A DNA stretch of 64,000 nucleotides from Microbacterium sp. H1-D42 (GTDB lineage: Bacteria > Actinomycetota > Actinomycetes > Actinomycetales > Microbacteriaceae). The first letter of the stretch is position 1; each line of letters begins with the position of its first letter. Location of the stretch: positions 2,604,001-2,668,000 of the forward strand of contig NZ_CP093342.1 in NCBI RefSeq assembly GCF_022637555.1, in the 5' to 3' direction. The notes below the pieces were generated by a model that saw nothing but the letters and a program-made list of their open reading frames with translations, searched no databases and had not been told where the DNA came from. This document shows positions 1-64,000 of the stretch, piece after piece. Both the position numbers and the translations under genes were made by a program.

Positions 1-489
1 ACGACGACTCGCGAGCGCCGCGCCTGGCAGGTCGCGGCGACAGTCACCGACCCCGAGATCCCGGTGCTCACCATCGAGGATCTCGGCGTGCTGCGCGCCG
101 TGCACGTGGCAGAGGACGAGCGCATCGTCGTCGACATCACGCCGACATACAGCGGATGCCCGGCGATGGACGCCATCCGCGACGATGTCGTGCTGGCGCT
201 GACGCACGACGGATTCGCCGACGTCGAGGTGCGCACCGTGCTCTCCCCCGCCTGGACCACCGACTGGATGAGCGACGACGGCAAGCGCAAGCTCACCGAG
301 TTCGGCATCGCACCGCCCAGCGGGCGTGCCGCCCATCAGGGCCCGGTGCGCCTCGCCCTCAGCATCCGATGCCCGCAGTGCGGCTCGCTCGACACCCGCG
401 AGATCTCGCGATTCGGATCCACCTCGTGCAAGGCGCTCTACGAGTGCCGCGCCTGCCTCGAGCCCTTCGACCACTTCAAGGTGATCTGA
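1..489 (+). CDS. paaD: Phenylacetyl-CoA epoxidase subunit PaaD (5'-truncated)
   Basis: The reading frame is open to the first base of the window, so the start codon lies upstream. A GTG at 64 is internal to the conserved start of the domain (DPEIPVLTIEDLGVLR) and is not the real start. PaaD has a MIP18/DUF59-type N-terminal domain, with the CPAM segment visible, and a C-terminal four-cysteine cluster (CPQCG, then CKALYECRAC). The family is thought to mature or assist the PaaABCE oxygenase that epoxidises the phenylacetyl-CoA ring. Its stop overlaps the paaE start (TGATG), so the two are translationally coupled. paaA, paaB and paaC are expected just upstream of the window. Confidence 0.93.
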   Translation, partial: TTTRERRAWQVAATVTDPEIPVLTIEDLGVLRAVHVAEDERIVVDITPTYSGCPAMDAIRDDVVLALTHDGFADVEVRTVLSPAWTTDWMSDDGKRKLTEFGIAPPSGRAAHQGPVRLALSIRCPQCGSLDTREISRFGSTSCKALYECRACLEPFDHFKVI

Positions 490-1649
490 TGCCGCTGTTC
501 CGGATGCCGGCCGCGCCGTCTTCGCGCGTCGCGCCCACCCACACCGGCGACCGCCACCGCGCGCGATTCCACACGCTGACCGTGTCGGACGTGCGCCCGC
601 TCACCAAGGACGCCGTCGAGGTCACCTTCGCCGTGCCGCCCGCCCTGATCGACGAGTACGCCTACCTGCCTGGACAGTACGTCGCCCTGCGCGTGCGGCT
701 CGAGGGCGAAGAGGTGCGGCGCTCGTACTCGCTGTGCCAGCCACCGACCCCCGCCGGCGAGGACGGCACCACCCTCAGTGTCGGCGTCAAGCGCGACGAG
801 GGCGGCCTGTTCTCGACGTGGGCGCAGACCGAGCTGAAGCCCGGATTCGAGATCGATGTGATGAGCCCGCAGGGCACCTTCACCTCGGGACTCGCCGGAC
901 TCGACGGCGCACACGTGGTCGGGATCGCCGCAGGGTCTGGCATCACGCCGATGATGGCTCTGGCCAGGAGCCTGCTGACAGCATCCGACACCACGCGATT
1001 CACGCTGCTGTACACGAACAAGGCGACCAGCGACGTGATGTTCCTCGAGGACCTCGCCGACCTCAAGGACCGCTACCCGACCCGCATCGTGCTGCACCAT
1101 GTGCTCTCACGCGAGCAGCGGACGGCGCCGGTGCTCTCCGGGCGCATCGACGAGGAGCGGCTGCGGACGATCCTCGACGCGCTGATCCTGCCGGCGACCG
1201 TCGACGAATGGTTCCTGTGCGGGCCGTTCGCGCTGGTCGACCTGTGCCGTGAGGTGCTTGCCGACCTCGGAGTGCCGCGCGAGCACGTGCGGTTCGAGCT
1301 GTTCACCACCGGCGACGAACCCACCGAGCGCGGGCCGCGCAAGGTCGAGGTGCACGCCGGCGATGCGACCGTGCGCATCGAGATCAACCTGGACGGCGTC
1401 TCGTCGACGGTCGAGAGTCCGGTCGACGCGCATGAATCGGTGCTGAACGCCGCGCTGCGGGTGCGTCCTGACGCTCCGTTCGCGTGCTCCGGCGGCGTGT
1501 GCGGCACGTGCCGCGCGCGCGTGCTCGAGGGCAGCGTCACGATGACCGAGAACTACGCGCTCGAGCCCGACGAGATCGAGCGCGGCTACGTGCTCACCTG
1601 CCAGTCCCATCCCACCAGCGACCGCATCGTGGTCGACTACGACGTGTGA
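489..1649 (+). CDS. paaE: Phenylacetyl-CoA epoxidase reductase subunit PaaE
   Basis: This 386-residue protein is the electron-transfer subunit of the phenylacetyl-CoA 1,2-epoxidase, moving electrons from NADPH through FAD and a [2Fe-2S] cluster to the PaaA di-iron centre. The FAD-binding RSYSLCQPP lies near residue 80, the nucleotide-binding GSGITPMMAL near residue 150, and the plant-type ferredoxin domain with CSGGVCGTC and a distal CQSHP at the C-terminus. The ATG at 489 overlaps the paaD stop and begins directly before the family's N-terminal domain. In-frame sequence upstream of 489 is antisense or out-of-frame to paaD and was excluded. Confidence 0.95.
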   Translation: MPLFRMPAAPSSRVAPTHTGDRHRARFHTLTVSDVRPLTKDAVEVTFAVPPALIDEYAYLPGQYVALRVRLEGEEVRRSYSLCQPPTPAGEDGTTLSVGVKRDEGGLFSTWAQTELKPGFEIDVMSPQGTFTSGLAGLDGAHVVGIAAGSGITPMMALARSLLTASDTTRFTLLYTNKATSDVMFLEDLADLKDRYPTRIVLHHVLSREQRTAPVLSGRIDEERLRTILDALILPATVDEWFLCGPFALVDLCREVLADLGVPREHVRFELFTTGDEPTERGPRKVEVHAGDATVRIEINLDGVSSTVESPVDAHESVLNAALRVRPDAPFACSGGVCGTCRARVLEGSVTMTENYALEPDEIERGYVLTCQSHPTSDRIVVDYDV

Positions 1650-1679
1650 CCGCCGCTGTTCACCTCGCAAGGAGCCGCC

Positions 1680-2450
1680 ATGATCGATCTCACTTACGCC
1701 GGCGATGTCGCGCACATCACGCTGAACGCCCCTGACAAGCTCAACGCCCTCGATGAGCAGGCGTTGCACGGGCTGGATGCCGCCTACGCAGAGGCGGCTG
1801 ATGCCGGCGTGCGCGCCCTCGTGCTGCGCGGCGAGGGCAGGGCGTTCTGCGCCGGCCGCGACATCTCAGGGGTCGATCCGCGGGACGACGACGTCATCGG
1901 ATACCTGGGCGGCATCGTCACCCCACTGCTCAAGCGCATGGTGACCTTCCCCGCACCGACATTCGCCGTGGCGCACGGCGCGTGCCTCGGCGTCGGGCTC
2001 GGTCTTCTGATCGCCTCCGACGTCGTCTATGTCGCCGAGTCCGCGAAGATCGGCTCGCCCTTCGCAGCGCTCGGGGCGACCCTCGATTCCGGCGGACACG
2101 CGCTGTTCGCCGATCGGCTCGGCGCGCACAAGACGCTCGATCTCATCTACACCGGACGGCTCATGTCGGGTGCCGAGGCTGTGGCATCCGGCCTCTTCTC
2201 ACGCGTCTTTCCCGACGATGAGGTGCGGCAGGCGACGGAGGATGCCGCCACCACCGCATCCCGCGGTGCGACCGCGGCGTTCCTGGCGAGCAAGCAGCTC
2301 ATCGCGCGGATCCGCGACGAGCGGCTGGCGCTGTGGGAATCGGTCGACATCGAGAATGCCGCGCAGGCCGCACTCTGCGACACGGATGACTACCGCGAGG
2401 GCTTCGCGGCGTTCCAGCAGAAGCGCAAGCCGGAGTTCCACGGGCGCTGA
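1680..2450 (+). CDS. Enoyl-CoA hydratase/isomerase family protein, probably of phenylacetate degradation
   Basis: A 256-residue crotonase-fold protein with oxyanion-hole segments GRAFCAGRDI and HGACLGVGLGL. It starts at an ATG with an AAGGAG ribosome site and lies 30 bp after paaE on the same strand, so it is very likely the last gene of the paa operon. In that pathway crotonase-family members perform ring isomerisation (PaaG) or hydration of the dehydroadipyl-CoA intermediate (PaaF). The segment usually carrying the second hydratase glutamate reads ALGATLDSGG, with no obvious Glu, which leans towards an isomerase-like member. The exact step is not settled by sequence alone. Confidence 0.85.
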   Translation: MIDLTYAGDVAHITLNAPDKLNALDEQALHGLDAAYAEAADAGVRALVLRGEGRAFCAGRDISGVDPRDDDVIGYLGGIVTPLLKRMVTFPAPTFAVAHGACLGVGLGLLIASDVVYVAESAKIGSPFAALGATLDSGGHALFADRLGAHKTLDLIYTGRLMSGAEAVASGLFSRVFPDDEVRQATEDAATTASRGATAAFLASKQLIARIRDERLALWESVDIENAAQAALCDTDDYREGFAAFQQKRKPEFHGR

Positions 2451-2468
2451 GCGCGCCTCGCGCCAGCC

Positions 2469-2978
2469 TCACGCGGTCGGCGGCAGGCCCTGGTCCTCTT
2501 CCACGACGGTGCCCTGGTACGACCACGGGAAGTTGATCCACAGATCAGTGTCCTTCCAGGCGTAGTCGGGCTGGATGATGGTGGACGGCTTCGTGTAGAT
2601 CGTCACCGAGCGCACGTCGGCACCCTTGTCCTGCAGCAGCTGCACGGCGAGCGCGAGCGTGCGTCCCGAATCGGCGACGTCGTCGACCAGCAGCACGCGG
2701 CGCCCGTTCAGGTACTCCATGTCCAACTCGGGCGGCAGCACCGCAGGGGCGTCCAGCACTGTGCCGATGCCCGTGTAGAACTCCATGTTGATCGCGCCGC
2801 AGTTCTTCGCGCCGAGACCGTAGGCGATGGCGCCGGCCGGCAGCAGTCCACCGCGGGCGATCGCGACGACCACTTCGGGCATGAAGCCGCTGTCGATTAT
2901 GGCGCGCGCGAGCTGCCGGGTCGCGTCACCGAATCCGTCCCAGGTGAGCGTCTCGCGCTCGGTCACCACATCCGTCAT
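2469..2978 (-). CDS. Phosphoribosyltransferase family protein
   Basis: A 169-residue type I phosphoribosyltransferase. The PRPP-binding loop reads VLLVDDVADSGRTLALA and the N-terminal loop VVVAIARGGLLPAG. The C-terminal hood (DYAWKDTDLWINFPWSYQG) resembles xanthine/hypoxanthine-type or XGPRT-like proteins, consistent with purine base salvage, but the base specificity is not visible. The ATG is preceded by CAGAAT exactly 6 nt upstream and no ribosome site is seen, so the transcript is probably leaderless. It is divergent from the amidotransferase gene at 3026. Confidence 0.85.
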   Translation of the reverse strand: MTDVVTERETLTWDGFGDATRQLARAIIDSGFMPEVVVAIARGGLLPAGAIAYGLGAKNCGAINMEFYTGIGTVLDAPAVLPPELDMEYLNGRRVLLVDDVADSGRTLALAVQLLQDKGADVRSVTIYTKPSTIIQPDYAWKDTDLWINFPWSYQGTVVEEDQGLPPTA

Positions 2979-2984
2979 GTGCCT

Positions 2985-2990
2985 ATTCTG
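2985..2990 (-). promoter_or_regulatory. -10 element of a probable leaderless promoter (phosphoribosyltransferase)
   Basis: The hexamer CAGAAT on the minus strand ends 6 nt before the ATG at 2978. That spacing places the transcription start at or within a base of the A of the start codon. No -35 match or ribosome site is evident. Confidence 0.5.
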
Positions 2991-3025
2991 CCCCTCGCAC
3001 GCCGCGGGCGTACGGTAGGAGCATC

Positions 3026-3841
3026 ATGTGCCGACTCTTCGCGTTCGTCTCGCCCGTGGCATCCACCGCGCGCAGCCAGCTCCACCTCGACGGACTCGAG
3101 AGTCTGCTCTCGCTCGCCCGGCTGCACGGCGACGGCTGGGGCTGGGCGGGAGTCGAGACGCTCGGCGCGGCACCCGAGGTGCGCAAGTCGCCGCTCTCGG
3201 CGGTGTCGGATGCTGATTTCACCGCCGCCATCGATGCTCCGGCGCGTGCGGCGATGGTGCACCTGCGCTGGGCGACAGCTGGCCTTCCGGTCAACATGAA
3301 CAACGCGCACCCGTTCGACGTCGACGGCATCACCTTCGGCCACAACGGCACGATCAAGCCCCTCGACGAGCTGCGCGCGTTGCTCTCCCCCGCGAGCGCA
3401 TCGGCACTGACCGGCACGACGGACAGCGAGATGTACTTCGCACTGATCCGCGAGCAGGTCGCGCTCGGCTCGAGTCTGCACGACGCCACCGTCGCCGTGG
3501 TGCGGATGCTGCGCGAGAAGTTCCCGCAGGTGAGCCTGAACGCGCTGATGCTCGACGGCGAGCAGCTCATCGTCGTGCATGCCAGCGCGACCAGCGCTCT
3601 CAACGACGACGACCTCGGGCGGATGGGCCCGCTCGCTGACAGTCTGCCGCCTGGACACAACGAGGACTACTTCGCGCTGCGCTGGCGGGAGGGAGTTGAC
3701 GGGACGGTCGCCGTCAGCTCCACGGGCGTGGCGGGCGACGGCTGGCAGCCGCTGCCCGCCGAATCCGTCACCGCGATCCGGCTCGACGACCGCTCGCGCA
3801 CGACGATCGAGCTGACACCGGCAGCCATCGCTCAGGGGTAG
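3026..3841 (+). CDS. Class II glutamine amidotransferase (EgtC/YafJ-like)
   Basis: A 271-residue Ntn-hydrolase. The nucleophilic Cys2 follows directly after Met1 (MCRLFAF), and the conserved glutamine-site segments HLRWAT, NNAHPF and FGHNGTI are present, ending with GTTDSE. This is the full class II glutaminase domain without a synthetase partner. EgtC in ergothioneine synthesis has this architecture, but no egtA, egtB or egtD lies nearby, so the role is open. The ATG has a TAGGAG ribosome site 5 nt upstream and a TACGGT -10-like hexamer at 3011. Confidence 0.85.
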   Translation: MCRLFAFVSPVASTARSQLHLDGLESLLSLARLHGDGWGWAGVETLGAAPEVRKSPLSAVSDADFTAAIDAPARAAMVHLRWATAGLPVNMNNAHPFDVDGITFGHNGTIKPLDELRALLSPASASALTGTTDSEMYFALIREQVALGSSLHDATVAVVRMLREKFPQVSLNALMLDGEQLIVVHASATSALNDDDLGRMGPLADSLPPGHNEDYFALRWREGVDGTVAVSSTGVAGDGWQPLPAESVTAIRLDDRSRTTIELTPAAIAQG

Positions 3842-3870
3842 TTTCGACGCGACCGGGTTCGGCACGCGGC

Positions 3871-3876
3871 TAGAAT
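3871..3876 (+). promoter_or_regulatory. Candidate -10 element for the ThDP-enzyme gene
   Basis: TAGAAT matches the actinobacterial -10 consensus TANNNT. It would give a leader of about 115 nt before the ATG at 3997, which contains a small stem (TGCCC, A-rich loop, GGGGCA, about 3905-3921). No convincing -35 is seen. Confidence 0.35.
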
Positions 3877-3996
3877 CGAACGGTCCGGCCGCTTCTGCGG
3901 GCCGATGCCCGAAAAAGGGGCACGAAGCACTCCGCGCTGATGCGTGAGCAGCGAGACATATACGGATCCCCTCCGTTCATGTCGAAAGGCCCCACC

Positions 3997-5721
3997 ATGC
4001 CCACAGTGTCGGCGCACGTCGCTCTCACCCTCGCCCAGCACATCGACCACGTCTTCGGGGTGATGGGCAACGGAAACGCCTATCTGCTCGATGCGCTCGA
4101 GAAGCAGACGGATGCCATGTTCACCGCCGTCCGGCACGAACAGGGCGCCGTGGTCGCCGCAGATGCGCACTTCCGGGCATCCGGCCGCATCGCCGCCGCG
4201 ACCTCGACCTACGGCGCCGGCTTCACGAACACGCTGACGTCGCTCGCAGAGGCCGTGCAGGCGCACGTGCCGCTCGTGCTCGTCGTCGGCGATGAGCCGA
4301 CGTCTGGGCCCCGGCCGTGGGATGTCGATCAGGTCGCGCTGGCCTCGGCCGTCGGCGCCCGCACCTATACGACCGGGCGTGCGGATGCTGCGGCCACCAC
4401 GGTCATCGCCATCGAGCACGCCCTGACCTACCGCGTTCCCGTGGTGCTGGCGATCCCCTACGACGTCGCTGCCCTCGAGGCGGGTCCTGTGCCCGAGGCT
4501 CCGGCCCCGCGGATCTCGGCGCCGCTCGCTCCGCGCGGGGAGTTCGCCGATGGGATGCTGGGCGAGATCGCCGCGGCTCTGGCCGACGCGGAGCGTCCGT
4601 TCCTGTTGGCCGGCCGCGGTGCCTGGCTGGCCGGCGCCGGTGAGGCCCTCGGACAGCTGGCCGATGCCACCGGGGCGCTCACCGCCTCGACGGCGCTCGG
4701 CCGGGGCATCTTCCCCGAGAGCCGCTACGACCTCGGCGTCACAGGCGGCTTCGGCGCCGACGGCGCCATGGAGCTCATCCGGCACGCCGATGTGGCCGTG
4801 GTGTTCGGCGCCTCACTGAACCAGTTCACGATGCGCTTCGGCGAGCTGTTCGCCCCCGGCACCCGCGTGTTCCAGGTCGACGTGGCACCGGCTGCGACCC
4901 ACGCGCACGTGGGCGGCTTCGTCCGCGGGGATGCCCGTGTCGTGGCATCCGACCTCGTTCAGCGCCTCGCATCCGAGCGCTCCGCGCGGGAAAGCGCGCT
5001 TCCCGCGGACGAATCCGCGGAATCCTCCCGCGCGAAGCGCGCATCGCCGCGCGAAGCGCACACCCCGTGGCGCGAAACCGTCGACATCGCTGCCGCGCGC
5101 GTCTACGAACGAGCTGACGAATTCGCCGCCGACGGCCGGCTCGACCCGCGCGCAGCGGCTCGCCTGCTCGCGGAGCTGCTGCCGCAGGACCGCGTGGTCG
5201 TCTCGGACGGCGGGCACTTCATCGGCTGGGCGAACATGTACTGGCCGGTCGCGTCACCTGACCGCATGATGATGATCGGCACGGCGTTCCAGTCGATCGG
5301 GCAGGGCTGGCCGAGCGTGGTCGGCGCGACCCGCGCCCGCCCGGAGTCGACCGTCGTGCTCACCTCTGGCGACGGCGGAGGGCTGATGGCGATCGCCGAC
5401 CTCGAGTCGGCCGTGCGGGCAGCCGCCGGCCACGGCATCGCGGTCATCTGGAACGATGCCGCCTACGGCGCCGAGGTCAATCTGTACGGCCTGAAGGGGC
5501 TGGCCGAGGGCCCCATGCTGATCCCCGAGGTCGATTTCGCGGCGTTCGCCGGCGCGGTGGGCGCAGAAGGCGTGGTCGTGCGGACGCTCGCGGATCTCGA
5601 GCGACTGCGCGAATGGACCGCCGAGCCCGTCGCCGAGCGCCGGTTCCTGGTGCTCGACCTGCGCATCTCCGGAAAGGTGATCGCCCCGTACCAGCAGGAG
5701 ATCATCCGCGTGAACTCCTGA
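3997..5721 (+). CDS. Thiamine-diphosphate-dependent enzyme, acetolactate-synthase-like, substrate unknown
   Basis: A 574-residue three-domain ThDP enzyme. The N-terminal Pyr domain carries the activating Glu in VRHEQGAVVAADAHFRASGR (about residues 42-60). The central domain is Rossmann-like. The C-terminal PP domain has the diphosphate motif starting SGDGGG and ending near WNDAAYG. I chose the ATG at 3997 because AAAGG lies 7-8 nt upstream; an in-frame ATG at 3979 has no ribosome site. Length fits the acetolactate synthase/benzoylformate decarboxylase superfamily. There is no small regulatory subunit nearby, so it is unlikely to be the biosynthetic ilvB. Residues about 330-355 are encoded by a palindrome-rich insert between the central and PP domains. 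Confidence 0.82.
   Translation: MPTVSAHVALTLAQHIDHVFGVMGNGNAYLLDALEKQTDAMFTAVRHEQGAVVAADAHFRASGRIAAATSTYGAGFTNTLTSLAEAVQAHVPLVLVVGDEPTSGPRPWDVDQVALASAVGARTYTTGRADAAATTVIAIEHALTYRVPVVLAIPYDVAALEAGPVPEAPAPRISAPLAPRGEFADGMLGEIAAALADAERPFLLAGRGAWLAGAGEALGQLADATGALTASTALGRGIFPESRYDLGVTGGFGADGAMELIRHADVAVVFGASLNQFTMRFGELFAPGTRVFQVDVAPAATHAHVGGFVRGDARVVASDLVQRLASERSARESALPADESAESSRAKRASPREAHTPWRETVDIAAARVYERADEFAADGRLDPRAAARLLAELLPQDRVVVSDGGHFIGWANMYWPVASPDRMMMIGTAFQSIGQGWPSVVGATRARPESTVVLTSGDGGGLMAIADLESAVRAAAGHGIAVIWNDAAYGAEVNLYGLKGLAEGPMLIPEVDFAAFAGAVGAEGVVVRTLADLERLREWTAEPVAERRFLVLDLRISGKVIAPYQQEIIRVNS
4985..5059. repeat. Palindrome-rich insert inside the ThDP-enzyme gene
   Basis: Three adjacent structures are visible. 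An inverted repeat with arms CGCGGGAA/TTCCCGCG lies at 4985-5007, arms CCGCGGA/TCCGCGG at 5003-5020, and the direct repeat CGCGCGAAGCGC occurs at 5029-5040 and 5048-5059. All keep the reading frame and encode a low-complexity, charged linker rich in Ser, Ala, Arg and Glu between the central and PP domains. It looks like an extragenic palindrome tolerated in a linker. Confidence 0.6.
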
Positions 5722-5746
5722 GTCCGGAACCGCGCCGGAGCGGGAT

Positions 5747-7480
5747 TCACTCGAGCTGCTCGATGCCCTCCAGGCGGATCTGATCGAGATCGAGGCGCGC
5801 CGAGATCCGGTACACCACGAGATCGTCGATCGTCCCCGACCGGCGCAGACCGCGCAGCACCTCGCGCTTGTGGTCGAGCATCGCGAGCTTGAGTCGCGAG
5901 AGCTCGTCATGTCGGATGAGCGGGGAGCGCTGCTCGAGGTCGACATCCGCCGATGTCGCGACCATCTGCAGCGTCGTGCCATCGCCTGCAGCAGGAGCAC
6001 CGCTCTGCTCGGCCGAGCCGTCGGCGAGCGGGTCCGGTGAATCCAGCAGATCCTCCAAGGCGCCCACCTCGGCGTCGATCAGCGCCCGCTCGCGGGCGAA
6101 CGCCTTGGCGTTGGCGAGCTCGAGCATCTCGTAGCCGTCGCGGCGCACCCGATCGCGCACCTCGTCACTGATCCCGTGCTCGGCTGCGAGCGAGTCGAGT
6201 GCAGCCATGGCCGCGCCTGAGATCGCACGTTCGGCGAGTTCGAACTCCTCGTCCTCACCGTGATCGACGGGGTACTTCGCCCACCGCACGACGGCGGGCA
6301 GCAGCGGGCCCTGCACGAGAAGACTGAGCAGGATCACGCCCGCCGTGACGAAGATGATGTCATCGCGGCCGGTCAGGGCCGTGCCGTCCGGCGCCGTGAG
6401 CGGGACCGAGAGGGCGATCGCCAGCGAGACAGCGCCGCGCATCCCGGCGACGGTGCTGACGACCTGAATCCGCGTCCGAAGTCCGGGCGGGTGCGCCGGG
6501 CCGCCGCCCATCCTCTGGAACGGAACGGCTAGCAGCTGGAACAGGAACCGCACGATGAGCAGCACAGCCCAGACCGCGACGGTCGCAAGGCTGAGCCAGC
6601 CGATCGTCTGCAGCGAGGTCTGATGCACGACCCACTGCACCTCCAGCCCGATCAGGACGAACAGGGCGCCATTGAGCAGGAAGACCCCGAACGGCCAGGC
6701 GGCTTCGGCCTGACGGCGCGACGCTGCGGTGGTCACCTGCGAGCTGAGATAGGCGGCGATGAGACCGGCGACCACCACCGAGAGCACACCGGACGCATGG
6801 ATCAGCTCGGCGATCATGAAAGCCGTGAACGGCAGCAGCAGCATCGTCACGTTGATCACGATCGTGGTGCGCACCCTGCGCAGCAGCAGCCACGCGGCCG
6901 CTGCCGTGACGACGCCGACGATGATCCCGCCGAGGTACGAGACGATGACCGTCCACGTCACCATCAGCGGTGTGACCTGACCGCCGACCGCGATCGACAC
7001 CGCGATCGCGTACAGCACGAGCGCGGTGCCGTCGTTCGTCAGGCTCTCGGCCTTGAGCTTCATGAAGGTGCGCCTTGGAAGCAGCCTTCCCAGGGCTGCG
7101 ACAGCCGTGGCATCCGGCGGCGCCACCGCGGCACCGAGGATCAGAGCGACCTCCCAGGGCAGCCCGAACAGCGCTGCGACGCCGGCGACGGCGAACGCCG
7201 ATGCGACGACGAGCAGCGTGCTCATCGGCAGGATGTAGCGGAAGTCCCGCCGGATGGACCGCAGTGAGGTGGTGAGGCTCTCCCAGAACAGCATCACAGG
7301 GAGGAACAGCAGCAGCACGGTCTCTGGCGGCAGCTGCACCTCGCGCAGAGCGGGAACGAAGCCGAGCAGCAGGCCGAACACGACGAGCACCAGGGGCAGG
7401 GCCAAGCGCAGGCGCGGTGCCAGCAGTGTCCCCGCCAGAATCGTCAGCCCCAACAGGACCGTGATCTCCAGACCTTCCAT
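5747..7480 (-). CDS. Na+/H+ antiporter, CPA1 (NhaP-like) family, with cytoplasmic tail
   Basis: A 577-residue membrane protein with about 12-13 hydrophobic segments over the first 410 residues. They include the conserved ion-site region ILGAAVAPPDATAVAALGRLLP and the later VAGMRGAVSLAIALSVP. The last 165 residues form a charged cytoplasmic tail. CPA1 antiporters exchange Na+ (or K+) for H+ for pH and salt homeostasis. The ATG at 7480 has GAGGGG 8 nt upstream; the in-frame ATG at 7486 is only 2 nt from that site and the earlier GTG at 7513 has none. The gene converges on the ThDP-enzyme gene. Confidence 0.88.
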   Translation of the reverse strand: MEGLEITVLLGLTILAGTLLAPRLRLALPLVLVVFGLLLGFVPALREVQLPPETVLLLFLPVMLFWESLTTSLRSIRRDFRYILPMSTLLVVASAFAVAGVAALFGLPWEVALILGAAVAPPDATAVAALGRLLPRRTFMKLKAESLTNDGTALVLYAIAVSIAVGGQVTPLMVTWTVIVSYLGGIIVGVVTAAAAWLLLRRVRTTIVINVTMLLLPFTAFMIAELIHASGVLSVVVAGLIAAYLSSQVTTAASRRQAEAAWPFGVFLLNGALFVLIGLEVQWVVHQTSLQTIGWLSLATVAVWAVLLIVRFLFQLLAVPFQRMGGGPAHPPGLRTRIQVVSTVAGMRGAVSLAIALSVPLTAPDGTALTGRDDIIFVTAGVILLSLLVQGPLLPAVVRWAKYPVDHGEDEEFELAERAISGAAMAALDSLAAEHGISDEVRDRVRRDGYEMLELANAKAFARERALIDAEVGALEDLLDSPDPLADGSAEQSGAPAAGDGTTLQMVATSADVDLEQRSPLIRHDELSRLKLAMLDHKREVLRGLRRSGTIDDLVVYRISARLDLDQIRLEGIEQLE

Positions 7481-7594
7481 GCGCATCACCCCTCTGACGC
7501 CGCGGGTGTACACGCAACGTGCTCAGAGCACAGCACCCGACAAGGAAACGGTATTCCCGACTCGTCGGCAGCGAAAGGCCTCGAGCGCTGACCG

Positions 7595-8701
7595 CTACTC
7601 CGTCACGGTGAAGCGCGTCAGCACGGCCTTGTGATCGGTTGGCCATGCGGCCTTCGGCGTGAGGATCTCGTCGGCACTGTCATCCACGACCCGCTCGTTC
7701 CGCACGATCGACGACTGCGGCCCGACGACGGTCGACGACTCGATCGTGAGGCGCTCGTCCGGCACGGCGAAGATGTAGTCGATGCGGTCGCGCTCATCGG
7801 CCTCTGGCGCCCAGGTCAGATCAGTGGTCTCGAACGCCTCATTGTCGGACGGCCACGTGAAGCCGGGGTTCGCCACCGGGTCGGGGTACATCTCACGGAA
7901 GGAGTCGACGAGACCGGCATCGAGCAGCTTCTGCGTCGTCTGCCACTTGATCGCGACGCCGTTGTGGTCGAAGAGGTCAGCGGCATCCGAAGTCCAGTCC
8001 AGCGCCGGGGGCTCGTTGAAGTCCCCACCCAGGATGACGATCCGGCCCGCTTCGCGCTCTGCGGCGATATCGGCGATGACCTCATCGGCCGCTGCCGGAC
8101 GGCCGGATGCCTCGTTCGCGGCGAGGATCTGCTCGGAGTCGGTGACCGGAGCGTCCAGCTGATCCCAGCCGTCCCATCCCGCAGGCCAGTCGCCCTTGAC
8201 CTCGCCGCCGTACCCGCGCGGCAGGTAGGTCGTGTACCACCGGTACTCGAGGTGTCCGCCGTAGACGACGACCTCCGTGCCGTTCACGTCGAGGACGGCC
8301 TTCGACCACCACTCGCCGACGGGCTCACTGGAGATGATCGGGTAGCGCGACACGATGCCGGTGTCCGTCGCGATGTAGTTGTCGTAACCGAGCAGTCGAC
8401 CGACTTTGACCGGCGCGCGACCCACCTCGGGCATGAAGGTCACGTCAGCGTCCGTCTCGACGATGACGTCGGCGATCGCCTGGGCCCCCTCGCGCAGCTG
8501 GGTGCCGCCGTGCCAGACGTTGAACGTCAGCACGTTCAGGCCACTCGCCCCGTCGACTGCGGGCTTCGGCTTCGCCGGATCCGCGGCCGGCAGCGTCTGT
8601 TCGTCGATCCACAGCCAGGCACTGAGCGCCGCTGCGATGGCGAGAACCGCGCCGATGCCGATGAGCAGAATGCGATGGCGTTTCAGGGCGGGTGCGACCA
8701 T
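7595..8701 (-). CDS. Endonuclease/exonuclease/phosphatase (EEP) family protein, membrane-anchored or secreted
   Basis: A 368-residue protein. A hydrophobic segment at about residues 10-30 (ILLIGIGAVLAIAAALSAWL) acts as signal or anchor, so the catalytic domain is predicted outside the membrane. Typical EEP metal-site segments follow: LNVLTFNVWHGG, MPEVG (in place of the usual Glu segment), VYGGHLEYRW, LGGDFNEPP, RIDYIFA and WPTDHKAVL. Relatives cleave phosphodiesters of nucleic acids, lipids or inositol phosphates; the substrate is unknown. Start ATG 8701 has AAAGGA about 11 nt upstream. An in-frame start at 8722 lacks a ribosome site. Confidence 0.82.
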   Translation of the reverse strand: MVAPALKRHRILLIGIGAVLAIAAALSAWLWIDEQTLPAADPAKPKPAVDGASGLNVLTFNVWHGGTQLREGAQAIADVIVETDADVTFMPEVGRAPVKVGRLLGYDNYIATDTGIVSRYPIISSEPVGEWWSKAVLDVNGTEVVVYGGHLEYRWYTTYLPRGYGGEVKGDWPAGWDGWDQLDAPVTDSEQILAANEASGRPAAADEVIADIAAEREAGRIVILGGDFNEPPALDWTSDAADLFDHNGVAIKWQTTQKLLDAGLVDSFREMYPDPVANPGFTWPSDNEAFETTDLTWAPEADERDRIDYIFAVPDERLTIESSTVVGPQSSIVRNERVVDDSADEILTPKAAWPTDHKAVLTRFTVTE

Positions 8702-8756
8702 CCGACGGGAGTCCTTTCTCACGACTGATCGGAGGCTATCACTCCCCGGACAGGCG

Positions 8757-9401
8757 TCAGATCCACCCCTTGTCCTGCGCGATGCGCACGGCCTGGGCGC
8801 GGTTGGCGGCGCCCGTCTTGCCGATGGCAGCCGAGAGGTGGTTGCGCACGGTGCCAGCCGAGAGGAAGACGTCGGATGCTATCGCGCCGGCCGACCGGCC
8901 GTCGGCCGCCAGGCGCAGCACCTGCTGCTCACGCTCGCTGAGCGGATTGGCCCCGTCGAACAGACTCTCCTCCGCCAGCACGGGGTCGAGCACCCGGAAT
9001 CCCGCGTGCACGCGGCGCACGGCCTCCGCCAGCTGATCGGCCGGGGTGTCCTTCACGATGAAGCCGCTGGCACCGGCATCCAGCGCCGAGCGCAGGTAAC
9101 CGGGTCGGTCGAACGTCGTCACGATCAGCACCCTGGTGTCGGGGCCGGCCGCACGCACGCGGCGGGTGGCCTCGATACCGTCCAGGTCGGGCATCTGCAC
9201 ATCCATCAGGCACACGTCTGGGCGCAGCTCGGCGACCATCCGCACCGCCTCCAAGCCGTCTGCCGCGACTCCGACGACGGCCAGGTCGCCCTCCAGTTCC
9301 AGCAGCGCGGCGAGCGCACCGCGCACCAGCGCCTGATCGTCAGCGATCACCAGTCGGATCCGCTCGTCCGCGCCCTCCGCTGCAGGCATCCGATTCACCA
9401 C
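8757..9401 (-). CDS. NarL/LuxR-family response regulator
   Basis: A 214-residue two-domain regulator. The receiver domain has the acidic pair in VIADDQ, the phospho-acceptor Asp in DVCLMDVQMPDLDG (about residue 65) and the Lys in IVKDTP. A LuxR-type helix-turn-helix follows at about residues 150-205 (LSEREQQVLRLAADGRS). The GTG start at 9401 lies inside the end of the histidine kinase gene (7-bp overlap). It is the last gene of a four-gene unit with an ABC exporter, and probably controls it. Confidence 0.93.
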   Translation of the reverse strand: MVNRMPAAEGADERIRLVIADDQALVRGALAALLELEGDLAVVGVAADGLEAVRMVAELRPDVCLMDVQMPDLDGIEATRRVRAAGPDTRVLIVTTFDRPGYLRSALDAGASGFIVKDTPADQLAEAVRRVHAGFRVLDPVLAEESLFDGANPLSEREQQVLRLAADGRSAGAIASDVFLSAGTVRNHLSAAIGKTGAANRAQAVRIAQDKGWI

Positions 9402-10558
9402 CTGATCTCCACTCGAGTGCCGCGATCAGGCCCTGGACCGAACTCGAATGCGGCGCCGGCAGCGGCCGCGCGTTCCCGCATTCCGCGCAGGCCGCTGCCG
9501 TCGGCATCCTCGGCGGCCTGGGACGGACCGCATCCGTCGTCCACGACGATCAGCCGTCCCGGCTCGATCGTCACCGACACGCTCGTCGCCTTCGCATGCC
9601 GGAGCACGTTCGTGATCGCCTCGCGCAGCACCCAGCTGGCCGTCAGCGACTGCGCGGGCGAGAGCGAACTCGACTCCCCCGCGACGCTCATGTCGATGCC
9701 GGCGGCCCGCAGGACGTCGCGGGCGGATGCCAGCTGCTCGACGAGCGTCGTCGCCCGCACCCCGGCGACAGTGGCGCGCACGCCGGCGATCGCCTCGGTG
9801 GTGAGCGCGGTGATGTCGGCGAGCTCGGCCTTCGCGCGCTCGGGGTCGGTGTCGATCAGTCGCGCGGCGAGCTGGGACTTCAACTGCACGACGGTCAGTG
9901 AGTGACCGATCAGGTCGTGCACGTCGCGGGCGACGGTCTCGCGCGCCTCGCTGGTCGCCAGCTCCAGCCCGAGACGATCTGCCTGGGACGAACGGATGAT
10001 CAGCGAGGTGGAGACGGTGTTGACCACGCCGAGCAGTGCGACGATCGCCAGGATCGAGATGAACGTCATGCCGCCAGGCAGCAGAGACACGCACAGCGCG
10101 GTGAGGACGACGCCGCCGATGGTGGTGATCCAGTGCGCCGGTCTGGTGAGCCCGTACGAGGCGAACGACATGATGAACGGCAGGAAACCAAGGGCGTTGA
10201 CGCCGCCCGCCGGTATGTAGACCAGCGCACACGCGATCATTCCGCCGAAGATCCACCACTGCCCGGCCGGCACCGGTCTGCCGAGACCCGCGCCGCGACG
10301 CATCCCGCGGATGAACCCCCCGACGTAGAGCACCACGAACGCCGCCATGGCGGTCCATCCGACACCGATCCAGATCGGAGCCGCGTCCGATTCCACCAGC
10401 GCGATCGCCGGGTAGATCAGAAAGAACAGCCAGATGACCGCCATCAGCCAGCCGTATCTGTCCCACGGGTTGCTCGGCTGACGTGCAACCGCGGCCGAAG
10501 CCGCACCCGATGGATCGGGCGCGGCTTCGGCGACGGGTTCGCGGGTCATTCTCCCCAC
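9395..10558 (-). CDS. Sensor histidine kinase, NarL-partner (HisKA_3) type
   Basis: A 387-residue kinase. About five hydrophobic segments span residues 30-170. Then comes the HisKA_3 phospho-acceptor in ARDVHDLIGHSLTVVQLKSQ and an HATPase domain with the N-box REAITNVLRHA and G-box IVVDDGCG...GSGLRGMRERA. The likely start is GTG 10558, immediately after the permease stop (TAG, one base, GTG); an ATG three codons later at 10549 is the alternative. Partner of the regulator at 8757. The short multi-span sensor with almost no extracellular loop suggests it senses the membrane itself or the neighbouring exporter. Confidence 0.9.
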   Translation of the reverse strand: MGRMTREPVAEAAPDPSGAASAAVARQPSNPWDRYGWLMAVIWLFFLIYPAIALVESDAAPIWIGVGWTAMAAFVVLYVGGFIRGMRRGAGLGRPVPAGQWWIFGGMIACALVYIPAGGVNALGFLPFIMSFASYGLTRPAHWITTIGGVVLTALCVSLLPGGMTFISILAIVALLGVVNTVSTSLIIRSSQADRLGLELATSEARETVARDVHDLIGHSLTVVQLKSQLAARLIDTDPERAKAELADITALTTEAIAGVRATVAGVRATTLVEQLASARDVLRAAGIDMSVAGESSSLSPAQSLTASWVLREAITNVLRHAKATSVSVTIEPGRLIVVDDGCGPSQAAEDADGSGLRGMRERAAAAGAAFEFGPGPDRGTRVEIRW

Positions 10559-10559
10559 C

Positions 10560-11315
10560 CTACTGACGGCGCCGCGAGCGCTTCATACCGGCGATGACGA
10601 GTGCGGTGAACAGCAGCACCCAGACGACGATGTTCAGCAGCACCACCCAGAGCGGGTCGGCCTGACCGGTCGTGAGCACGCCGTCGGTCAGAGGCCAGCG
10701 CGAGAGCGCAACGAACCCGTACAGCGGAGTGAAGCGGGCGATGTCGAGCATGACGCCGTCCAGTGGCATGAACACGTTGCCGAAGAAGGCGAAGAAGGTC
10801 ATCGAGATGGATGCCAGTGCGGCGGCCGAATCGGCGTTGAAGAACAGCCCGACGCCGAGGCCGAACAGTCCGTAGATGAGACCGACGCCGAGGATGATCC
10901 CGGCGCTCGCGAACCAGCGCCACAGGTCGGTGGTCTCCGCGCCGGTGATGACACCGGCGGTGAACACGGCGAGAAGTGCGAGGACGGCGAACGAGAACGC
11001 GGTGATCAGCTTGGTCATCGCGTATCCGGCGCTGCTGAGCGGAGTCATGGCGAGCTGGCGGCCCCAGCCCTGCTTCGACTCGGCGGCGGCCAGCGAGGTG
11101 AGCGAGCTCATCGCGACGGCGGTGCCGTACGCCGCCATCGACACCATCACATAGAACGAGACGTTGCCGTGTCCGGCGGTCGTGCCCCCATAGGCCGGGT
11201 TCGCACCGAACAGCAGGTACATCACCACCGGCATCGCAAGGGTGAAGGCGAGCGTGTAGGGGTTGCGCAGCTGGCGCACGCCTTCGATGCGAAGCATCGT
11301 GGTCGAAGTCATCAT
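10560..11315 (-). CDS. ABC-2 type transporter permease
   Basis: A 251-residue membrane protein with six hydrophobic segments and the ABC-2 pattern: N-terminal amphipathic segment MLRIEGVRQLRNPY, then TM helices, with FFAFFGNVFMPL in the fifth. It pairs with the ATPase at 11319, whose stop lies 3 bp upstream. Such pairs export drugs, lipids or lantibiotic-like compounds; the substrate is not visible. Confidence 0.88.
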   Translation of the reverse strand: MMTSTTMLRIEGVRQLRNPYTLAFTLAMPVVMYLLFGANPAYGGTTAGHGNVSFYVMVSMAAYGTAVAMSSLTSLAAAESKQGWGRQLAMTPLSSAGYAMTKLITAFSFAVLALLAVFTAGVITGAETTDLWRWFASAGIILGVGLIYGLFGLGVGLFFNADSAAALASISMTFFAFFGNVFMPLDGVMLDIARFTPLYGFVALSRWPLTDGVLTTGQADPLWVVLLNIVVWVLLFTALVIAGMKRSRRRQ

Positions 11316-11318
11316 GTG

Positions 11319-12269
11319 TCAGTCCTCCGTGAGGGTGGTGAAGGCGGTCTCGAGGGTGGGCGCTGCGATCTCCAGATCGTGGGCGCCTGCAGCCAGCAGA
11401 AGGCCGGCGATGGCATCCGAATCCGCGCTGCGCAGGGTGAGCCTGGTCGCATCGACGCGCAGGTCGACGACATCCGGATGCTGCCGCAGCGAGGCGACCA
11501 GTGAGTCGGCATCGCCCGGCAGTGTCGCGGCGACCGAGCGGGCGCCGAGACCTGCACGCAGTTCGGCTGTCGGGGCATCGGCGACGATCGTGCCATGGTT
11601 CATCACGACGGTGCGGCGGGCGAACTGCTCGGCCTCCTCCAGGTAATGGGTGGCGAACACGATCGTGCGGCCGGCGTCGGCATCCGCCCGCATGACGTCC
11701 CAGAACCGGCGGCGGGCGGTGACGTCCATGCCGGCGGTGGGCTCGTCGAGCACGAGGATGTCGGGATCGGCCGTGAGCGCGAGCGCGAACTTCACGCGCT
11801 GCTGCTCGCCGCCGGAGCACTTCGACACGCGGCGGCGGGCGAGGTGGGTGAGGTCGGTGCGCTCGAGGATCTCTGGCACCCGCGCGAGGGCTGCCTTGCC
11901 GTGCAGCGAGGCGATCAGCTGCACGGTCTCGCCGACGGTGAGGTCGCCGAGCAGCCCGCCGGTCTGCAGCACGGCCGCGATCGCACCGGACTTGGCGGCG
12001 CGCATGGGCGTGGTGCCCAGTACTTGCACGGTGCCGTCGCTGGGGTCGGTGAGTCCGAGCAGCATGTCGAGGGTGGTCGTCTTGCCGGCGCCGTTCGGGC
12101 CGAGCAGGGCGACGACCTCACCGCGTCGGATGCTGAGATCGACGTTCTCGACGGCCTGGACGCGGTGGTCCCCGGCGCCGTAGTGGCGACGGACGCCGCG
12201 CAGTTCGACGACCGTGTCAGTGGTTGATGTCGCTGGTGCGACAGTCTGGGTTTGGGTTGCGCTGAGCAT
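11319..12269 (-). CDS. ABC transporter ATP-binding protein (ABC-2 partner)
   Basis: A 316-residue ATPase. Walker A is GPNGAGKTT, the signature CSGGEQQRV, Walker B ILVLDEPTAG, and the H-loop FATHYLEEAEQ. Residues beyond about 225 form the C-terminal extension typical of DrrA/CcmA-like drug exporters. It is the first gene of the unit ATPase-permease-histidine kinase-response regulator, all on the minus strand with tight spacing. A TGTCATG-containing inverted repeat lies about 55 bp upstream. Confidence 0.92.
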   Translation of the reverse strand: MLSATQTQTVAPATSTTDTVVELRGVRRHYGAGDHRVQAVENVDLSIRRGEVVALLGPNGAGKTTTLDMLLGLTDPSDGTVQVLGTTPMRAAKSGAIAAVLQTGGLLGDLTVGETVQLIASLHGKAALARVPEILERTDLTHLARRRVSKCSGGEQQRVKFALALTADPDILVLDEPTAGMDVTARRRFWDVMRADADAGRTIVFATHYLEEAEQFARRTVVMNHGTIVADAPTAELRAGLGARSVAATLPGDADSLVASLRQHPDVVDLRVDATRLTLRSADSDAIAGLLLAAGAHDLEIAAPTLETAFTTLTED

Positions 12270-12312
12270 GTATCCAGCATCGTCAGCGTGAGCGTCGGAT
12301 GCCGGATGCCGA

Positions 12313-12345
12313 TGTCATGGGTTCGACATGACAGATGTCATGTCG
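12313..12345. promoter_or_regulatory. Candidate operator upstream of the ABC/two-component unit
   Basis: The 7-mer TGTCATG occurs at 12313-12319 and 12336-12342 and as its complement CATGACA at 12327-12333. The last two form an inverted repeat with 10-bp arms (CGACATGACA and TGTCATGTCG, 12324-12345) around a 2-bp centre. Its position 44-76 bp before the ATPase start suits binding by the unit's own NarL-type regulator. This assignment is inference. Confidence 0.45.
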
Positions 12346-12396
12346 CGCGGCGCGTCGCAGGCAAAGTGCCGAACGCTCGGGGGGCGAACCTCCGGA

Positions 12397-14253
12397 TCAG
12401 GACGCCGGCAGCAGCATCCCCGCCAGGTACTCCCCCAGCTCGTCGACGGCGTCCAGGGGCAGGATCGCCGCGACGTACTGATCGGGCCGCACAACGATCA
12501 CGACGCCGTCGCGAGAGAGCTCGCGCGCCTCGAAGATGTCGGTATCGGTCCACTTCGAAGGGCCTGCCGCGTAGACCTTCTCCCAGTCGGTGAGGCCCAG
12601 CGGCCCGCTCTTCGGCGCGAACAGCTCGTGCGCCGTGGTGACCTCGAGCTCTTCGAACGCCTGCTGGTGGATCGCCTTCACGTCGAAGACCGAGTCGACA
12701 TCAGCATCCGACGGCGTGTACGTCGCGAGCAGCGGCGCGACCCGCTCCGCCCAGGCATTCAGCCGGGTGCCGGTGCGGTCGCCGAAGGCGTATACGCGCC
12801 AGCGGCCGTCGGCCTTGGCGTGGTGGCCGAGGTGCGTGACGTTGCCGTCGCAGACGCGCACCACCTCTGCCGACTTGAAGCGCTTGCCGAGGGGGAAGCC
12901 CGCGGCGAGCGCCTGGTGTGCATCGGTGCCGGTGATCATCGACGAGGTGTACTGCGTCATGAAGCCGGAGGGGAACTCCGCCGTACCCAGGTAGAAGGTC
13001 GCGAGTTCCTGCGGGTCGCTGATCTCCTCGGGCTTGCGTGCCATCAGGCTCGACCACTCCTTGTCGAAGTCGATCAGCTGCTGCGCCACCGGTCGACGTT
13101 CGGAGCCGTAGGTCGACAGCAGCGATTCCGGGCTGCGGCCGGTGAGCACCGCGCCGAGCTTCCACGCGAGGTTGAAGCCGTCCTGCATCGAGACGTTCAT
13201 GCCCTGACCTGCCTTGGCGCTGTGCGTGTGGCAGGCGTCTCCGGTGAGGAAGACGCGCGGGGTGCGATCGGATTCGTCGATCACGTCGTCGAATCCGTCG
13301 GTGACGCGGTGTCCTACTTCGTACACGCTGTGCCAGGCGACGTTCTTCACGTCGATGGAGTATGGATGCAGGATCTCGTTCGCCTTGCGGATGACCTCTT
13401 CGATCGGGGTCTGCCGCACGCGGTGGTCATCGTCATCTGCGACCGCGCCGAGGTCGATGTACATCCGGCTGAGGTAGCCGCCCTCGCGCGGGATGTGCAG
13501 GATGTTGCCCGCCTCGGCATTGATCGCGCACTTGGTGCGCCAGTCCGGGAAGTCGGTGTTGACCAGCACGTCCATGACACCCCAGGCGTGCGCGGAGATG
13601 CCGCCGACGTGCTTGCGGCCGATCGCCTCGCGCACGCCGCTGCGGGCGCCGTCGCATCCGGCTACGTACTTCGCGCGGATGGTGCGCTCGCCGTTCTGAT
13701 CCTTCACGCGCACCTCGACCGGGTACTCGCCGTCCTCGTGCACGGTGAGTCCCACGAACTCCACGCCGTAGTCGGGGACGATCCGCCCTGGCCCGTGCGC
13801 GGCTGCCTCGGCGAAGTAGTCGAGCACACGCGCCTGGTTGACGATCAGGTGCGGGAACTCGCAGATGTCGTAGGCGTAGTCGGCGGTGCGCGCGGTGCGG
13901 ATGATGTTGTCGCGGTTCTCAGGATCTGGACCCCAGAAGTTCATCCAGCCGATGTTGTAGGCCTCGGCGATGATGCGCGACGCGAACCCGAAGGCCTGGA
14001 ACGTCTCGACGCTGCGCGGCTGGATGCCATCGGCCTGCCCGAGCACGAGGCGCCCCTCGCGCTTCTCGATGATGCGCGTGTTGACGTTCGGGTACTGCGA
14101 CATCTGCGCTGCCATCAGCATGCCGGCGGGACCGGAGCCGACGATGAGCACGTCCACCTCGTCGGGGAGGTCTGCGGGGCGGTCGATCCCCAGCCCTTCG
14201 GCGGGCAGCACCCGCGGGTCGTGGGAGACGTAGCCGTGGTGGTGGAACTGCAT
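12397..14253 (-). CDS. FAD-dependent aromatic hydroxylase, 3-hydroxybenzoate 4-monooxygenase/phenol 2-monooxygenase type
   Basis: A 618-residue single-component flavoprotein hydroxylase of the MobA/PheA class. Seen: the FAD site VDVLIVGSGPAGM (about residues 23-35), the second FAD motif GDACHTHSAKAGQGMN in mid-protein, and a C-terminal thioredoxin-like domain. The ATG at 14253 has a GGAAGGA ribosome site; upstream in-frame starts do not. Members ortho-hydroxylate phenolic acids to catechols with NAD(P)H and O2. The nearby homoprotocatechuate operon suggests 3- or 4-hydroxyphenylacetate as substrate, while the closest named family acts on 3-hydroxybenzoate. It is divergent from iclR. Confidence 0.87.
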   Translation of the reverse strand: MQFHHHGYVSHDPRVLPAEGLGIDRPADLPDEVDVLIVGSGPAGMLMAAQMSQYPNVNTRIIEKREGRLVLGQADGIQPRSVETFQAFGFASRIIAEAYNIGWMNFWGPDPENRDNIIRTARTADYAYDICEFPHLIVNQARVLDYFAEAAAHGPGRIVPDYGVEFVGLTVHEDGEYPVEVRVKDQNGERTIRAKYVAGCDGARSGVREAIGRKHVGGISAHAWGVMDVLVNTDFPDWRTKCAINAEAGNILHIPREGGYLSRMYIDLGAVADDDDHRVRQTPIEEVIRKANEILHPYSIDVKNVAWHSVYEVGHRVTDGFDDVIDESDRTPRVFLTGDACHTHSAKAGQGMNVSMQDGFNLAWKLGAVLTGRSPESLLSTYGSERRPVAQQLIDFDKEWSSLMARKPEEISDPQELATFYLGTAEFPSGFMTQYTSSMITGTDAHQALAAGFPLGKRFKSAEVVRVCDGNVTHLGHHAKADGRWRVYAFGDRTGTRLNAWAERVAPLLATYTPSDADVDSVFDVKAIHQQAFEELEVTTAHELFAPKSGPLGLTDWEKVYAAGPSKWTDTDIFEARELSRDGVVIVVRPDQYVAAILPLDAVDELGEYLAGMLLPAS

Positions 14254-14314
14254 CTTCGGGTCCTTCCCGGGACATCGTCGTCTTGTGCGCTGGTCTTGCC
14301 CCGCATGAGCGTGT

Positions 14315-14349
14315 GTTCTATATTCGAACACAACGTTCTACTATGGAAC
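14315..14349. promoter_or_regulatory. Two tandem IclR-like operator candidates
   Basis: Two similar 15-mers, GTTCTATATTCGAAC (14315-14329) and GTTCTACTATGGAAC (14335-14349), are centred 20 bp apart, about two helical turns. Both have GTTC/GAAC ends. They lie between the divergent hydroxylase and iclR genes. Binding by the adjacent IclR protein is a positional inference. Confidence 0.45.
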
Positions 14350-14351
14350 AG

Positions 14352-14363
14352 ATCGTATACGAT
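14352..14363. promoter_or_regulatory. GntR-type operator candidate ATCGTATACGAT
   Basis: A perfect 12-bp palindrome with the GTATAC core typical of FadR-subfamily GntR sites. An 11-of-12 match, ATCATATACGAT, lies at 18615 in the hpa promoter region. This hints that the GntR protein of the hpa operon also acts here. Confidence 0.45.
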
Positions 14364-14409
14364 GACGGGTGCCGCCACAAGGATGCCCGTCCGCACGCGA
14401 AGGAGCCCG

Positions 14410-15096
14410 ATGGCCGCCCCCGCCTCGCAGACGCTGAGCCGTGGCATCCGAATCCTCGAGATCCTCGCCGACGGCCCACTCTCGATCGACGATGTCGCGG
14501 CGCGACTCGAGGTGCACCGCTCGATCGCGTACCGCCTGCTGCGCACGCTGGAGGATCACCGGCTCGTCGCGCGCGACTCGGCGGGGCGCGTCTCGCTCGG
14601 CCCGCGCATGGCAGCCCTCGCCGCCGGGGTCGCGCACGACCTGCAGGCCGAAGCACTGCCAGAGCTCACCGCCGTCGCGAACGAGTTGGGCATGACGTGC
14701 TTCCTCGCCGTGCTCGATGGCGACGAGTGCATCACGCTCACCAGCGTCGAACCGAGGCACGCAGTCGCGAACGTCGCTCAGCGGCCGGGCACGCGGCATC
14801 CGATCACCGTCGGCGCGCCGGGAAAGGCGATCCTCACGCAGCTGCGCGACACCCAATGGCCTGCGGTCGACGAGGCGCTGCGCGCCGAAGTCGCCGCCGC
14901 CGGCGAACGAGGCTACGCGATCAGCCACGACGAGGTCATCCCGAATCTGCGCTCCGTGGCGGTACCCCTGGTGCTGCGAGGCAAGCGCCCGGCGGCACTG
15001 GCTGTCGTGCACGTGGCCTCGCAGCGTTCGGATGCAGAGATCGCGGCCCGTCTGCAGCAGTCGGCGACCGGCATCCGGGACGCTCTCGGAGGGTGA
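14410..15096 (+). CDS. IclR-family transcriptional regulator
   Basis: A 228-residue regulator. The N-terminal winged helix starts at LSRGIRILEILADGPLSIDDVAARLEVH, with HRSIAYRLLRTL as recognition helix. The C-terminal effector domain covers about residues 75-225 and contains the conserved VGAPGKAIL. The ATG at 14410 has AAGGAG close upstream (spacing 4); in-frame ATGs at 14383 and 14362 have none. IclR proteins commonly control aromatic-acid genes, and this one is divergent from the FAD hydroxylase, with two candidate operators in between. Confidence 0.9.
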   Translation: MAAPASQTLSRGIRILEILADGPLSIDDVAARLEVHRSIAYRLLRTLEDHRLVARDSAGRVSLGPRMAALAAGVAHDLQAEALPELTAVANELGMTCFLAVLDGDECITLTSVEPRHAVANVAQRPGTRHPITVGAPGKAILTQLRDTQWPAVDEALRAEVAAAGERGYAISHDEVIPNLRSVAVPLVLRGKRPAALAVVHVASQRSDAEIAARLQQSATGIRDALGG

Positions 15097-15109
15097 GGCT
15101 GGTGCCCGC

Positions 15110-16291
15110 TCAGACCAGCCTGTAGTCCGGGATGCGATCATCGGTGGCGAACGCGTCGGTCATCCACAGCATCGAGCGATAAGACACCGGATTGGCGAAC
15201 GTCCAGTTGCGCATCCGGATGCGCCGGTTCGACCGCGGCGCCAGAAACGGCCCGGCATTGCCGGTGCGGGCGATCTTGGTCGGCTTGCGCATCCGCCGAT
15301 CGTAGGCCGCGAGCGCTGCGAGGTGGTCGCCGCGGGCGCGAACCAGTTCGCCGGCGAGGACATACGCTCCGATGAGCGCCAGCCCGGTGCCGAATCCACC
15401 CAGCGTGTTGGCGTACCCGGAGTCGCCGACGAGAGCGAGGCACCGCCGGGTGAAGGTCGACATGCGCGTGCGCGCGAGCACATCGAGGTAGAAGTCGGAT
15501 GCTGTGCGCGCCGCCTCCAGGGCCGCAGGCGCTCGCCACCCCGTGTCGGCGAAGGCGGTCTCGAGGAAGGCGCGCTGCGAGCCGACGTCCCGGCGATCGT
15601 AGTCCGGCCGCTCCGCGTGGAAGACGAAGAGCGCCGGTGCCTTCTGTCCGCCGAGCAGCACCAGCCGATTCGGGGTGTTGTATCCGTAGGCGACGGCGCG
15701 ACCATCGGCCAGCCGCGTCTCCAGACCGTCGAGTGACACCTGTCCACCGGCGACGGCGTAGTAATAGCCACGTGATTCGACGCACTCCTCTTCCGGGCCG
15801 AAGCCCAGCCGCCGCACCGCGGAGTGCACGCCGTCGGCGCCGATCACGAGGTCGAAGCGCTCGGAGTCGCGTCCGGCGAATGCGACGTCGACCCCTGCTG
15901 CAGCTTCCTTCATCGCGACGATTTCCTCGCCGAAGATGTACTGCGCATCCAGCGCGGAGTGTCGATGCAGGATGCCGGCGAGATCACCGCGCAGGATCTC
16001 GATGTCACCGCCGATGAACTCCCCCGGCACGACCGCCTGCACCTCGTCGTGCGCATCGACCATCCGCCAGTCGGTCTTGTCGGTCTGGTGCGCACGCACA
16101 TCATCGAGGACGCCCATCCGCGTGAGCAGCTCGCGATGCGTGCGGCCCTTGAAGTCGACGGCCTGCCCGCCAGGTCGGATCCCGTCGGACTTCTCGACGA
16201 CCGTCACGTCGAAGCCGTTGCGGCCGAGCCACCGCGCCAGGGCAGGGCCGGCGATGCTCGCCCCCGAGATGAGGACTTTCGGTGCTGCCAT
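15110..16291 (-). CDS. FAD-dependent monooxygenase, PHBH/TetX-like
   Basis: A 393-residue flavoprotein. The dinucleotide fold is VLISGASIAGPALARWLGRNG near the N-terminus. The DG motif is DLVIGADGVHSAVR. The FAD ribityl motif LVGDSGYANTLGGFGTGLAL is unusual in having Ser-Gly-Tyr where Ala-Ala-His is common. The ATG 16291 has AAGGAG. It is divergent from a TetR gene, an arrangement typical of inducible monooxygenases that inactivate antibiotics or plant and soil aromatics. It lies between the hydroxylase and the hpa operon, so a catabolic role is possible too. Confidence 0.83.
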   Translation of the reverse strand: MAAPKVLISGASIAGPALARWLGRNGFDVTVVEKSDGIRPGGQAVDFKGRTHRELLTRMGVLDDVRAHQTDKTDWRMVDAHDEVQAVVPGEFIGGDIEILRGDLAGILHRHSALDAQYIFGEEIVAMKEAAAGVDVAFAGRDSERFDLVIGADGVHSAVRRLGFGPEEECVESRGYYYAVAGGQVSLDGLETRLADGRAVAYGYNTPNRLVLLGGQKAPALFVFHAERPDYDRRDVGSQRAFLETAFADTGWRAPAALEAARTASDFYLDVLARTRMSTFTRRCLALVGDSGYANTLGGFGTGLALIGAYVLAGELVRARGDHLAALAAYDRRMRKPTKIARTGNAGPFLAPRSNRRIRMRNWTFANPVSYRSMLWMTDAFATDDRIPDYRLV

Positions 16292-16383
16292 GACGGGCTC
16301 CTTCGTCGCGATTGAACTGCGTCCCTCAGACACAGTAACAAACAGCGTACGATGGACGCAATAGACATTCGGAGGGAGCCACC

Positions 16384-17094
16384 GTGGGATCACCCGAGCA
16401 CGGCAGCGGCACAGCATCCGGCAGCGGCGTGCTCTGGACCGCCCCGCCAACGGGCCGACGAGGCCCCAAGCCCCAGCACTCGCTCGCCGGGATCGCTGCC
16501 GCCGCGATCGCCGTCGCCGACGCCGAGGGGCTCGCAGCCGTCACCATGCAGCGCGTGGCAGAGTGCCTGGACACGACGAAGATGGCCCTTTACCGGTACT
16601 TGCCCGCCCGCTCCGACCTCGACGCGATCATGCTGGACAGCGCACTGGGGACACCACCCGCCCATATCGACTCCGGCTGGCGCGAGACCCTCACCGCCTG
16701 GACGCGATCACTGTTCGACCGCGCAGTGCAGCACCCCTGGACCGCCGAGCTGACCCAGCATCCACACGTTCCCGGCCCTGCGGAACTCGCCTGGTACGAA
16801 GCAGGGCTGGCCGCCACCGCGGCACTGCCGCTGAGCGGCGGCGAGCGCCTCGACCTGCTGGCGCTGCTCTCCGGCCACGCACTGTCGCTCGTGCGGCAGC
16901 GTACGGGTTCCACATCCCCCGAGGCGGACCTGGCGGCCGGCCTCGCTCCTGTCCTCGCCGCGCACGGCGACCGCTATCCGCTGACCTCAGCGGCGTTCTC
17001 GACCGCGGCGCTCGACGACTCCCGAGACCAGGCCCTGCAGTTCGGCATCGAGGCGATCCTCACCGGTATCGCCGCGATGGTTGCGGCGCGCTGA
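16384..17094 (+). CDS. TetR/AcrR-family transcriptional regulator
   Basis: A 236-residue regulator with a GTG start and GGAGG upstream. The HTH is at about residues 33-80 (IAAAAIAVADAEGLAAVTMQRVAECLDTTKMALYRYLPAR), preceded by a disordered, Pro/Gly-rich stretch. The C-terminal ligand domain is of the long TetR_C type. It is divergent from the FAD-monooxygenase gene by 92 bp and most likely represses it. I could not see a clean palindromic operator between them. Confidence 0.9.
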   Translation: MGSPEHGSGTASGSGVLWTAPPTGRRGPKPQHSLAGIAAAAIAVADAEGLAAVTMQRVAECLDTTKMALYRYLPARSDLDAIMLDSALGTPPAHIDSGWRETLTAWTRSLFDRAVQHPWTAELTQHPHVPGPAELAWYEAGLAATAALPLSGGERLDLLALLSGHALSLVRQRTGSTSPEADLAAGLAPVLAAHGDRYPLTSAAFSTAALDDSRDQALQFGIEAILTGIAAMVAAR

Positions 17095-17139
17095 CCGCGG
17101 CATCGCCGGGCGAGACGGCGGAGCAGGTGCGGCTGCGGC

Positions 17140-17162
17140 GGCGCGGCCACTCGAGCCGCGCC
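17140..17162. terminator. GC-rich hairpin between convergent genes
   Basis: Arms GGCGCGGC/GCCGCGCC enclose a 7-nt loop, between the convergent tetR and transporter genes. There is no T-tract, as is common for actinobacterial hairpins. Confidence 0.5.
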
Positions 17163-17172
17163 ACCGCCGGTT

Positions 17173-18555
17173 TCAGGCCCTCGACAGACCGTAGATCGGG
17201 CTCTTCGACTGCTCGACCTCGTGATCCGGCCCGAGCGGGATGCCGCTGCGGTCGCGCAGCAGGAGGGTCGCGATGAGACCCAGCACGGTCATGCCGGCGA
17301 GGTACCACGTGACGGCCTGCGTCGATCCGGTGGCCTGCACGATGGCCGTGGCGATGGTCGGGGCGAAGGCACCGCCGGCGATCGCGCCGATCGCGTACGA
17401 GATCGAGACCCCCGAGAAGCGGATGCTGGCCGGGAACAGCTCGGTGTAGAGCGCCGCCTGTGGACCGTACGTGAATCCGAGGCCGATCGTGAGGATCGCC
17501 AGGCCCGCGAACAGCAGCCCGACCTCGCCGGTGTTCACCAGCGGGAACAGCGTGAACACGCCGACGAGCTGCATGACCCAGCCGGCGATGTACGTGTTGC
17601 GACGGCCGATGCGGTCGCATACCCAGCCGGCCAGGAGGGTGGAGAGCAGCCAGGTGACGGCGGATCCGGCGACGGCCCAGAGCACCGGACCGCGTTCCAT
17701 CGCGAGCGCACCCTCGGGGTTGGTCGCGTAGCCCTGGATGTAGCCACCCGTGGTCATGTAGCCGACGGCGTTGTTTCCGGCGAAGACGAGTGCGGCGATG
17801 ATCACGAGCAGGGCGTGCTTCTTGAACAGCTGCACGATCGGCATCCGCGCCTCCTCCTTGCGCTCAGCGAGCTCGGCGAAGACGGGGCTCTCCTCGACAC
17901 GGCGCCGCACGTAGTACCCGACGAGGATCAGGACGACGCTGAGCAGGAACGGCACGCGCCACCCCCAGATGAGGAACTGCTCACCTGGAGCGATCGCGGT
18001 CATGATCGCCATCACGCCCGAGGCGAGCAGCAGACCCAGCGGCACACCGATCTGCGGCGATGCGCCGAAGATGCCGCGCTTGGTCCTCGGCGCGTGCTCG
18101 ACAGCCATGAGCACGGCGCCGCCCCACTCGCCGCCTGCCGAGATGCCCTGCAGGATGCGCAGCAGCACGAGCAGGATCGGAGCGGTGATGCCGATGGCCT
18201 CATAGGTGGGCAGCACACCGATCAAGGCGGTGGCCGCCCCCATCAGGATGAGCGTCCACATCAGCACGACCTTGCGACCGAGCTTGTCGCCGAAGTGTCC
18301 GGCGAGGAACGCGCCGAGCGGGCGGAACAGGAAGCTCACACCCACTGTCGCGAATGCGATCAGGGCGCTGTTCGCGCCGAGTGGAGCGAAGAAGAGCTGC
18401 CCGAAGACCAGGCCGACAGCCGTGGCGTAGATGAAGAAGTCGTACCACTCGACGGTGGTGCCGATCACGGTTGCGAACACCACCCGGCGGCGGTCGTGAG
18501 GGCTGGCGATGGTGCCTGTCGGCGTGAATCCTGGTGAACCGAGCTGATCGCTCAT
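17173..18555 (-). CDS. MFS transporter, metabolite:H+ symporter (MHS) family
   Basis: A 460-residue, 12-TM transporter. The MHS signature is seen in ATVIGTTVEWYDFFIYATA near residue 30, and the MFS motifs in GHFGDKLGRKVVL and WVCDRIGRRNTYI. MHS members import organic acids such as shikimate, alpha-ketoglutarate and hydroxybenzoates with protons. The ATG at 18555 has AAGGAG at spacing 5. It is divergent from the hpa operon and shares its control region, so uptake of an aromatic acid such as a hydroxyphenylacetate is the best inference. Confidence 0.88.
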   Translation of the reverse strand: MSDQLGSPGFTPTGTIASPHDRRRVVFATVIGTTVEWYDFFIYATAVGLVFGQLFFAPLGANSALIAFATVGVSFLFRPLGAFLAGHFGDKLGRKVVLMWTLILMGAATALIGVLPTYEAIGITAPILLVLLRILQGISAGGEWGGAVLMAVEHAPRTKRGIFGASPQIGVPLGLLLASGVMAIMTAIAPGEQFLIWGWRVPFLLSVVLILVGYYVRRRVEESPVFAELAERKEEARMPIVQLFKKHALLVIIAALVFAGNNAVGYMTTGGYIQGYATNPEGALAMERGPVLWAVAGSAVTWLLSTLLAGWVCDRIGRRNTYIAGWVMQLVGVFTLFPLVNTGEVGLLFAGLAILTIGLGFTYGPQAALYTELFPASIRFSGVSISYAIGAIAGGAFAPTIATAIVQATGSTQAVTWYLAGMTVLGLIATLLLRDRSGIPLGPDHEVEQSKSPIYGLSRA

Positions 18556-18614
18556 GATGCTCCTTGGACGGCGTTGTCGGATGGCAGCGATGACGCTTGC
18601 CACGGGGTGCTGTG

Positions 18615-18638
18615 ATCATATACGATTTCGAATACGAC
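18615..18638. promoter_or_regulatory. GntR-type operator candidate in the importer/hpa intergenic region
   Basis: ATCATATACGAT (18615-18626) matches the palindrome at 14352 in 11 of 12 positions. It is followed at once by TTCGAATACGAC, which agrees with it at 8 of 12. The site lies 60 bp before the importer start and 63 bp before the hpa operon start. The regulator encoded at 20173 is the likely ligand. Confidence 0.5.
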
Positions 18639-18688
18639 GCACAAGGCACCGTCCGGAGGTGCCCCACCAGCGCGAGGAGGCGCCCCCA

Positions 18689-20176
18689 GTGACTGAGATC
18701 GACCGCCCAGGCAAGATCATCGCGATCCACCTCAACTACCTCTCGCGTGCCGAGCAGCGCGGCCGTCGCCCGGCCGCCCCCTCCTACTTCTTCAAGCCCG
18801 CGAGCTCCGTGTCCGGCACAGACGGCACGGTGGAGCGCCCGGCCGGCACCGAACTGCTGGCCTTCGAAGGCGAGATCGCCCTGATCATCGGCACCCCGGC
18901 CCGGCGCGTCTCCGCGGCAGATGCCTGGTCGCACGTGGCGTCGGTGACAGCATCCAACGACCTCGGCCTGTACGACCTGCGCGCGAACGACAAGGGCTCG
19001 AACGTGCGCTCCAAGGGCGGCGACGGCTTCACGCCGATCGGCCCCGACCTCATCGACGCGGCGTCCGTCGACCCTGCCGCCCTGCGCGTCCGCGCCTGGG
19101 TCAATGGCGAGCTCGCACAGGACGACAGCACGTCCGGTCTGCTCTTCCCGCTCCCCCAGCTGGTCGCCGATCTCTCGCAGCACTTCACGCTCGAACCGGG
19201 TGATGTCATCCTCGCCGGCACACCGGCCGGCTCCAGCGTGATCGTGCCTGGTGACGTCGTCGAGATCGAGGTGGATGCCCCTGATGCTCCTGGCACCCCC
19301 TCGTCGGGGCGCCTTCGCACCACGGTGACGCAGGGCGAGACGCCGTTCGACCCCGCGCTCGGCTCGATGCCGGCCGTAGACGATCTGCAGCGCGCCGAGG
19401 CCTGGGGCTCGCGGGAAGCTGCCGGGCTGCCGCCGGCCGAAGCGAAGCCCACCCTCTCCCCCGAGCTGCGCGCCAAGCTGCTCGAGGCGCCGACCGCCGG
19501 ACTCTCCAGCCAGCTGCGCAAGCGCGGCCTGCACGCCTGCTTCATCGACGGACTCTCGGCCAACATCGCCGGCGCGAAGATCGCGGGCACAGCCAAGACG
19601 CTGCGTTTCGTCCCCGCCCGCGAAGATCTCTTCAAGAGCCACGGCGGCGGCTACAACGCCCAGAAGCGCGCGTTCGACGCCGTGGACGAGGGTGAGATCA
19701 TCGTCATCGAGGCTCGCGGCGACGCGAGCACCGGAACCCTCGGCGACATCCTCGCACTGCGCGCCAAGACGCGCGGCGCTGCCGGCGTCGTCACCGACGG
19801 CGGCGTGCGCGACTTCGACGCGGTCGCCGAGATCGGACTGCCGGTGTTCTCGAAGGGCGCACACCCCTCGGTGCTCGGCCGCAAGCACGTGCCGTGGGAG
19901 TTCGATGTGACCATCGGCTGCGGCGGCGCCACCGTGCAGCCAGGCGACGTGATCGTCGGCGACGGCGACGGCGTGATCGTGATCCCGGCGCATCTCGCCG
20001 AGGAGGTCGCCGACGCCGCGCTCGCGCAAGAGGACGAGGATGCCTGGATCGCCGAGCAGGTGGCGGCCGGCCACCCCGTCGACGGACTGTTCCCGATGAA
20101 CGCCGAGTGGCGGGCACGCTACGACCAGCGGGAGCGCGCATGCGGTGCGCTGAGCGAGCGGAGCGAGACGAAGTGA
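18689..20176 (+). CDS. Fusion: fumarylacetoacetate hydrolase-like domain + RraA-like domain (HpaG-type step)
   Basis: A 495-residue protein with a GTG start and a strong GAGGAGG site 8 nt upstream. Residues about 10-225 are a FAH-fold domain (FEGEIALIIG, ASNDLGLYDL, GFTPIGP, VILAGTPAGSS), as in HpaG/HHDD isomerase. After a linker, residues about 255-475 are an RraA/DlpA-like domain (GVVTDGGVRDFDAV, GDGDGVIVIP). Enterobacterial HpaG has two FAH repeats, one decarboxylating 5-oxopent-3-ene-1,2,5-tricarboxylate and one isomerising its product. Here the RraA fold, whose relatives are metal-dependent aldolases and oxaloacetate decarboxylases, replaces one repeat. It is the first gene of the hpa operon. 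The last residues (LSERSETK) come from a repeat-like GAGCGAGCGGAGCGAG stretch. Confidence 0.85.
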   Translation: MTEIDRPGKIIAIHLNYLSRAEQRGRRPAAPSYFFKPASSVSGTDGTVERPAGTELLAFEGEIALIIGTPARRVSAADAWSHVASVTASNDLGLYDLRANDKGSNVRSKGGDGFTPIGPDLIDAASVDPAALRVRAWVNGELAQDDSTSGLLFPLPQLVADLSQHFTLEPGDVILAGTPAGSSVIVPGDVVEIEVDAPDAPGTPSSGRLRTTVTQGETPFDPALGSMPAVDDLQRAEAWGSREAAGLPPAEAKPTLSPELRAKLLEAPTAGLSSQLRKRGLHACFIDGLSANIAGAKIAGTAKTLRFVPAREDLFKSHGGGYNAQKRAFDAVDEGEIIVIEARGDASTGTLGDILALRAKTRGAAGVVTDGGVRDFDAVAEIGLPVFSKGAHPSVLGRKHVPWEFDVTIGCGGATVQPGDVIVGDGDGVIVIPAHLAEEVADAALAQEDEDAWIAEQVAAGHPVDGLFPMNAEWRARYDQRERACGALSERSETK

Positions 20177-20850
20177 CCGCCGTGCGCGAGGCGAGCAAAT
20201 CCGAGCAGGCCTACGTCTGGTTGCGCGGACGCATCTCCTCGCACGCCTACGGACCCGGATACCGACTGGTGCTCGGTTCGATCGCAGACGAGCTGCAGAT
20301 GAGCGTCGTGCCGGTGCGCGAGGCCATCCGCCGCCTCGAAGCCGAGGGTCTGGTCACCTTCCAGCGCAATGTCGGCGCACACGTGTCGCTGGTGGACGAG
20401 AGCGAGTACGCGCACACCATGCAGACGCTCGGACTGGTCGAAGGCGCCGCCACCGCACTGTCGGCGCCGCTGCTCGACGTGGCCGCACTCGACCGCGCCG
20501 AAGAGATCAACGATCGCATGCGGGATCTGCTCGAGCACTTCGACGCGCATCGCTTCACGCAGCTCAATCGCGACTTCCACTCAGTGCTGTACGAACCGTG
20601 CCCGAACCCGCACATCCTCGACCTCGTGCACCGAGGGTGGGCCCGGCTCTCGGGCATCCGAGACACCACCTTCGCGTTCGTGCCGGGCCGCGCACGGGAG
20701 TCGGTCGAAGAGCACTCCGAACTCATCCAACTGCTGCGCAACGGCGCGACACCTCTGAACATCGAGTTGTCCGCACGACACCACCGCTGGCGCACCATGG
20801 AGGCTTTCCTCGCCTCGCGCCACCCACACCACACCGAAGAAGGACGATGA
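20173..20850 (+). CDS. GntR-family regulator, FadR/FCD subfamily, of the hpa operon
   Basis: A 225-residue regulator. The winged helix lies at about residues 8-75 (GSIADELQMSVVPVREAIRRLEAEGLVTFQRNVGAHVS). The all-helical FCD effector domain follows, with metal-ligand-like positions (NRDFHSVLYE, HSELIQLLRNG, ARHHRWR). The GTG start overlaps the stop of the fusion gene (GTGA), and its own stop overlaps the hpaE start. It therefore lies inside the operon it presumably represses. Candidate operators with GTATAC/ATATAC cores are at 14352 and 18615. Confidence 0.9.
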   Translation: MTAVREASKSEQAYVWLRGRISSHAYGPGYRLVLGSIADELQMSVVPVREAIRRLEAEGLVTFQRNVGAHVSLVDESEYAHTMQTLGLVEGAATALSAPLLDVAALDRAEEINDRMRDLLEHFDAHRFTQLNRDFHSVLYEPCPNPHILDLVHRGWARLSGIRDTTFAFVPGRARESVEEHSELIQLLRNGATPLNIELSARHHRWRTMEAFLASRHPHHTEEGR

Positions 20851-22346
20851 TGACCGACGTGTACACCCCGGCAGACCTGCCGGCGAAGATCCAGCACTAC
20901 ATCGACGGTGAATTCGTCGACTCCGTCGACGGCGACACGTTCGAGGTGCTGAACCCCGTCACGAACGAGACGTACGTGCACGCCGCGGCGGGCAAGAAGG
21001 CCGACATCGACCTGGCCGTCGCCGCCGCGCGTCGCGCTTTCACCGAGGGCCCCTGGCCGCGGATGCTGCCGCGCGAGCGCTCCAGGGTGCTGCACCGCAT
21101 CGCCGACATCGTCGAGTCGCGAGACGCGCGTCTGGCAGAGCTGGAGTCCTTCGACTCTGGCCTGCCGATCACCCAGGCCCTGGGTCAGGCCAGGCGCGCC
21201 GCCGAGAACTTCCGCTTCTTCGCGGACCTGATCGTCGCGCAGTCCGATGACGCCTACAAGGTGCCCGGCAAGCAGATCAACTACGTCAACCGCAAGCCGA
21301 TCGGCGTCGCCGGCCTGATCACCCCGTGGAACACGCCGTTCATGCTCGAGTCGTGGAAGCTCGGGCCGGCACTGGCCACCGGCAACACCGTCGTGCTCAA
21401 GCCCGCCGAGTTCACGCCGCTTTCGGCCTCGCTGTGGGCCGGGATCTTCGAAGAAGCCGGACTGCCCAAGGGCGTCTTCAACCTCGTCAACGGACTCGGC
21501 GAGGACGCCGGCGATGCGCTGGTGAAGCACCCAGAGGTGCCGCTGATCTCGTTCACCGGCGAGAGCAGCACCGGGCAACTGATCTTCGGCAACGCGGCTC
21601 CGTTCCTCAAGGGGCTGTCGATGGAGCTGGGCGGCAAGAGCCCGGCGATCGTGTTCGAGGACGCAGATCTCGACCTGGCGATCGACGCCTGCATCTTCGG
21701 CGTCTTCTCGCTCAACGGCGAGCGCTGCACCGCCGGCTCCCGCATCCTGGTGCAGCGGTCGGTGTACGACGAGTTCGTCGAGCGCTACGCCGCCCAGGCG
21801 CAGCGCGTGAAGGTCGGCATGCCGCACGATCCGACCACCGAAGTCGGCGCACTCGTGCATCCGGAGCACTTCGCGAAGGTGATGAGCTACGTCGAGCTCG
21901 GCAAGAGCGAGGGCCGTCTGGTCGCCGGCGGCGGCCGCCCCGACGCGTTCCCCGAGGGCAACTTCGTGCAGCCGACCGTCTTCGCCGACGTGCCGTCGGA
22001 CGCCCGCATCTTCCAGGAGGAGATCTTCGGACCGGTCGTCGCGATCACCCCGTTCGACACGTACGACGAAGCCCTCGCGCTCGCCAACAACACCAAGTAC
22101 GGCCTCGCCGCGTACGTCTGGACGAACGATCTGAAGGGCGGCGTCAACTTCGCCCAGTCCGTCGAGGCCGGAATGGTGTGGCTGAACTCGAACAACGTGC
22201 GCGACCTGCGCACCCCGTTCGGCGGCGTGAAGGCATCCGGTCTCGGCCACGAGGGCGGCTACCGCTCGATCGACTTCTACACCGATCAGCAGAGTGTGCA
22301 CATCACGCTCGGCGAACCCCACAACCCCACCTTCGGAAAGCACTAG
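20850..22346 (+). CDS. hpaE: 5-carboxymethyl-2-hydroxymuconate semialdehyde dehydrogenase
   Basis: A 498-residue aldehyde dehydrogenase. The catalytic Glu is in LSMELGGKSPAI and the catalytic Cys in NGERCTAGSRI; PFGGVKASGLGHEGG is at the C-terminus. It oxidises the ring-cleavage product of homoprotocatechuate to 5-carboxymethyl-2-hydroxymuconate with NAD+. Two adjacent ATGs exist. I chose 20850, which is 5 nt from AAGGA; 20847 would be only 2 nt away. The family assignment is supported by the next gene, hpaD, and by length. It is coupled to gntR by overlap. Confidence 0.92.
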   Translation: MTDVYTPADLPAKIQHYIDGEFVDSVDGDTFEVLNPVTNETYVHAAAGKKADIDLAVAAARRAFTEGPWPRMLPRERSRVLHRIADIVESRDARLAELESFDSGLPITQALGQARRAAENFRFFADLIVAQSDDAYKVPGKQINYVNRKPIGVAGLITPWNTPFMLESWKLGPALATGNTVVLKPAEFTPLSASLWAGIFEEAGLPKGVFNLVNGLGEDAGDALVKHPEVPLISFTGESSTGQLIFGNAAPFLKGLSMELGGKSPAIVFEDADLDLAIDACIFGVFSLNGERCTAGSRILVQRSVYDEFVERYAAQAQRVKVGMPHDPTTEVGALVHPEHFAKVMSYVELGKSEGRLVAGGGRPDAFPEGNFVQPTVFADVPSDARIFQEEIFGPVVAITPFDTYDEALALANNTKYGLAAYVWTNDLKGGVNFAQSVEAGMVWLNSNNVRDLRTPFGGVKASGLGHEGGYRSIDFYTDQQSVHITLGEPHNPTFGKH

Positions 22347-22360
22347 GCAAGGACGCTGAC

Positions 22361-23542
22361 ATGACCAACCGCACCGACTCGACACATCGCGCAGGCATGA
22401 CGCTCACCTCCTCGGGCTTCTACGTGAGCCAGGAGTCGAACATCCGCGCCGACAACCCTGTGGCGACCCCGACCAGCACCCCGCCCGACATCCTGCGCTG
22501 CGCGTACATGGAGCTCGTGGTCACCGACCTCGCGGCCTCCCGCGAGTTCTACGCCGATGTGCTGGGGCTGTACGTCACCGCTGAAGACGACGAGGCGATC
22601 TACCTGCGCTCCACAGAGGAGTTCATCCACCACAACCTGGTGCTGCGCAAGGGACCGATCGCGGCTGTCGCCGCGTTCTCGTACCGGGTGCGCTCGGCTG
22701 AGGACCTCGACCGGGCCGTGGAGTTCTACCATCAGCTCGGCTGCGAGGTGCGCCGGGCTCCGGAGGGCTTCGTGAAGGGCATCGGCGACTCGGTGCGCGT
22801 CGTCGACCCTCTGGGCTTCCCGTACGAGTTCTTCTACGAGACCACGCACGTCGAGCGCCTGTCATGGCGCTACGACCTGCACACGCCGGGCGAGCTGGTG
22901 CGCCTGGACCACTTCAACCAGGTCACCCCCGACGTGCCGCGCGCCGTGCGCCACTACCAGGACCTCGGCTTCCGCGTCACGGAGGACATCCAGGATGAAG
23001 AGGGCACCGTGTACGCGGCGTGGATGCGACGTAAGCCCACCGTGCACGACACCGCCGCCACCGGCGGTGACGGCCCGCGCATGCACCACGTCGCCTTCGC
23101 GACGCACGAGAAGCACAACATCCTCGCCATCTGCGACAAGCTCGGCGCGCTCCGCCGATCGGATGCCATCGAGCGGGGTCCAGGTCGCCACGGCGTCAGC
23201 AACGCGTTCTACCTCTACCTGCGCGACCCCGACGGTCACCGCGTGGAGATCTACACGCAGGACTACTACACCGGCGACCCCGACAACCCCGTCATCACCT
23301 GGGATGTGCACGACAACCAGCGTCGCGACTGGTGGGGCAACCCGGTCGTGCCCTCGTGGTACACCGACGCCTCGCTCGTGCTGGATCTGGACGGCAACCC
23401 GCAGCCGGTCATCGCCCGCACCGATGACAGCGAGATGGCCGTCACGATCGGCGCGGACGGGTTCTCGTACACCCGCCCTGACGACACGTCGGAGATGCCG
23501 GAGTGGAAGCAGGGCGAGTACAAGCTTGGACACCAGCTGTGA
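22361..23542 (+). CDS. hpaD: 3,4-dihydroxyphenylacetate (homoprotocatechuate) 2,3-dioxygenase
   Basis: A 393-residue type I (vicinal oxygen chelate) extradiol dioxygenase that opens the ring of homoprotocatechuate next to its hydroxyls. The segments LDHFNQVTPDVPR, MHHVAFATHEKHNI and VEIYTQDYYTGDPDNP carry the 2-His-1-Glu metal ligands. They closely match what I recall of the Brevibacterium fuscum and Arthrobacter enzymes, which use Fe or Mn respectively. The metal used here cannot be read from sequence. The first 35 residues are a Thr/Ser-rich extension before the first VOC module; internal Met13 (MTLTSSGFY) is an alternative start. The stop overlaps the hpaH start (GTGA). Confidence 0.94.
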   Translation: MTNRTDSTHRAGMTLTSSGFYVSQESNIRADNPVATPTSTPPDILRCAYMELVVTDLAASREFYADVLGLYVTAEDDEAIYLRSTEEFIHHNLVLRKGPIAAVAAFSYRVRSAEDLDRAVEFYHQLGCEVRRAPEGFVKGIGDSVRVVDPLGFPYEFFYETTHVERLSWRYDLHTPGELVRLDHFNQVTPDVPRAVRHYQDLGFRVTEDIQDEEGTVYAAWMRRKPTVHDTAATGGDGPRMHHVAFATHEKHNILAICDKLGALRRSDAIERGPGRHGVSNAFYLYLRDPDGHRVEIYTQDYYTGDPDNPVITWDVHDNQRRDWWGNPVVPSWYTDASLVLDLDGNPQPVIARTDDSEMAVTIGADGFSYTRPDDTSEMPEWKQGEYKLGHQL

Positions 23543-24327
23543 CTCTGCCCGCTGCGACCATCGCCGACCTCGCGGCCGAGCTGGCAGAGGCTGAGCGCAC
23601 GCGCGGCGTGATGCCGCGCATCACTGCTCGGCATCCGGACGCCACGATCGAGGACTCCTACGCGATCCAGGGTGTCTGGCGTGACGCCCAGATCGCCGCG
23701 GGGCGCAGGCTCGTCGGTCGCAAGATCGGACTGACCTCGAAGGCCATGCAGCAGGCCACAGGCATCAGCGAGCCGGACTACGGCGTGATGTTCGACGACA
23801 CCGTCTACGCCTCAGGGTTGGAGATCCCCTTCGATCACTTCTCGAACGTGCGCATCGAGGTCGAGCTGGCGTTCATGCTGAAGGCCCCGCTCGAGGGGCC
23901 GGACTGCACACTCGACGACGCTCTGAACGCGATCGACTACGCCGTGCCGGCGCTCGAGGTGCTCAACTCGCACATCGAGCTCGAGGGCCGCACGATCGTC
24001 GACACGATCAGCGACAACGCCGCATACGGTGCGATGGTGCTCGGCGACGTGCACCTGCGTCCAGACGAGATCGACCTGCGCTGGGTGCCTGGTGTGCTCT
24101 CGCGCAACGGTCAGATCGAGGAGACCGGGGTCGCCGCTGGCGTGCTCGGGCATCCCGCGACCGGCGTCGCGTGGCTGGCGAACAAGTTCCACCAGCACGG
24201 CGCACGGCTGGAGGCGGGTGAGCTGATCCTGGCAGGATCGTTCACACGGCCGATGTGGGTCGAGCGCGGCGATGAAGTGCTGTGCGACTACCGCGAGATG
24301 GGAACCATTTCATGCCGCTTCGTCTAG
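23539..24327 (+). CDS. hpaH: 2-oxo-hept-3-ene-1,7-dioate hydratase
   Basis: A 262-residue member of the HpaH/MhpD hydratase family, a FAH-fold relative. Visible are [12 protein letters not shown], the acidic metal-site segments IEVELAFML and VPALEVLNS, and [13 protein letters not shown]. It adds water to 2-oxohept-3-ene-1,7-dioate to give 4-hydroxy-2-oxoheptane-1,7-dioate using a divalent metal. The GTG start overlaps the hpaD stop, and its own 3' end overlaps hpaI by 16 bp, so translation is coupled along the operon. Confidence 0.93.
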
Positions 24328-25115
24328 AGTCCACGTTCCGCGACAGGCTCGCGGACGCCGACCGCCCACTGATCGGCATGTGGCTGAGCACCGGCTCTCT
24401 CCTGAACGCCGAGATCTGCGCCGGTTCCGGGCTGGACTGGCTGCTGATCGACATGGAGCACGGCCCGAACACTCTCACCACTGTGCAGCAGCAGCTGCAG
24501 GTGATCGCCGCGTACCCGGTGACCGCCGTCGTGCGCGTGCCGGTGAACGACGCCGTGGTCATCAAGCAGGTGCTGGATGCCGGTGCGCAGAACCTGCTCG
24601 TGCCGATGGTCGCCTCGGCCGACGAGGCGCGGGCGGCGGTCGCCGCCGTGCGCTATCCGCCGGAGGGCGTCCGCGGCGTCGGCTCGGCGCTGGCCCGCAG
24701 CGGCCGCTGGGGTCGGGTCGCCGGGTACGTGCCGAGTGCGTCCGAGACGATCTCGCTGCTCGTGCAGATCGAGTCGTCGGATGCCGTGGATGCCGCCGCC
24801 GAGATCATCGCGGTCGACGGCGTCGACGGCGTGCTGGTGGGTCCTGCGGACCTGGCTGCGTCCATGGGCGTGCCTGGTCAGCAATGGCATCCCGATGTGC
24901 TGGCGGCCGCTCACCGGGTGTTCGATCTCGTGCACGACGCCGGCAAGAAGGTCGGTGTGAACGCCTTCGACCCGAAGATGGCGGACGAGTACATGGCCGC
25001 CGGTGCCGACTTCGTCTCGGTCAGCGCCGACGTGACGCTGCTGGCACGGGGTTCCGAGGCTCTCGCCGCGCGCTTCATCCCGGCATCCGACGGCAGCGCG
25101 GCCGACGCGTACTGA
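24312..25115 (+). CDS. hpaI: 4-hydroxy-2-oxoheptane-1,7-dioate aldolase (HpcH/HpaI family)
   Basis: A 267-residue class II pyruvate aldolase. The conserved blocks are GMWLSTGS, DWLLIDMEHGPN (catalytic and metal region), LVPMVASADEARAA, VGPADLAASMG and a Glu-containing VQIESSDA. It cleaves the last pathway intermediate to pyruvate and succinate semialdehyde. The ATG at 24312 lies inside hpaH. It is the final gene of the operon; no succinate-semialdehyde dehydrogenase follows, so that step must be encoded elsewhere. Confidence 0.93.
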   Translation: MPLRLESTFRDRLADADRPLIGMWLSTGSLLNAEICAGSGLDWLLIDMEHGPNTLTTVQQQLQVIAAYPVTAVVRVPVNDAVVIKQVLDAGAQNLLVPMVASADEARAAVAAVRYPPEGVRGVGSALARSGRWGRVAGYVPSASETISLLVQIESSDAVDAAAEIIAVDGVDGVLVGPADLAASMGVPGQQWHPDVLAAAHRVFDLVHDAGKKVGVNAFDPKMADEYMAAGADFVSVSADVTLLARGSEALAARFIPASDGSAADAY

Positions 25116-25141
25116 CCCCCACTGACGCTCGGTGCGCCGCA

Positions 25142-26551
25142 CTACGCCGCGGCCGCGCCCAACTCAATCAGGCGCGCCATGCCGGCCGGGGCGTGCGCCG
25201 CAACCCGCGCAAGGGCGGCGTCGAGATCGGCCGAGTGGGCGGCATTCGGATCGATACGTGCCGGGTTGATCGCGACGGTGGACGCCCATTCGGCGATGTC
25301 GGGCACGGCGCCGAACACGGCCGCGTTGCGGCCGCCGACCGCGATCATGCGCACCCACGCGGCGAGCGTGTCGGGGTACGGCGACGGGCGGCAGAGCTCG
25401 TTCTTGGACTCATCGTCTTCGCCGCTGCTGCCGGCCCCGCGGGTCGCCTCGACGTAGCCGGTGATCGCCGCGCCGAAGCAGGGGAACCCGGCGCGCACCG
25501 GCTGCAGGGTGATCTCTCCTGGTGACCAGATCGGCACGAGCGGGCGCGACAGCAGCCCCTCGGCGGCGCAGTGGATGACGAGGGCGTCGTCACCGACGGC
25601 GAGCGATCCGTCATCGAATTCGACCCGTCGTCGTTCGACGCGGCGAATGTGCCCTCGGCGCACGATGTGCTCGATCGTGCGCAGCAGGTCGAGCTCCCAT
25701 TCGGCGAGGGTCGGCGCCCGCGCCATCGTCGGCGTCACCTTCGGGTCGATGCGCAGCATGACACCTGCGTCCTCGAGCGCGAAGAAGAGTTCGTCGACGG
25801 AATGGGAGTGCTCGGCTGCCGTCACGATGTCGGCGAGCATGCCGAGGAACACCTCCGGCACTGGTTGCACGACGGCGCGGTTCGTCATCCAGGGATCGCG
25901 CGGACGCACCCAGGTGATCGCATCGGGCGCGACACCGTGCGTCAGCAGCCAGACACACGCATCGGTCGCGGTCTTGCCGGAGCCGGCGATGACGTACTCG
26001 CCAGCCGGTTCGGCGAGGTGGACTAGTTCACCCACCGGCAGCACCCGTGCGCCCTCGGCGACTTCGAAGGGCGGCGGCACCTCGGCCGGGATGCGCGGGG
26101 CGAGGTAGTGGGCGTCGACCACGACGCAACCATCCGGCACCGAGTACTCTGCCCCCGACACCCGTGAGGCGAAGCGACGATCGCCGCGCCCGAGGCCCGG
26201 GTACTCGCAGCCCGAGAAGAACTCGACGCGATCAGTGTCGCGCAGCCGATCGAGCACGCGCTCGAAGTAGCTGCAGATCTCGGACTTGGTCGCGCGCTCC
26301 TGCAGGCCCACCTCAGAGCCGCGATGCTGCGTCCGACCGCCTCCGAGCAGCGTCGAGCCGACTCCGTACAGCGCCGAGGCCTGATGCAGCCGCACGAACG
26401 GGTATGCCTCGAGCCAGTGCCCGCCGACGCCGTGTCGGCGGTCGACGAGTGCGACGCGTGCGCCTGGCGCATGGTCGATCAGCGCGTCGGTGAAGGCCAT
26501 GCCCATCGCTCCTGCCCCGACGACCAGGTAGTCGAACTCGAGCTTCGTCAT
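25142..26551 (-). CDS. FAD/NAD(P)-binding protein, flavin-monooxygenase-like, function unknown
   Basis: A 469-residue flavoprotein. It has an N-terminal GxGxxG FAD fold (YLVVGAGAMGMAF), the FMO-like GVGGHWLEAYPFVRLHQ, and a second nucleotide-binding GSGKTATDACVWLL near residue 195. This arrangement resembles N-hydroxylating or Baeyer-Villiger-type monooxygenases, but I do not recognise a specific family. It converges on hpaI with 26 bp between stops and is not part of that operon. The MFS exporter upstream is divergent, so the two could form a unit that modifies and exports a small molecule, which is speculative. Confidence 0.7.
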   Translation of the reverse strand: MTKLEFDYLVVGAGAMGMAFTDALIDHAPGARVALVDRRHGVGGHWLEAYPFVRLHQASALYGVGSTLLGGGRTQHRGSEVGLQERATKSEICSYFERVLDRLRDTDRVEFFSGCEYPGLGRGDRRFASRVSGAEYSVPDGCVVVDAHYLAPRIPAEVPPPFEVAEGARVLPVGELVHLAEPAGEYVIAGSGKTATDACVWLLTHGVAPDAITWVRPRDPWMTNRAVVQPVPEVFLGMLADIVTAAEHSHSVDELFFALEDAGVMLRIDPKVTPTMARAPTLAEWELDLLRTIEHIVRRGHIRRVERRRVEFDDGSLAVGDDALVIHCAAEGLLSRPLVPIWSPGEITLQPVRAGFPCFGAAITGYVEATRGAGSSGEDDESKNELCRPSPYPDTLAAWVRMIAVGGRNAAVFGAVPDIAEWASTVAINPARIDPNAAHSADLDAALARVAAHAPAGMARLIELGAAAA

Positions 26552-26670
26552 GATCAGCCCACCCTGCTGTCCGATGCGGTCGAAACGGTGCGCGACCCGC
26601 CACCATTGATCTCAGGATCCTCCCCTCGAAAGCTCACTGCAATGACCCGTGCGAGGAGGACAGCGCACGC

Positions 26671-27936
26671 GTGCTTAGATGGTCGGGTGCTGAATCGCGG
26701 ACACCTGTGAACCGTGGCTTCGCCGCACTCGGCGACCGCAACTTCCGCTGGTTCTTCCTGGCGCGCGCCATCACCATGATCACCGGCTCGATGTCGTCGA
26801 TCGCGCTGGCGTTCGCAGTGCTGCAGATCGACAACGACCCGGTCAGCCTGTCACTCGTGCTGACCGCCTTCACCCTCGCGAACATCGTCTTCGTGCTGTT
26901 CGGCGGCGTCGTCGCCGACCGGCTCCCACGCGCGCTGGTGATCCAGGTCTGCTATGTGCTCGACATCCTCTCGATCGGCACGATCGCGTACCTGCTGTTC
27001 AGTCAGACCGCCACGATCCCGATCGTCGTCGGGCTCGCCGCCGTCAACGGGGCATCCACCGCATTCGTCCTTCCGGCGATGCAGGGCATCATCCCGCAGC
27101 TGACCAAGCCCGAGACGCTGCAGCAGGCCAACGCGATGCTGTCGTTCATCCGCTCGGCGGTCACGATCGGCGGACCGGTGATCGCGGGCATCCTCGTCAC
27201 GACTGTGGGACCCGCCTGGGCGATGGTGGTGCAGATCTTCGGCTGGCTTGCGGCCATCCCGATCCTCGCCATGGTGAAGCTGCCGCCCCCGACCGGCGAC
27301 GGCCGGTTCTCGCTGTTCGCCGACCTGCGCATCGGCTGGACCGAGTTCTGGAGCCGCTCCTGGCTCGTCGCCGTCGTCCTGGCATTCATGGTCATGAACG
27401 CCATCCACGTCGGCGCGTGGGGCGTGGTCGGCCCGTACATCGCGAAGAACGACGAGCGGCTGGGCATCGCCGGCTGGGGCTGGGTCGTCAGCGCCGAGGG
27501 CGTCGGCGTGCTGCTGATGACCCTCGTGCTGATGTGGGTCCCGCTCAAGCGCCCGCTGCGGATGGGCATGATCGGCATCAGCCTGTTCGCGATCCCCTTG
27601 ACGATGCTCGGGGTGCATCCGGTCGTGGTGCTCGTCGCGATCGCGGCGTTCCTCGCCGGCGCCGGCGCCGAGATCTTCAGCACGGGCTGGAGCGTCGCGA
27701 TGATGGAGAACATCCCCACCGACAAGCTCAGCCGCGTCTCCAGCTACGACATGCTGGGCAGCTTCGTCGTCATGCCGATCGGCACGCTGGTGTACGGCTG
27801 GCTCATCACGCATGCCGACCCCGCCGTCGTTCTGACGACCTCCGGCATCATCTACGCCACCATCGCCATCGGCACCGCCTTCGTGCCGAGCGTGTGGAAG
27901 ATGGGCCGCGTCGAGGCGGCGACCGTCCGCACGTAA
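26671..27936 (+). CDS. MFS transporter, EntS/MFS_3-like exporter
   Basis: A protein of up to 421 residues with 12 predicted TM segments. The N-terminus FAALGDRNFRWFFLARAITMIT and the motif GGVVADRLPRALVIQ are typical of the MFS_3 exporters that include the enterobactin exporter and macrolide pumps. GTG 26671 has GGAGG 11 nt upstream; GTG 26707 would remove 12 residues and begin right at the conserved region. The substrate is unknown. Its neighbour on the other strand is the flavin-monooxygenase-like gene. Confidence 0.83.
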   Translation: MLRWSGAESRTPVNRGFAALGDRNFRWFFLARAITMITGSMSSIALAFAVLQIDNDPVSLSLVLTAFTLANIVFVLFGGVVADRLPRALVIQVCYVLDILSIGTIAYLLFSQTATIPIVVGLAAVNGASTAFVLPAMQGIIPQLTKPETLQQANAMLSFIRSAVTIGGPVIAGILVTTVGPAWAMVVQIFGWLAAIPILAMVKLPPPTGDGRFSLFADLRIGWTEFWSRSWLVAVVLAFMVMNAIHVGAWGVVGPYIAKNDERLGIAGWGWVVSAEGVGVLLMTLVLMWVPLKRPLRMGMIGISLFAIPLTMLGVHPVVVLVAIAAFLAGAGAEIFSTGWSVAMMENIPTDKLSRVSSYDMLGSFVVMPIGTLVYGWLITHADPAVVLTTSGIIYATIAIGTAFVPSVWKMGRVEAATVRT

Positions 27937-28036
27937 CAATCGGACCGCTAATCGGCCCAGCGGGGCGCGGAGCGCGGATGATGGAGGTGGTCGGCGACGC
28001 TCGTCAACGACCGCACCCGACATCTCTGGAGACCCC

Positions 28037-28891
28037 ATGCCCCGCGTCGCCCTGCGTTCGCTCGCCCTCACCGCCGCCGCTGCGGCGCTGCTCGCGCTGA
28101 CCGCGTGCGCCGGGTCTCCGGCCGCGCCGTCGGGATCGGACGAGCCCGCCCCGGCAGACGCCGGCTACGTCACCCCGGGAAAGCTCACCATCGCCACCGG
28201 CGAGATCGCCTACTTCCCGTACGTCATCGACGACGACCCGGCCTCCGGCGAGGGGTTCGAGGCATCCGTCGCCTATGCCGTGGCCGAGAAGCTCGGCTTC
28301 GCGAAGGACGACGTCGAGTGGGTGCGCACCAGCTTCGATGCTGCCATCGCCCCTGGCCCGAAGAACTTCGACTTCAACATCCAGCAGTACACCATCACCG
28401 ATGAGCGCCGGCAGGCCGTCGACTTCTCCTCACCGTACTACGAGGCCAGCCAGGCCGCGGTCGCCATCAAGGGCGGCACGGCGGATGCCGTGGACTCGCT
28501 CGCCGACCTCGGCGCCCTGCAGCTGGGCGCCATGGCGGGCTCGACGAGCGCGCTGACGATCGACGAGGCAGTGAAGCCCGAGAAGGATGCCCTGCTGTAC
28601 GACTCGAACGAGGATGCTGTCGCCGCACTGAAGGCGAACCAGATCGACGCCATCGTGCTGGACCTGCCCACCGCGTACTACGCCACCGGCGTCTACATCG
28701 AGGACTCGTTCATCATCGGCGAGCTCCCCGTGGCCGGAGTGCCCGATGAGTGGGGTCTGCTGCTGCCGAAGGACTCGGCGCTGACGGCCGAAGTGAGCGC
28801 CGCGGTGGATGCGCTGCGCGCGGACGGCACCCTCGAGAAGATCACGGACCAGTGGCTCGGCTCTGGTCAGGGCGTCACGAAGCTGAAGTGA
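28037..28891 (+). CDS. ABC transporter substrate-binding lipoprotein, polar amino-acid type (SBP_bac_3)
   Basis: A 284-residue lipoprotein. The signal peptide ends at the lipobox LTAC (Cys about residue 25), so it is anchored to the outer face of the membrane. The mature domain has the SBP family 3 pattern (KLTIATGEIAYFPYV, FDFNIQQYTITDERRQAVDFSSPYY, DEWGLLLPKDSALTAEV). It delivers a polar amino acid or similar small solute to the permease and ATPase encoded next. An SD-like TGGAG precedes the ATG. Confidence 0.9.
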   Translation: MPRVALRSLALTAAAAALLALTACAGSPAAPSGSDEPAPADAGYVTPGKLTIATGEIAYFPYVIDDDPASGEGFEASVAYAVAEKLGFAKDDVEWVRTSFDAAIAPGPKNFDFNIQQYTITDERRQAVDFSSPYYEASQAAVAIKGGTADAVDSLADLGALQLGAMAGSTSALTIDEAVKPEKDALLYDSNEDAVAALKANQIDAIVLDLPTAYYATGVYIEDSFIIGELPVAGVPDEWGLLLPKDSALTAEVSAAVDALRADGTLEKITDQWLGSGQGVTKLK

Positions 28892-28931
28892 GCGCCGGCC
28901 GACCAGCATCCGATCCGCTACGGTCGATCGC

Positions 28932-29777
28932 GTGAGCACGCATCAGCCCAGCGCCCTCGAGCTGGATCGCCGCGCCTACCGGCGCGGACGCTCTCAGCGA
29001 TCGATCCTGGTGGCGATCGCCTCCACGGTCGTCTTCGCGGCCGTGATCTGGCTGACCGTCGTGCGCACGCCGGGCTGGGCGTCCGTGCAGCAGGCGTTCT
29101 TCGACCCCGCCGTCGCGCTGCGCGCGCTGCCGAAGGTGTGGGACGGCTTCCTGCTCAACCTGCAGGTGCTTGGTCTGTCGGTGGTGACCGTCGCCGTCGT
29201 GGCGCTGCTGATCGCGACGCTGCGCACCCTGCGCGGTCCGATCTTCTTCCCGCTGCGAGTGCTCGCCGCCGCGTACACCGACATCTTCCGCGGTCTGCCG
29301 TTCATCATCGTGCTGTACCTGGTCGGGTTCGGCATCCCGACGGTGCTGAACCAGCGCCTGTCGCCCGTGCTGCTCGGCACCATCGCCGTCACTCTGACCT
29401 ACTCGGCCTACGTCTCAGAAGTGATCCGCGCCGGCATCGAGGCGGTGCACCCATCGCAGCGCCTCGCGGCCAGGGGCCTGGGGCTGAGCCACATGCAGAC
29501 CCTGCGCCGCATCATGCTCCCCCAGGCTCTGCGTAAAGTCACGCCCCCGTTGATGAACGACTTCGTCTCGATGCAGAAGGACGTCGGCCTGATCTCCATC
29601 CTCGGTGCGGTGGATGCCGTGCGCGCGGCGCAGCTGGTGCAGGCCCAGACCTACAACTTCACGCCGTACATCGTCGCCGGCATCCTCTTCATCCTGCTCG
29701 CGATCCCGACAATCCGTCTCACCGACTGGTACACCGCACGGCTGCGCGAACGCGAGCAGACGGGATCGATCGTATGA
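28932..29777 (+). CDS. Amino-acid-type ABC transporter permease (His/Glu/Gln/Arg/opine family)
   Basis: A 281-residue permease with a TM segment after the N-terminus (SILVAIASTVVFAAVIWLTV) and four more. The ATPase-contact loop EAA-G appears as IEAVHPSQRLAARGLGLSHMQTLRRIMLPQALR. The GTG start lacks a clear ribosome site but has TACGGT ending 8 nt upstream, so a second internal promoter is possible. The stop overlaps the ATPase start (ATGA). Confidence 0.9.
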   Translation: MSTHQPSALELDRRAYRRGRSQRSILVAIASTVVFAAVIWLTVVRTPGWASVQQAFFDPAVALRALPKVWDGFLLNLQVLGLSVVTVAVVALLIATLRTLRGPIFFPLRVLAAAYTDIFRGLPFIIVLYLVGFGIPTVLNQRLSPVLLGTIAVTLTYSAYVSEVIRAGIEAVHPSQRLAARGLGLSHMQTLRRIMLPQALRKVTPPLMNDFVSMQKDVGLISILGAVDAVRAAQLVQAQTYNFTPYIVAGILFILLAIPTIRLTDWYTARLREREQTGSIV

Positions 29778-30508
29778 CCGCACTGCTCGAGGGTCGCGAC
29801 CTCTACAAGTCCTTCGGCGAGCGCGAGGTGCTGCGCGGGATCGACGTCTCGCTGCGGCAGCACGAGGTGGTCGCGCTGATCGGCGCGAGCGGATCGGGCA
29901 AATCGACCCTGCTGCGGTGTCTGGGCCTGCTGGAGCAGATCGATGACGGCCAGATCGTGCTGCACGGCGATGACATCTCCGACCCCCGCGCGGATGCGAA
30001 CCGCGTGCGCGCCCGCTTCGGCACGGTGTTCCAGAGCTACAACCTCTTCCCTCATCTGACCGTGCTCGAGAACGTCACCCTCGCCTCCCGGGTCGTGCAC
30101 CGCCGGCGGCGGCGCGACGCGGAGGAGCGCGGGATGGCCTTGCTGGAGCGCGTGGGTCTCGCCGATCTGGCACGCGAGCACCCCGACCGGCTGTCCGGAG
30201 GGCAGCAGCAGCGCACGGCGATCGTGCGCGCCATTGCGACCGATCCCGAGGTGCTGCTGCTCGATGAGATCACCTCGGCGCTCGATCCGGAGCTGGTCGG
30301 CGAGGTGCTCGAGCTCGTGCGTCAGCTCGCCGCCGATGGGGCGACGATCCTGATGGCCACCCACGAGCTGTCGTTCGCGCGCGACGTCGCCGACCGGATC
30401 GTCTTCCTCGACGGCGGGGTCGTCGTCGAGCAGGGGCCGCCGGCGCAGCTGCTGGTCTCCCCCGCCCAGCAGCGCACGCGCGAGTTCATCGCGCGCTTCA
30501 CCGCCTGA
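29774..30508 (+). CDS. Amino-acid-type ABC transporter ATP-binding protein
   Basis: A 244-residue ATPase of the GlnQ/HisP class. Walker A is GASGSGKSTLLRC, the signature LSGGQQQRTAIVRA, Walker B VLLLDEITSALDPE and the H-loop MATHELSFARDVADR. It completes the importer formed with the lipoprotein and permease just upstream. The gene ends in a 38-bp palindrome that serves as terminator. Confidence 0.93.
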   Translation: MTALLEGRDLYKSFGEREVLRGIDVSLRQHEVVALIGASGSGKSTLLRCLGLLEQIDDGQIVLHGDDISDPRADANRVRARFGTVFQSYNLFPHLTVLENVTLASRVVHRRRRRDAEERGMALLERVGLADLAREHPDRLSGGQQQRTAIVRAIATDPEVLLLDEITSALDPELVGEVLELVRQLAADGATILMATHELSFARDVADRIVFLDGGVVVEQGPPAQLLVSPAQQRTREFIARFTA

Positions 30509-30545
30509 GTGGATGCCAGTGGCCGGCCGGCCACTGGCATCCACT
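30508..30545. terminator. 38-bp perfect palindrome, bidirectional terminator
   Basis: The 19-bp arms (starting AGTGGATGCCAGTGG) are perfectly complementary with no spacer. It begins on the last base of the ATPase stop codon and lies between convergent genes. It contains the GGATGCCA/TGGCATCC words also seen in the hairpin at 55087. Confidence 0.75.
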
Positions 30546-30563
30546 GCTCACATCGCGATCAGT

Positions 30564-31928
30564 TCACATGCTGACGAGGATCAGCACCGTGGCCAACACC
30601 ACGCCCGAGCCGAGCAGCGTCACGAACGTGTAGCCGAGGATGTCGCGCATCTTCAGCCCGGCGATGGCCAGCACCGGCAGCGCCCAGAACGGCTGGATCA
30701 TGTTGGTCCACTGGTCGCCGTAGGCGACGGCCATGATCGCGACCGACGGGTCGACGCCGAGCTGGTTCGCAGCGTCGAGCATGATCGGCCCCTGCACGGC
30801 GAACTGTCCGCCGCCCGACGGCACGAAGAAGTTCACGACACCGGCCGAGAGGAACGCCAGCACGCCGAACGTGACAGGCGTCGCGATCGAGACGAACGCA
30901 TTCGAGAACAGTTCGATCAGGCCCGAACCGGCCATGATGCCGAGGATTCCGGCGTACAGCGGGAACTGCAGCAGGATCTCGCCGACGTTCGACGCCGCCT
31001 TCTTCGTGAGGTGGATGATCTCGAACGGGCTGCGCACCAGCAGCAGGATCAGCGCGAGGAACGACCAGTTCACGATGTCGAGGGTGAGCGTGCCGCCCTG
31101 CACGAAGTGCACGACCAGGTAGATCACCAGTGCGAGGCCGAGCACGAGCGTGAGGATGCGCGATGCATCGATGCGGTCGGCAGGGGTGACGACCTCGTCG
31201 TCGAAGTCATCCTCCCCCTCAGAGCCGACGCTGGCCGGCAGCTCGTAGATCGGGTCGTCCTTGCGGGGGCGGATCAGGAAGAACAGCAGTGCGCAGACCA
31301 CGATCACGGCGAGTGCTGCGAGCATGTTCCAGCTTGAGAAGATCGTCTCTGAGACGGGGATGACCTCGCCGCCGAGCGCCGGTGCGAGGAACGAATCGGG
31401 CGTGGCAGCGGTCAGCGGACCCGAGCCCGAGTACCCCATGTGCCAGACGACGAAGCCCGAGTAGCCGGCGGCGACCAGCAGCGGGAAGTGCACCCTCATG
31501 CCGCGCTTGCGCGCCTGAACCGCGATCTCGCGAGCCAGCAGCGTGCCGACGATCAGCCCGAGGCCCCAGGTGATGAGGCTCGCGATGGCCGCGACGACGA
31601 ATACGAAGACGTACGCGAATGCGGCGTTGCTCGGCACGCGCGCGAGCCAGGCCAGCAGCTTGCGCACTGGGCGAGTATTGGCGAGCATGTACCCCAGCAG
31701 CAGGATGAGACACATCTGGGTCATGAAGGCCAGTAGCCCTGCCAGCCCGTCGCCCCAACTCTTGACCACGTCCACCGGGCTGGTCTGCGTGAGTGTCATC
31801 GCCAGGACGGCGACGATCAGTGTCAGGACGATGGCGAAGGTCAGGGCGGAGGGTATCCACCGCTCGAGGAAGCGGTTGACGGGGCGCATCACGCTGCGCT
31901 TCTCGGGCTTTGTCTGCGTCGTGGGCAT
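30564..31928 (-). CDS. Short-chain fatty acid transporter, AtoE family
   Basis: A 454-residue membrane protein with about 11-12 TM segments. Characteristic segments are MQMCLILLLGYMLANTRPVR, HMGYSGSGPLTAATP, FFVPSGGGQFAVQGPIML and YGDQWTNMIQPFWALP. AtoE-family proteins carry short-chain fatty acids such as acetoacetate or butyrate. The ATG 31928 has AAAGGAG at spacing about 8; the in-frame extension to 32069 would start inside the divergent gene. It converges on the amino-acid ABC operon. Confidence 0.87.
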   Translation of the reverse strand: MPTTQTKPEKRSVMRPVNRFLERWIPSALTFAIVLTLIVAVLAMTLTQTSPVDVVKSWGDGLAGLLAFMTQMCLILLLGYMLANTRPVRKLLAWLARVPSNAAFAYVFVFVVAAIASLITWGLGLIVGTLLAREIAVQARKRGMRVHFPLLVAAGYSGFVVWHMGYSGSGPLTAATPDSFLAPALGGEVIPVSETIFSSWNMLAALAVIVVCALLFFLIRPRKDDPIYELPASVGSEGEDDFDDEVVTPADRIDASRILTLVLGLALVIYLVVHFVQGGTLTLDIVNWSFLALILLLVRSPFEIIHLTKKAASNVGEILLQFPLYAGILGIMAGSGLIELFSNAFVSIATPVTFGVLAFLSAGVVNFFVPSGGGQFAVQGPIMLDAANQLGVDPSVAIMAVAYGDQWTNMIQPFWALPVLAIAGLKMRDILGYTFVTLLGSGVVLATVLILVSM

Positions 31929-32007
31929 GACAGCAACTCCTTTGTTCCGGTGTATCGACCATAGCCATTTCACGGCAGAGGCTTTGGCATCGCACAGCCT
32001 GGGCACG

Positions 32008-32013
32008 CAGACT
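32008..32013 (+). promoter_or_regulatory. -10 element of a probable leaderless promoter (gene at 32020)
   Basis: CAGACT followed by GGAGCC and the ATG, with 6 nt between hexamer and start. The word CAGACTGG and its spacing recur at 60311. Confidence 0.5.
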
Positions 32014-32019
32014 GGAGCC

Positions 32020-32739
32020 ATGACCTTCGACACACTGCGCTCGCTCGCCGACCGCGCTGCCCTGTTCACGGCTCTCCGGCAGGATCAGCTGATCACCGCC
32101 GTCGACGACCTGGGCGAGCACCGGTGGAACGTCGACCTGTCGGCCGGTGTGTTCACCTTCGCCGCCGACGCCGACCCGTCGCGCACGCTGCAGGCCACGC
32201 CGCACCTGATCGCGTCGATCGCTCCTGGCCCGCGCTCGGTGATGTGGGCCTGGGCCCTTGCCGAGCCCTACGACACCGCGACTGCTGAGAAGCTGCGCGC
32301 CTACGGCGAGCAGCACGGCATCCCGGAGCTCACCGAGGGCGAACTGCCGTTTCCCGACGACACCGGCGACGACCCCGACACCTGGCTGATGAACCTCGCG
32401 CACGCGATCGGCGGCGCTGCCACCGAGATCACCGGCCTCTCGCCGTACTACCTCGCACAGGCGGGCGAGTCGCGCGCGGTGATGCTGCTGGACACGCCGC
32501 TCCCCCCGCTCACCGTCCACGTCGCCGTGACTGCGCTCCCCCGTGTGCTCGCTGGCCTCACCATGCGCGATCCTCGCGCCTCGGTGTGGGACCTCGCCCG
32601 GTTGGCCGGATGGCGACTCGAGTGGGCCGACGAGGCGTTCTCGGCGGCGGTGATGTCGGATGCCACTGGCACCGCGACCGTCAGGTTCGACGAGCAGGCG
32701 CGCATCGCCGGCATCGAGAGCACGCTCACCGGCGCCTGA
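32020..32739 (+). CDS. DUF6882-like conserved hypothetical protein
   Basis: A 239-residue soluble protein, rich in Trp and acidic residues, with no signal peptide or TM segment. The pattern of a small beta domain (HRWNVDLSAGVFTFAADADPS), then IASIAPGPRSVMWAWA and a C-terminal half repeating that layout, resembles DUF6882 proteins of actinobacteria; this match is from memory. Function is unknown. It is divergent from the AtoE-like gene and probably leaderless. Confidence 0.65.
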   Translation: MTFDTLRSLADRAALFTALRQDQLITAVDDLGEHRWNVDLSAGVFTFAADADPSRTLQATPHLIASIAPGPRSVMWAWALAEPYDTATAEKLRAYGEQHGIPELTEGELPFPDDTGDDPDTWLMNLAHAIGGAATEITGLSPYYLAQAGESRAVMLLDTPLPPLTVHVAVTALPRVLAGLTMRDPRASVWDLARLAGWRLEWADEAFSAAVMSDATGTATVRFDEQARIAGIESTLTGA

Positions 32740-32770
32740 TCCCTGCGTCTCCCACCCGGAGGCGACGCTG

Positions 32771-33367
32771 ATGTGCGACGCTGGACGCATGCGCAATGCG
32801 ATCGTCCGCTTCGGTGCCCTGTACGTGTTCAATGCGGCGGTGCTGCTGCTCATCGGCCTGCTGCCGAGTGTGCGCGTCGGATGGCACGCCCTGTGGGCAT
32901 CCGTCATCCTCACGGCGGCGGCGCTGCTGATCAAGCCTCTGCTGTCGAAGATGTTCAGCAAGGGCGCGGCGAAGTCGGCGGCGGAGCGCACCAAGACGGG
33001 CGAGAAGCTGGTGCAGTACGGCAGCATCTTCATCGTCGAACTGATCATCTGGGTGCTCACGGTGATCTTCAGCGGCGTGACCGTGAGGGGTTTCGTCTGG
33101 GGCTGGGTGCTGCCGCCGGTGCTGCTGATCATCGGCTGGATGATCTACGACCGCATCGATGACCGCCTGCACTCCAAGGCCGGCAGACTGTACGACGCCG
33201 CATCTGCGAAGATCGGCGGCTCACGGGCATCCGACAATGCGAACGCGACGGGCGCACCGGCGGCCGCGGACGCACCGCCGTCACCGGCCGAGACCGCCGG
33301 CCGCGCCGAGCTCGCCGGCGACGGCCTGACGCCAGAGCAGCGCCGCATGCTCGACGAACTCGGCTGA
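32771..33367 (+). CDS. Small integral membrane protein, function unknown
   Basis: A 198-residue protein. Three or four TM segments are visible (FGALYVFNAAVLLLIGLLP, WHALWASVILTAAALLI, YGSIFIVELIIWVLTVIFSG, WGWVLPPVLLIIGWMIY). A cytoplasmic tail follows that is rich in Ala, Pro and Ser. GGAGG lies 8 nt before ATG 32771; the next ATG at 32789 has no ribosome site. I do not recognise the family with certainty. It lies 31 bp after the DUF6882-like gene. Confidence 0.7.
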   Translation: MCDAGRMRNAIVRFGALYVFNAAVLLLIGLLPSVRVGWHALWASVILTAAALLIKPLLSKMFSKGAAKSAAERTKTGEKLVQYGSIFIVELIIWVLTVIFSGVTVRGFVWGWVLPPVLLIIGWMIYDRIDDRLHSKAGRLYDAASAKIGGSRASDNANATGAPAAADAPPSPAETAGRAELAGDGLTPEQRRMLDELG

Positions 33368-33389
33368 CCTCGCCGAGACCCCCAGTAGT

Positions 33390-33435
33390 CGCCGAGACCC
33401 CTGGCTGCAGACGTCTGCAGCCAGGGGTCTCGGCG
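33390..33435. terminator. 46-bp perfect palindrome between convergent genes
   Basis: Arms of 23 bp (33390-33412 and 33413-33435, beginning CGCCGAGACCCCTGG) match perfectly with no spacer. A partial copy of the arm, CGCCGAGACCCCC, lies just upstream at 33371. It probably ends both the membrane-protein transcript and the glyA-folD transcript. Confidence 0.7.
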
Positions 33436-33455
33436 GTAATACGGCGTGTCGGCGA

Positions 33456-34337
33456 TCAGGCTGCCGCGCGCTCTGCCGCCTCCACGACATTCGTCATGAG
33501 CAGTGCGACCGTCATCGGGCCGACGCCGCCGGGGTTCGGCGACAGCCAGCCGGCGACGTCTGCGACGTCGGGATGCACGTCGCCGTACACCTTCGGCTTG
33601 CCGGTCTCGGGGTCATCCTCGCGGGTGACGCCCACATCGAGCACGGCAGCTCCCGGCTTGACATCCGAGGCCGTGATGAGGTGCTTGACCCCGGCGCCGG
33701 CGACGATCACGTCGGCCATGCGCAGGTACGGCGACATGTCAGGCGTGCCGGTGTGCACCTGCGTCACCGTCGCGTTGATGTCGCGACGAGTGAGCAGCAG
33801 GCCCATCGGGCGTCCGATCGTCACTCCGCGACCGACGACGACCACGTGCTTGCCCTTCAGATCGTAGTCATTGCGCAGCAGCAGCTCGATCACGCCGCGG
33901 GGGGTGCACGGCAGCGGCGTGTGGATCGGGGCGTTGACGTTCAGCACCAGACGACCGAGGTTGGTCGGATGCAGGCCGTCGGCGTCCTTGGCCGGGTCGA
34001 TCCGCTCGAGGATCGCGTCGGTGTCGAGGTGCTTCGGCAGCGGCAGCTGCACGATGTAGCCGTGACATGCCGGGTCGGCGTTGAGCTCATCGATCAGCGC
34101 CTCGACCTGCTGCTGCGTGGCATCCGCCGGCAGCTCGCGCTGGATCGAGTTCATCCCGACGGCCTCGGACTGCCGGTGCTTCATGCCGACGTAGAGCTGG
34201 GATGCCGGGTCAGCGCCCACCAGGACGGTGGCGATCCCCGGCACGATGCCGCGCTCGCGCAGCGCCGCAACCCGCTCGGTCAGCTCGGCACGGATCTCGG
34301 CCGCGGCCGCCTTGCCGTCAAGCAGCTTCGCCGTCAC
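33456..34337 (-). CDS. folD: Bifunctional methylenetetrahydrofolate dehydrogenase/methenyltetrahydrofolate cyclohydrolase
   Basis: A 293-residue FolD. The catalytic Lys is in [14 protein letters not shown], followed by [24 protein letters not shown] and the nucleotide-binding [14 protein letters not shown]. It interconverts 5,10-methylene- and 10-formyl-tetrahydrofolate, feeding purine synthesis. The GTG start overlaps the glyA stop (GTGA), so the two are translationally coupled and share the upstream ZTP riboswitch. Confidence 0.96.
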
Positions 34338-35608
34338 TGCTGCAGGCCGGGGTAGAGCGGGAACGCCAAGGCGAGGGCATCCACCCGCGCGCGCAGCGCA
34401 TCCACGTCGGCACCAGGAAGCAGCGCCAGCGCGATCACGTCGGCGACCTCGGTGAACTCGGCGTCGCCGAAGCCACGCGTCGCGAGCGCCGGCGTGCCGA
34501 TACGCAGGCCGGAGGTGACCATCGGCGGACGCGGGTCGTTCGGGACCGCGTTGCGGTTGACCGTGATGTGGATCTCGTGCAGCAGGTCTTCGGCCTGCTT
34601 GCCGTCGATCTCCGCCTCACGCAGGTCGACCAGCACCAGGTGCACGTCGGTGCCGCCAGAGCGCACAGCGATGCCGGCGTCCTTCACGTCCTGCTGCGAC
34701 AGGCGCTCGGCGAGGATCGCCGCTCCGCGCAGCACGCGCTCCTGGCGCTCCTTGAACTCGGGCGTCGCCGCCAGCTTGAACGCGGTCGCCTTCGCAGCGA
34801 TCACGTGCATGAGCGGGCCACCCTGCTGACCGGGGAACACCGCCGAGTTGATCTTCTTGGCGATGTCGGCGTCGTTCGTGAGGATGAAGCCCGAGCGCGG
34901 GCCGCCGATGGTCTTGTGCACGGTCGACGACACGACGTGCGCGTGCGGCACCGGGTTCGGGTGCAGCCCTGCTGCGACGAGACCGGCGAAGTGCGCCATG
35001 TCGACCCAGAGCAGCGCGCCGACCTCGTCGGCGATCGCACGGAACGCGGCGAAGTCGAGCGTGCGGGGGTAGGCCGACCAGCCGGCGATGATGACCTTCG
35101 GCTTGTGCTCGATGGCGAGGCGGCGCACCTCGTCCATGTCGATGGTCGAAGTCTGCTCGTTCACGCCGTAGGCGACGATGTTGTAGAGCCGGCCAGAGAA
35201 GTTGATCTTCATGCCGTGCGTCAGGTGGCCGCCCTGATCCAGCGAGAGGCCGAGCAGGGTGTCGCCGGGGCGGGCGATGGCGTGCAGCACAGCGGCGTTG
35301 GCGGATGCCCCCGAGTGCGGCTGCACGTTCGCGAACTCCGAGCCGAACAGGCTCTTGGCCCGCTCGATGGCCAGCGACTCTGCGACGTCGACCTCTTCGC
35401 ATCCGCCGTAGTAGCGGCGGCCGGGGTAGCCCTCTGCGTACTTGTTGGTCAGCACGGAGCCCTGCGACTGCAGCACCGAGACCGGTACGAAGTTCTCAGA
35501 GGCGATCATCTCGAGGTACGTGCGCTGGCGATTCAGCTCGCGCTCGAGGACCTCGGCGATCTCAGGGTCGACCTCAGAGAGGGGGGCGTCGAAGTAACGG
35601 TCGGTCAT
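34334..35608 (-). CDS. glyA: Serine hydroxymethyltransferase
   Basis: A 424-residue PLP enzyme that converts serine and tetrahydrofolate to glycine and methylene-THF. Seen: [31 protein letters not shown], the PLP lysine in [13 protein letters not shown], and VWSAYPR-like substrate segments. AGGAG precedes the ATG. A ZTP riboswitch occupies the leader. It forms an operon with folD. Confidence 0.97.
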
Positions 35609-35649
35609 GGGTGTCTCCTGCTCACACGGGAAAAGGGGTTGTACCTCAT

Positions 35650-35728
35650 CGGCCCAGGCGCGCGGTCGAATCCTATGAGGCCGCTCCCCGGTGGTGACCC
35701 ACCCAGACGCCAGTCGCGACGCAACCGA
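35650..35728 (-). promoter_or_regulatory. ZTP (pfl) riboswitch ahead of glyA-folD
   Basis: On the minus strand the hallmark blocks occur in order: CGACTGGCG (35710-35718), then ACCACCGGGGAGCGG (35683-35697), a variable stretch, and GCGCCTGGGCC (35653-35663). The pfl motif senses ZTP/ZMP, which rises when 10-formyl-THF is short. It is typically found before folD, glyA and purH, matching this operon. The leader between the aptamer and the ATG at 35608 shows no hairpin with a T-tract, so the mode of control is unresolved. Confidence 0.88.
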
Positions 35729-35776
35729 GTTTAGCGGATGTCTGCGCCTTCAGCCGATGTCGGTTTCACGACACGA

Positions 35777-35782
35777 TAGGTT
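35777..35782 (+). promoter_or_regulatory. -10 element of a probable leaderless promoter (hexosaminidase)
   Basis: TAGGTT ends 6 nt before ATG 35789. No convincing ribosome site lies in the 6 nt between (TTGTTC). A GATAGG stretch overlaps the hexamer and is the only purine-rich alternative. Confidence 0.45.
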
Positions 35783-35788
35783 TTGTTC

Positions 35789-37315
35789 ATGGTCCTTCCT
35801 GTTGCGCTCCCCCTCGTCCCGACGCCCCACTCGGCCATCGCCGGTGAAGGCCTCCTCACGCTCGACCCCAACGCCCGCGTGCACGGTCCGCCCGCCGCAG
35901 CATCCGTCCTCATCGAGGCGGTCGCCCGGCGCACGGGCATCCGCCTCGGCACCGCTGCCGGCGCCGCCGACATCACCCTGCGCGTCGACGCCGATGCCGC
36001 GGCATCCGAGGGGTACACCCTCGTCATCACCGACGGCATCGAGGTGGTCGGCGCCGACGACGCCGGCCTGTACTACGGCGTCCAGACGCTGCTGCAGCTG
36101 CTGCGCGAGGCCGACGCGGCTGTCGGCGGCGAAGTCGGCTGGGGCTGGCAGCGCGCCGAGATCGCGGATGCCCCGCGCTTCGCCTACCGCGGTGTCATGC
36201 TCGACGTGACCCGCCACTTCTTCCCTGTCGACGAGGTCAAGACCGTGATCGACCGCGCCGCCGCCCTGAAGTTCAACCATGTGCACCTGCACCTCACCGA
36301 CGACCAGGGCTGGCGCCTGCAGATCGACGCCTGGCCGCTGCTGGCCGAGAAGGCGTCGACCTCGGCCGCGAACGGCGACACCGGTGGGTTCTACACGAAG
36401 GACGACTTCCGCGGGATCGTCGCGCACGCGGCATCCCGCCACGTCACGATCGTCCCCGAGATCGACCTGCCTGGCCACACGCACGCGATCGGCGTCGCCT
36501 ACCCCGACCTGGTCGAGGCTCCGGTCATCAGTGACGCGCTGGCGGAGAGCCAGGCCCAGCTCGGCCAGGACCTGCCCATCGCGGGAGTGCCGTTCACCGG
36601 CTACGGCGTCGGCCACTCCAGCGTGCGCATCCGCGAGGAGCGCACGTACGACTTCGTGCGCGATGTGCTCGCCGAGCTCAGCGAGCTGACACCAGGTCCG
36701 TACCTGCACATCGGCGGCGACGAGTCGCTCGGCACGACACCGGAGGATTTCGCGTACTTCGTCGAGCGCGCCAGCGCCATGGTCACAGAACTCGGCAAAA
36801 CGCCGATCGCCTGGCATGAAGCGGGGGCGGCCGAGCAGATCGCCGAGGGCACCGTCGGGCAGTTCTGGGGCAGCACCACTCCGAGCGAGACGCACGCCGC
36901 CGAGGCCGAGCACTTCGTCACCCGCGGCGGCACGCTGATCCTCTCCCCCTCGAACGCCGTCTACCTCGACATGAAGTACGACGCCGACTTCCCCCTGGGC
37001 CTGTCGTGGGCGGGACTGGTCGACGTCCGCCGCGCGTACGAGTGGGAACCGACCGAACTGCTGGGGGTGCCGGCCGAAGCGATCCTCGGCGTCGAGGCGC
37101 CGCTGTGGACCGAGACCGTGCGCCGGCTGACCGACGCCGATCAGCTCATGTACCCCCGCATCGCCGCCGCCGCTGAGCAGGCATGGACGGCCGTCGATGC
37201 CGCTGAGCGCAACTGGGATTCGTTCCGGGCGCGAGTGGGGGCGATGGCGCCGATGTGGCAGGCTGACGGCATCCGATTCCACCCCACCCCCGAGATCGAC
37301 TGGAACGAGCGATGA
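35789..37315 (+). CDS. Beta-N-acetylhexosaminidase, GH20 family
   Basis: A 508-residue glycosidase. An N-terminal GH20b domain covers about residues 1-125. The catalytic barrel begins at FAYRGVMLDVTRHFFPVDEVK. HLHLTDDQGWRLQI and the catalytic Asp-Glu pair in YLHIGGDESLG are both intact. It releases terminal GlcNAc or GalNAc by substrate-assisted catalysis. No signal peptide is visible, so it is predicted cytoplasmic and likely acts on imported oligosaccharides. It overlaps nagA by 4 bp, tying it to GlcNAc catabolism. Confidence 0.94.
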   Translation: MVLPVALPLVPTPHSAIAGEGLLTLDPNARVHGPPAAASVLIEAVARRTGIRLGTAAGAADITLRVDADAAASEGYTLVITDGIEVVGADDAGLYYGVQTLLQLLREADAAVGGEVGWGWQRAEIADAPRFAYRGVMLDVTRHFFPVDEVKTVIDRAAALKFNHVHLHLTDDQGWRLQIDAWPLLAEKASTSAANGDTGGFYTKDDFRGIVAHAASRHVTIVPEIDLPGHTHAIGVAYPDLVEAPVISDALAESQAQLGQDLPIAGVPFTGYGVGHSSVRIREERTYDFVRDVLAELSELTPGPYLHIGGDESLGTTPEDFAYFVERASAMVTELGKTPIAWHEAGAAEQIAEGTVGQFWGSTTPSETHAAEAEHFVTRGGTLILSPSNAVYLDMKYDADFPLGLSWAGLVDVRRAYEWEPTELLGVPAEAILGVEAPLWTETVRRLTDADQLMYPRIAAAAEQAWTAVDAAERNWDSFRARVGAMAPMWQADGIRFHPTPEIDWNER

Positions 37316-38502
37316 CACCGACAGCGACGACCCCAACCACCGACTTCCACGGATCGCGGGTCATCCACTCCGCGCGTCTCGTCGACGGCGACGGCTCGAT
37401 CACCGAGAACGCCTGGGTGCGCTTCGAGGACGGTCTCGTCGTCGCTCGCGGCACCGGCGCCGACTGGGCGGACGCCGATGACGTCATCGACGCCGCCGCC
37501 GTCGCCGGATCGGATGCTGTTCTCACGCCTGGGTTCATCGACATCCACGGCCACGGCGGAGCCGGCGCCGCCTATGACGAGGGCACCGAGGCGATCCGCA
37601 TCGGTCGCGACATGCACCGCGCGCACGGCACGACCCGCGCCGTGATCTCCCTGGTCACGGCCTCGGTCGACGACCTCGCCCGGCAGGTCGCGACGATCGC
37701 CGATCTCACCGAATCGGATGCTGAGATCCTCGGCAGCCACCTGGAGGGGCCGTTCCTCGATCCGGGCCACCAGGGGGCGCACGAACCGACACTGCTGCGG
37801 CACCCGAACACCGCCGATGTCGCCCGCCTGCTCGAGGCCGGCCGCGGCACCGTGCGTCAGGTCACCATCGCTCCCGAGCTGCCTGGCGGGATGGACGCGG
37901 TGCGCCAGGTCGTCGCCTCGGGTGCGGCGGCGGCAGTCGGGCACACGGATGCCGACGCGGATGTCGCCCGCGCGGCGTTCGAGGCCGGCGCCTCGATCCT
38001 CACGCACGCCTTCAACGCGATGAACGGCATCCACCACCGCGCCCCCGGCCCCGTGCTGGTCGCCGCAGCCGACCACCGGGTCGTACTGGAGGGCATCGCC
38101 GACAACATCCATCTCGACCCGCATGTCATCAAACTGCTGTTCGACGCCGCCCCCGGCCGTGTCGCACTGATCACCGATGCCATGGCCGCCGCCGGAAGCG
38201 CAGACGGACACTACGACCTGGGCGCCGTGAAGGTCACCGTGAAGGACGGCGTGGCGCGCACCGACGACACCGGCTCGATCGCAGGGTCCACGCTCACGCA
38301 GGACGTCGCGCTGCGACGGACTGTCGAGGCGGGTGTGCCGCTGGCCGAGGCCGTGCGCGCGCTGACCACGACTCCCGCCGGTGCGGTCGGCTATGGCGCC
38401 GCGCTCGGGCTGCTGCATCCGGGGCATGTCGCCGACGCGGTTCTACTGGGTGCCGACTTCACCGTGCACGGCGTGTGGGTGGGCACTGCGCCGACCCGCT
38501 GA
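37312..38502 (+). CDS. nagA: N-acetylglucosamine-6-phosphate deacetylase
   Basis: A 396-residue amidohydrolase. The metal and substrate segments are GFIDIHGHGGAG, LGSHLEGPFLDPGHQGAH, VGHTDAD, THAFNAMNGIHHRAPG and LITDAMAAAG. It converts GlcNAc-6-P to glucosamine-6-P, which NagB (42903) then uses. The ATG overlaps the hexosaminidase stop. Confidence 0.95.
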   Translation: MTPTATTPTTDFHGSRVIHSARLVDGDGSITENAWVRFEDGLVVARGTGADWADADDVIDAAAVAGSDAVLTPGFIDIHGHGGAGAAYDEGTEAIRIGRDMHRAHGTTRAVISLVTASVDDLARQVATIADLTESDAEILGSHLEGPFLDPGHQGAHEPTLLRHPNTADVARLLEAGRGTVRQVTIAPELPGGMDAVRQVVASGAAAAVGHTDADADVARAAFEAGASILTHAFNAMNGIHHRAPGPVLVAAADHRVVLEGIADNIHLDPHVIKLLFDAAPGRVALITDAMAAAGSADGHYDLGAVKVTVKDGVARTDDTGSIAGSTLTQDVALRRTVEAGVPLAEAVRALTTTPAGAVGYGAALGLLHPGHVADAVLLGADFTVHGVWVGTAPTR

Positions 38503-38591
38503 GCGACCGGCTGTCGAAGGACGGGCTGTCCAGAGACGGATGAGGGCCGCTGCTCCCCAGAGACAGCGGCCCAAGTCCCCCTGAGCTGGCC

Positions 38592-38625
38592 GGGCCGAAG
38601 GCTCCTCCCCCGAGGTCTTCGGCCC
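38592..38625 (+). terminator. Hairpin after nagA
   Basis: Arms GGGCCGAAG/CTTCGGCCC are perfect over 9 bp around a 16-nt loop, about 90 bp after the nagA stop. No T-tract follows. Confidence 0.55.
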
Positions 38626-38831
38626 GACCATGTTTCTCGATGCGATACCCCGTGCATCGGCCCGCAGCGCCGCCCCCCGGAGGCGCTTTGGGATGCTCTA
38701 CGAGAAGAGACGACGCAAGACGCGTTCCATTACGCGGGTTTCCCACAATTTTTTCGGTGAACTTCCCCGGCGTCTTCCGGGAGTTCTCCACAGGGCTGGT
38801 TTCGACGGCCGATTCCGACCAGAATGGGACA

Positions 38832-38876
38832 GACGCGTGATGAAACGAGCTCTCACGCGTCTCTTCATGTGAGAGC
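38832..38876 (+). promoter_or_regulatory. Two overlapping, mutually exclusive hairpins in the sigma-gene leader
   Basis: Stem A pairs GACGCGTGA (38832-38840) with TCACGCGTC (38853-38861). Stem B pairs GCTCTCAC (38849-38856) with GTGAGAGC (38869-38876). Both have 12-nt loops and perfect arms. They share 38853-38856, so only one can form fully at a time. Stem B ends 20 nt before the GAGGA ribosome site. Confidence 0.55.
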
Positions 38877-38906
38877 GTTCCCGCGACGGCGGGGTGAGGA
38901 CTTCCT

Positions 38907-40682
38907 TTGGACGACCAGCAGACCGATCACGTGGCGTCAGCGGACGCCAACCTCGTGTTGCGGACCCGATCGGGTGATGCCGAGGCATTCGGCGAACTCT
39001 GGCGTCGCCACTACCCCTCCGGACTCACGGTCGCGAAGTCGATCACGTCTTCCATCGATCCGGACGACCTCGTGCAAGAGGCGTATGCGCGCATCTACCA
39101 GGCCATCCTCAAGGGCGGCGGTCCGAACGGATCGTTCCGCGCGTACCTCTTCACCAGCATCCGCAACACTGCCGCCGCCTGGGGGCGCGCGCGTCGCGAG
39201 ACGCCGATCGACGAGCTCGACACCGTCGCCGACCCCGACACCACCGAATCGGCCGCAGATGAGGCCCTCGACCGCGGACTGACCGCGCACGCGTTCCGCT
39301 CGCTGCCCTCGCGCTGGCAGGAGGTGCTCTGGTACTCCGAGATCGAGCGGATGAAGCCGGCCGAGATCGCACCGCTGCTCGGGATGACCGCCGGTGCTGT
39401 GTCGCAGTTGACCTTCCGCGCCCGCGAAGGTCTGCGCGAGGCGTGGATCCAGGCACACCTGCGCAGTGCGGGTGACGGCTCGGAATGCCAGTGGACGATC
39501 GAGCACCTCGGCGCGCACTCCCGCGGCAATCTCGGACCTCGCGCGCAGCAGCGAGCTGACGATCACCTCGAGTCCTGCGCGCGATGCATGATCGTCGCCG
39601 CTGAGGCGAAGGACGTCTCCGGTCGCCTCGCCATCATCATGCTCCCGCTCGTGATCGGCGTCGGCGGCGCGTCCAGCTATCTCGCGACTCTGCAGGGCGG
39701 CGGCGCGCCGATCGTCGCGCTGGCTGCTGCCATGCCCTCCGGTGTCATCGAGGGCGGTATCGCCACGGCCGGCGTCGCGGGGGCCGGCATCGGTGGTGCT
39801 GCGGGCGCGGGTGCAGGCGGATCGGCCGGTTCCGGCACGGGGTCGGTGACCGGCATCGGCGCACTGATCGGCGCGGGCTCCGCGGCACTCGTCGTCGCTG
39901 GAGTCGTCGCCGCCGTGGCCGTCGTTCCCGCGATCACCTCGGCGGGCGTCGCGACCTCACCGCCCAGCGCTTCCGAGTCCGATTCGTCGTCCATCGCCTC
40001 GGAGTTGAGCCCCGACGCGACCATGTCCCTCGAGGACCCGATGGTGATCGAGGTGGACGACGCGGACCATGTCGATCCTGCCCCGGTGCCGGACGCCGAC
40101 AAGCCGGATGGGCCGCAGGTCGACGCTGTCGTGACGGCGCCACCAGCCGCGACGACCGCGCCGGAGGACACCCCCGATCCGAAGCCGGTGCCTCCGACGA
40201 CCCCGACGCCGTCACCGAGCCCCACGCCGACGCCGACGCCGGCACCCCCGACGCCTACGCCCACGCCCACGCCAACGCCAACGCCAAGTCCCACTCCGAC
40301 TCCGACTCCGACTCCGACGCCGAGTCCCACCACGCCGCCCCCCGTTGACCCCGATCCGGGTGAGGAGACGGGGCCGGCCCCAAGCGATGATCTGACCTGG
40401 GGCAAGGCATCGCTGCGTCTTGAGGGAAACAGCGTGACCTACGTGGTCCCCGTGAGCGGCACGCCTGGCTCGACTGTGCGGGTGGCGATCAAGGGCATCG
40501 ACAATGCCCGCGCCGACGAGGTCTCACTGGACGACACCGGCAGCGGCGTCGCCGAGATCCGCCCGACCTGGGCAGAGCTCTGGAAGAACTCTGCCGTCGG
40601 ATTCACCTACCTGGTCGACGGAGTGCCCGCCGAGTGGAAGACGACCGATCTCTGGTCGCTGCATCGGCCACCGCAGTTCTGA
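38907..40682 (+). CDS. ECF-type sigma factor fused to zinc anti-sigma motif, membrane segments and Pro/Thr stalk
   Basis: A 591-residue protein. Sigma region 2 is at about residues 15-90 (DPDDLVQEAYARIYQAI, FTSIRNTAAAW). Region 4 is at about 130-185 (WYSEIERMKPAEIAPLLGMTAGAVSQLTFRAREG, with no more than one HTH). Near residue 225 the motif HLESCARC is Hx3Cx2C, as in zinc anti-sigma domains. Hydrophobic segments follow (AIIMLPLVIGVGGASSYLA; later LIGAGSAALVVAGVVAAVAVV), then a long Pro/Thr/Ser stalk (about 415-490) and a 95-residue terminal domain with no family I know. Start is TTG with GAGGA 6 nt upstream. A membrane-tethered transcription factor with an outer sensor is inferred. Confidence 0.87.
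   Translation: MDDQQTDHVASADANLVLRTRSGDAEAFGELWRRHYPSGLTVAKSITSSIDPDDLVQEAYARIYQAILKGGGPNGSFRAYLFTSIRNTAAAWGRARRETPIDELDTVADPDTTESAADEALDRGLTAHAFRSLPSRWQEVLWYSEIERMKPAEIAPLLGMTAGAVSQLTFRAREGLREAWIQAHLRSAGDGSECQWTIEHLGAHSRGNLGPRAQQRADDHLESCARCMIVAAEAKDVSGRLAIIMLPLVIGVGGASSYLATLQGGGAPIVALAAAMPSGVIEGGIATAGVAGAGIGGAAGAGAGGSAGSGTGSVTGIGALIGAGSAALVVAGVVAAVAVVPAITSAGVATSPPSASESDSSSIASELSPDATMSLEDPMVIEVDDADHVDPAPVPDADKPDGPQVDAVVTAPPAATTAPEDTPDPKPVPPTTPTPSPSPTPTPTPAPPTPTPTPTPTPTPSPTPTPTPTPTPSPTTPPPVDPDPGEETGPAPSDDLTWGKASLRLEGNSVTYVVPVSGTPGSTVRVAIKGIDNARADEVSLDDTGSGVAEIRPTWAELWKNSAVGFTYLVDGVPAEWKTTDLWSLHRPPQF
40198..40334 (+). repeat. Pro/Thr-encoding low-complexity tandem repeat
   Basis: A tract of 6-bp units (CCGACG, CCGACT, CCCACG, CCAACG variants) encodes alternating Thr-Pro with Ser-Pro interruptions. 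It forms the stalk of the sigma fusion protein. Unit variants cluster, suggesting growth by slippage, so length is likely to vary between strains. Confidence 0.85.
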
Positions 40683-40710
40683 CCCAGCCGAAGCACCCGC
40701 ACCGGCCGAA

Positions 40711-40716
40711 TAGACT
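40711..40716 (+). promoter_or_regulatory. -10 element of a probable leaderless promoter (YrdB-like gene)
   Basis: TAGACT followed by GGGGAC and ATG 40723. The 12-base layout matches that before the genes at 48763 and 60323. Confidence 0.55.
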
Positions 40717-40722
40717 GGGGAC

Positions 40723-41094
40723 ATGCCCCAGGATCCTGTCACCGAACCGGGCGTGACCCGCCCCGCGGTCACTCCACTCGACATCATCCGCGTACTCGTG
40801 CTGCTGGCGGCCCTCGCCACCCTCGCCCTGTGGGGCTTCGCCACGTGGACGCTTCCGTGGAGTGTCGTCGTCGGCATCGGAGCACCGGCGATCGTCCTGG
40901 TGCTGTGGGCGCTCGTGCTCTCGTCCAAGCCGGTGCTGCGGCTGCATCCGTTCCTGCGCGCGCTTGTCGAGCTGCTGATCTACGTCGGTGTGACGCTCGC
41001 GTGGTGGTCGATGGGCTCGGCCTGGATCGGCATCGCCTTCGCTGTCGTCGCGGTCACGTCAGGCGTCATCGCCGGCCGACGCTCCCTGAGCTGA
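40723..41094 (+). CDS. YrdB/DUF2568-like small membrane protein
   Basis: A 123-residue protein with four TM segments (IIRVLVLLAALATLALWGFA, WSVVVGIGAPAIVLVLWALVL, ALVELLIYVGVTLAWWSMG, IGIAFAVVAVTSGVIAG), the layout of the YrdB (DUF2568) family. The inter-helix segment LSSKPVLRLHPFLRALVELLIYV fits that family. Function is unknown. Probably transcribed from its own leaderless promoter, not from the sigma gene 40 bp upstream. Confidence 0.78.
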   Translation: MPQDPVTEPGVTRPAVTPLDIIRVLVLLAALATLALWGFATWTLPWSVVVGIGAPAIVLVLWALVLSSKPVLRLHPFLRALVELLIYVGVTLAWWSMGSAWIGIAFAVVAVTSGVIAGRRSLS

Positions 41095-41104
41095 GCGCGA
41101 TCCC

Positions 41105-42469
41105 ATGACCGGGCCGCTCGAGCGCCTCCGCGATGATCTCGGCGATCTGGTCGACACATCGCCGACGTCGCTCGAGGCCGCAAGGGCCGACCGCAGCGGA
41201 CACCGCTCCGCCGGTCGCCCGCTGGCCGTTGTCCACTCGCACACCGTCGACGACGTCCAGCGCACCATGCGGATCGCGACGGCCACCGGCACTCCGGTCG
41301 TCATCCGCGGGGCGGGCACCGGGCTCGCCGGCGCTGCGAATGCCGGCCCTGGCGAGATCGTGCTGTCGACCGCGTCGATGACCGGGATCCTCGAGGTGCG
41401 GCCGGACGACCTCGTAGCCGTCGTCGAACCCGGCATCCTCAACGCCGATCTGAACACCCACCTCGCCCAGCACGGCCTGTGGTGGGCTCCAGATCCCGCC
41501 AGCCGCGACATCTCGACGGTCGGCGGCAACATCGCCACCGGGGCGGGCGGGCTGCTGTGCGCGAAGTACGGAGTCGTCCGCGACGCCGTGCTCGGCGTGG
41601 ATCTCGTCCTCGCCGATGGTCGGATGCTGCACCTCGGTCACCGCACAGTGAAGGGCGTCACCGGGCTCGACCTGACCTCGCTCGTGATCGGCTCCGAGGG
41701 CAGGCTCGGCGTCGTCGTCGGCGCGACGCTCAAGCTGCGGCGCCTCACCGAAGGCGTCGCATGCACCATCACCGCCGCGTTCCCCGCTGTGCGAGACGCT
41801 GCCGCAGGCTCGGCCGCCGTGACCGCGGCGGGAGTGCAGCCGGCGATCATGGAGCTCATGGATGCTGCCTCGCTGGCCGCAGTGCACGACCTGCTGCGGC
41901 TGCCGGCACCAGCCGAGGGCACCGCGCAGCTGACCATCCAGACCGACGGCCCCGCCGCTCGCGACGAGGCCGCGCGCATCGTCGCCCTGCTCGAGGCAGC
42001 AGGCGGCGCTGTCGCCGTCACCGACGACCCTGTGGAGGGCGCCCGGCTGCTGCAGGTGCGCCGCTCGATGCACCCCGCAATGGCGGCGCTCGGCACGACG
42101 CTGATCGAGGATGTCGCCGTGCCGCGCAGTGCGATGGTCGCGATGTTCGACGAGATCGCGCGCATCGAACGGCAGTATGGCGTCCGCATCCCCACCGTCG
42201 CCCATGCCGGAGACGGCAACCTGCATCCGAACTTCATCTTCGACGGTGACGATGTCCCCGCCCACATCTGGGCCGCGGCGGACGACCTGTTCCGCACCGC
42301 CATACGCCTCGGCGGCACGCTCACCGGCGAGCACGGGATCGGGATGCTGAAGAGTCGCTGGCTCGCAGAGGAGCTCGGTGAGGATCAGTGGCAGCTGCAG
42401 CGTGACATCGTGCGCGTGTTCGACCCTCTCGGAATCCTCAACCCTGGAAAGGTCTTCGACGATGCCTGA
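41105..42469 (+). CDS. FAD-binding oxidase, GlcD/D-lactate dehydrogenase-like
   Basis: A 454-residue protein with the FAD_binding_4 domain at about residues 40-215 (VVIRGAGTGLAGAANAG, WWAPDPASRDISTVGGNIATGAGG) and the FAD-linked oxidase C-terminal domain (VPTVAHAGDGNLHPN, LTGEHGIGMLKSRWL). Such enzymes oxidise D-2-hydroxyacids such as D-lactate, glycolate or D-2-hydroxyglutarate. No iron-sulfur partner subunit is adjacent. It follows the YrdB gene by 10 bp and overlaps the NUDIX gene. Confidence 0.87.
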   Translation: MTGPLERLRDDLGDLVDTSPTSLEAARADRSGHRSAGRPLAVVHSHTVDDVQRTMRIATATGTPVVIRGAGTGLAGAANAGPGEIVLSTASMTGILEVRPDDLVAVVEPGILNADLNTHLAQHGLWWAPDPASRDISTVGGNIATGAGGLLCAKYGVVRDAVLGVDLVLADGRMLHLGHRTVKGVTGLDLTSLVIGSEGRLGVVVGATLKLRRLTEGVACTITAAFPAVRDAAAGSAAVTAAGVQPAIMELMDAASLAAVHDLLRLPAPAEGTAQLTIQTDGPAARDEAARIVALLEAAGGAVAVTDDPVEGARLLQVRRSMHPAMAALGTTLIEDVAVPRSAMVAMFDEIARIERQYGVRIPTVAHAGDGNLHPNFIFDGDDVPAHIWAAADDLFRTAIRLGGTLTGEHGIGMLKSRWLAEELGEDQWQLQRDIVRVFDPLGILNPGKVFDDA

Positions 42470-42857
42470 CATCCACGTCAGCGCGGCGATCATCACCGAC
42501 CGGGCCGGTCGTGTGCTGGTCGTGCGCAAGCAGGGCACGACCAGATTCATGCAGCCTGGCGGCAAGCCCGAGCCCGGCGAGACACCCGCACAGACACTGA
42601 TCCGCGAGCTGCACGAAGAGCTGGCACTGCAGGTAGACGAGACCGCCCTGCATCCTCTCGGCGTCTTCGTCTCGGCAGCGGCCAATGAACCGGATCACCG
42701 GGTAGTCGCCGATGCCTTCGCCCTGCGCGCCGAGGCGGCGGACGTCATCGTGCAGGCCGAGCTCGCCGAACTGCGCTGGCTGGAACCCGGAGACGTGTCC
42801 AGCGTGCCGCTCGCCCCGCTGAGCGTGGAGCACCTGCTGCCGATCGCCTGGGCGTGA
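42462..42857 (+). CDS. NUDIX hydrolase, possible (deoxy)nucleoside triphosphate pyrophosphohydrolase
   Basis: A 131-residue NUDIX protein. The box reads GKPEPGETPAQTLIRELHEEL (G-x5-E-x7-RE-x2-EE); the final Gly of the box is Ala here. The start HVSAAIITDRAGRVLVVRKQGTTRFMQPGGK resembles MutT-like proteins that clean oxidised nucleotides. The ATG overlaps the upstream oxidase by 8 bp and has GGAAAGG at spacing 9. Confidence 0.87.
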   Translation: MPDIHVSAAIITDRAGRVLVVRKQGTTRFMQPGGKPEPGETPAQTLIRELHEELALQVDETALHPLGVFVSAAANEPDHRVVADAFALRAEAADVIVQAELAELRWLEPGDVSSVPLAPLSVEHLLPIAWA

Positions 42858-42867
42858 CCGACGACGG

Positions 42868-42894
42868 CCTCAGCCCGGCGTTCCGGGACTGAGG
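42868..42894. terminator. Bidirectional hairpin between NUDIX gene and nagB
   Basis: Arms CCTCAGCCCGG and CCGGGACTGAGG pair with one bulged base around a 4-nt loop, between convergent genes. Confidence 0.6.
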
Positions 42895-42902
42895 CTCAGC
42901 GG

Positions 42903-43682
42903 TCAGATGCCCTGCCAGGCCGGCTTGTTCGCGTAGCTGTACCGGTAGTAGTCGGCGAGCTTCAGTTCGCTCGCTGCGGCCTCGTCGAGCACCACCGTGA
43001 CGTGCGGGTGCAGCTGGATCGCCGAGGCCGGCAGCAGCGCACTCACCGGGCCCTCGACGGCGCCGGCGACCGCGCGGGCCTTGCCCTCGCCGAATGCGAG
43101 CAGCACGAGGTGGCGTGCACGCAGGATCGTGCCGAGCCCCTGGGTGACGCAGTGCCTCGGCACATCGTCGATGGAGTCGAAGAACCGGGCGTTGTCCTCG
43201 CGGGTGCGCTCGGTCAGGGTCTTCACTCGTGTGCTGGACGCGAACGACGAGCCGGGCTCGTTGAAGCCGATGTGTCCGTCCGTGCCGATGCCGAGGATCT
43301 GCAGGTCGACGCCGCCCGCAGCGGCGATGGCCTTCTCGTACTCCTCCCCGGCATGCTCGACGGTCGCGATGGCGCCATTGGGCACGCGGATCAGCGCGGG
43401 GTCGAGACCCAGCGGCTCGATGACCTCACGGGTGATGACGGAGCGGTAGCTCTCGGGGTGCGAGGGGTCGATGCCGACGTACTCGTCGAGGGCGAACCCG
43501 CGCAGGTGCGAGACGTCGTGGCCGGCCAGCCGCTCGCGCAGCGCCTCGTACACCGGAAGCGGTGTGGACCCGGTGGCAAGACCCAGCACGGGATCCGCAA
43601 CCGAGTCGATCAGCCGAACGATCTCGTCGGCGACCAGCGCACCTGCCGCTGCCTTGTTCTCGAGGATGACGACTTCAGCCAT
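42903..43682 (-). CDS. nagB: Glucosamine-6-phosphate deaminase
   Basis: A 259-residue NagB. It shows LGLATGSTPLPVYEAL, the catalytic GFALDEYVGI and HIGFNEPGSSF. It converts glucosamine-6-P to fructose-6-P and ammonia. The AAGGAG ribosome site lies within the end of the ROK gene, which it overlaps by 8 bp. With nagA and the hexosaminidase it completes GlcNAc use. Confidence 0.95.
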   Translation of the reverse strand: MAEVVILENKAAAGALVADEIVRLIDSVADPVLGLATGSTPLPVYEALRERLAGHDVSHLRGFALDEYVGIDPSHPESYRSVITREVIEPLGLDPALIRVPNGAIATVEHAGEEYEKAIAAAGGVDLQILGIGTDGHIGFNEPGSSFASSTRVKTLTERTREDNARFFDSIDDVPRHCVTQGLGTILRARHLVLLAFGEGKARAVAGAVEGPVSALLPASAIQLHPHVTVVLDEAAASELKLADYYRYSYANKPAWQGI

Positions 43683-44637
43683 GAACGATGATCTCCTTGT
43701 CGAGGGCGATGGTCTTCGCGGGGACTGACCCCAGCAAGGCGGCTCCGACAGCCGCCACCGGCGAATCCGCCGGAAGCATCTCTATCCTCTCATCGAGGCG
43801 CAGTGACCGCAGGAAGGATGACTGCGCGGCATCAGCGCGCAGCGCGGCGTGGATGCCCGGCTCGAGCCGGCCGGTGAGCGCCGTCAGCCCGCCGCCGATC
43901 ACGATCACCTCGACGTCGACCGACAGCACCAGCGCCCGAACGGCCGCCGCCGCTCCGCGGAACAGGTCATCACGCAGTGCGATCGCGACGTCGTCGCCGG
44001 CATCCGCGGCATCCAGGATGTCCTTCACCGGCAGCTCTCCCGCTCCGCCCCAGGCGCGGGCGAGCGCTCCGCCGCCGCAGAGCGTCTCGATGCATCCGCG
44101 CTGACCGCAGCCGCAGAGCCGGCCGTTGGGGTCGACCACGAAGTGGCCCACTTCACCGGCGGTTCCGCGGGCACCACGCCAGATCCGTCCGTCCACGATG
44201 ATGCCGGCCGCGACACCGGTGCCGAGGTTGAGGTAGGCGATCGGTGCGCCGTCGTCCCGCAGCGCCGCCGCACCGAGGGCGGCGGCCTTCACATCGTTCT
44301 CGACGAAGCACGGCACCCCCAGCATCCGCTGCACGTGCTCTGCGATGGCCAGCGACTCGACGCCGAGGTTCACGGCGTGCACCACGAGCCCCGCTTCCGC
44401 ATCGACCAGGCCGGGGATGCCGATCCCGATCGAGCGGAGGTCAGGGTCGGCGAGCTGCGCGCGCAGTTCGCCGGCGGCGTCGAGGATGCCGGTGAGCACG
44501 GCGTCACCGCCGCTGCCGGTGGCACGGCGCACATGCGCGAGGACCGTGCCGTCATCGGCGCGCGCGATGCCGGCGATCTTGGTTCCGCCGACGTCGAGCC
44601 CGATGCGCACGCCAGTCTGCCGGTTTGCCGAGATCAC
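43675..44637 (-). CDS. ROK-family sugar kinase, probable N-acetylglucosamine kinase
   Basis: A 320-residue ROK protein. ATP-binding segment GLDVGGTKIAG, the zinc motif CGCGQRGCIE and the preceding GHFVVDPNG are present. No N-terminal helix-turn-helix exists, so it is a kinase and not a NagC-type repressor. It heads the ROK-nagB operon, which suggests GlcNAc as substrate. The start is GTG 44637; a weak AAGG lies about 15 nt upstream. A palindromic operator candidate abuts the start. Confidence 0.87.
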   Translation of the reverse strand: MISANRQTGVRIGLDVGGTKIAGIARADDGTVLAHVRRATGSGGDAVLTGILDAAGELRAQLADPDLRSIGIGIPGLVDAEAGLVVHAVNLGVESLAIAEHVQRMLGVPCFVENDVKAAALGAAALRDDGAPIAYLNLGTGVAAGIIVDGRIWRGARGTAGEVGHFVVDPNGRLCGCGQRGCIETLCGGGALARAWGGAGELPVKDILDAADAGDDVAIALRDDLFRGAAAAVRALVLSVDVEVIVIGGGLTALTGRLEPGIHAALRADAAQSSFLRSLRLDERIEMLPADSPVAAVGAALLGSVPAKTIALDKEIIVHG

Positions 44638-44638
44638 A

Positions 44639-44659
44639 TTTGTTAGTACACCTTACGAA
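44639..44659. promoter_or_regulatory. ROK/NagC-like operator candidate before the kinase-nagB operon
   Basis: The imperfect palindrome has the form TTnGTnAG, five bases, CTnACnAA, with arms TTTGTTAG and CTTACGAA on the plus strand. It overlaps the start of the operon. Similar TTnGTnAG half-sites are known for ROK-family repressors. No ROK repressor gene is in the window, so the binder is unknown. Confidence 0.45.
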
Positions 44660-44812
44660 CCGGGTTCCACGCAACACGAGCGACGCACCAAGGACTCCCG
44701 GTTATCGAAACGTTACTCAGTGGCGCTACCCTCCGCCTACCCGATACCCTGTCGTGATCTCGCGTCGCTTACCATGAATGGATACGTCACGCTGTCCTTG
44801 GGGGGTGAGTCC

Positions 44813-46279
44813 GTGACCGATCTGATCTCCGGACCCGACACTGGCGCCACACAGGCGATTCCGACCACTGCGAGCACTGCTGTGCAGCCGCCGCATGATG
44901 GCGAGCCGGCCGTGCAATGGGGTCCGTCCGAACCCACGCCGAAGAAGCGTCGGATCGGACTGTGGGTGGGCCTCGGCGCGGGCGCGCTGCTACTGGCAGC
45001 GGCGGGCGCATCGACGATCCTGATCGCCCCTGGCACGACTGTGGCCGGCGCCTCGGTCGGGTGGATGACCCCCGGCATGGCAGCCGACGTCATCAGCGAC
45101 CGTGTCGCCACCACCGAAGTCGAACTGACCGGCGCCGGCGATGACGCACAGCTGCAGGGCGCTGACCTCGGCGCAAGCGTGGACGCGCAGGCACTCGCCG
45201 AACAGGCCTTCGCCGATCGGCCGATGTGGAACCTCGGCGCATGGATGGGCGAGCCCGTCACGGCGACGGTCGTGCTCGATGCTGACGCCGCAGATCGCGC
45301 GCTGCGCGCCACGGTGCCGACGAGCTTCGTCGACCCAACTGAGGCCACCGTCGTCTTCGATGAGGCCACGGCGAAATACGTGGCGACTCCGGCGGAGTCC
45401 GGCACCGGCATCTCGGTCGATGCGCTCACCACGGCGTTCAACACCGCCGTCAGCGACGGCGATGCGACCTTCACGTTCTCCGGTGACGCGACCGACGTCG
45501 CGCCGCAGATCACCGACGAGAAGGCCGCGGCGACTGTCGAGCAGCTGAACGGAATGCTGGCGACCATCGGCTTCTACGTGGGCAAGGAGCGCACCGTGCC
45601 GGTCGCACCAGCGGTCGCCGCGAGCTGGCTCACGGTCGAGGCCGTCGACGGCGAACTGCAGGTCTCTGCCGACTCGACCAAGATCCAGACCGTGGTGGAC
45701 TCGCTCGCCAAGGCCGTCGACCGTGCACCAGTTCCCGCGACGACCATCGTCGACTCGGGCGGCCAGGTGCTGCGCACTGAGGCCAAGGGCGTGACGGGCC
45801 GCGAACTCGGCGAGACCTCTGGCGTGGCATCCGACTTCGCCGCCGGACTCGAGAAGGGCGACGCGGTCTTCCCCCTCACCGTCTCGGAGACGCCGTTCGA
45901 GACCACCGCCGTCGCACGCAGCCTCACGGTCGACATCAGCGATCAGCGCACCTATCTCGTCGAGAACGGCAACGTCGTGCGGTCGTGGGCGGTGTCGACC
46001 GGCCTGCCTGGCACCGCCACCGACCTCGGCCACTTCCGCGTGCGCGCACACGTGCCCATGCAGGACATGAAGGGCACCAACGCCGACGGCTCGAAATACG
46101 TGACGAAGGACGTCCCCTGGGTGACCTACTTCAACGGCGACGAGGCCTTCCACGGCACGTACTGGCACACCAACTTCGGCAACCGGATGAGCCACGGCTG
46201 CGTCAACATGCCTATCGATGTCGCCAAGCAGGTGTTCGACCTCGCCCCCAGCGGCCTCGAGGTCTGGGTGCGCCAGTAA
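44813..46279 (+). CDS. L,D-transpeptidase (YkuD) with N-terminal membrane anchor
   Basis: A 488-residue protein. About 48 cytoplasmic residues precede one TM helix (IGLWVGLGAGALLLAAAG). Two extracellular PG-binding/VanW-like repeats follow at about residues 80-330. The catalytic YkuD domain is at the C-terminus, with SHGCVNM carrying the nucleophilic Cys and an upstream HGTYWH. It makes 3-3 cross-links in peptidoglycan. The GTG 44813 has GGGGG at spacing about 7; an ATG at 44774 would add 13 residues but lacks a ribosome site. Confidence 0.92.
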   Translation: MTDLISGPDTGATQAIPTTASTAVQPPHDGEPAVQWGPSEPTPKKRRIGLWVGLGAGALLLAAAGASTILIAPGTTVAGASVGWMTPGMAADVISDRVATTEVELTGAGDDAQLQGADLGASVDAQALAEQAFADRPMWNLGAWMGEPVTATVVLDADAADRALRATVPTSFVDPTEATVVFDEATAKYVATPAESGTGISVDALTTAFNTAVSDGDATFTFSGDATDVAPQITDEKAAATVEQLNGMLATIGFYVGKERTVPVAPAVAASWLTVEAVDGELQVSADSTKIQTVVDSLAKAVDRAPVPATTIVDSGGQVLRTEAKGVTGRELGETSGVASDFAAGLEKGDAVFPLTVSETPFETTAVARSLTVDISDQRTYLVENGNVVRSWAVSTGLPGTATDLGHFRVRAHVPMQDMKGTNADGSKYVTKDVPWVTYFNGDEAFHGTYWHTNFGNRMSHGCVNMPIDVAKQVFDLAPSGLEVWVRQ

Positions 46280-46307
46280 ACCCGCCCGCCACGACAGGAG
46301 GCGGGAA

Positions 46308-46348
46308 CGCGAAGAGGGCGGATGCTGTCAGCATCCGCCCTCTTCGCG
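46308..46348. terminator. Bidirectional terminator with 19-bp perfect arms
   Basis: Arms starting CGCGAAGAGGGCGGATGCT pair perfectly around the 3-nt loop GTC, between the convergent transpeptidase and isocitrate dehydrogenase genes. Confidence 0.85.
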
Positions 46349-46364
46349 TATTCGCAGCTCTGGA

Positions 46365-48584
<2,220 letters not shown>

Positions 48585-48609
48585 CGGATCTCCGTTCGCG
48601 AGGGCAATT

Positions 48610-48627
48610 TATCTCGATACCAAGATA
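48610..48627. promoter_or_regulatory. MarR-type operator-like palindrome before icd
   Basis: TATCTCGATACCAAGATA pairs TATCT with AGATA and matches its reverse complement at 14 of 18 positions. It lies 26-43 bp upstream of icd, where the core promoter should be. The AT-rich word stands out in GC-rich DNA. No MarR gene is nearby. Confidence 0.4.
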
Positions 48628-48750
48628 CCTGAGTGCGGCGCGGACCGTTTGCGGCCGTCTTCAGGCACTTCCCTGATGAGTGATACCGCGGTGTATTGCG
48701 CGCGATGTATTCTGCCGATCACATTTTCTCCACCACACACGACTAGGGGC

Positions 48751-48756
48751 TAGCCT
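48751..48756 (+). promoter_or_regulatory. -10 element of a probable leaderless promoter (GNAT gene)
   Basis: TAGCCT, then GGGGTC, then ATG 48763. The layout is identical to that at 40711 and 60311. Confidence 0.55.
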
Positions 48757-48762
48757 GGGGTC

Positions 48763-49221
48763 ATGTCGGAACTGCGCGTGGTCGAACTATCCGCGGCGAC
48801 GATCGTCGCCGTCAACAAGCTGTCACTCAAGCCTGGGCAGGAGCAGTTCCTCGCTCCGGTCTCCTACGGCATCGCCGCCACCGTGGTGAACCCTCAGACC
48901 TCCTGGCAGCGCGTGGTGCTCGACGGCGACCAGGTCGTCGGCTTCGTGAGCGCGAGCTTCGACCCTGAGGCTCTGGAAGAGAACTTCCGCAGCGTGCTCT
49001 GGCGCATCAACGTGGATGCGGACGATCAGGGCCGCGGCATCGGCCGCTTCGCCGTGCAAGCTCTGATCGACGAGGCCCGCGCACGCGGTGTCGATCACGT
49101 GAACGTGATCTATGAAGCCGGCGACGGCGGCCCCGAGGCGTTCTTCCGCCGAGTGGGCTTCGAACCCGTCGGCGAGACCGAGTACTCAGAGGTCATCGCG
49201 CAGATCCGCGTCACGGACTGA
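48763..49221 (+). CDS. GNAT-family N-acetyltransferase
   Basis: A 152-residue acetyltransferase. The acetyl-CoA loop is DADDQGRGIGRFAVQALIDEA (Q/RxxGxG/A form). The N-terminal layout (LKPGQEQFLAPVSYGIA, VGFVSASFDPE) resembles the spermidine/spermine acetyltransferases BltD and PaiA; the substrate is inferred only. No ribosome site is present; the ATG is 6 nt after a -10-like hexamer. Confidence 0.85.
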   Translation: MSELRVVELSAATIVAVNKLSLKPGQEQFLAPVSYGIAATVVNPQTSWQRVVLDGDQVVGFVSASFDPEALEENFRSVLWRINVDADDQGRGIGRFAVQALIDEARARGVDHVNVIYEAGDGGPEAFFRRVGFEPVGETEYSEVIAQIRVTD

Positions 49222-49224
49222 ACC

Positions 49225-49272
49225 GGCGGCGGGGTCTCGAATCCCCTCCCCCATCGAGATCCCGTCGCCGCC
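49225..49272 (+). terminator. Long GC-rich hairpin after the GNAT gene
   Basis: Left arm GGCGGCGGGGTCTCGA (49225-49240) pairs with a right arm ending CCCGTCGCCGCC (49254-49272), with a small bulge, starting 4 bp after the stop. Confidence 0.55.
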
Positions 49273-49289
49273 TGCCCGACTGACGAATC

Positions 49290-49354
49290 CAGGACGGTTC
49301 CACTTTCACAGGACGATCTGGCCGCCAGCATCCTGTGAAGTTGCAATCGTCCTG
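49290..49354. repeat. Palindromic repeat, copy 1, upstream of the DUF559 gene
   Basis: Arms of 26 nt (49290-49315, starting CAGGACGG, and 49329-49354, ending ATCGTCCTG) match at 21 of 26 positions around a 13-nt loop (ATCTGGCCGCCAG). Copy 2 at 50370 matches it at 51 of 65 positions by my count. GAATCC precedes both copies. Further fragments (CATCCTGCACAATCC, 49373-49387) continue towards the gene. Confidence 0.8.
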
Positions 49355-49462
49355 CGCAATTGCGGCGGCACTCATCCTGCACAATCCACGCGAACCGGAT
49401 TCTCTCCACAGATCGTGTGATTCGGACCTCGAGCACGCCCGGTGCTGCACGACGCTGACCGG

Positions 49463-50335
49463 ATGAGACTGACGACCTGGCTCGCAGAGCGCGACGGCAT
49501 CGGCCATCGCGATGACGCGTCGGATGCTGGATTCACACCTTCGCATGTGCGCGCGGCGATCCGGTCCGGCAGTGTTCGCCGCATTCGCGCGAAGTGGATC
49601 GCACTCGACTCGGCTGCCCCGGAGCTCGTCACTGCGGCATTCGCGGGTGGTGCGCTGACGTGCACGACCCTGGCGCGACGACGTGGGTGGTGGGTGCCGC
49701 CCAGTGTGACTGAGAAGTCCACGGGTGAGAAGCCGAGCACGGTCGAGAAGGTGCACCTGCACCTGCCCGTCCACGAGTCGCTGCGGGCGGATGACGTCAC
49801 CGCGCACTGGGCGAAGCCACTCGCGCCTCGGCATCCGCGCACGTTGGAGGCGTCGGTCGAGGATGCCTTATCCGATGCTGCGCAGTGCTTCGAAATCGAT
49901 CAGGCCGTCGCGATCTGGGAATCGGCGATCCGCACGAACTCGACGACCCTGGAGTCGCTACGCAGTGTTCGCTGGCGCTCCGCCGCGGCCCGGCGATGTC
50001 TGCTGCATGTGCGACCGGGAACGGACTCGTCGCTGGAGACCGTGTTCCACGTGCGGCTGAGCGCGTGGGGCGTGCGACTGCGCCTCCAGGTGCAGCTCGC
50101 AGGGCATCCGGTCGACTTTCTCATCGGCACCCACCTGGTCGTGCAGATAGACGGGTGGAGCTTTCATTCCTCCTCCGCCGACCGCACCCGCGACCTCGCC
50201 CACGACGCCGAGCTGAGGATGCGCGGGTACACCGTGCTGCGCTTCTCGTACTCGCAGGTGATGTTCAATTGGGAGCATGTCGAGCATGTGCTCGCGTCGG
50301 CGATCAGCCGCGGACTGCACCTCGCAGCGGCGTAA
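49463..50335 (+). CDS. DUF559 endonuclease-like protein with N-terminal AbiEi-like winged helix
   Basis: A 290-residue protein. Residues about 1-65 look like an AbiEi-type winged helix (MRLTTWLAERDGIGHRDDASDAG, HVRAAIRSGSVRRIRAKWIAL). The C-terminal 100 residues fit DUF559, a Vsr/PD-(D/E)XK-like fold: SLETVFHVRLSAWGV, GHPVDFLIG, LVVQIDGWSFHSS, HDAELRMRGYTVLRFSY. At the third acidic position (E-x-D in many relatives) this protein has Gln (VVQID). The ATG at 49463 begins with the conserved domain; GTG 49442 is the alternative. Related palindromes lie on both sides of the gene. No partner gene is adjacent. Confidence 0.83.
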   Translation: MRLTTWLAERDGIGHRDDASDAGFTPSHVRAAIRSGSVRRIRAKWIALDSAAPELVTAAFAGGALTCTTLARRRGWWVPPSVTEKSTGEKPSTVEKVHLHLPVHESLRADDVTAHWAKPLAPRHPRTLEASVEDALSDAAQCFEIDQAVAIWESAIRTNSTTLESLRSVRWRSAAARRCLLHVRPGTDSSLETVFHVRLSAWGVRLRLQVQLAGHPVDFLIGTHLVVQIDGWSFHSSSADRTRDLAHDAELRMRGYTVLRFSYSQVMFNWEHVEHVLASAISRGLHLAAA

Positions 50336-50369
50336 CGCCGCGTCGGACGACCCCTGCAGCTCAAGAATC

Positions 50370-50434
50370 CAGGACGATTGAAATTCCACAGGATGATCCG
50401 GCGTCCAGCATCCTATGGAATTGAATTCGTCCTG
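50370..50434. repeat. Palindromic repeat, copy 2, downstream of the DUF559 gene
   Basis: The layout is identical to copy 1: arms 50370-50395 and 50409-50434 (21 of 26 paired) and a 13-nt loop ATCCGGCGTCCAG. It is in the same orientation as copy 1, so the gene lies between direct repeats of a palindrome. Confidence 0.8.
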
Positions 50435-50457
50435 TGAAGCTGAGGGCCGCAACCGCG

Positions 50458-51246
50458 TCAGCGGTCGTCGCCCTTGCGACGCCCCCACGAACCCAGCACA
50501 TCCGAGGTGCGGTCCAGCACCTCTGTGGTGCGCTCCATCAGGTTGCGCGCCGCGTCGCGCAGCGCTTCCGGCACCTCAGCGGCCGTGCGCGCGTCGCCGC
50601 GCACGCGGCGCTCGGCGATGTCGAAGGCTCGCTCGAGCCGTTCGACGGCGTCGCGGTACTCGCCGTAGTCGGATGCTGTAATCCGCGCGCCCTCGTCGTT
50701 CGGACGCCGATCTCGGGCGACCTGCACGGTGGCGAGGAACTCCGCCGTCGTCGGGATGCGGGCATCGCTCATCTCGGGGAACGCCAGGGCCTTCACGGGA
50801 TCGGTCTCGTACTCCATCCACCGCGCCAGGATGGCGTCATGGCGGGCGCGCAGCTTCGCCAGGGGCGGCTCACCGCCGACCGTCAGCGCCGTGCGCTCGG
50901 CCGAAAGTCGCGCCCGCGCCGCCTTCACCCTGGCGTTGCCCGCCTTCGCCGCGAGCTGCGCCTCGCGCAGGGCGCGCCGCGCGGCCGCAACGGCACCCGT
51001 GTCCGTCCGTCCGGCCGCGCGCTCTGCACCGACCCGCGTCGCCTCTGCGCGGGCGATGCGGGCGTTGTCGGCGGCGATCCTCGATTCCTGCTGAGCGCGG
51101 CGCAGCTCGAGCCGCGCCGCGTCATAGCCGAGCCGCTTGCCACTCACTTGATGCCTCCGCTTCGCGACGAAGCCGACCGCCGCACCGCCGATGACGACAG
51201 GGGTGATCCACCACACTTCGGCTGCCATCGCCCAGAACGGATCCAC
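50458..51246 (-). CDS. Membrane-anchored coiled-coil protein, function unknown
   Basis: A 262-residue protein. One N-terminal TM helix (VWWITPVVIGGAAVGFVA) is followed by a long Ala/Arg/Glu-rich helical stretch (about residues 30-130), likely coiled coil. A C-terminal part includes HDAILARWMEYETDPVKALAFPEMSDARIPT. I do not recognise the family. GTG 51246 is 6 nt after TAGGTT; GAAGG overlaps that spacer, so both leaderless and SD-led starts are possible. It lies 81 bp after the ABC exporter operon on the same strand. Confidence 0.72.
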   Translation of the reverse strand: MDPFWAMAAEVWWITPVVIGGAAVGFVAKRRHQVSGKRLGYDAARLELRRAQQESRIAADNARIARAEATRVGAERAAGRTDTGAVAAARRALREAQLAAKAGNARVKAARARLSAERTALTVGGEPPLAKLRARHDAILARWMEYETDPVKALAFPEMSDARIPTTAEFLATVQVARDRRPNDEGARITASDYGEYRDAVERLERAFDIAERRVRGDARTAAEVPEALRDAARNLMERTTEVLDRTSDVLGSWGRRKGDDR

Positions 51247-51252
51247 ACCTTC

Positions 51253-51258
51253 AACCTA
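51253..51258 (-). promoter_or_regulatory. -10 element of a probable leaderless promoter (gene at 50458)
   Basis: On the minus strand TAGGTT is followed by GAAGGT and GTG 51246, with the 6-nt spacing shared by several genes here. Confidence 0.45.
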
Positions 51259-51327
51259 ACCACGCGCGGCGTCTGCTCGGAACAGAATCAGACCCCAATC
51301 GTCGCGATCAGACCCCGATCATCGTGA

Positions 51328-53136
51328 TCAGACCAGAGTCTCCTGCCACGCGGCGTGCAGCTGCGCGAACTTTCCGGCGCCGCCGATCAGTGCCTTCGGG
51401 GTGTCGTCCTCGATGATCCTGCCGTGTTCCATCACGAGCACACGGTCCGCGATCGCGACAGTGGACAGCCGGTGGGCGATGATGATCGCCGTGCGGTCGG
51501 CAAGCAGCGTCTGCAGGGCATCCTGGATCAACCGCTCCGACGGGATGTCCAGCGAGGCGGTCGCCTCGTCGAGGATCAGCACCGCTGGGTCGGCGAGGAA
51601 CGCCCGCGCGAACGAGATCAGCTGACGCTGCCCGGCCGACACGCGCCCACCGCGCTTGTTCACGTCGGTGTTGTACCCGTCGGGCAGCGACGAGATGAAC
51701 TCGTCGGCGCCCACGGCGCGCGCGGCTGCGCGGATCTCCTCGAGCGTCGCATCCGGCTTTCCGAGCGCGATGTTGTCGGCGACGGTCCCGCTGAACAGGT
51801 ACGCCTCCTGGGTCACCATGACGATCGCTCGCCGCAGATCCTTGGGGTGCAGCATCCGAAGATCGACGCCGTCGAGCGTGACCGAGCCGATCGTCGGGTC
51901 GTAGAAGCGCGAAATGAGCTTGGCGAGCGTCGATTTGCCAGCACCGGTGGTGCCCACGAGCGCGATCGTCTGACCGGACGGGATGTCGAGGGTGAACTCC
52001 GGCAGGATCGTCTTCTCGCCGTTGTACCCGAAGGTGACGTCGTCGAAGCGGATCGCGCCGCGCGACTCCCACAGGTCGACCGGCTTGTCGGGGTCCGGCA
52101 CCGTCGGCACTTCGTCGAGCACGCCCGAGACCTTCTCCAGCGCCGCCGTGGCGGACTGGTAGGAGTTCAGGAACATCGCGATCTCCTGCATGGGCGCGAA
52201 GAAGTTGCGGACGTACAGCACGGTCGCCAGCAGCACGCCGACGCCGAGCACGCCGTCGGCGACGCGGATGCCGCCCCACAGCACGACCAGCGCGATCGTC
52301 AGGGCGGAGACGGCCATCAGCCCTGGCTCGAACGTGCCGAACAGCACCATCGAGCGACGGTTCACGTCACGGTAGTCACCGGCGACCTTGCGGAATGTCT
52401 TGTCGTTGCGCGGCTCCTTGCGGAACGACTTCACGGCGCGGATGCCCGTCATCGTCTCCACGAACTGCACGATCACCTTGGCGCTGATCACCCGCGACTC
52501 GCGGTAGACGAGCTGCGACCGCTTGTAGAACCAGCGCATCAGGAGCGCAAGCGGGATTCCGGCGAGAGCCAGGATCACGCCGGACTGCCAGTCGTAGATC
52601 ACCAGCGCGATGAAGGTGAACAGGCCGAACAGCACGCCGGAGACGAGGTTGTTGAGTCCGCCGTCGAGCAGTTCGCGGATCGAATCGAGGTCGCTGGTCT
52701 GCCGCGAGATGATGCGGCCAGAGGTGTACGACTCGTGGAACTCGAGGCTCAGTCGCTGGGTGTGCAGGAAGATGCGCTTGCGCAGCTCGAGCAGCACGGC
52801 CTGGGTGATGCGCGCGGCCAGCACGACGTAGAACCCGATCAGCGCAGAGCCGACGATGCCGGCGAACAGGTACGCACCTGTCACCATGATCGCCGGCATC
52901 CAGTCGGCGTTCTCGAGCAGCTGCGGCAGGGCCCGGTCCAGGGCGACGCCGATCAGGATGGGGCCCGCCACCTGCAGGGCCGTCGAGACGACCAGCACGA
53001 GCGCGGCGATCACGATGCGCGCGCGCAGCGGCTGGATCAGCGATCCGAGCAGGCGCAGTGAGCGCTGCCGGATGGCGCGGCTCTCCTCTTTGGTGTAGTC
53101 GGAGCGGTCTTCGTTCTGAGTGCCGGTGATGCTCAT
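51328..53136 (-). CDS. Heterodimeric ABC exporter, subunit 2 (consensus Walker B)
   Basis: A 602-residue fused TMD-NBD half-transporter with six TM helices in residues about 30-330. The NBD has Walker [11 protein letters not shown], Walker [14 protein letters not shown] with the catalytic Glu, but a degenerate signature VSAGQRQ instead of LSGGQ. Its partner at 53133 has the complementary pattern. Such pairs (TM287/288, BmrCD, LmrCD type) export drugs or lipids. The start overlaps the partner stop (ATGA), so the two are coupled. Confidence 0.92.
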
Positions 53137-55040
53137 GCCTGCACCTCCTCTTCGAGTGCGTCCTGTTCGTCGATGGCGTCCGCCGCTTCTTCTTGGCGCT
53201 GGTGCGCCTCGGCGACCGCCTCGGTGATGATCGGAATGGCTCCGGTGCGAGCTGCCTCGTCCGCCTCGAGGCTGGAGATCACGTGCCGGTAGTGGGCGCT
53301 GGTGCGCAGCAGATCGGAGTGCTTTCCGACCGCGGTGATCCGGCCCTTCTCGAGCAGTGCGACCCGGTCGGCCAGGGCGACCGTCGACGGTCGGTGCGCC
53401 ACGATCAGTGCGGTGGTATCGGCGAGCACGTGGCGCAGCGCCTCTTCCACCATGGCCTCGGTGTCGACGTCGAGCGCCGAGAGCGGGTCATCGAGCACGA
53501 GCACCTTGGGAGCGGCAGCGACGGCGCGGGCCAGGGCGAGGCGCTGACGCTGTCCACCGGACAGGCTCAGTCCCTCTTCGCCGATGATCGTCTCGAGGCC
53601 TTCTGGCAGCTGCTCGGCGAAGCCCGCCTGCGCGACGCCGAGTGCCTCGTGCAGCACGCGGTCGGCCTCTTCGCTGTGGATGTCGAGGTCGGCGCGTCCG
53701 AGCAGCACGTTCTCACGGACGGATGCTGAGAACAGCGTCGCGTCCTCGAACGCCATCGCCACGTGGCGGCGCAGCTCACTCAGCTCCAGGTCGCGGATGT
53801 CGACGCCGTCGAGTGTTACCCGCCCTCCCGTCACGTCATACAATCGCGCAGGCAGCGTGGTGAGAGTGGTCTTGCCGCTGCCGGTCAAGCCCACCAGGGC
53901 CATCGTCTCGCCTGGTTCGAGCACGAGGTCGATTCCGTCGAGCAGGTCGCGCTCTGACGCGCCGGCGTCCTGATACCGGAAGCGCGCGCTCTCGAAGGCG
54001 AGCTCACCGCGCGGCTCCTTGATCCGCACCGGGTTCTCGGGGTCGGTGATCGTGTTGGTCTCCTGGAAGATGTCGAACACGCGGTCGGTCGCAGTGCGGG
54101 CATCCAGCATGAACGAGAACAGGAACCCGATCGACTCGATCGGCCAGCGCAGCACCGTCGCCATGGCGAAGAACGCGAACAGCTGGGGCACGTCGATCGC
54201 GTCGTTCGCGATCAGCCAGATGCCGGTGATCAGGCTCAGACCGAACGCGATCTGCGGCATCAGGTCGAGCCAGAACCAGATCTCGCCGACCGCGCGCGCC
54301 TTGCTCAGCTCGGTCTCGCGCAGCGTCTCGGCCTGACGGCTGAAGCGCGAGAGGGCGTGCTTGCCACGGCCGAACGCCTTCAGCACGCGGATGCCGTGCA
54401 CGCTCTCCTCGACGCTGGTCGCGAGGTCGCCTGCCTGGTCCTGGCTGCGGCGCGCGAGCACGCCGTAGCGCTTCTCGAACAGATACCCCTGGATCCACAT
54501 CGGGATGCCGGTGACGAGGAAGATCGTGCCGAGCAGCCAGTGCCAGCGGAACAGCAGCACGGCGCCGATGCCGATCGTGAGGATGTTCACCACCAGCAGG
54601 ATGAGGCCGAAGGCGATCCAGCGGCGGATCAGGCCAATGTCCTGCATCATGCGGCTGAGCAGCTGGCCGGACTGCCAGCGGTCGTGGAACGCCACCGGCA
54701 GGCTCTGCAGGCGGGAGTACAGGTCGGTGCGCATCTGGTACTCGACCTCGGTGGCCGGGGTCAGCACGAACCAGCGGCGCAGCCACACCATGGCGGCCTC
54801 GCCGAGAGCGAGCGCGAAGACTGCGAAGGCGCCGACGGCGATCAGGCCGGTGACGCCGGTGGCGATCGGGCCCTTCACGATCTGCTCGAGGACGATCGGG
54901 ATCATCAGCGCGATCACGGCCGCGGCGAGCGCACTGAGTGCGCCCCCGATCAGGCGTCCGAAGATCGGCCGGACGAAAGGCTTCAGCCGCCACAGCGCAG
55001 CGAAGGTGGACAGAGACGACGGGGAGGAGGTGACAGACAT
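53133..55040 (-). CDS. Heterodimeric ABC exporter, subunit 1 (degenerate Walker B)
   Basis: A 635-residue half-transporter: six TM helices, then an NBD with Walker [11 protein letters not shown], a canonical signature [16 protein letters not shown], and Walker [13 protein letters not shown] in which Asp replaces the catalytic Glu. Paired with subunit 2, one ATP site is competent (LSGGQ here with Glu there) and the other is degenerate. It is first in the operon. A 21-codon leader ORF and a candidate attenuator lie just upstream. Confidence 0.92.
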
Positions 55041-55060
55041 GACTCTCAGATGAGTAGCGA

Positions 55061-55105
55061 GCGGAAGACGAAGACGAAGACGAAGGCGGATGCCACTGGC
55101 ATCCG
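55061..55105 (-). terminator. Candidate attenuator hairpin before the ABC exporter
   Basis: On the minus strand CGGATGCCAGTGGCATCCG (55087-55105) folds with 9-nt complementary arms, less the apex. It is followed at once by a pyrimidine run of GTCTTC repeats down to 55061. It lies between the leader ORF stop and the transporter start, 20 nt before the ATG. Confidence 0.5.
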
Positions 55106-55148
55106 ATTCAGGGCGGCGCGACGCGAGGTGACCGGTCGCGAACCGCGA

Positions 55149-55214
55149 TCAATCGCGCGGGCGAACCGCGCGCGAACCGAGGGCGATGAACGTCTTGACA
55201 ATCGTCGTGGACAT
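55149..55214 (-). CDS. 21-residue leader peptide of the ABC exporter operon
   Basis: ATG 55214 has a strong GAGGAGG ribosome site at spacing about 5, unlike most genes here. The encoded peptide is short and basic, starting MSTTIVKTFIALGS and ending RAVRPRD, with a TGA stop. It ends 44 nt before the candidate attenuator hairpin and about 110 nt before the exporter start. Position and the strong site suggest ribosome-mediated attenuation, as known for some antibiotic-inducible ABC genes. No homology is claimed. Confidence 0.6.
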   Translation of the reverse strand: MSTTIVKTFIALGSRAVRPRD

Positions 55215-55325
55215 GGAGTCCTCCTCAGGCTCGGCTTCGTCGGCCGGTTGGCGCGACAGCCTTCGAGCATATTCCTGAGAACGCGTCTGCCGCAAGTGGA
55301 ATTCCCGACGCGTACTGTTGCTGAC

Positions 55326-55766
55326 ATGAGTTCGCGTCTGCGCATCGAAGCCATCGACGTCGGCCCTGCCGACCTCTCCCCTCAGCTGCCCGCCGAGGCG
55401 CGGCTGCTGCGTCAGGCACCGGGCCCCGACCGCCCGGATTACTTCTTCGCCGTGCTCGACGAGGCGATCGGCTACCGCACGACGCTGACGGAGCTGCGGG
55501 AGCAGGGCATAGACCCCGATGCCGCAGACCCGCAGCTGATCCACGTCGGTGACGACGGCACCGTCGACCTTCGGGTCTTCGGCATCGTGTTCGCCGCGCG
55601 GATCGCCGGGGAGATGCCGCACGTCGGCATGAAGGACTTTCCCGTGACCCTGGCGTACGTGATCGACAACACGGCGCTGCGCGATGAGGTCATCGACTTC
55701 TCCAAGCTCGTCTACGCCGCTGTCGCGTTCATCACCGACATCGACGCCGAGGCTGCCGCGGTCTGA
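55326..55766 (+). CDS. Conserved hypothetical protein, 146 residues
   Basis: A soluble acidic protein (SSRLRIEAIDVGPADL, then YFFAVLDEAIGYRTTLTELREQGID) with no signal peptide, TM segment or recognisable catalytic motif. I do not recognise the family. TACTGT ends 7 nt before the ATG and no ribosome site is present, so it may be leaderless. Divergent from the ABC leader ORF; converges on ogt with 4 bp between stops. Confidence 0.7.
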   Translation: MSSRLRIEAIDVGPADLSPQLPAEARLLRQAPGPDRPDYFFAVLDEAIGYRTTLTELREQGIDPDAADPQLIHVGDDGTVDLRVFGIVFAARIAGEMPHVGMKDFPVTLAYVIDNTALRDEVIDFSKLVYAAVAFITDIDAEAAAV

Positions 55767-55770
55767 GCCG

Positions 55771-56280
55771 TCAGGCGACCGCAGACATCGCGGCGGCCTC
55801 ACGCGCCAGCAGGCTCCGCTTCACCGGCACACCCCAGGCGAAGCCGCCCAGGGTGCCGTCCGCGCGCAGCACGCGGTGGCAGGGCACGAACAGGGCTGGT
55901 GCATTGCGGGCGCAGATGGATGCTGCCGCACGCACCGCCTGAGGACTGCCGAGCTCGATCGCGAACTCCGAGTACGTCAGCGGGCTGCCAGGGACGATGC
56001 GGCGCAGCGCCGCCCACCCGGCAGCCTGCATCTCGGTGCCGTGCTGACGGACTGCCACGCCGTCGATGGCCGCCAGATCGCCGGCGTAATACGCGCGGGC
56101 TGCGTCCGCAGCATCCGACTCGCCGTCGGCGATCCGCTCCGGGCGCAGGGACGGATGCACGCGCGCGACGATCTCGGCGTGGTCTGTGCTCCAGCCGGAG
56201 GCGAGCACGCGCTGGTCCTCGTCGACGAGAAGCGTGAGGGCCCCGTCCGGGGTGTCGATGGTCTGGATGAGGGCGGTCAT
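55771..56280 (-). CDS. ogt: Methylated-DNA-[protein]-cysteine S-methyltransferase
   Basis: A 169-residue repair protein. The acceptor Cys is in [19 protein letters not shown], a normal PCHRV motif. The DNA-binding helix is near [25 protein letters not shown]. It removes methyl groups from O6-methylguanine by suicide transfer. The ATG overlaps the stop of the Ada-AlkA gene (ATGA), so both repair proteins are made together. Confidence 0.93.
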
Positions 56281-57773
56281 GAGGACTCCTTCGAAAGCGT
56301 CTTGGTGGTTGCCGTGCGGGACGTCCGCACGGGGGCGGCGCGCCACAGGTGGGCGGTGAGATAGCTGCGCCACGGCGCGATGCGCGCGGCCCAGTCGGTG
56401 AGGGGCCGTGCCTCGCCAGGGAGCCCCGCGGCGGCGGCCCCCGCCCGCATGGCGACGTCTCCCGGCAGGAACACGTCGGGGTCGCCGATCACTCGCATCC
56501 GCACGTAGTCGGCGGTCCACGGACCGATGCCGGGCATCGCGAGCAGTCTCGCGCGCTGCTCTGTCGCGTCGTCTCCGACGGTGAGAACGAGGTCGCCGGA
56601 TGCCAGTGCCGCGGCCGCCCCGGTGATCGCGCGGATGCGCGCGGCAGGCCCCCGCAGCACCTCTGCGCCGTGTTCGGCGATGGCCACCATGGTCGGGAAG
56701 AGCAGTCCGCCGTCGGCCGTGCGCTCCCCCAGCTGCTCGGTCAGCGTCGTCAGCGCGGTGCGCGCCGCGACGACCGTGATCTGCTGCCCGACCATCGCAC
56801 GGATCAGCATCTCGTGCGGGTCAGCGGCGCCTGGTACGCGGATGCCGGGGATCGCCGCCACGAGCGGGGCGAGCTCGCGATGCGCGGACAGCGCCTGGTC
56901 GATCGCCGTCGGGTCGGCGTCGAGGTCGAACAGCCGCCGGGCGGTCGAGACCAGAGGGGCGAGGTCGCCGAGCCTGGTGACGCGGACGCGCAGCCGCAGC
57001 GTGCCGTCGGGGGTCTGGCGGACCTCGAGGTGAGCGGGGCCACCCGGCATCCGCAGGTGCCGACCGAAGGAGTTCTCGGTCGCGACCTCCATGCCGGGCA
57101 GGGCGCGAGCGGCCATCCAGGCGAAGATGCCGCTGGCATCCATCGGCGTGCGGTGCGGCAGGAGCAGGTCGATGATGCCAGGAGCCTCGGCGATGTGGCC
57201 GCGGCGCCGTGCGCGCAGCTGACCTGGGGTCATCTCGAACACCTCGCGGATCGTTTCATTGCACTGGCGGATGCTGGCGAAGCCGGCCGAGAACGCCACT
57301 TCGGAGATCGGCAGGTCCGTGCCGACCAGCAGCATGCGGGCGGTGTGCGCACGGTGCGCGCGGGCAAGCGCGAGGGGCCCTGCACCGAGTTCAGCGGTGA
57401 GCAGGCGCGTCAGGTGTCGTGGTGAGTACCCGAGCCGCCCGGCGAGGCCGGGCACGCCCTCCTGCTCGACGACACCGGCTGCGATCAGGCGCATGGCCCT
57501 GGCAGCGGCGTCCCCTCGCAGATTCCATGCCGGGGACCCTGGTGCGGCCTCCGGCAGGCATCGCTTGCACGCCCGGTAGCCGGCCTCGTGCGCCGCGGCG
57601 CTGGTCGGGTAGAACGTGACGTTCTCTGGCTTCGGCGTGCGGGCAGGGCAGCTCGGTCGGCAGTAGATGCCCGTCGATCGCACCGCCGTGACGAACTGCC
57701 CGTCGAAGCGGGTGTCCCGCGCGCTGATGGCGCGGTACCGCTCGTCGTGCTCGCGTTCGACCTGGGTTGTCAT
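56277..57773 (-). CDS. Ada N-terminal/AraC regulator fused to AlkA 3-methyladenine DNA glycosylase
   Basis: A 498-residue fusion. Residues about 10-85 form the Ada zinc domain ([26 protein letters not shown]; four Cys), whose first Cys accepts methyl from phosphotriesters. An AraC helix-turn-helix pair follows at about 95-195. Residues about 205-485 are AlkA, with the HhH-GPD region [30 protein letters not shown] and its catalytic Asp. It senses alkylation, activates transcription and excises alkylated bases. Operon with ogt. Confidence 0.95.
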
Positions 57774-57952
57774 GCCTCCATGGTGACACGCTCAGGGTAT
57801 CCGGGCTGGCGGAAATCGGACATGGCTGTTTCCGGTTGTGACTCCTCAGCCGCCATGTTTCGAGGTCGGGTCACCGCGTCTCGACTCTTGCGGCTCCGCC
57901 GCCTTCGCTCGACGAACGGTTGCGCCCTCGCGCAGCTCGGCCGCTGTAAGGA

Positions 57953-58001
57953 CACTTCTTCCACTTCCCGGTCGCTTCGCTCCCGGTTAGTGGAAGAAGT
58001 G
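57953..58001 (-). terminator. Hairpin overlapping the purH stop codon
   Basis: Arms CACTTCTTCCACT (57953-57965) and AGTGGAAGAAGTG (57989-58001) are perfect over 13 bp. The right arm encodes the last purH residues (HFFH) and part of its stop. The 23-nt loop holds a GCTTCGCTC word related to the repeat-like GAGCGAGCGGAGCGAG at 20155. Confidence 0.6.
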
Positions 58002-59594
58002 GCGCTCTCCGGTGAAGAACATCGTCACGCCGGCCTTGCGGGCCGCGTCCACGACCTCGCCGTCGCGCACCGATCCACCCGGCTGCACGATGGCGCTGAT
58101 GCCGGCATCCAGCAGCACCTGCGGGCCGTCCGCGAAGGGGAAGAACGCGTCGGACGCGGCCACAGAGCCCGCTGCACGGTCTCCTGCGCGCTCGACCGCG
58201 AGGCGGCACGAGTCGACGCGGTTGACCTGTCCCATGCCGACGCCGACCGTGGCGTTGCCCTTGGCGAGCACGATCGCGTTCGACTTCACGGCGCGGCAGG
58301 CCTTCCACGCGAAGATCAGGTTCTCCATCTCCTCGTCGCTCGGACGCTCACCCGAGACGAGCTCCCAGTTCTTGGCGACCGAGACGATGTCGTCGGGGAA
58401 GCGGTCGGCGTCCTGCAGCAGCAGACCGCCGGAGACCAGGCGGATGTCCATGCGCTCCTGCTGCCAGTCATCGGGCAACTGCAGCAGCCGCAAGTTCTTC
58501 TTCGCTTTGAATACCTCCAGCGCCGCCGGCTCGAAGGATGGGGCGACGATGACCTCGGTGAAGATGTCCTTCAGGTTCTCGGCCATCTTCAGTGTGACGG
58601 TGCCGTTGGCTGCGATCACGCCGCCGTACGCCGAAACAGGGTCGCACTCGTGTGCGCGCAGGTGCGCGCTCGCGATCGGGTCGAGCGCGTTCGGTGCAGT
58701 GGTCGCGATGCCGCACGGGTTGGCGTGCTTGACGATGGCGACAGCCGGCAGCACCATGTCGTAGGCGGCGCGCAGCGCGGCATCCGCATCGACGTAGTTG
58801 TTGTACGACATCTCCTTGCCCTGCAACTGGGTGGCCTGGGCTATGCCGTGGCCGCCGGCGCGGGTGTAGATCGCACCGCGCTGGTGCGCGTTCTCGCCGT
58901 AGCGCAGTGTCGCCAGACGCTCGGCCTTGACGGTGAGGTGCGCCGGCAGGTCGCCGTCCTCGGCGAGAGTGCCCTCGGCGAACCACTGTGCGACGGCCGA
59001 ATCGTAGTTGGCGGTGTGCGCGAACGCGCGGGCGGCCAGCTCGCGGCGCTGCACGAGGCTGGTGCCGCCGGCGGTGACCGACTCGATGATGGCCGGGTAC
59101 GACTCAGGTGAGACGACGATCGCGACGTTGGCGTGGTTCTTCGCCGCTGCGCGCACCATGGCCGGGCCGCCGATGTCGATCTGCTCGACGATCGCATCGG
59201 GCTCGGCACCGGATGCCACGGTCTCGACGAACGGGTACAGGTTCACCACGACGAGCTCGAACGGCTCGATGTCCAGCTGCTTGAGCTGGTTCTCGTGGTC
59301 CTCCAGGCGCAGGTCGGCGAGCAGACCGCCGTGCACCTTCGGGTGCAGCGTCTTCACTCGTCCGTCGAGCATCTCGGCGACTCCGGTGACGGCGGCGACG
59401 TCGGTGACGTCGTGGCCGGCGTCACGGATGGTCTGCGCGGTCGATCCTGTCGAGACGATCTCGACTCCGGATGCCACGAGGGCCGCAGCCAGGTCGAGCA
59501 GGCCGGACTTGTCACTGACCGACACCAGGGCGCGCCGGATCGGCACCAGATCGCGATCGCGGTACAGCGAGGGGTCGAGACGTGGGCCGGCCAT
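57987..59594 (-). CDS. purH: Bifunctional AICAR formyltransferase/IMP cyclohydrolase
   Basis: A 535-residue PurH. The N-terminal IMP cyclohydrolase ([29 protein letters not shown]) is followed by AICAR transformylase ([32 protein letters not shown]). It carries out the last two steps of IMP synthesis and uses 10-formyl-THF supplied through FolD. AAGGAG precedes the ATG. purN lies 52 bp upstream on the same strand. Confidence 0.97.
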
Positions 59595-59646
59595 GAGGAT
59601 GCTCCTTCGTTCGGGCGGTGATGTTCGTGAGTGGAGTGCAGAGGGG

Positions 59647-60228
59647 TCAGTGGGCGAGGGTGAGATCGCCGGTCGCGATGCGCTGCACCACGTCGATCAG
59701 CAGGCGCCGTTCGACGGGCTTGATGCGCTCGTGCAGCGTCGCCTCGGTGTCACCCGCGAGCACGGGGATGCGCTCCTGGGCGAGGATCGGTCCGCTGTCG
59801 ACGCCGTCGTCGACCACGATCACGCTGGCGCCGGTCTGCGTGGCGCCGGCGGCAAGGGCATCCCGCACGCCGTGCGCGCCGGGGAACTCCGGCAGGTAGG
59901 CCGGATGGGTGTTGATGATGTGGGGTGCGTAGCGCGCGACGACGGCGGCGGGCAGCAGGCGCATGAGTCCGCTGAGCACGATGAGGTCGGGCTGCCACAC
60001 GTCCAGCTGAGCGGCGAGCTCTTCGCCCCACGCCTCGCGACTCGCGTGTGCGGCGTACGGCACGGTGAACGTCGGGATGCCGAACTGCTCGGCGTGCGCG
60101 AGCCCCTCCGCGTCGCGATCAGCGCCGACGGCGACCACTCTGGCGGGGAAGTCGGGGTGGCTGGCGGCCTCGAGCAGGGCTCGGAGATTCGAGCCGGTAC
60201 CGGAGATGAGAACCGCGAGCGTCAGCAC
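59647..60228 (-). CDS. purN: Phosphoribosylglycinamide formyltransferase
   Basis: A 193-residue GAR transformylase. Seen: [26 protein letters not shown], the catalytic [18 protein letters not shown] and [12 protein letters not shown]. It formylates GAR with 10-formyl-THF in purine synthesis. The GTG start has no ribosome site but lies 6 nt after TAGACT, so a leaderless transcript is likely. Operon with purH. Confidence 0.95.
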
Positions 60229-60234
60229 TTGGTC

Positions 60235-60240
60235 AGTCTA
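60235..60240 (-). promoter_or_regulatory. -10 element of a probable leaderless promoter (purN)
   Basis: On the minus strand TAGACT is followed by GACCAA and GTG 60228. The divergent LLM gene has the mirror arrangement 94 bp away. Confidence 0.55.
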
Positions 60241-60310
60241 CCGGGGCGGACTCATGCCGATGAATGCTGTGACGGTCGGCCCGCCGCGCGCACACCTGTG
60301 CAGGGCACGA

Positions 60311-60316
60311 CAGACT
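60311..60316 (+). promoter_or_regulatory. -10 element of a probable leaderless promoter (LLM gene)
   Basis: CAGACT, then GGGGCC, then ATG 60323; the spacing equals that at 40711 and 48751. Confidence 0.5.
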
Positions 60317-60322
60317 GGGGCC

Positions 60323-61252
60323 ATGGAGTTCACCGTCTTCACCGAACCGCAGCAGGGCTTCAGCTATGACGATCAGCTGGCTTTCGCGCTGCTCGCCGAA
60401 CGTCACGGGTTCGATGCGTTCTTCCGATCCGACCACTACATGCGCATGGGCGAGGGGGATCCGCTTCCCGGCCCGACCGACGCGTGGACGACTCTCGCCG
60501 GGCTCGCTCGCGAGACCAGTCGCATCCGGCTCGGCACGCTGGTCTCGTCTGCGACCCATCGCGTGCCGGCCGTGCTGGCGATCCAGGTCGCGCAGGTCGA
60601 CGCGATGTCGGCAGGACGGGTCGAGTTCGGGCTCGGCACCGGCTGGTTCGAGGAGGAGCACCGCGCCTACGGCATCCCGTTCCCCGCTCGCCGCTTCGGG
60701 ATGCTCGAAGAGCAGCTCGCGGTGATCACGGGGCTGTGGCAGACACCGGTGGGCGAGACGTTCTCGTTCCACGGCGAGCACTACACCCTGCTGGATTCGC
60801 CGGCCCTGCCCAAGCCGGTGCAGGAGGGCGTGCCTGTCATCGTCGGCGGAGGTGGCCCGAGGCGCACACCAGCGATCGCCGCGCGATTCGCGACCGAGTT
60901 CAACATCGGATTCGAATCCGAGCAGGTCGTCGCCGAGCGGATCCCCGTCGTGCGCGCGGCGTGCGAGGCCATCGGTCGCGACCCGCAGACGCTGAAGTTC
61001 TCCGTCGCGCTGCCGACGTTCGCCGGCAGGACGGATGCTGATGTCGCACGGCGCGCGGAGGCAGTGGGCATCGCGGCCGCGGACGTGCGCGATGGCGTGA
61101 ACGTCGTCGGAGCGTCGGACGAGATCGCCGCGAAGGTCGACCGGCTGCGCGCCCTGGGCGTCGACCGCGTGCACTTCCAGTTCCTTGATCTGCGCGATCT
61201 CGACCACCTGGACTACGTGGGCGCGGAGGTGCTGCCGCTGCTGCGCGGGTGA
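60323..61252 (+). CDS. LLM-class flavin/F420-dependent oxidoreductase
   Basis: A 309-residue luciferase-like barrel protein. The start FTVFTEPQQGFSYDDQLAFALLAERHGFDAFFRSDHYM, RIRLGTLVSSATHRVPAVLA, and VEFGLGTGWFEEEHRAYGIPFP match the actinobacterial branch that often uses F420. Whether F420 or FMN is used, and the substrate, cannot be decided from sequence. Divergent from purN. Confidence 0.87.
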   Translation: MEFTVFTEPQQGFSYDDQLAFALLAERHGFDAFFRSDHYMRMGEGDPLPGPTDAWTTLAGLARETSRIRLGTLVSSATHRVPAVLAIQVAQVDAMSAGRVEFGLGTGWFEEEHRAYGIPFPARRFGMLEEQLAVITGLWQTPVGETFSFHGEHYTLLDSPALPKPVQEGVPVIVGGGGPRRTPAIAARFATEFNIGFESEQVVAERIPVVRAACEAIGRDPQTLKFSVALPTFAGRTDADVARRAEAVGIAAADVRDGVNVVGASDEIAAKVDRLRALGVDRVHFQFLDLRDLDHLDYVGAEVLPLLRG

Positions 61253-61268
61253 TCCAGCCGGACGGACC

Positions 61269-62543
61269 TCAGCCTGCGCTCGAGTGCCCGTCCCACTCGG
61301 CCATCTCAGCGCGCCAGCGATCGGTGCGCTCCTCGGCCAGTTCATCGTGATGCCGTGGGGCCAGTAGCAGGATGGCGCAGCCGACCAGCACCTCGAGTCC
61401 GATGGCGAGCGCGAAACCACCGACTGGCGGACCCACCTCGGAGAGCCGACCGGGCCCGATCGAACCGGATGCCAGCAGTGCGGCGAGCGCCGCGACGCCC
61501 GCTGACAGAGCAGCGATGCCGACAGCGATCGCGACCCGGGGCAGGTAGCGGTCTCCGGTCCCCTCCCAGACCAGACGCGAGCGCACCATCCAGCCGGCCA
61601 GTGCACCGCAGGCGATCGGGATGAGCACGACCACCAGCATCCACATCGACCCGTGCTCGGGAACCAGCCCGAGCACCGGGATGCCCGGGACGACGCCCAA
61701 CTCGGTGCCGGCCGGCGAGACCGCCGTGCCGGCGCCGAGCGCGAAGCCGGGTCCGGCGATCCAGCTCGCCGCCCACACGAGCAGCGTCGGCAGGTAGGCG
61801 AGGTGCGCGAGGGTGAGCATGCCGGCGCCGAGCACATCCACGTGAGCCGCCTCGAACAGGGCGATGACCTCTCCCCCGCGCAGCACGGTCATCACCGCGA
61901 TTCCGATCGCCGAGACGCCGCTCAGCGCCACCAGAGCGATGCCGGCGCCGCGCAGTGACTCCGCAGGAACCGGAGCCCAGTCGCCCCAGCCGTCGACGAT
62001 GTCGTGCAGGTGATCGATGATCCCGCCGTCCCCCTCGCCCCAGGCGTACACCAGAGCGCCTATCAGGGCCCCGGCGATGTAGACGCCAGCCGGGACGACG
62101 ATCGCGACCCACACCGGCGCCTGCAGCACCTCGGCCTGCGAGGTGAGAGCGACCAGGGTCGTGATCAGCGAGAAGGTGACCGCGCCCGAGAGCACGCCGG
62201 TCAGCCAGGTTCCTGCGACCGCGGCGCGACGTCCGGAGCGGGCCGCGAAGAGCGCCGTGAACGCCAGGATCACCAGCGGCGGCACCGAGAGGGCGAACGT
62301 CGCGGCCTCCTTCGGGATCGCCAGAGACGACAGCAGCGCATCAGGCAGCACCACCTTGAGCGGAACCCCGTGCCCGAACTGCCACAGGGTGCCGCTGATC
62401 GGCCACAGCGCACCCCATTCCGCGCTCGCGCCGAAGGCGAGAACCCACAGCAGAGTGAGCGGGGCGAGCACGATCGCAAGCCCGACTGCGGCCGCGATGG
62501 CGGCGTCGAGGGCGGCGAGGAGCACGACGGTGACACGTTGCAT
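61269..62543 (-). CDS. DUF6350 family membrane protein
   Basis: A 424-residue protein with about 10 TM segments. It matches the actinobacterial DUF6350 family by length, hydropathy and its usual place next to purN/purH; the sequence itself shows no catalytic motif. Sometimes such proteins are listed as cell-division PerM-like, without clear experimental support known to me. It is divergent from the purine permease; the intergenic region is 90 bp. Confidence 0.75.
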   Translation of the reverse strand: MQRVTVVLLAALDAAIAAAVGLAIVLAPLTLLWVLAFGASAEWGALWPISGTLWQFGHGVPLKVVLPDALLSSLAIPKEAATFALSVPPLVILAFTALFAARSGRRAAVAGTWLTGVLSGAVTFSLITTLVALTSQAEVLQAPVWVAIVVPAGVYIAGALIGALVYAWGEGDGGIIDHLHDIVDGWGDWAPVPAESLRGAGIALVALSGVSAIGIAVMTVLRGGEVIALFEAAHVDVLGAGMLTLAHLAYLPTLLVWAASWIAGPGFALGAGTAVSPAGTELGVVPGIPVLGLVPEHGSMWMLVVVLIPIACGALAGWMVRSRLVWEGTGDRYLPRVAIAVGIAALSAGVAALAALLASGSIGPGRLSEVGPPVGGFALAIGLEVLVGCAILLLAPRHHDELAEERTDRWRAEMAEWDGHSSAG

Positions 62544-62633
62544 GACTCATCGAGCCTACGGCGTGCGCGCGCCCGCTCGCTCCGGCCACGCGAGAGTGCC
62601 AGGACACGATAGATTTCTCAGCGGAGGTTCCCG

Positions 62634-64000
62634 ATGACAACTGCCCCTGCCCGCCCTGACACCGAGCAGAAGCCGACAGGCTCACTCGATCGATACTTCG
62701 AGATCACGAAGCGGGGGTCCAGCTTCGGCGCGGAGATCCGCGGTGGACTCGTCACCTTCGTGACGATGGCGTACATCGTCATCCTCAACCCGATCATCCT
62801 CGCCGGCAAGCCGGACGTCGCCGGCAACGTGCTCGACTTCAACGCCGTCGGCGCCGCCACCGCGCTGACCGCCGGTGTGATGACGATCCTGTTCGGCCTG
62901 ATCAGCCGCCTGCCGTTCGGCTTCGCCGCCGGTCTCGGCATCAACGCGTTCGTCGCATTCAGCGTGGTCGGTCAGGTCACCTGGCCCGAGGCCATGGCCC
63001 TGGTGATGATCAACGGTCTGCTGATCGTGCTGCTGGCAGCCACGGGTCTTCGGAAGGCGATCTTCGACGCCGTGCCGTTCCAGCTGAAGATCGCGATCAC
63101 GGTCGGAATCGGCCTGTTCATCGCCTTCATCGGCTTCGTCAACTCGGGCTTCGTCACCGCCACCGGCACCTCATCTCCTCCGGTCGGCCTTGGCGTGAAC
63201 GGCTCCGTGGCCACGATCCCGTCGCTGCTGTTCGTCGCGACGCTCATCATCACCGGCATCCTGATCGCACTGCGAATCAAGGGCGGCATGCTGATCGGCC
63301 TCGTCGCCGGCACAGTGCTGGCCGTCATCGTCGAGGCGATCTGGAAGATCGGCCCGCGGACGTTCGACGCCGAGGGCAACGTCGTGAACCCCGGCGGCTG
63401 GGGCCTCACCGTGCCCGCGCTGAACGGATCACCGGTCAGCATGCCCGACCTCAGCCTCGTCGGCGCCGTGGACTTCAGCTTCGACTTCGGCAAGGTCAGC
63501 TCGGTCGCCCTGGTGATGATCGTCTTCACCCTGCTGTTCACGAACTTCTTCGACGCCATGGGCACCATGACCGGCCTCGCCAAGGAGGCCGACCTCGCCG
63601 ATGCGAAGGGCGACTTCCCTCGCATCAAGTCGGCGCTGATCGTCGAGGGCGTCGGTGCGATCGCCGGTGGCGCGACCTCGTCGTCGTCGAGCACCGTGTT
63701 CATCGAGTCGGGCGCCGGAATCGGCGAGGGCGCGCGCACAGGCTTCGCGAACCTCATCACGGGTGGCATGTTCCTGATCGCGATGTTCCTCACCCCGCTG
63801 ACCTCGATCGTGCCCACCGAGATCGCCGCCGCCGCGCTGATCATCGTGGGCGCCATGATGATGGCGCAGATCCGCCACATCGACTTCGCGGACTTCCGCG
63901 TGCTGCTGCCGGTGTTCCTGACCGTCACGGTCATGCCGCTGACGTACTCGATCGCGAACGGCATCGGTGCGGGCTTCGTCAGCTGGGTGCTGATCCACGC
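62634..64000 (+). CDS. NCS2 family purine permease, AzgA-like (3' end cut by window)
   Basis: 455 codons are visible and the frame is open at the end of the window; the full protein is probably somewhat longer. The start FEITKRGSSFGAEIRGGLVTFVTMAYIVILNP and MTGLAKEADLADAKGDFPR, with GVGAIAGGATSSSSSTVFIESGAG, are typical of the AzgA branch, which takes up adenine, guanine or hypoxanthine with protons. GGAGG lies 6 nt before ATG 62634. It lies near purN and purH, so purine salvage and synthesis genes are neighbours. Confidence 0.93.
   Translation, partial: MTTAPARPDTEQKPTGSLDRYFEITKRGSSFGAEIRGGLVTFVTMAYIVILNPIILAGKPDVAGNVLDFNAVGAATALTAGVMTILFGLISRLPFGFAAGLGINAFVAFSVVGQVTWPEAMALVMINGLLIVLLAATGLRKAIFDAVPFQLKIAITVGIGLFIAFIGFVNSGFVTATGTSSPPVGLGVNGSVATIPSLLFVATLIITGILIALRIKGGMLIGLVAGTVLAVIVEAIWKIGPRTFDAEGNVVNPGGWGLTVPALNGSPVSMPDLSLVGAVDFSFDFGKVSSVALVMIVFTLLFTNFFDAMGTMTGLAKEADLADAKGDFPRIKSALIVEGVGAIAGGATSSSSSTVFIESGAGIGEGARTGFANLITGGMFLIAMFLTPLTSIVPTEIAAAALIIVGAMMMAQIRHIDFADFRVLLPVFLTVTVMPLTYSIANGIGAGFVSWVLIH

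Follow-up and report, generated by a model that had tools for sequence, protein, structure and literature searches.

A DUF559 nuclease gene between two related palindromes in Microbacterium: a candidate two-part system resembling RAYT/REP

Introduction

Why does a gene for a putative endonuclease stand between two copies of one large palindrome? This arrangement lies in the window, a 64,000-nt stretch of the Microbacterium sp. H1-D42 genome (3.66 Mb). The initial annotation saw in it either a repeat family linked to a nuclease, by analogy with RAYT/REP systems, or a homing-type element. No description of a DUF559-palindrome system was found in the open-access literature, which does not establish that none has been published; judged by title and the start of the abstract, the open-access papers on DUF559 include none on repeats flanking such genes. 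The locus and its relatives were compared at the level of protein, palindrome and site.

Results

The gene and its palindromes

The features of the locus are listed in Table 1. As originally described, the two 65-nt palindrome cores start exactly 1080 bp apart in the same orientation, share 51 of 65 bases and enclose the DUF559 gene alone. The loops, described as 13 nt in both copies, differ slightly, because without gaps the upstream loop comprises 17 nt and the downstream loop 13 nt. The similarity between the two palindromes, which belong to one family, reaches 86 nt at 76%, and the downstream core begins 35 bp 3´ of the DUF559 stop codon. Their arms pair at 21 of 26 positions upstream and 22 of 26 downstream, and both fold better than shuffled sequences as DNA (z = -3.63 and -4.33, respectively). 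The upstream palindrome carries CAGGA-type boxes, two in each arm, spaced 19 bp. An Rfam scan of 48600-51200 returned a single weak match far under the gathering score.

The locus is bordered by a GNAT acetyltransferase gene on one side and a convergent gene without a Pfam match on the other. The junction sequences show that the terminator-like stem beside the GNAT gene is kept in relatives whether their site is filled, solo or empty. Directly 3´ of this stem the variable unit begins, and the flank similarity stops at 49271/49272 in most relatives aligned. Two further large palindromes are located elsewhere in the window: one at 4977-5059 (score 19.5), which has no match among the loci fetched, and one at 33390-33435 (score 21), in which perfect arms of 21 bp enclose a loop of 4 nt.

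Table 1. Coordinates of the features at the DUF559 locus, as positions in the window.
Feature	Position	Strand	Basis
Terminator-like stem 3´ of the GNAT gene (context, outside the system)	49224..49270	+	Palindrome finder
Upstream palindrome (core 49290-49354)	49280..49365	+	Model R1, 91.3 bits
DUF559 gene (likely start ATG 49463)	49442..50335	+	Pfam, homologue alignment, fold comparison
Downstream palindrome (core 50370-50434)	50360..50445	+	Model R1, 94.7 bits

The AbiEi-like and Vsr-like parts of the protein

The protein comprises 290-297 residues, depending on the start, and the homologue alignment favours the ATG over a GTG at 49442. Pfam matches it to DUF559 (8.2e-9, above the cut-off) and to the MTES_1575 REase family (8.9e-9, just below the cut-off); NCBIfam has no match for it. 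Residues 5-191 are AbiEi-antitoxin-like, and a Pfam AbiEi row was also found. Residues 193-295 form a Vsr/I-Bth0305I-like nuclease domain, the closest fold of which is that of a homing endonuclease. The Vsr-like catalytic fold with conserved acidic residues, a feature of Vsr-like homing endonucleases, is present: D225 (52/52), E199 (51/52) and Q235 (50/52, with E in the other two) are conserved in the alignment. Y1_Tnp is absent from the Pfam rows of this Vsr-like protein, and PF01797 (Y1 transposase) has no match anywhere in the genome, compared with matches in 5 of 14 control genomes. The AbiEii toxin is not encoded by the three neighbours scanned (the GNAT protein, an ABC transporter and the product that Pfam does not match). 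A phylum-wide search at 1e-12 gave matches in 1 of 118 other genomes, which has two (G373).

Flanking palindromes at related loci

A search of the genus covered 59 genomes and yielded 140 DUF559 matches at 1e-20. Of these, 89 (mostly better-scoring, hand-picked places) were examined together with one weaker paralogue of this genome, giving 90 loci; L069, which duplicates the place of L151, was removed ahead of counting and L086 because its flank is short, and 89 loci remain. Palindromes were searched without any repeat sequence, using a purpose-made and crude palindrome finder and gene caller (strict setting: score 15, span 50). A strict palindrome lies within 300 bp upstream at 23 of the 89 loci, downstream at 44, on both sides at 17 and on either side at 50; the other 39 lack one on either side. 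The median distance is about 119 bp 5´ of the start and 16 bp 3´ of the stop. Around the same loci, eight strict palindromes occur in the remaining 327 kb, and the 73.5 kb of the genes themselves contain none. Within intergenic DNA, the strict density is 68 per 48.1 kb near DUF559 compared with 5 per 87.9 kb elsewhere, and the loose setting gives 134 compared with 11. Control genes carry a strict palindrome in 2/28 cases downstream and 0/28 upstream (Fisher 3.8e-5 and 0.0018), or 3/28 and 1/28 at the loose setting; because this sample is small, we prefer the intergenic density as evidence.

A similar result was obtained from another collection of 77 named loci (80 minus three with short flanks), which partly overlaps the 89 genus loci. 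Strict palindromes were found upstream at 24, downstream at 38 and on either side at 43 of them, with 8 elsewhere in 543 kb; at the loose setting the counts are 42, 49 and 61, with 32 elsewhere. Of five Leucobacter loci, three are flanked by strict palindromes and two have none. The flanking of a gene by palindromes of its cognate class, a feature of RAYT/REP, is found at 50/89 genus loci and 43/77 named loci at the strict setting, far above background, which supports the proposed analogy with a nuclease-linked repeat family. These comparisons indicate that the gene between two palindromes in the window exemplifies a general arrangement. This genome also encodes three distant DUF559 paralogues (L026, L027 and L028, with 46%, 32% and 29% identity), none of which has a strict flanking palindrome; two of them have a weak upstream palindrome of other sequence.

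Box spacing follows the protein tree

The upstream and downstream palindromes of one locus are alike, with a median score of 68 (48 loci) compared with 17 between different loci, and palindrome similarity increases with protein identity. In the left arm, 92 of 125 palindromes repeat a motif of at least 5 nt at exactly 18 or 19 bp, where 9 are expected; among lags of 8-30, these two alone stand out. The letters vary between subfamilies and the 18/19-bp spacing is common to them. The lag is equal upstream and downstream in 27/27 loci and follows the protein tree (65 loci), with 8 changes compared with approximately 21.8 in shuffles, none of 500 being as low. The agreement between spacing and protein tree is, among these comparisons, the best evidence that the protein may read the palindrome.

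Covariation between the arms was absent in the two families analysed (paired 82.4% versus 82.0% in shuffles, and 86.9% versus 88.0%), and we therefore do not claim the hairpin itself as the conserved form. The boxes appear to be what is conserved, which suits double-stranded binding, yet is compatible with a hairpin. A domain-by-domain Mantel analysis, in which recognition by the wHTH was considered, was not discriminating, and no single domain best predicts motif similarity (rho 0.20 for the wHTH and 0.25 for the nuclease).

Scattered copies of the repeat family

Model R1, a covariance model built from 12 copies of this genome, finds 14 places in it, two flanking the gene and 12 elsewhere, none of the latter adjoining the three paralogues. 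The initial annotation proposed to check whether such palindromes cluster around DUF559 genes and whether relatives include empty sites. The palindrome recurs 12 times away from the four DUF559 genes found in the genome, but empty and solo sites do exist in relatives. Comparable families occur in other genomes. G028 contains 14 members of a family of its own, three of which adjoin its gene, with related families in 11 other genomes. G011 has six places of its own family, two of which adjoin its gene, and this family has no match at 1e-4 in the other 58 of the 59 genomes searched. Because similarity to a flank copy was the criterion by which the scattered copies in G028 and G011 were identified, their motif match is partly circular. 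The copies of the G042 orthologue were found with the R1 model of this genome, yet their motif differs: CTGAAGGA boxes are present in the flanks of that gene and in all five other copies, and in none of the 12 aligned copies of this genome.

Of the 29 copies examined in three genomes, crude gene calls place 22 in intergenic DNA (11 between convergent, 8 between tandem and 3 between divergent genes), one overlapping and six inside predicted ORFs. One such copy (L032 2989, G000:C1:2544938) lies within a predicted ORF of 1152 aa. At L150 2036-2413 (G019:C48), three palindromes are arranged in direct tandem at a spacing of about 152 bp with similar spacers, like REP clusters; this 4.4-kb stretch of G019 contains no DUF559 match. 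Among 14 genomes, G307 alone aligned at both flanks of two scattered copies of this genome, and it lacks both copies at the orthologous place.

Full, solo and empty sites

The syntenic site is full (palindrome, gene, palindrome) in this genome, G042, G068, G300 and G284. It is solo in G091 and G092, in which one palindrome has the left flank of the first palindrome and the right flank of the second, and one decayed palindrome remains in G307. The site is empty in G310, G030 and G033, which lack a palindrome, and in G218 and G036, which lack both gene and palindrome. The empty-site relatives are approximately 79-86% identical in their flanks, and neither a target duplication nor an exact insertion point is readable from the sites compared. 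On flank trees this genome is sister to the solo pair, and the solo site may therefore be a loss.

A clean solo/empty comparison of G091 and G092, which are very close genomes, failed on a rearranged left flank. The right flank of the G092 solo palindrome (L317, G092:C1:118260) continues in G091 at 97% identity (L341 7546), but no left flank was detected next to it. On visual inspection, the left flank is located at L289, where it adjoins half a palindrome that neighbours another gene. These sequences may reflect a rearrangement that broke at the palindrome.

Copy numbers were compared in 17 close genomes, gene status referring to the syntenic site and not to whole genomes. Genomes with the gene at the site have 14, 13, 11, 7 and 3 copies, and the 12 without it have 3, 4, 4, 4, 0, 0, 0, 0, 6, 0, 2 and 1 (Mann-Whitney p 0.007, or 0.019 without this genome; kinship is ignored and the model derives from its own copies). 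R1 matches four places in G033, in which the gene is absent at the site; at least two of these places (L041 and L064) are of the CTGAAGGA type and are perhaps orphans. G251 has six R1 places and no gene at the site.

Among homologue pairs at least 70% identical, 107 of 109 share one or both flanks (the pairs are not independent); at 60-70% identity, 139 of 259 have no flank in common, and the same holds for most pairs below 60%. Movement of the whole 1.15-kb unit as a homing-type element, the other early suggestion, is thus not supported for close homologues. On these sequence comparisons, close homologues of the gene stay in place and the palindromes are dispersed, a feature of RAYT/REP, and older relocation of the gene is possible given the 139 pairs. 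Concerted change is apparent at orthologous loci, where the two palindromes of one locus are more alike than those of orthologues in 35/41 pairs (median 78 versus 31; the pairs are not independent, and some loci, e.g. L151/L208 and L123/L267, enter twice). It is seen in 0/5 orthologous pairs of at least 89% identity.

Discussion

A two-part system as the preferred reading

We propose, with a probability of about 0.6, that an AbiEi-Vsr fusion gene that stays in place and a matching family of palindromes form a two-part system. The comparisons show the flanking, the matching motif and spacing, the dispersal, the empty, solo and full alleles and the concerted change; binding of the motifs as double-stranded DNA, cutting and nuclease-driven copying are what we infer from them. 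The site would be a motif of 5-9 bp present twice per arm, 18 or 19 bp apart, and mirrored across a short centre. A protein dimer or tetramer most likely binds the boxes on double-stranded DNA, and the nuclease domain would then cut at or near the palindromic site. Repair or copying of the break could set new copies elsewhere, mostly in intergenic DNA, and could keep the two palindromes beside the gene alike. After loss of the gene, orphan palindromes would stay and then decay.

The strongest alternative is a DNA-binding regulator whose scattered palindromes are operators or terminators, with a secondary nuclease fold and with normal turnover behind the co-evolution of motif and protein. The N-terminal part is AbiEi-like, AbiEi is reported to bind palindromes in its promoter (PMC11062541), and both the lack of arm covariation, as expected of a double-stranded operator, and the 22 intergenic places among 29 agree with this explanation. 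The predominance of convergent and tandem settings is mostly wrong for operators, however, and the triple tandem array in G019, the two copies absent at the orthologous site in G307 and the conserved nuclease residues also argue against a regulator, which we consider unlikely. We judge it improbable that the whole palindrome-gene-palindrome unit homes or transposes between sites. A single site with full, solo and empty alleles, the nuclease domain nearest to a homing endonuclease and the 60-70% identical pairs without a common flank would fit such a unit, but nearly all pairs of at least 70% identity have at least one flank in common, and this genome lacks a second, near-identical gene copy.

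Movement in trans is common among mobile palindromic repeats. Another agent might accordingly spread these palindromes, with DUF559 genes merely at preferred insertion places, and it is by inference that the acting enzyme is assigned to DUF559. This explanation seems more improbable still, given that the genome has no match in a search limited to Y1 transposases, that the 18/19-bp geometry tracks the DUF559 tree and that the G011 family occurs in G011 alone among 59 genomes. Least probable, in our estimation, is a defence or addiction module whose nuclease attacks DNA and whose palindromes mark self or control the enzyme. MTES_1575-type Vsr-like REases are described among conflict and defence proteins (PMC3710099), and PADLOC matches the protein to AbiEi and homing-endonuclease models. 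These matches are weak (best E 0.0018), however, no toxin partner occurs among the three neighbours scanned, and the gene is absent at the site in several relatives.

Comparison with known systems

The two-part reading extends to a broader suggestion, on which we are evenly divided: a REP/RAYT-like lifestyle may have evolved independently with an AbiEi-Vsr fusion nuclease that would read a four-box double-stranded palindrome, spread it by copying through cut and repair, and switch motifs repeatedly, so that the protein, the flanking pair and the copies across the genome would change jointly. Because it lacks the defining transposase and uses an enzyme from another superfamily, we call the system a new, convergent kind and not a member of RAYT/REP. 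If true, this would amount to a second and convergent answer to the REP problem, the question of how one gene on the chromosome keeps up a population of short palindromes, and would give context to one clade of DUF559 proteins. Naturally occurring protein/motif pairs, available by the dozen and with a spacing rule that can be read from them, would also provide material on how nuclease DNA specificity changes.

The closest known systems include TnsA of Tn7. Compared with I-Bth0305I and other Vsr-like homing endonucleases, the gene is not seen in an intron or intein, its close homologues were not seen to spread to other sites, and its product has an extra AbiEi-like DNA-binding part and is linked to dispersed palindromes. 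Compared with the AbiEi antitoxin of the type IV toxin-antitoxin system AbiE, the AbiEi-like part is fused to a nuclease and AbiEii is missing from the three neighbours scanned.

RAYT/REP systems use a single-stranded hairpin with a GTAG/GGAG foot. The actinobacterial palindromes described here have boxes at 18/19 bp and arms without covariation, and their partner is a PD-(D/E)XK/Vsr-fold nuclease with an AbiEi-like part in place of a Y1/HUH transposase. Copy numbers are low, at 3-14 with the gene at the site, whereas REPs are reported to number from tens to over a thousand per genome (PMC3686654). The likenesses to RAYT/REP are stationary, distinctive gene copies flanked by palindromes, and repeat classes that match the gene, spread intergenically, occasionally form tandem clusters and leave orphan copies after gene loss (PMC3116915, PMC8049555, PMC3686654). 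The 'orthoswitch' of RAYT/REP, in which the flanking class is switched at orthologous genes (PMC3686654), resembles the concerted change observed here.
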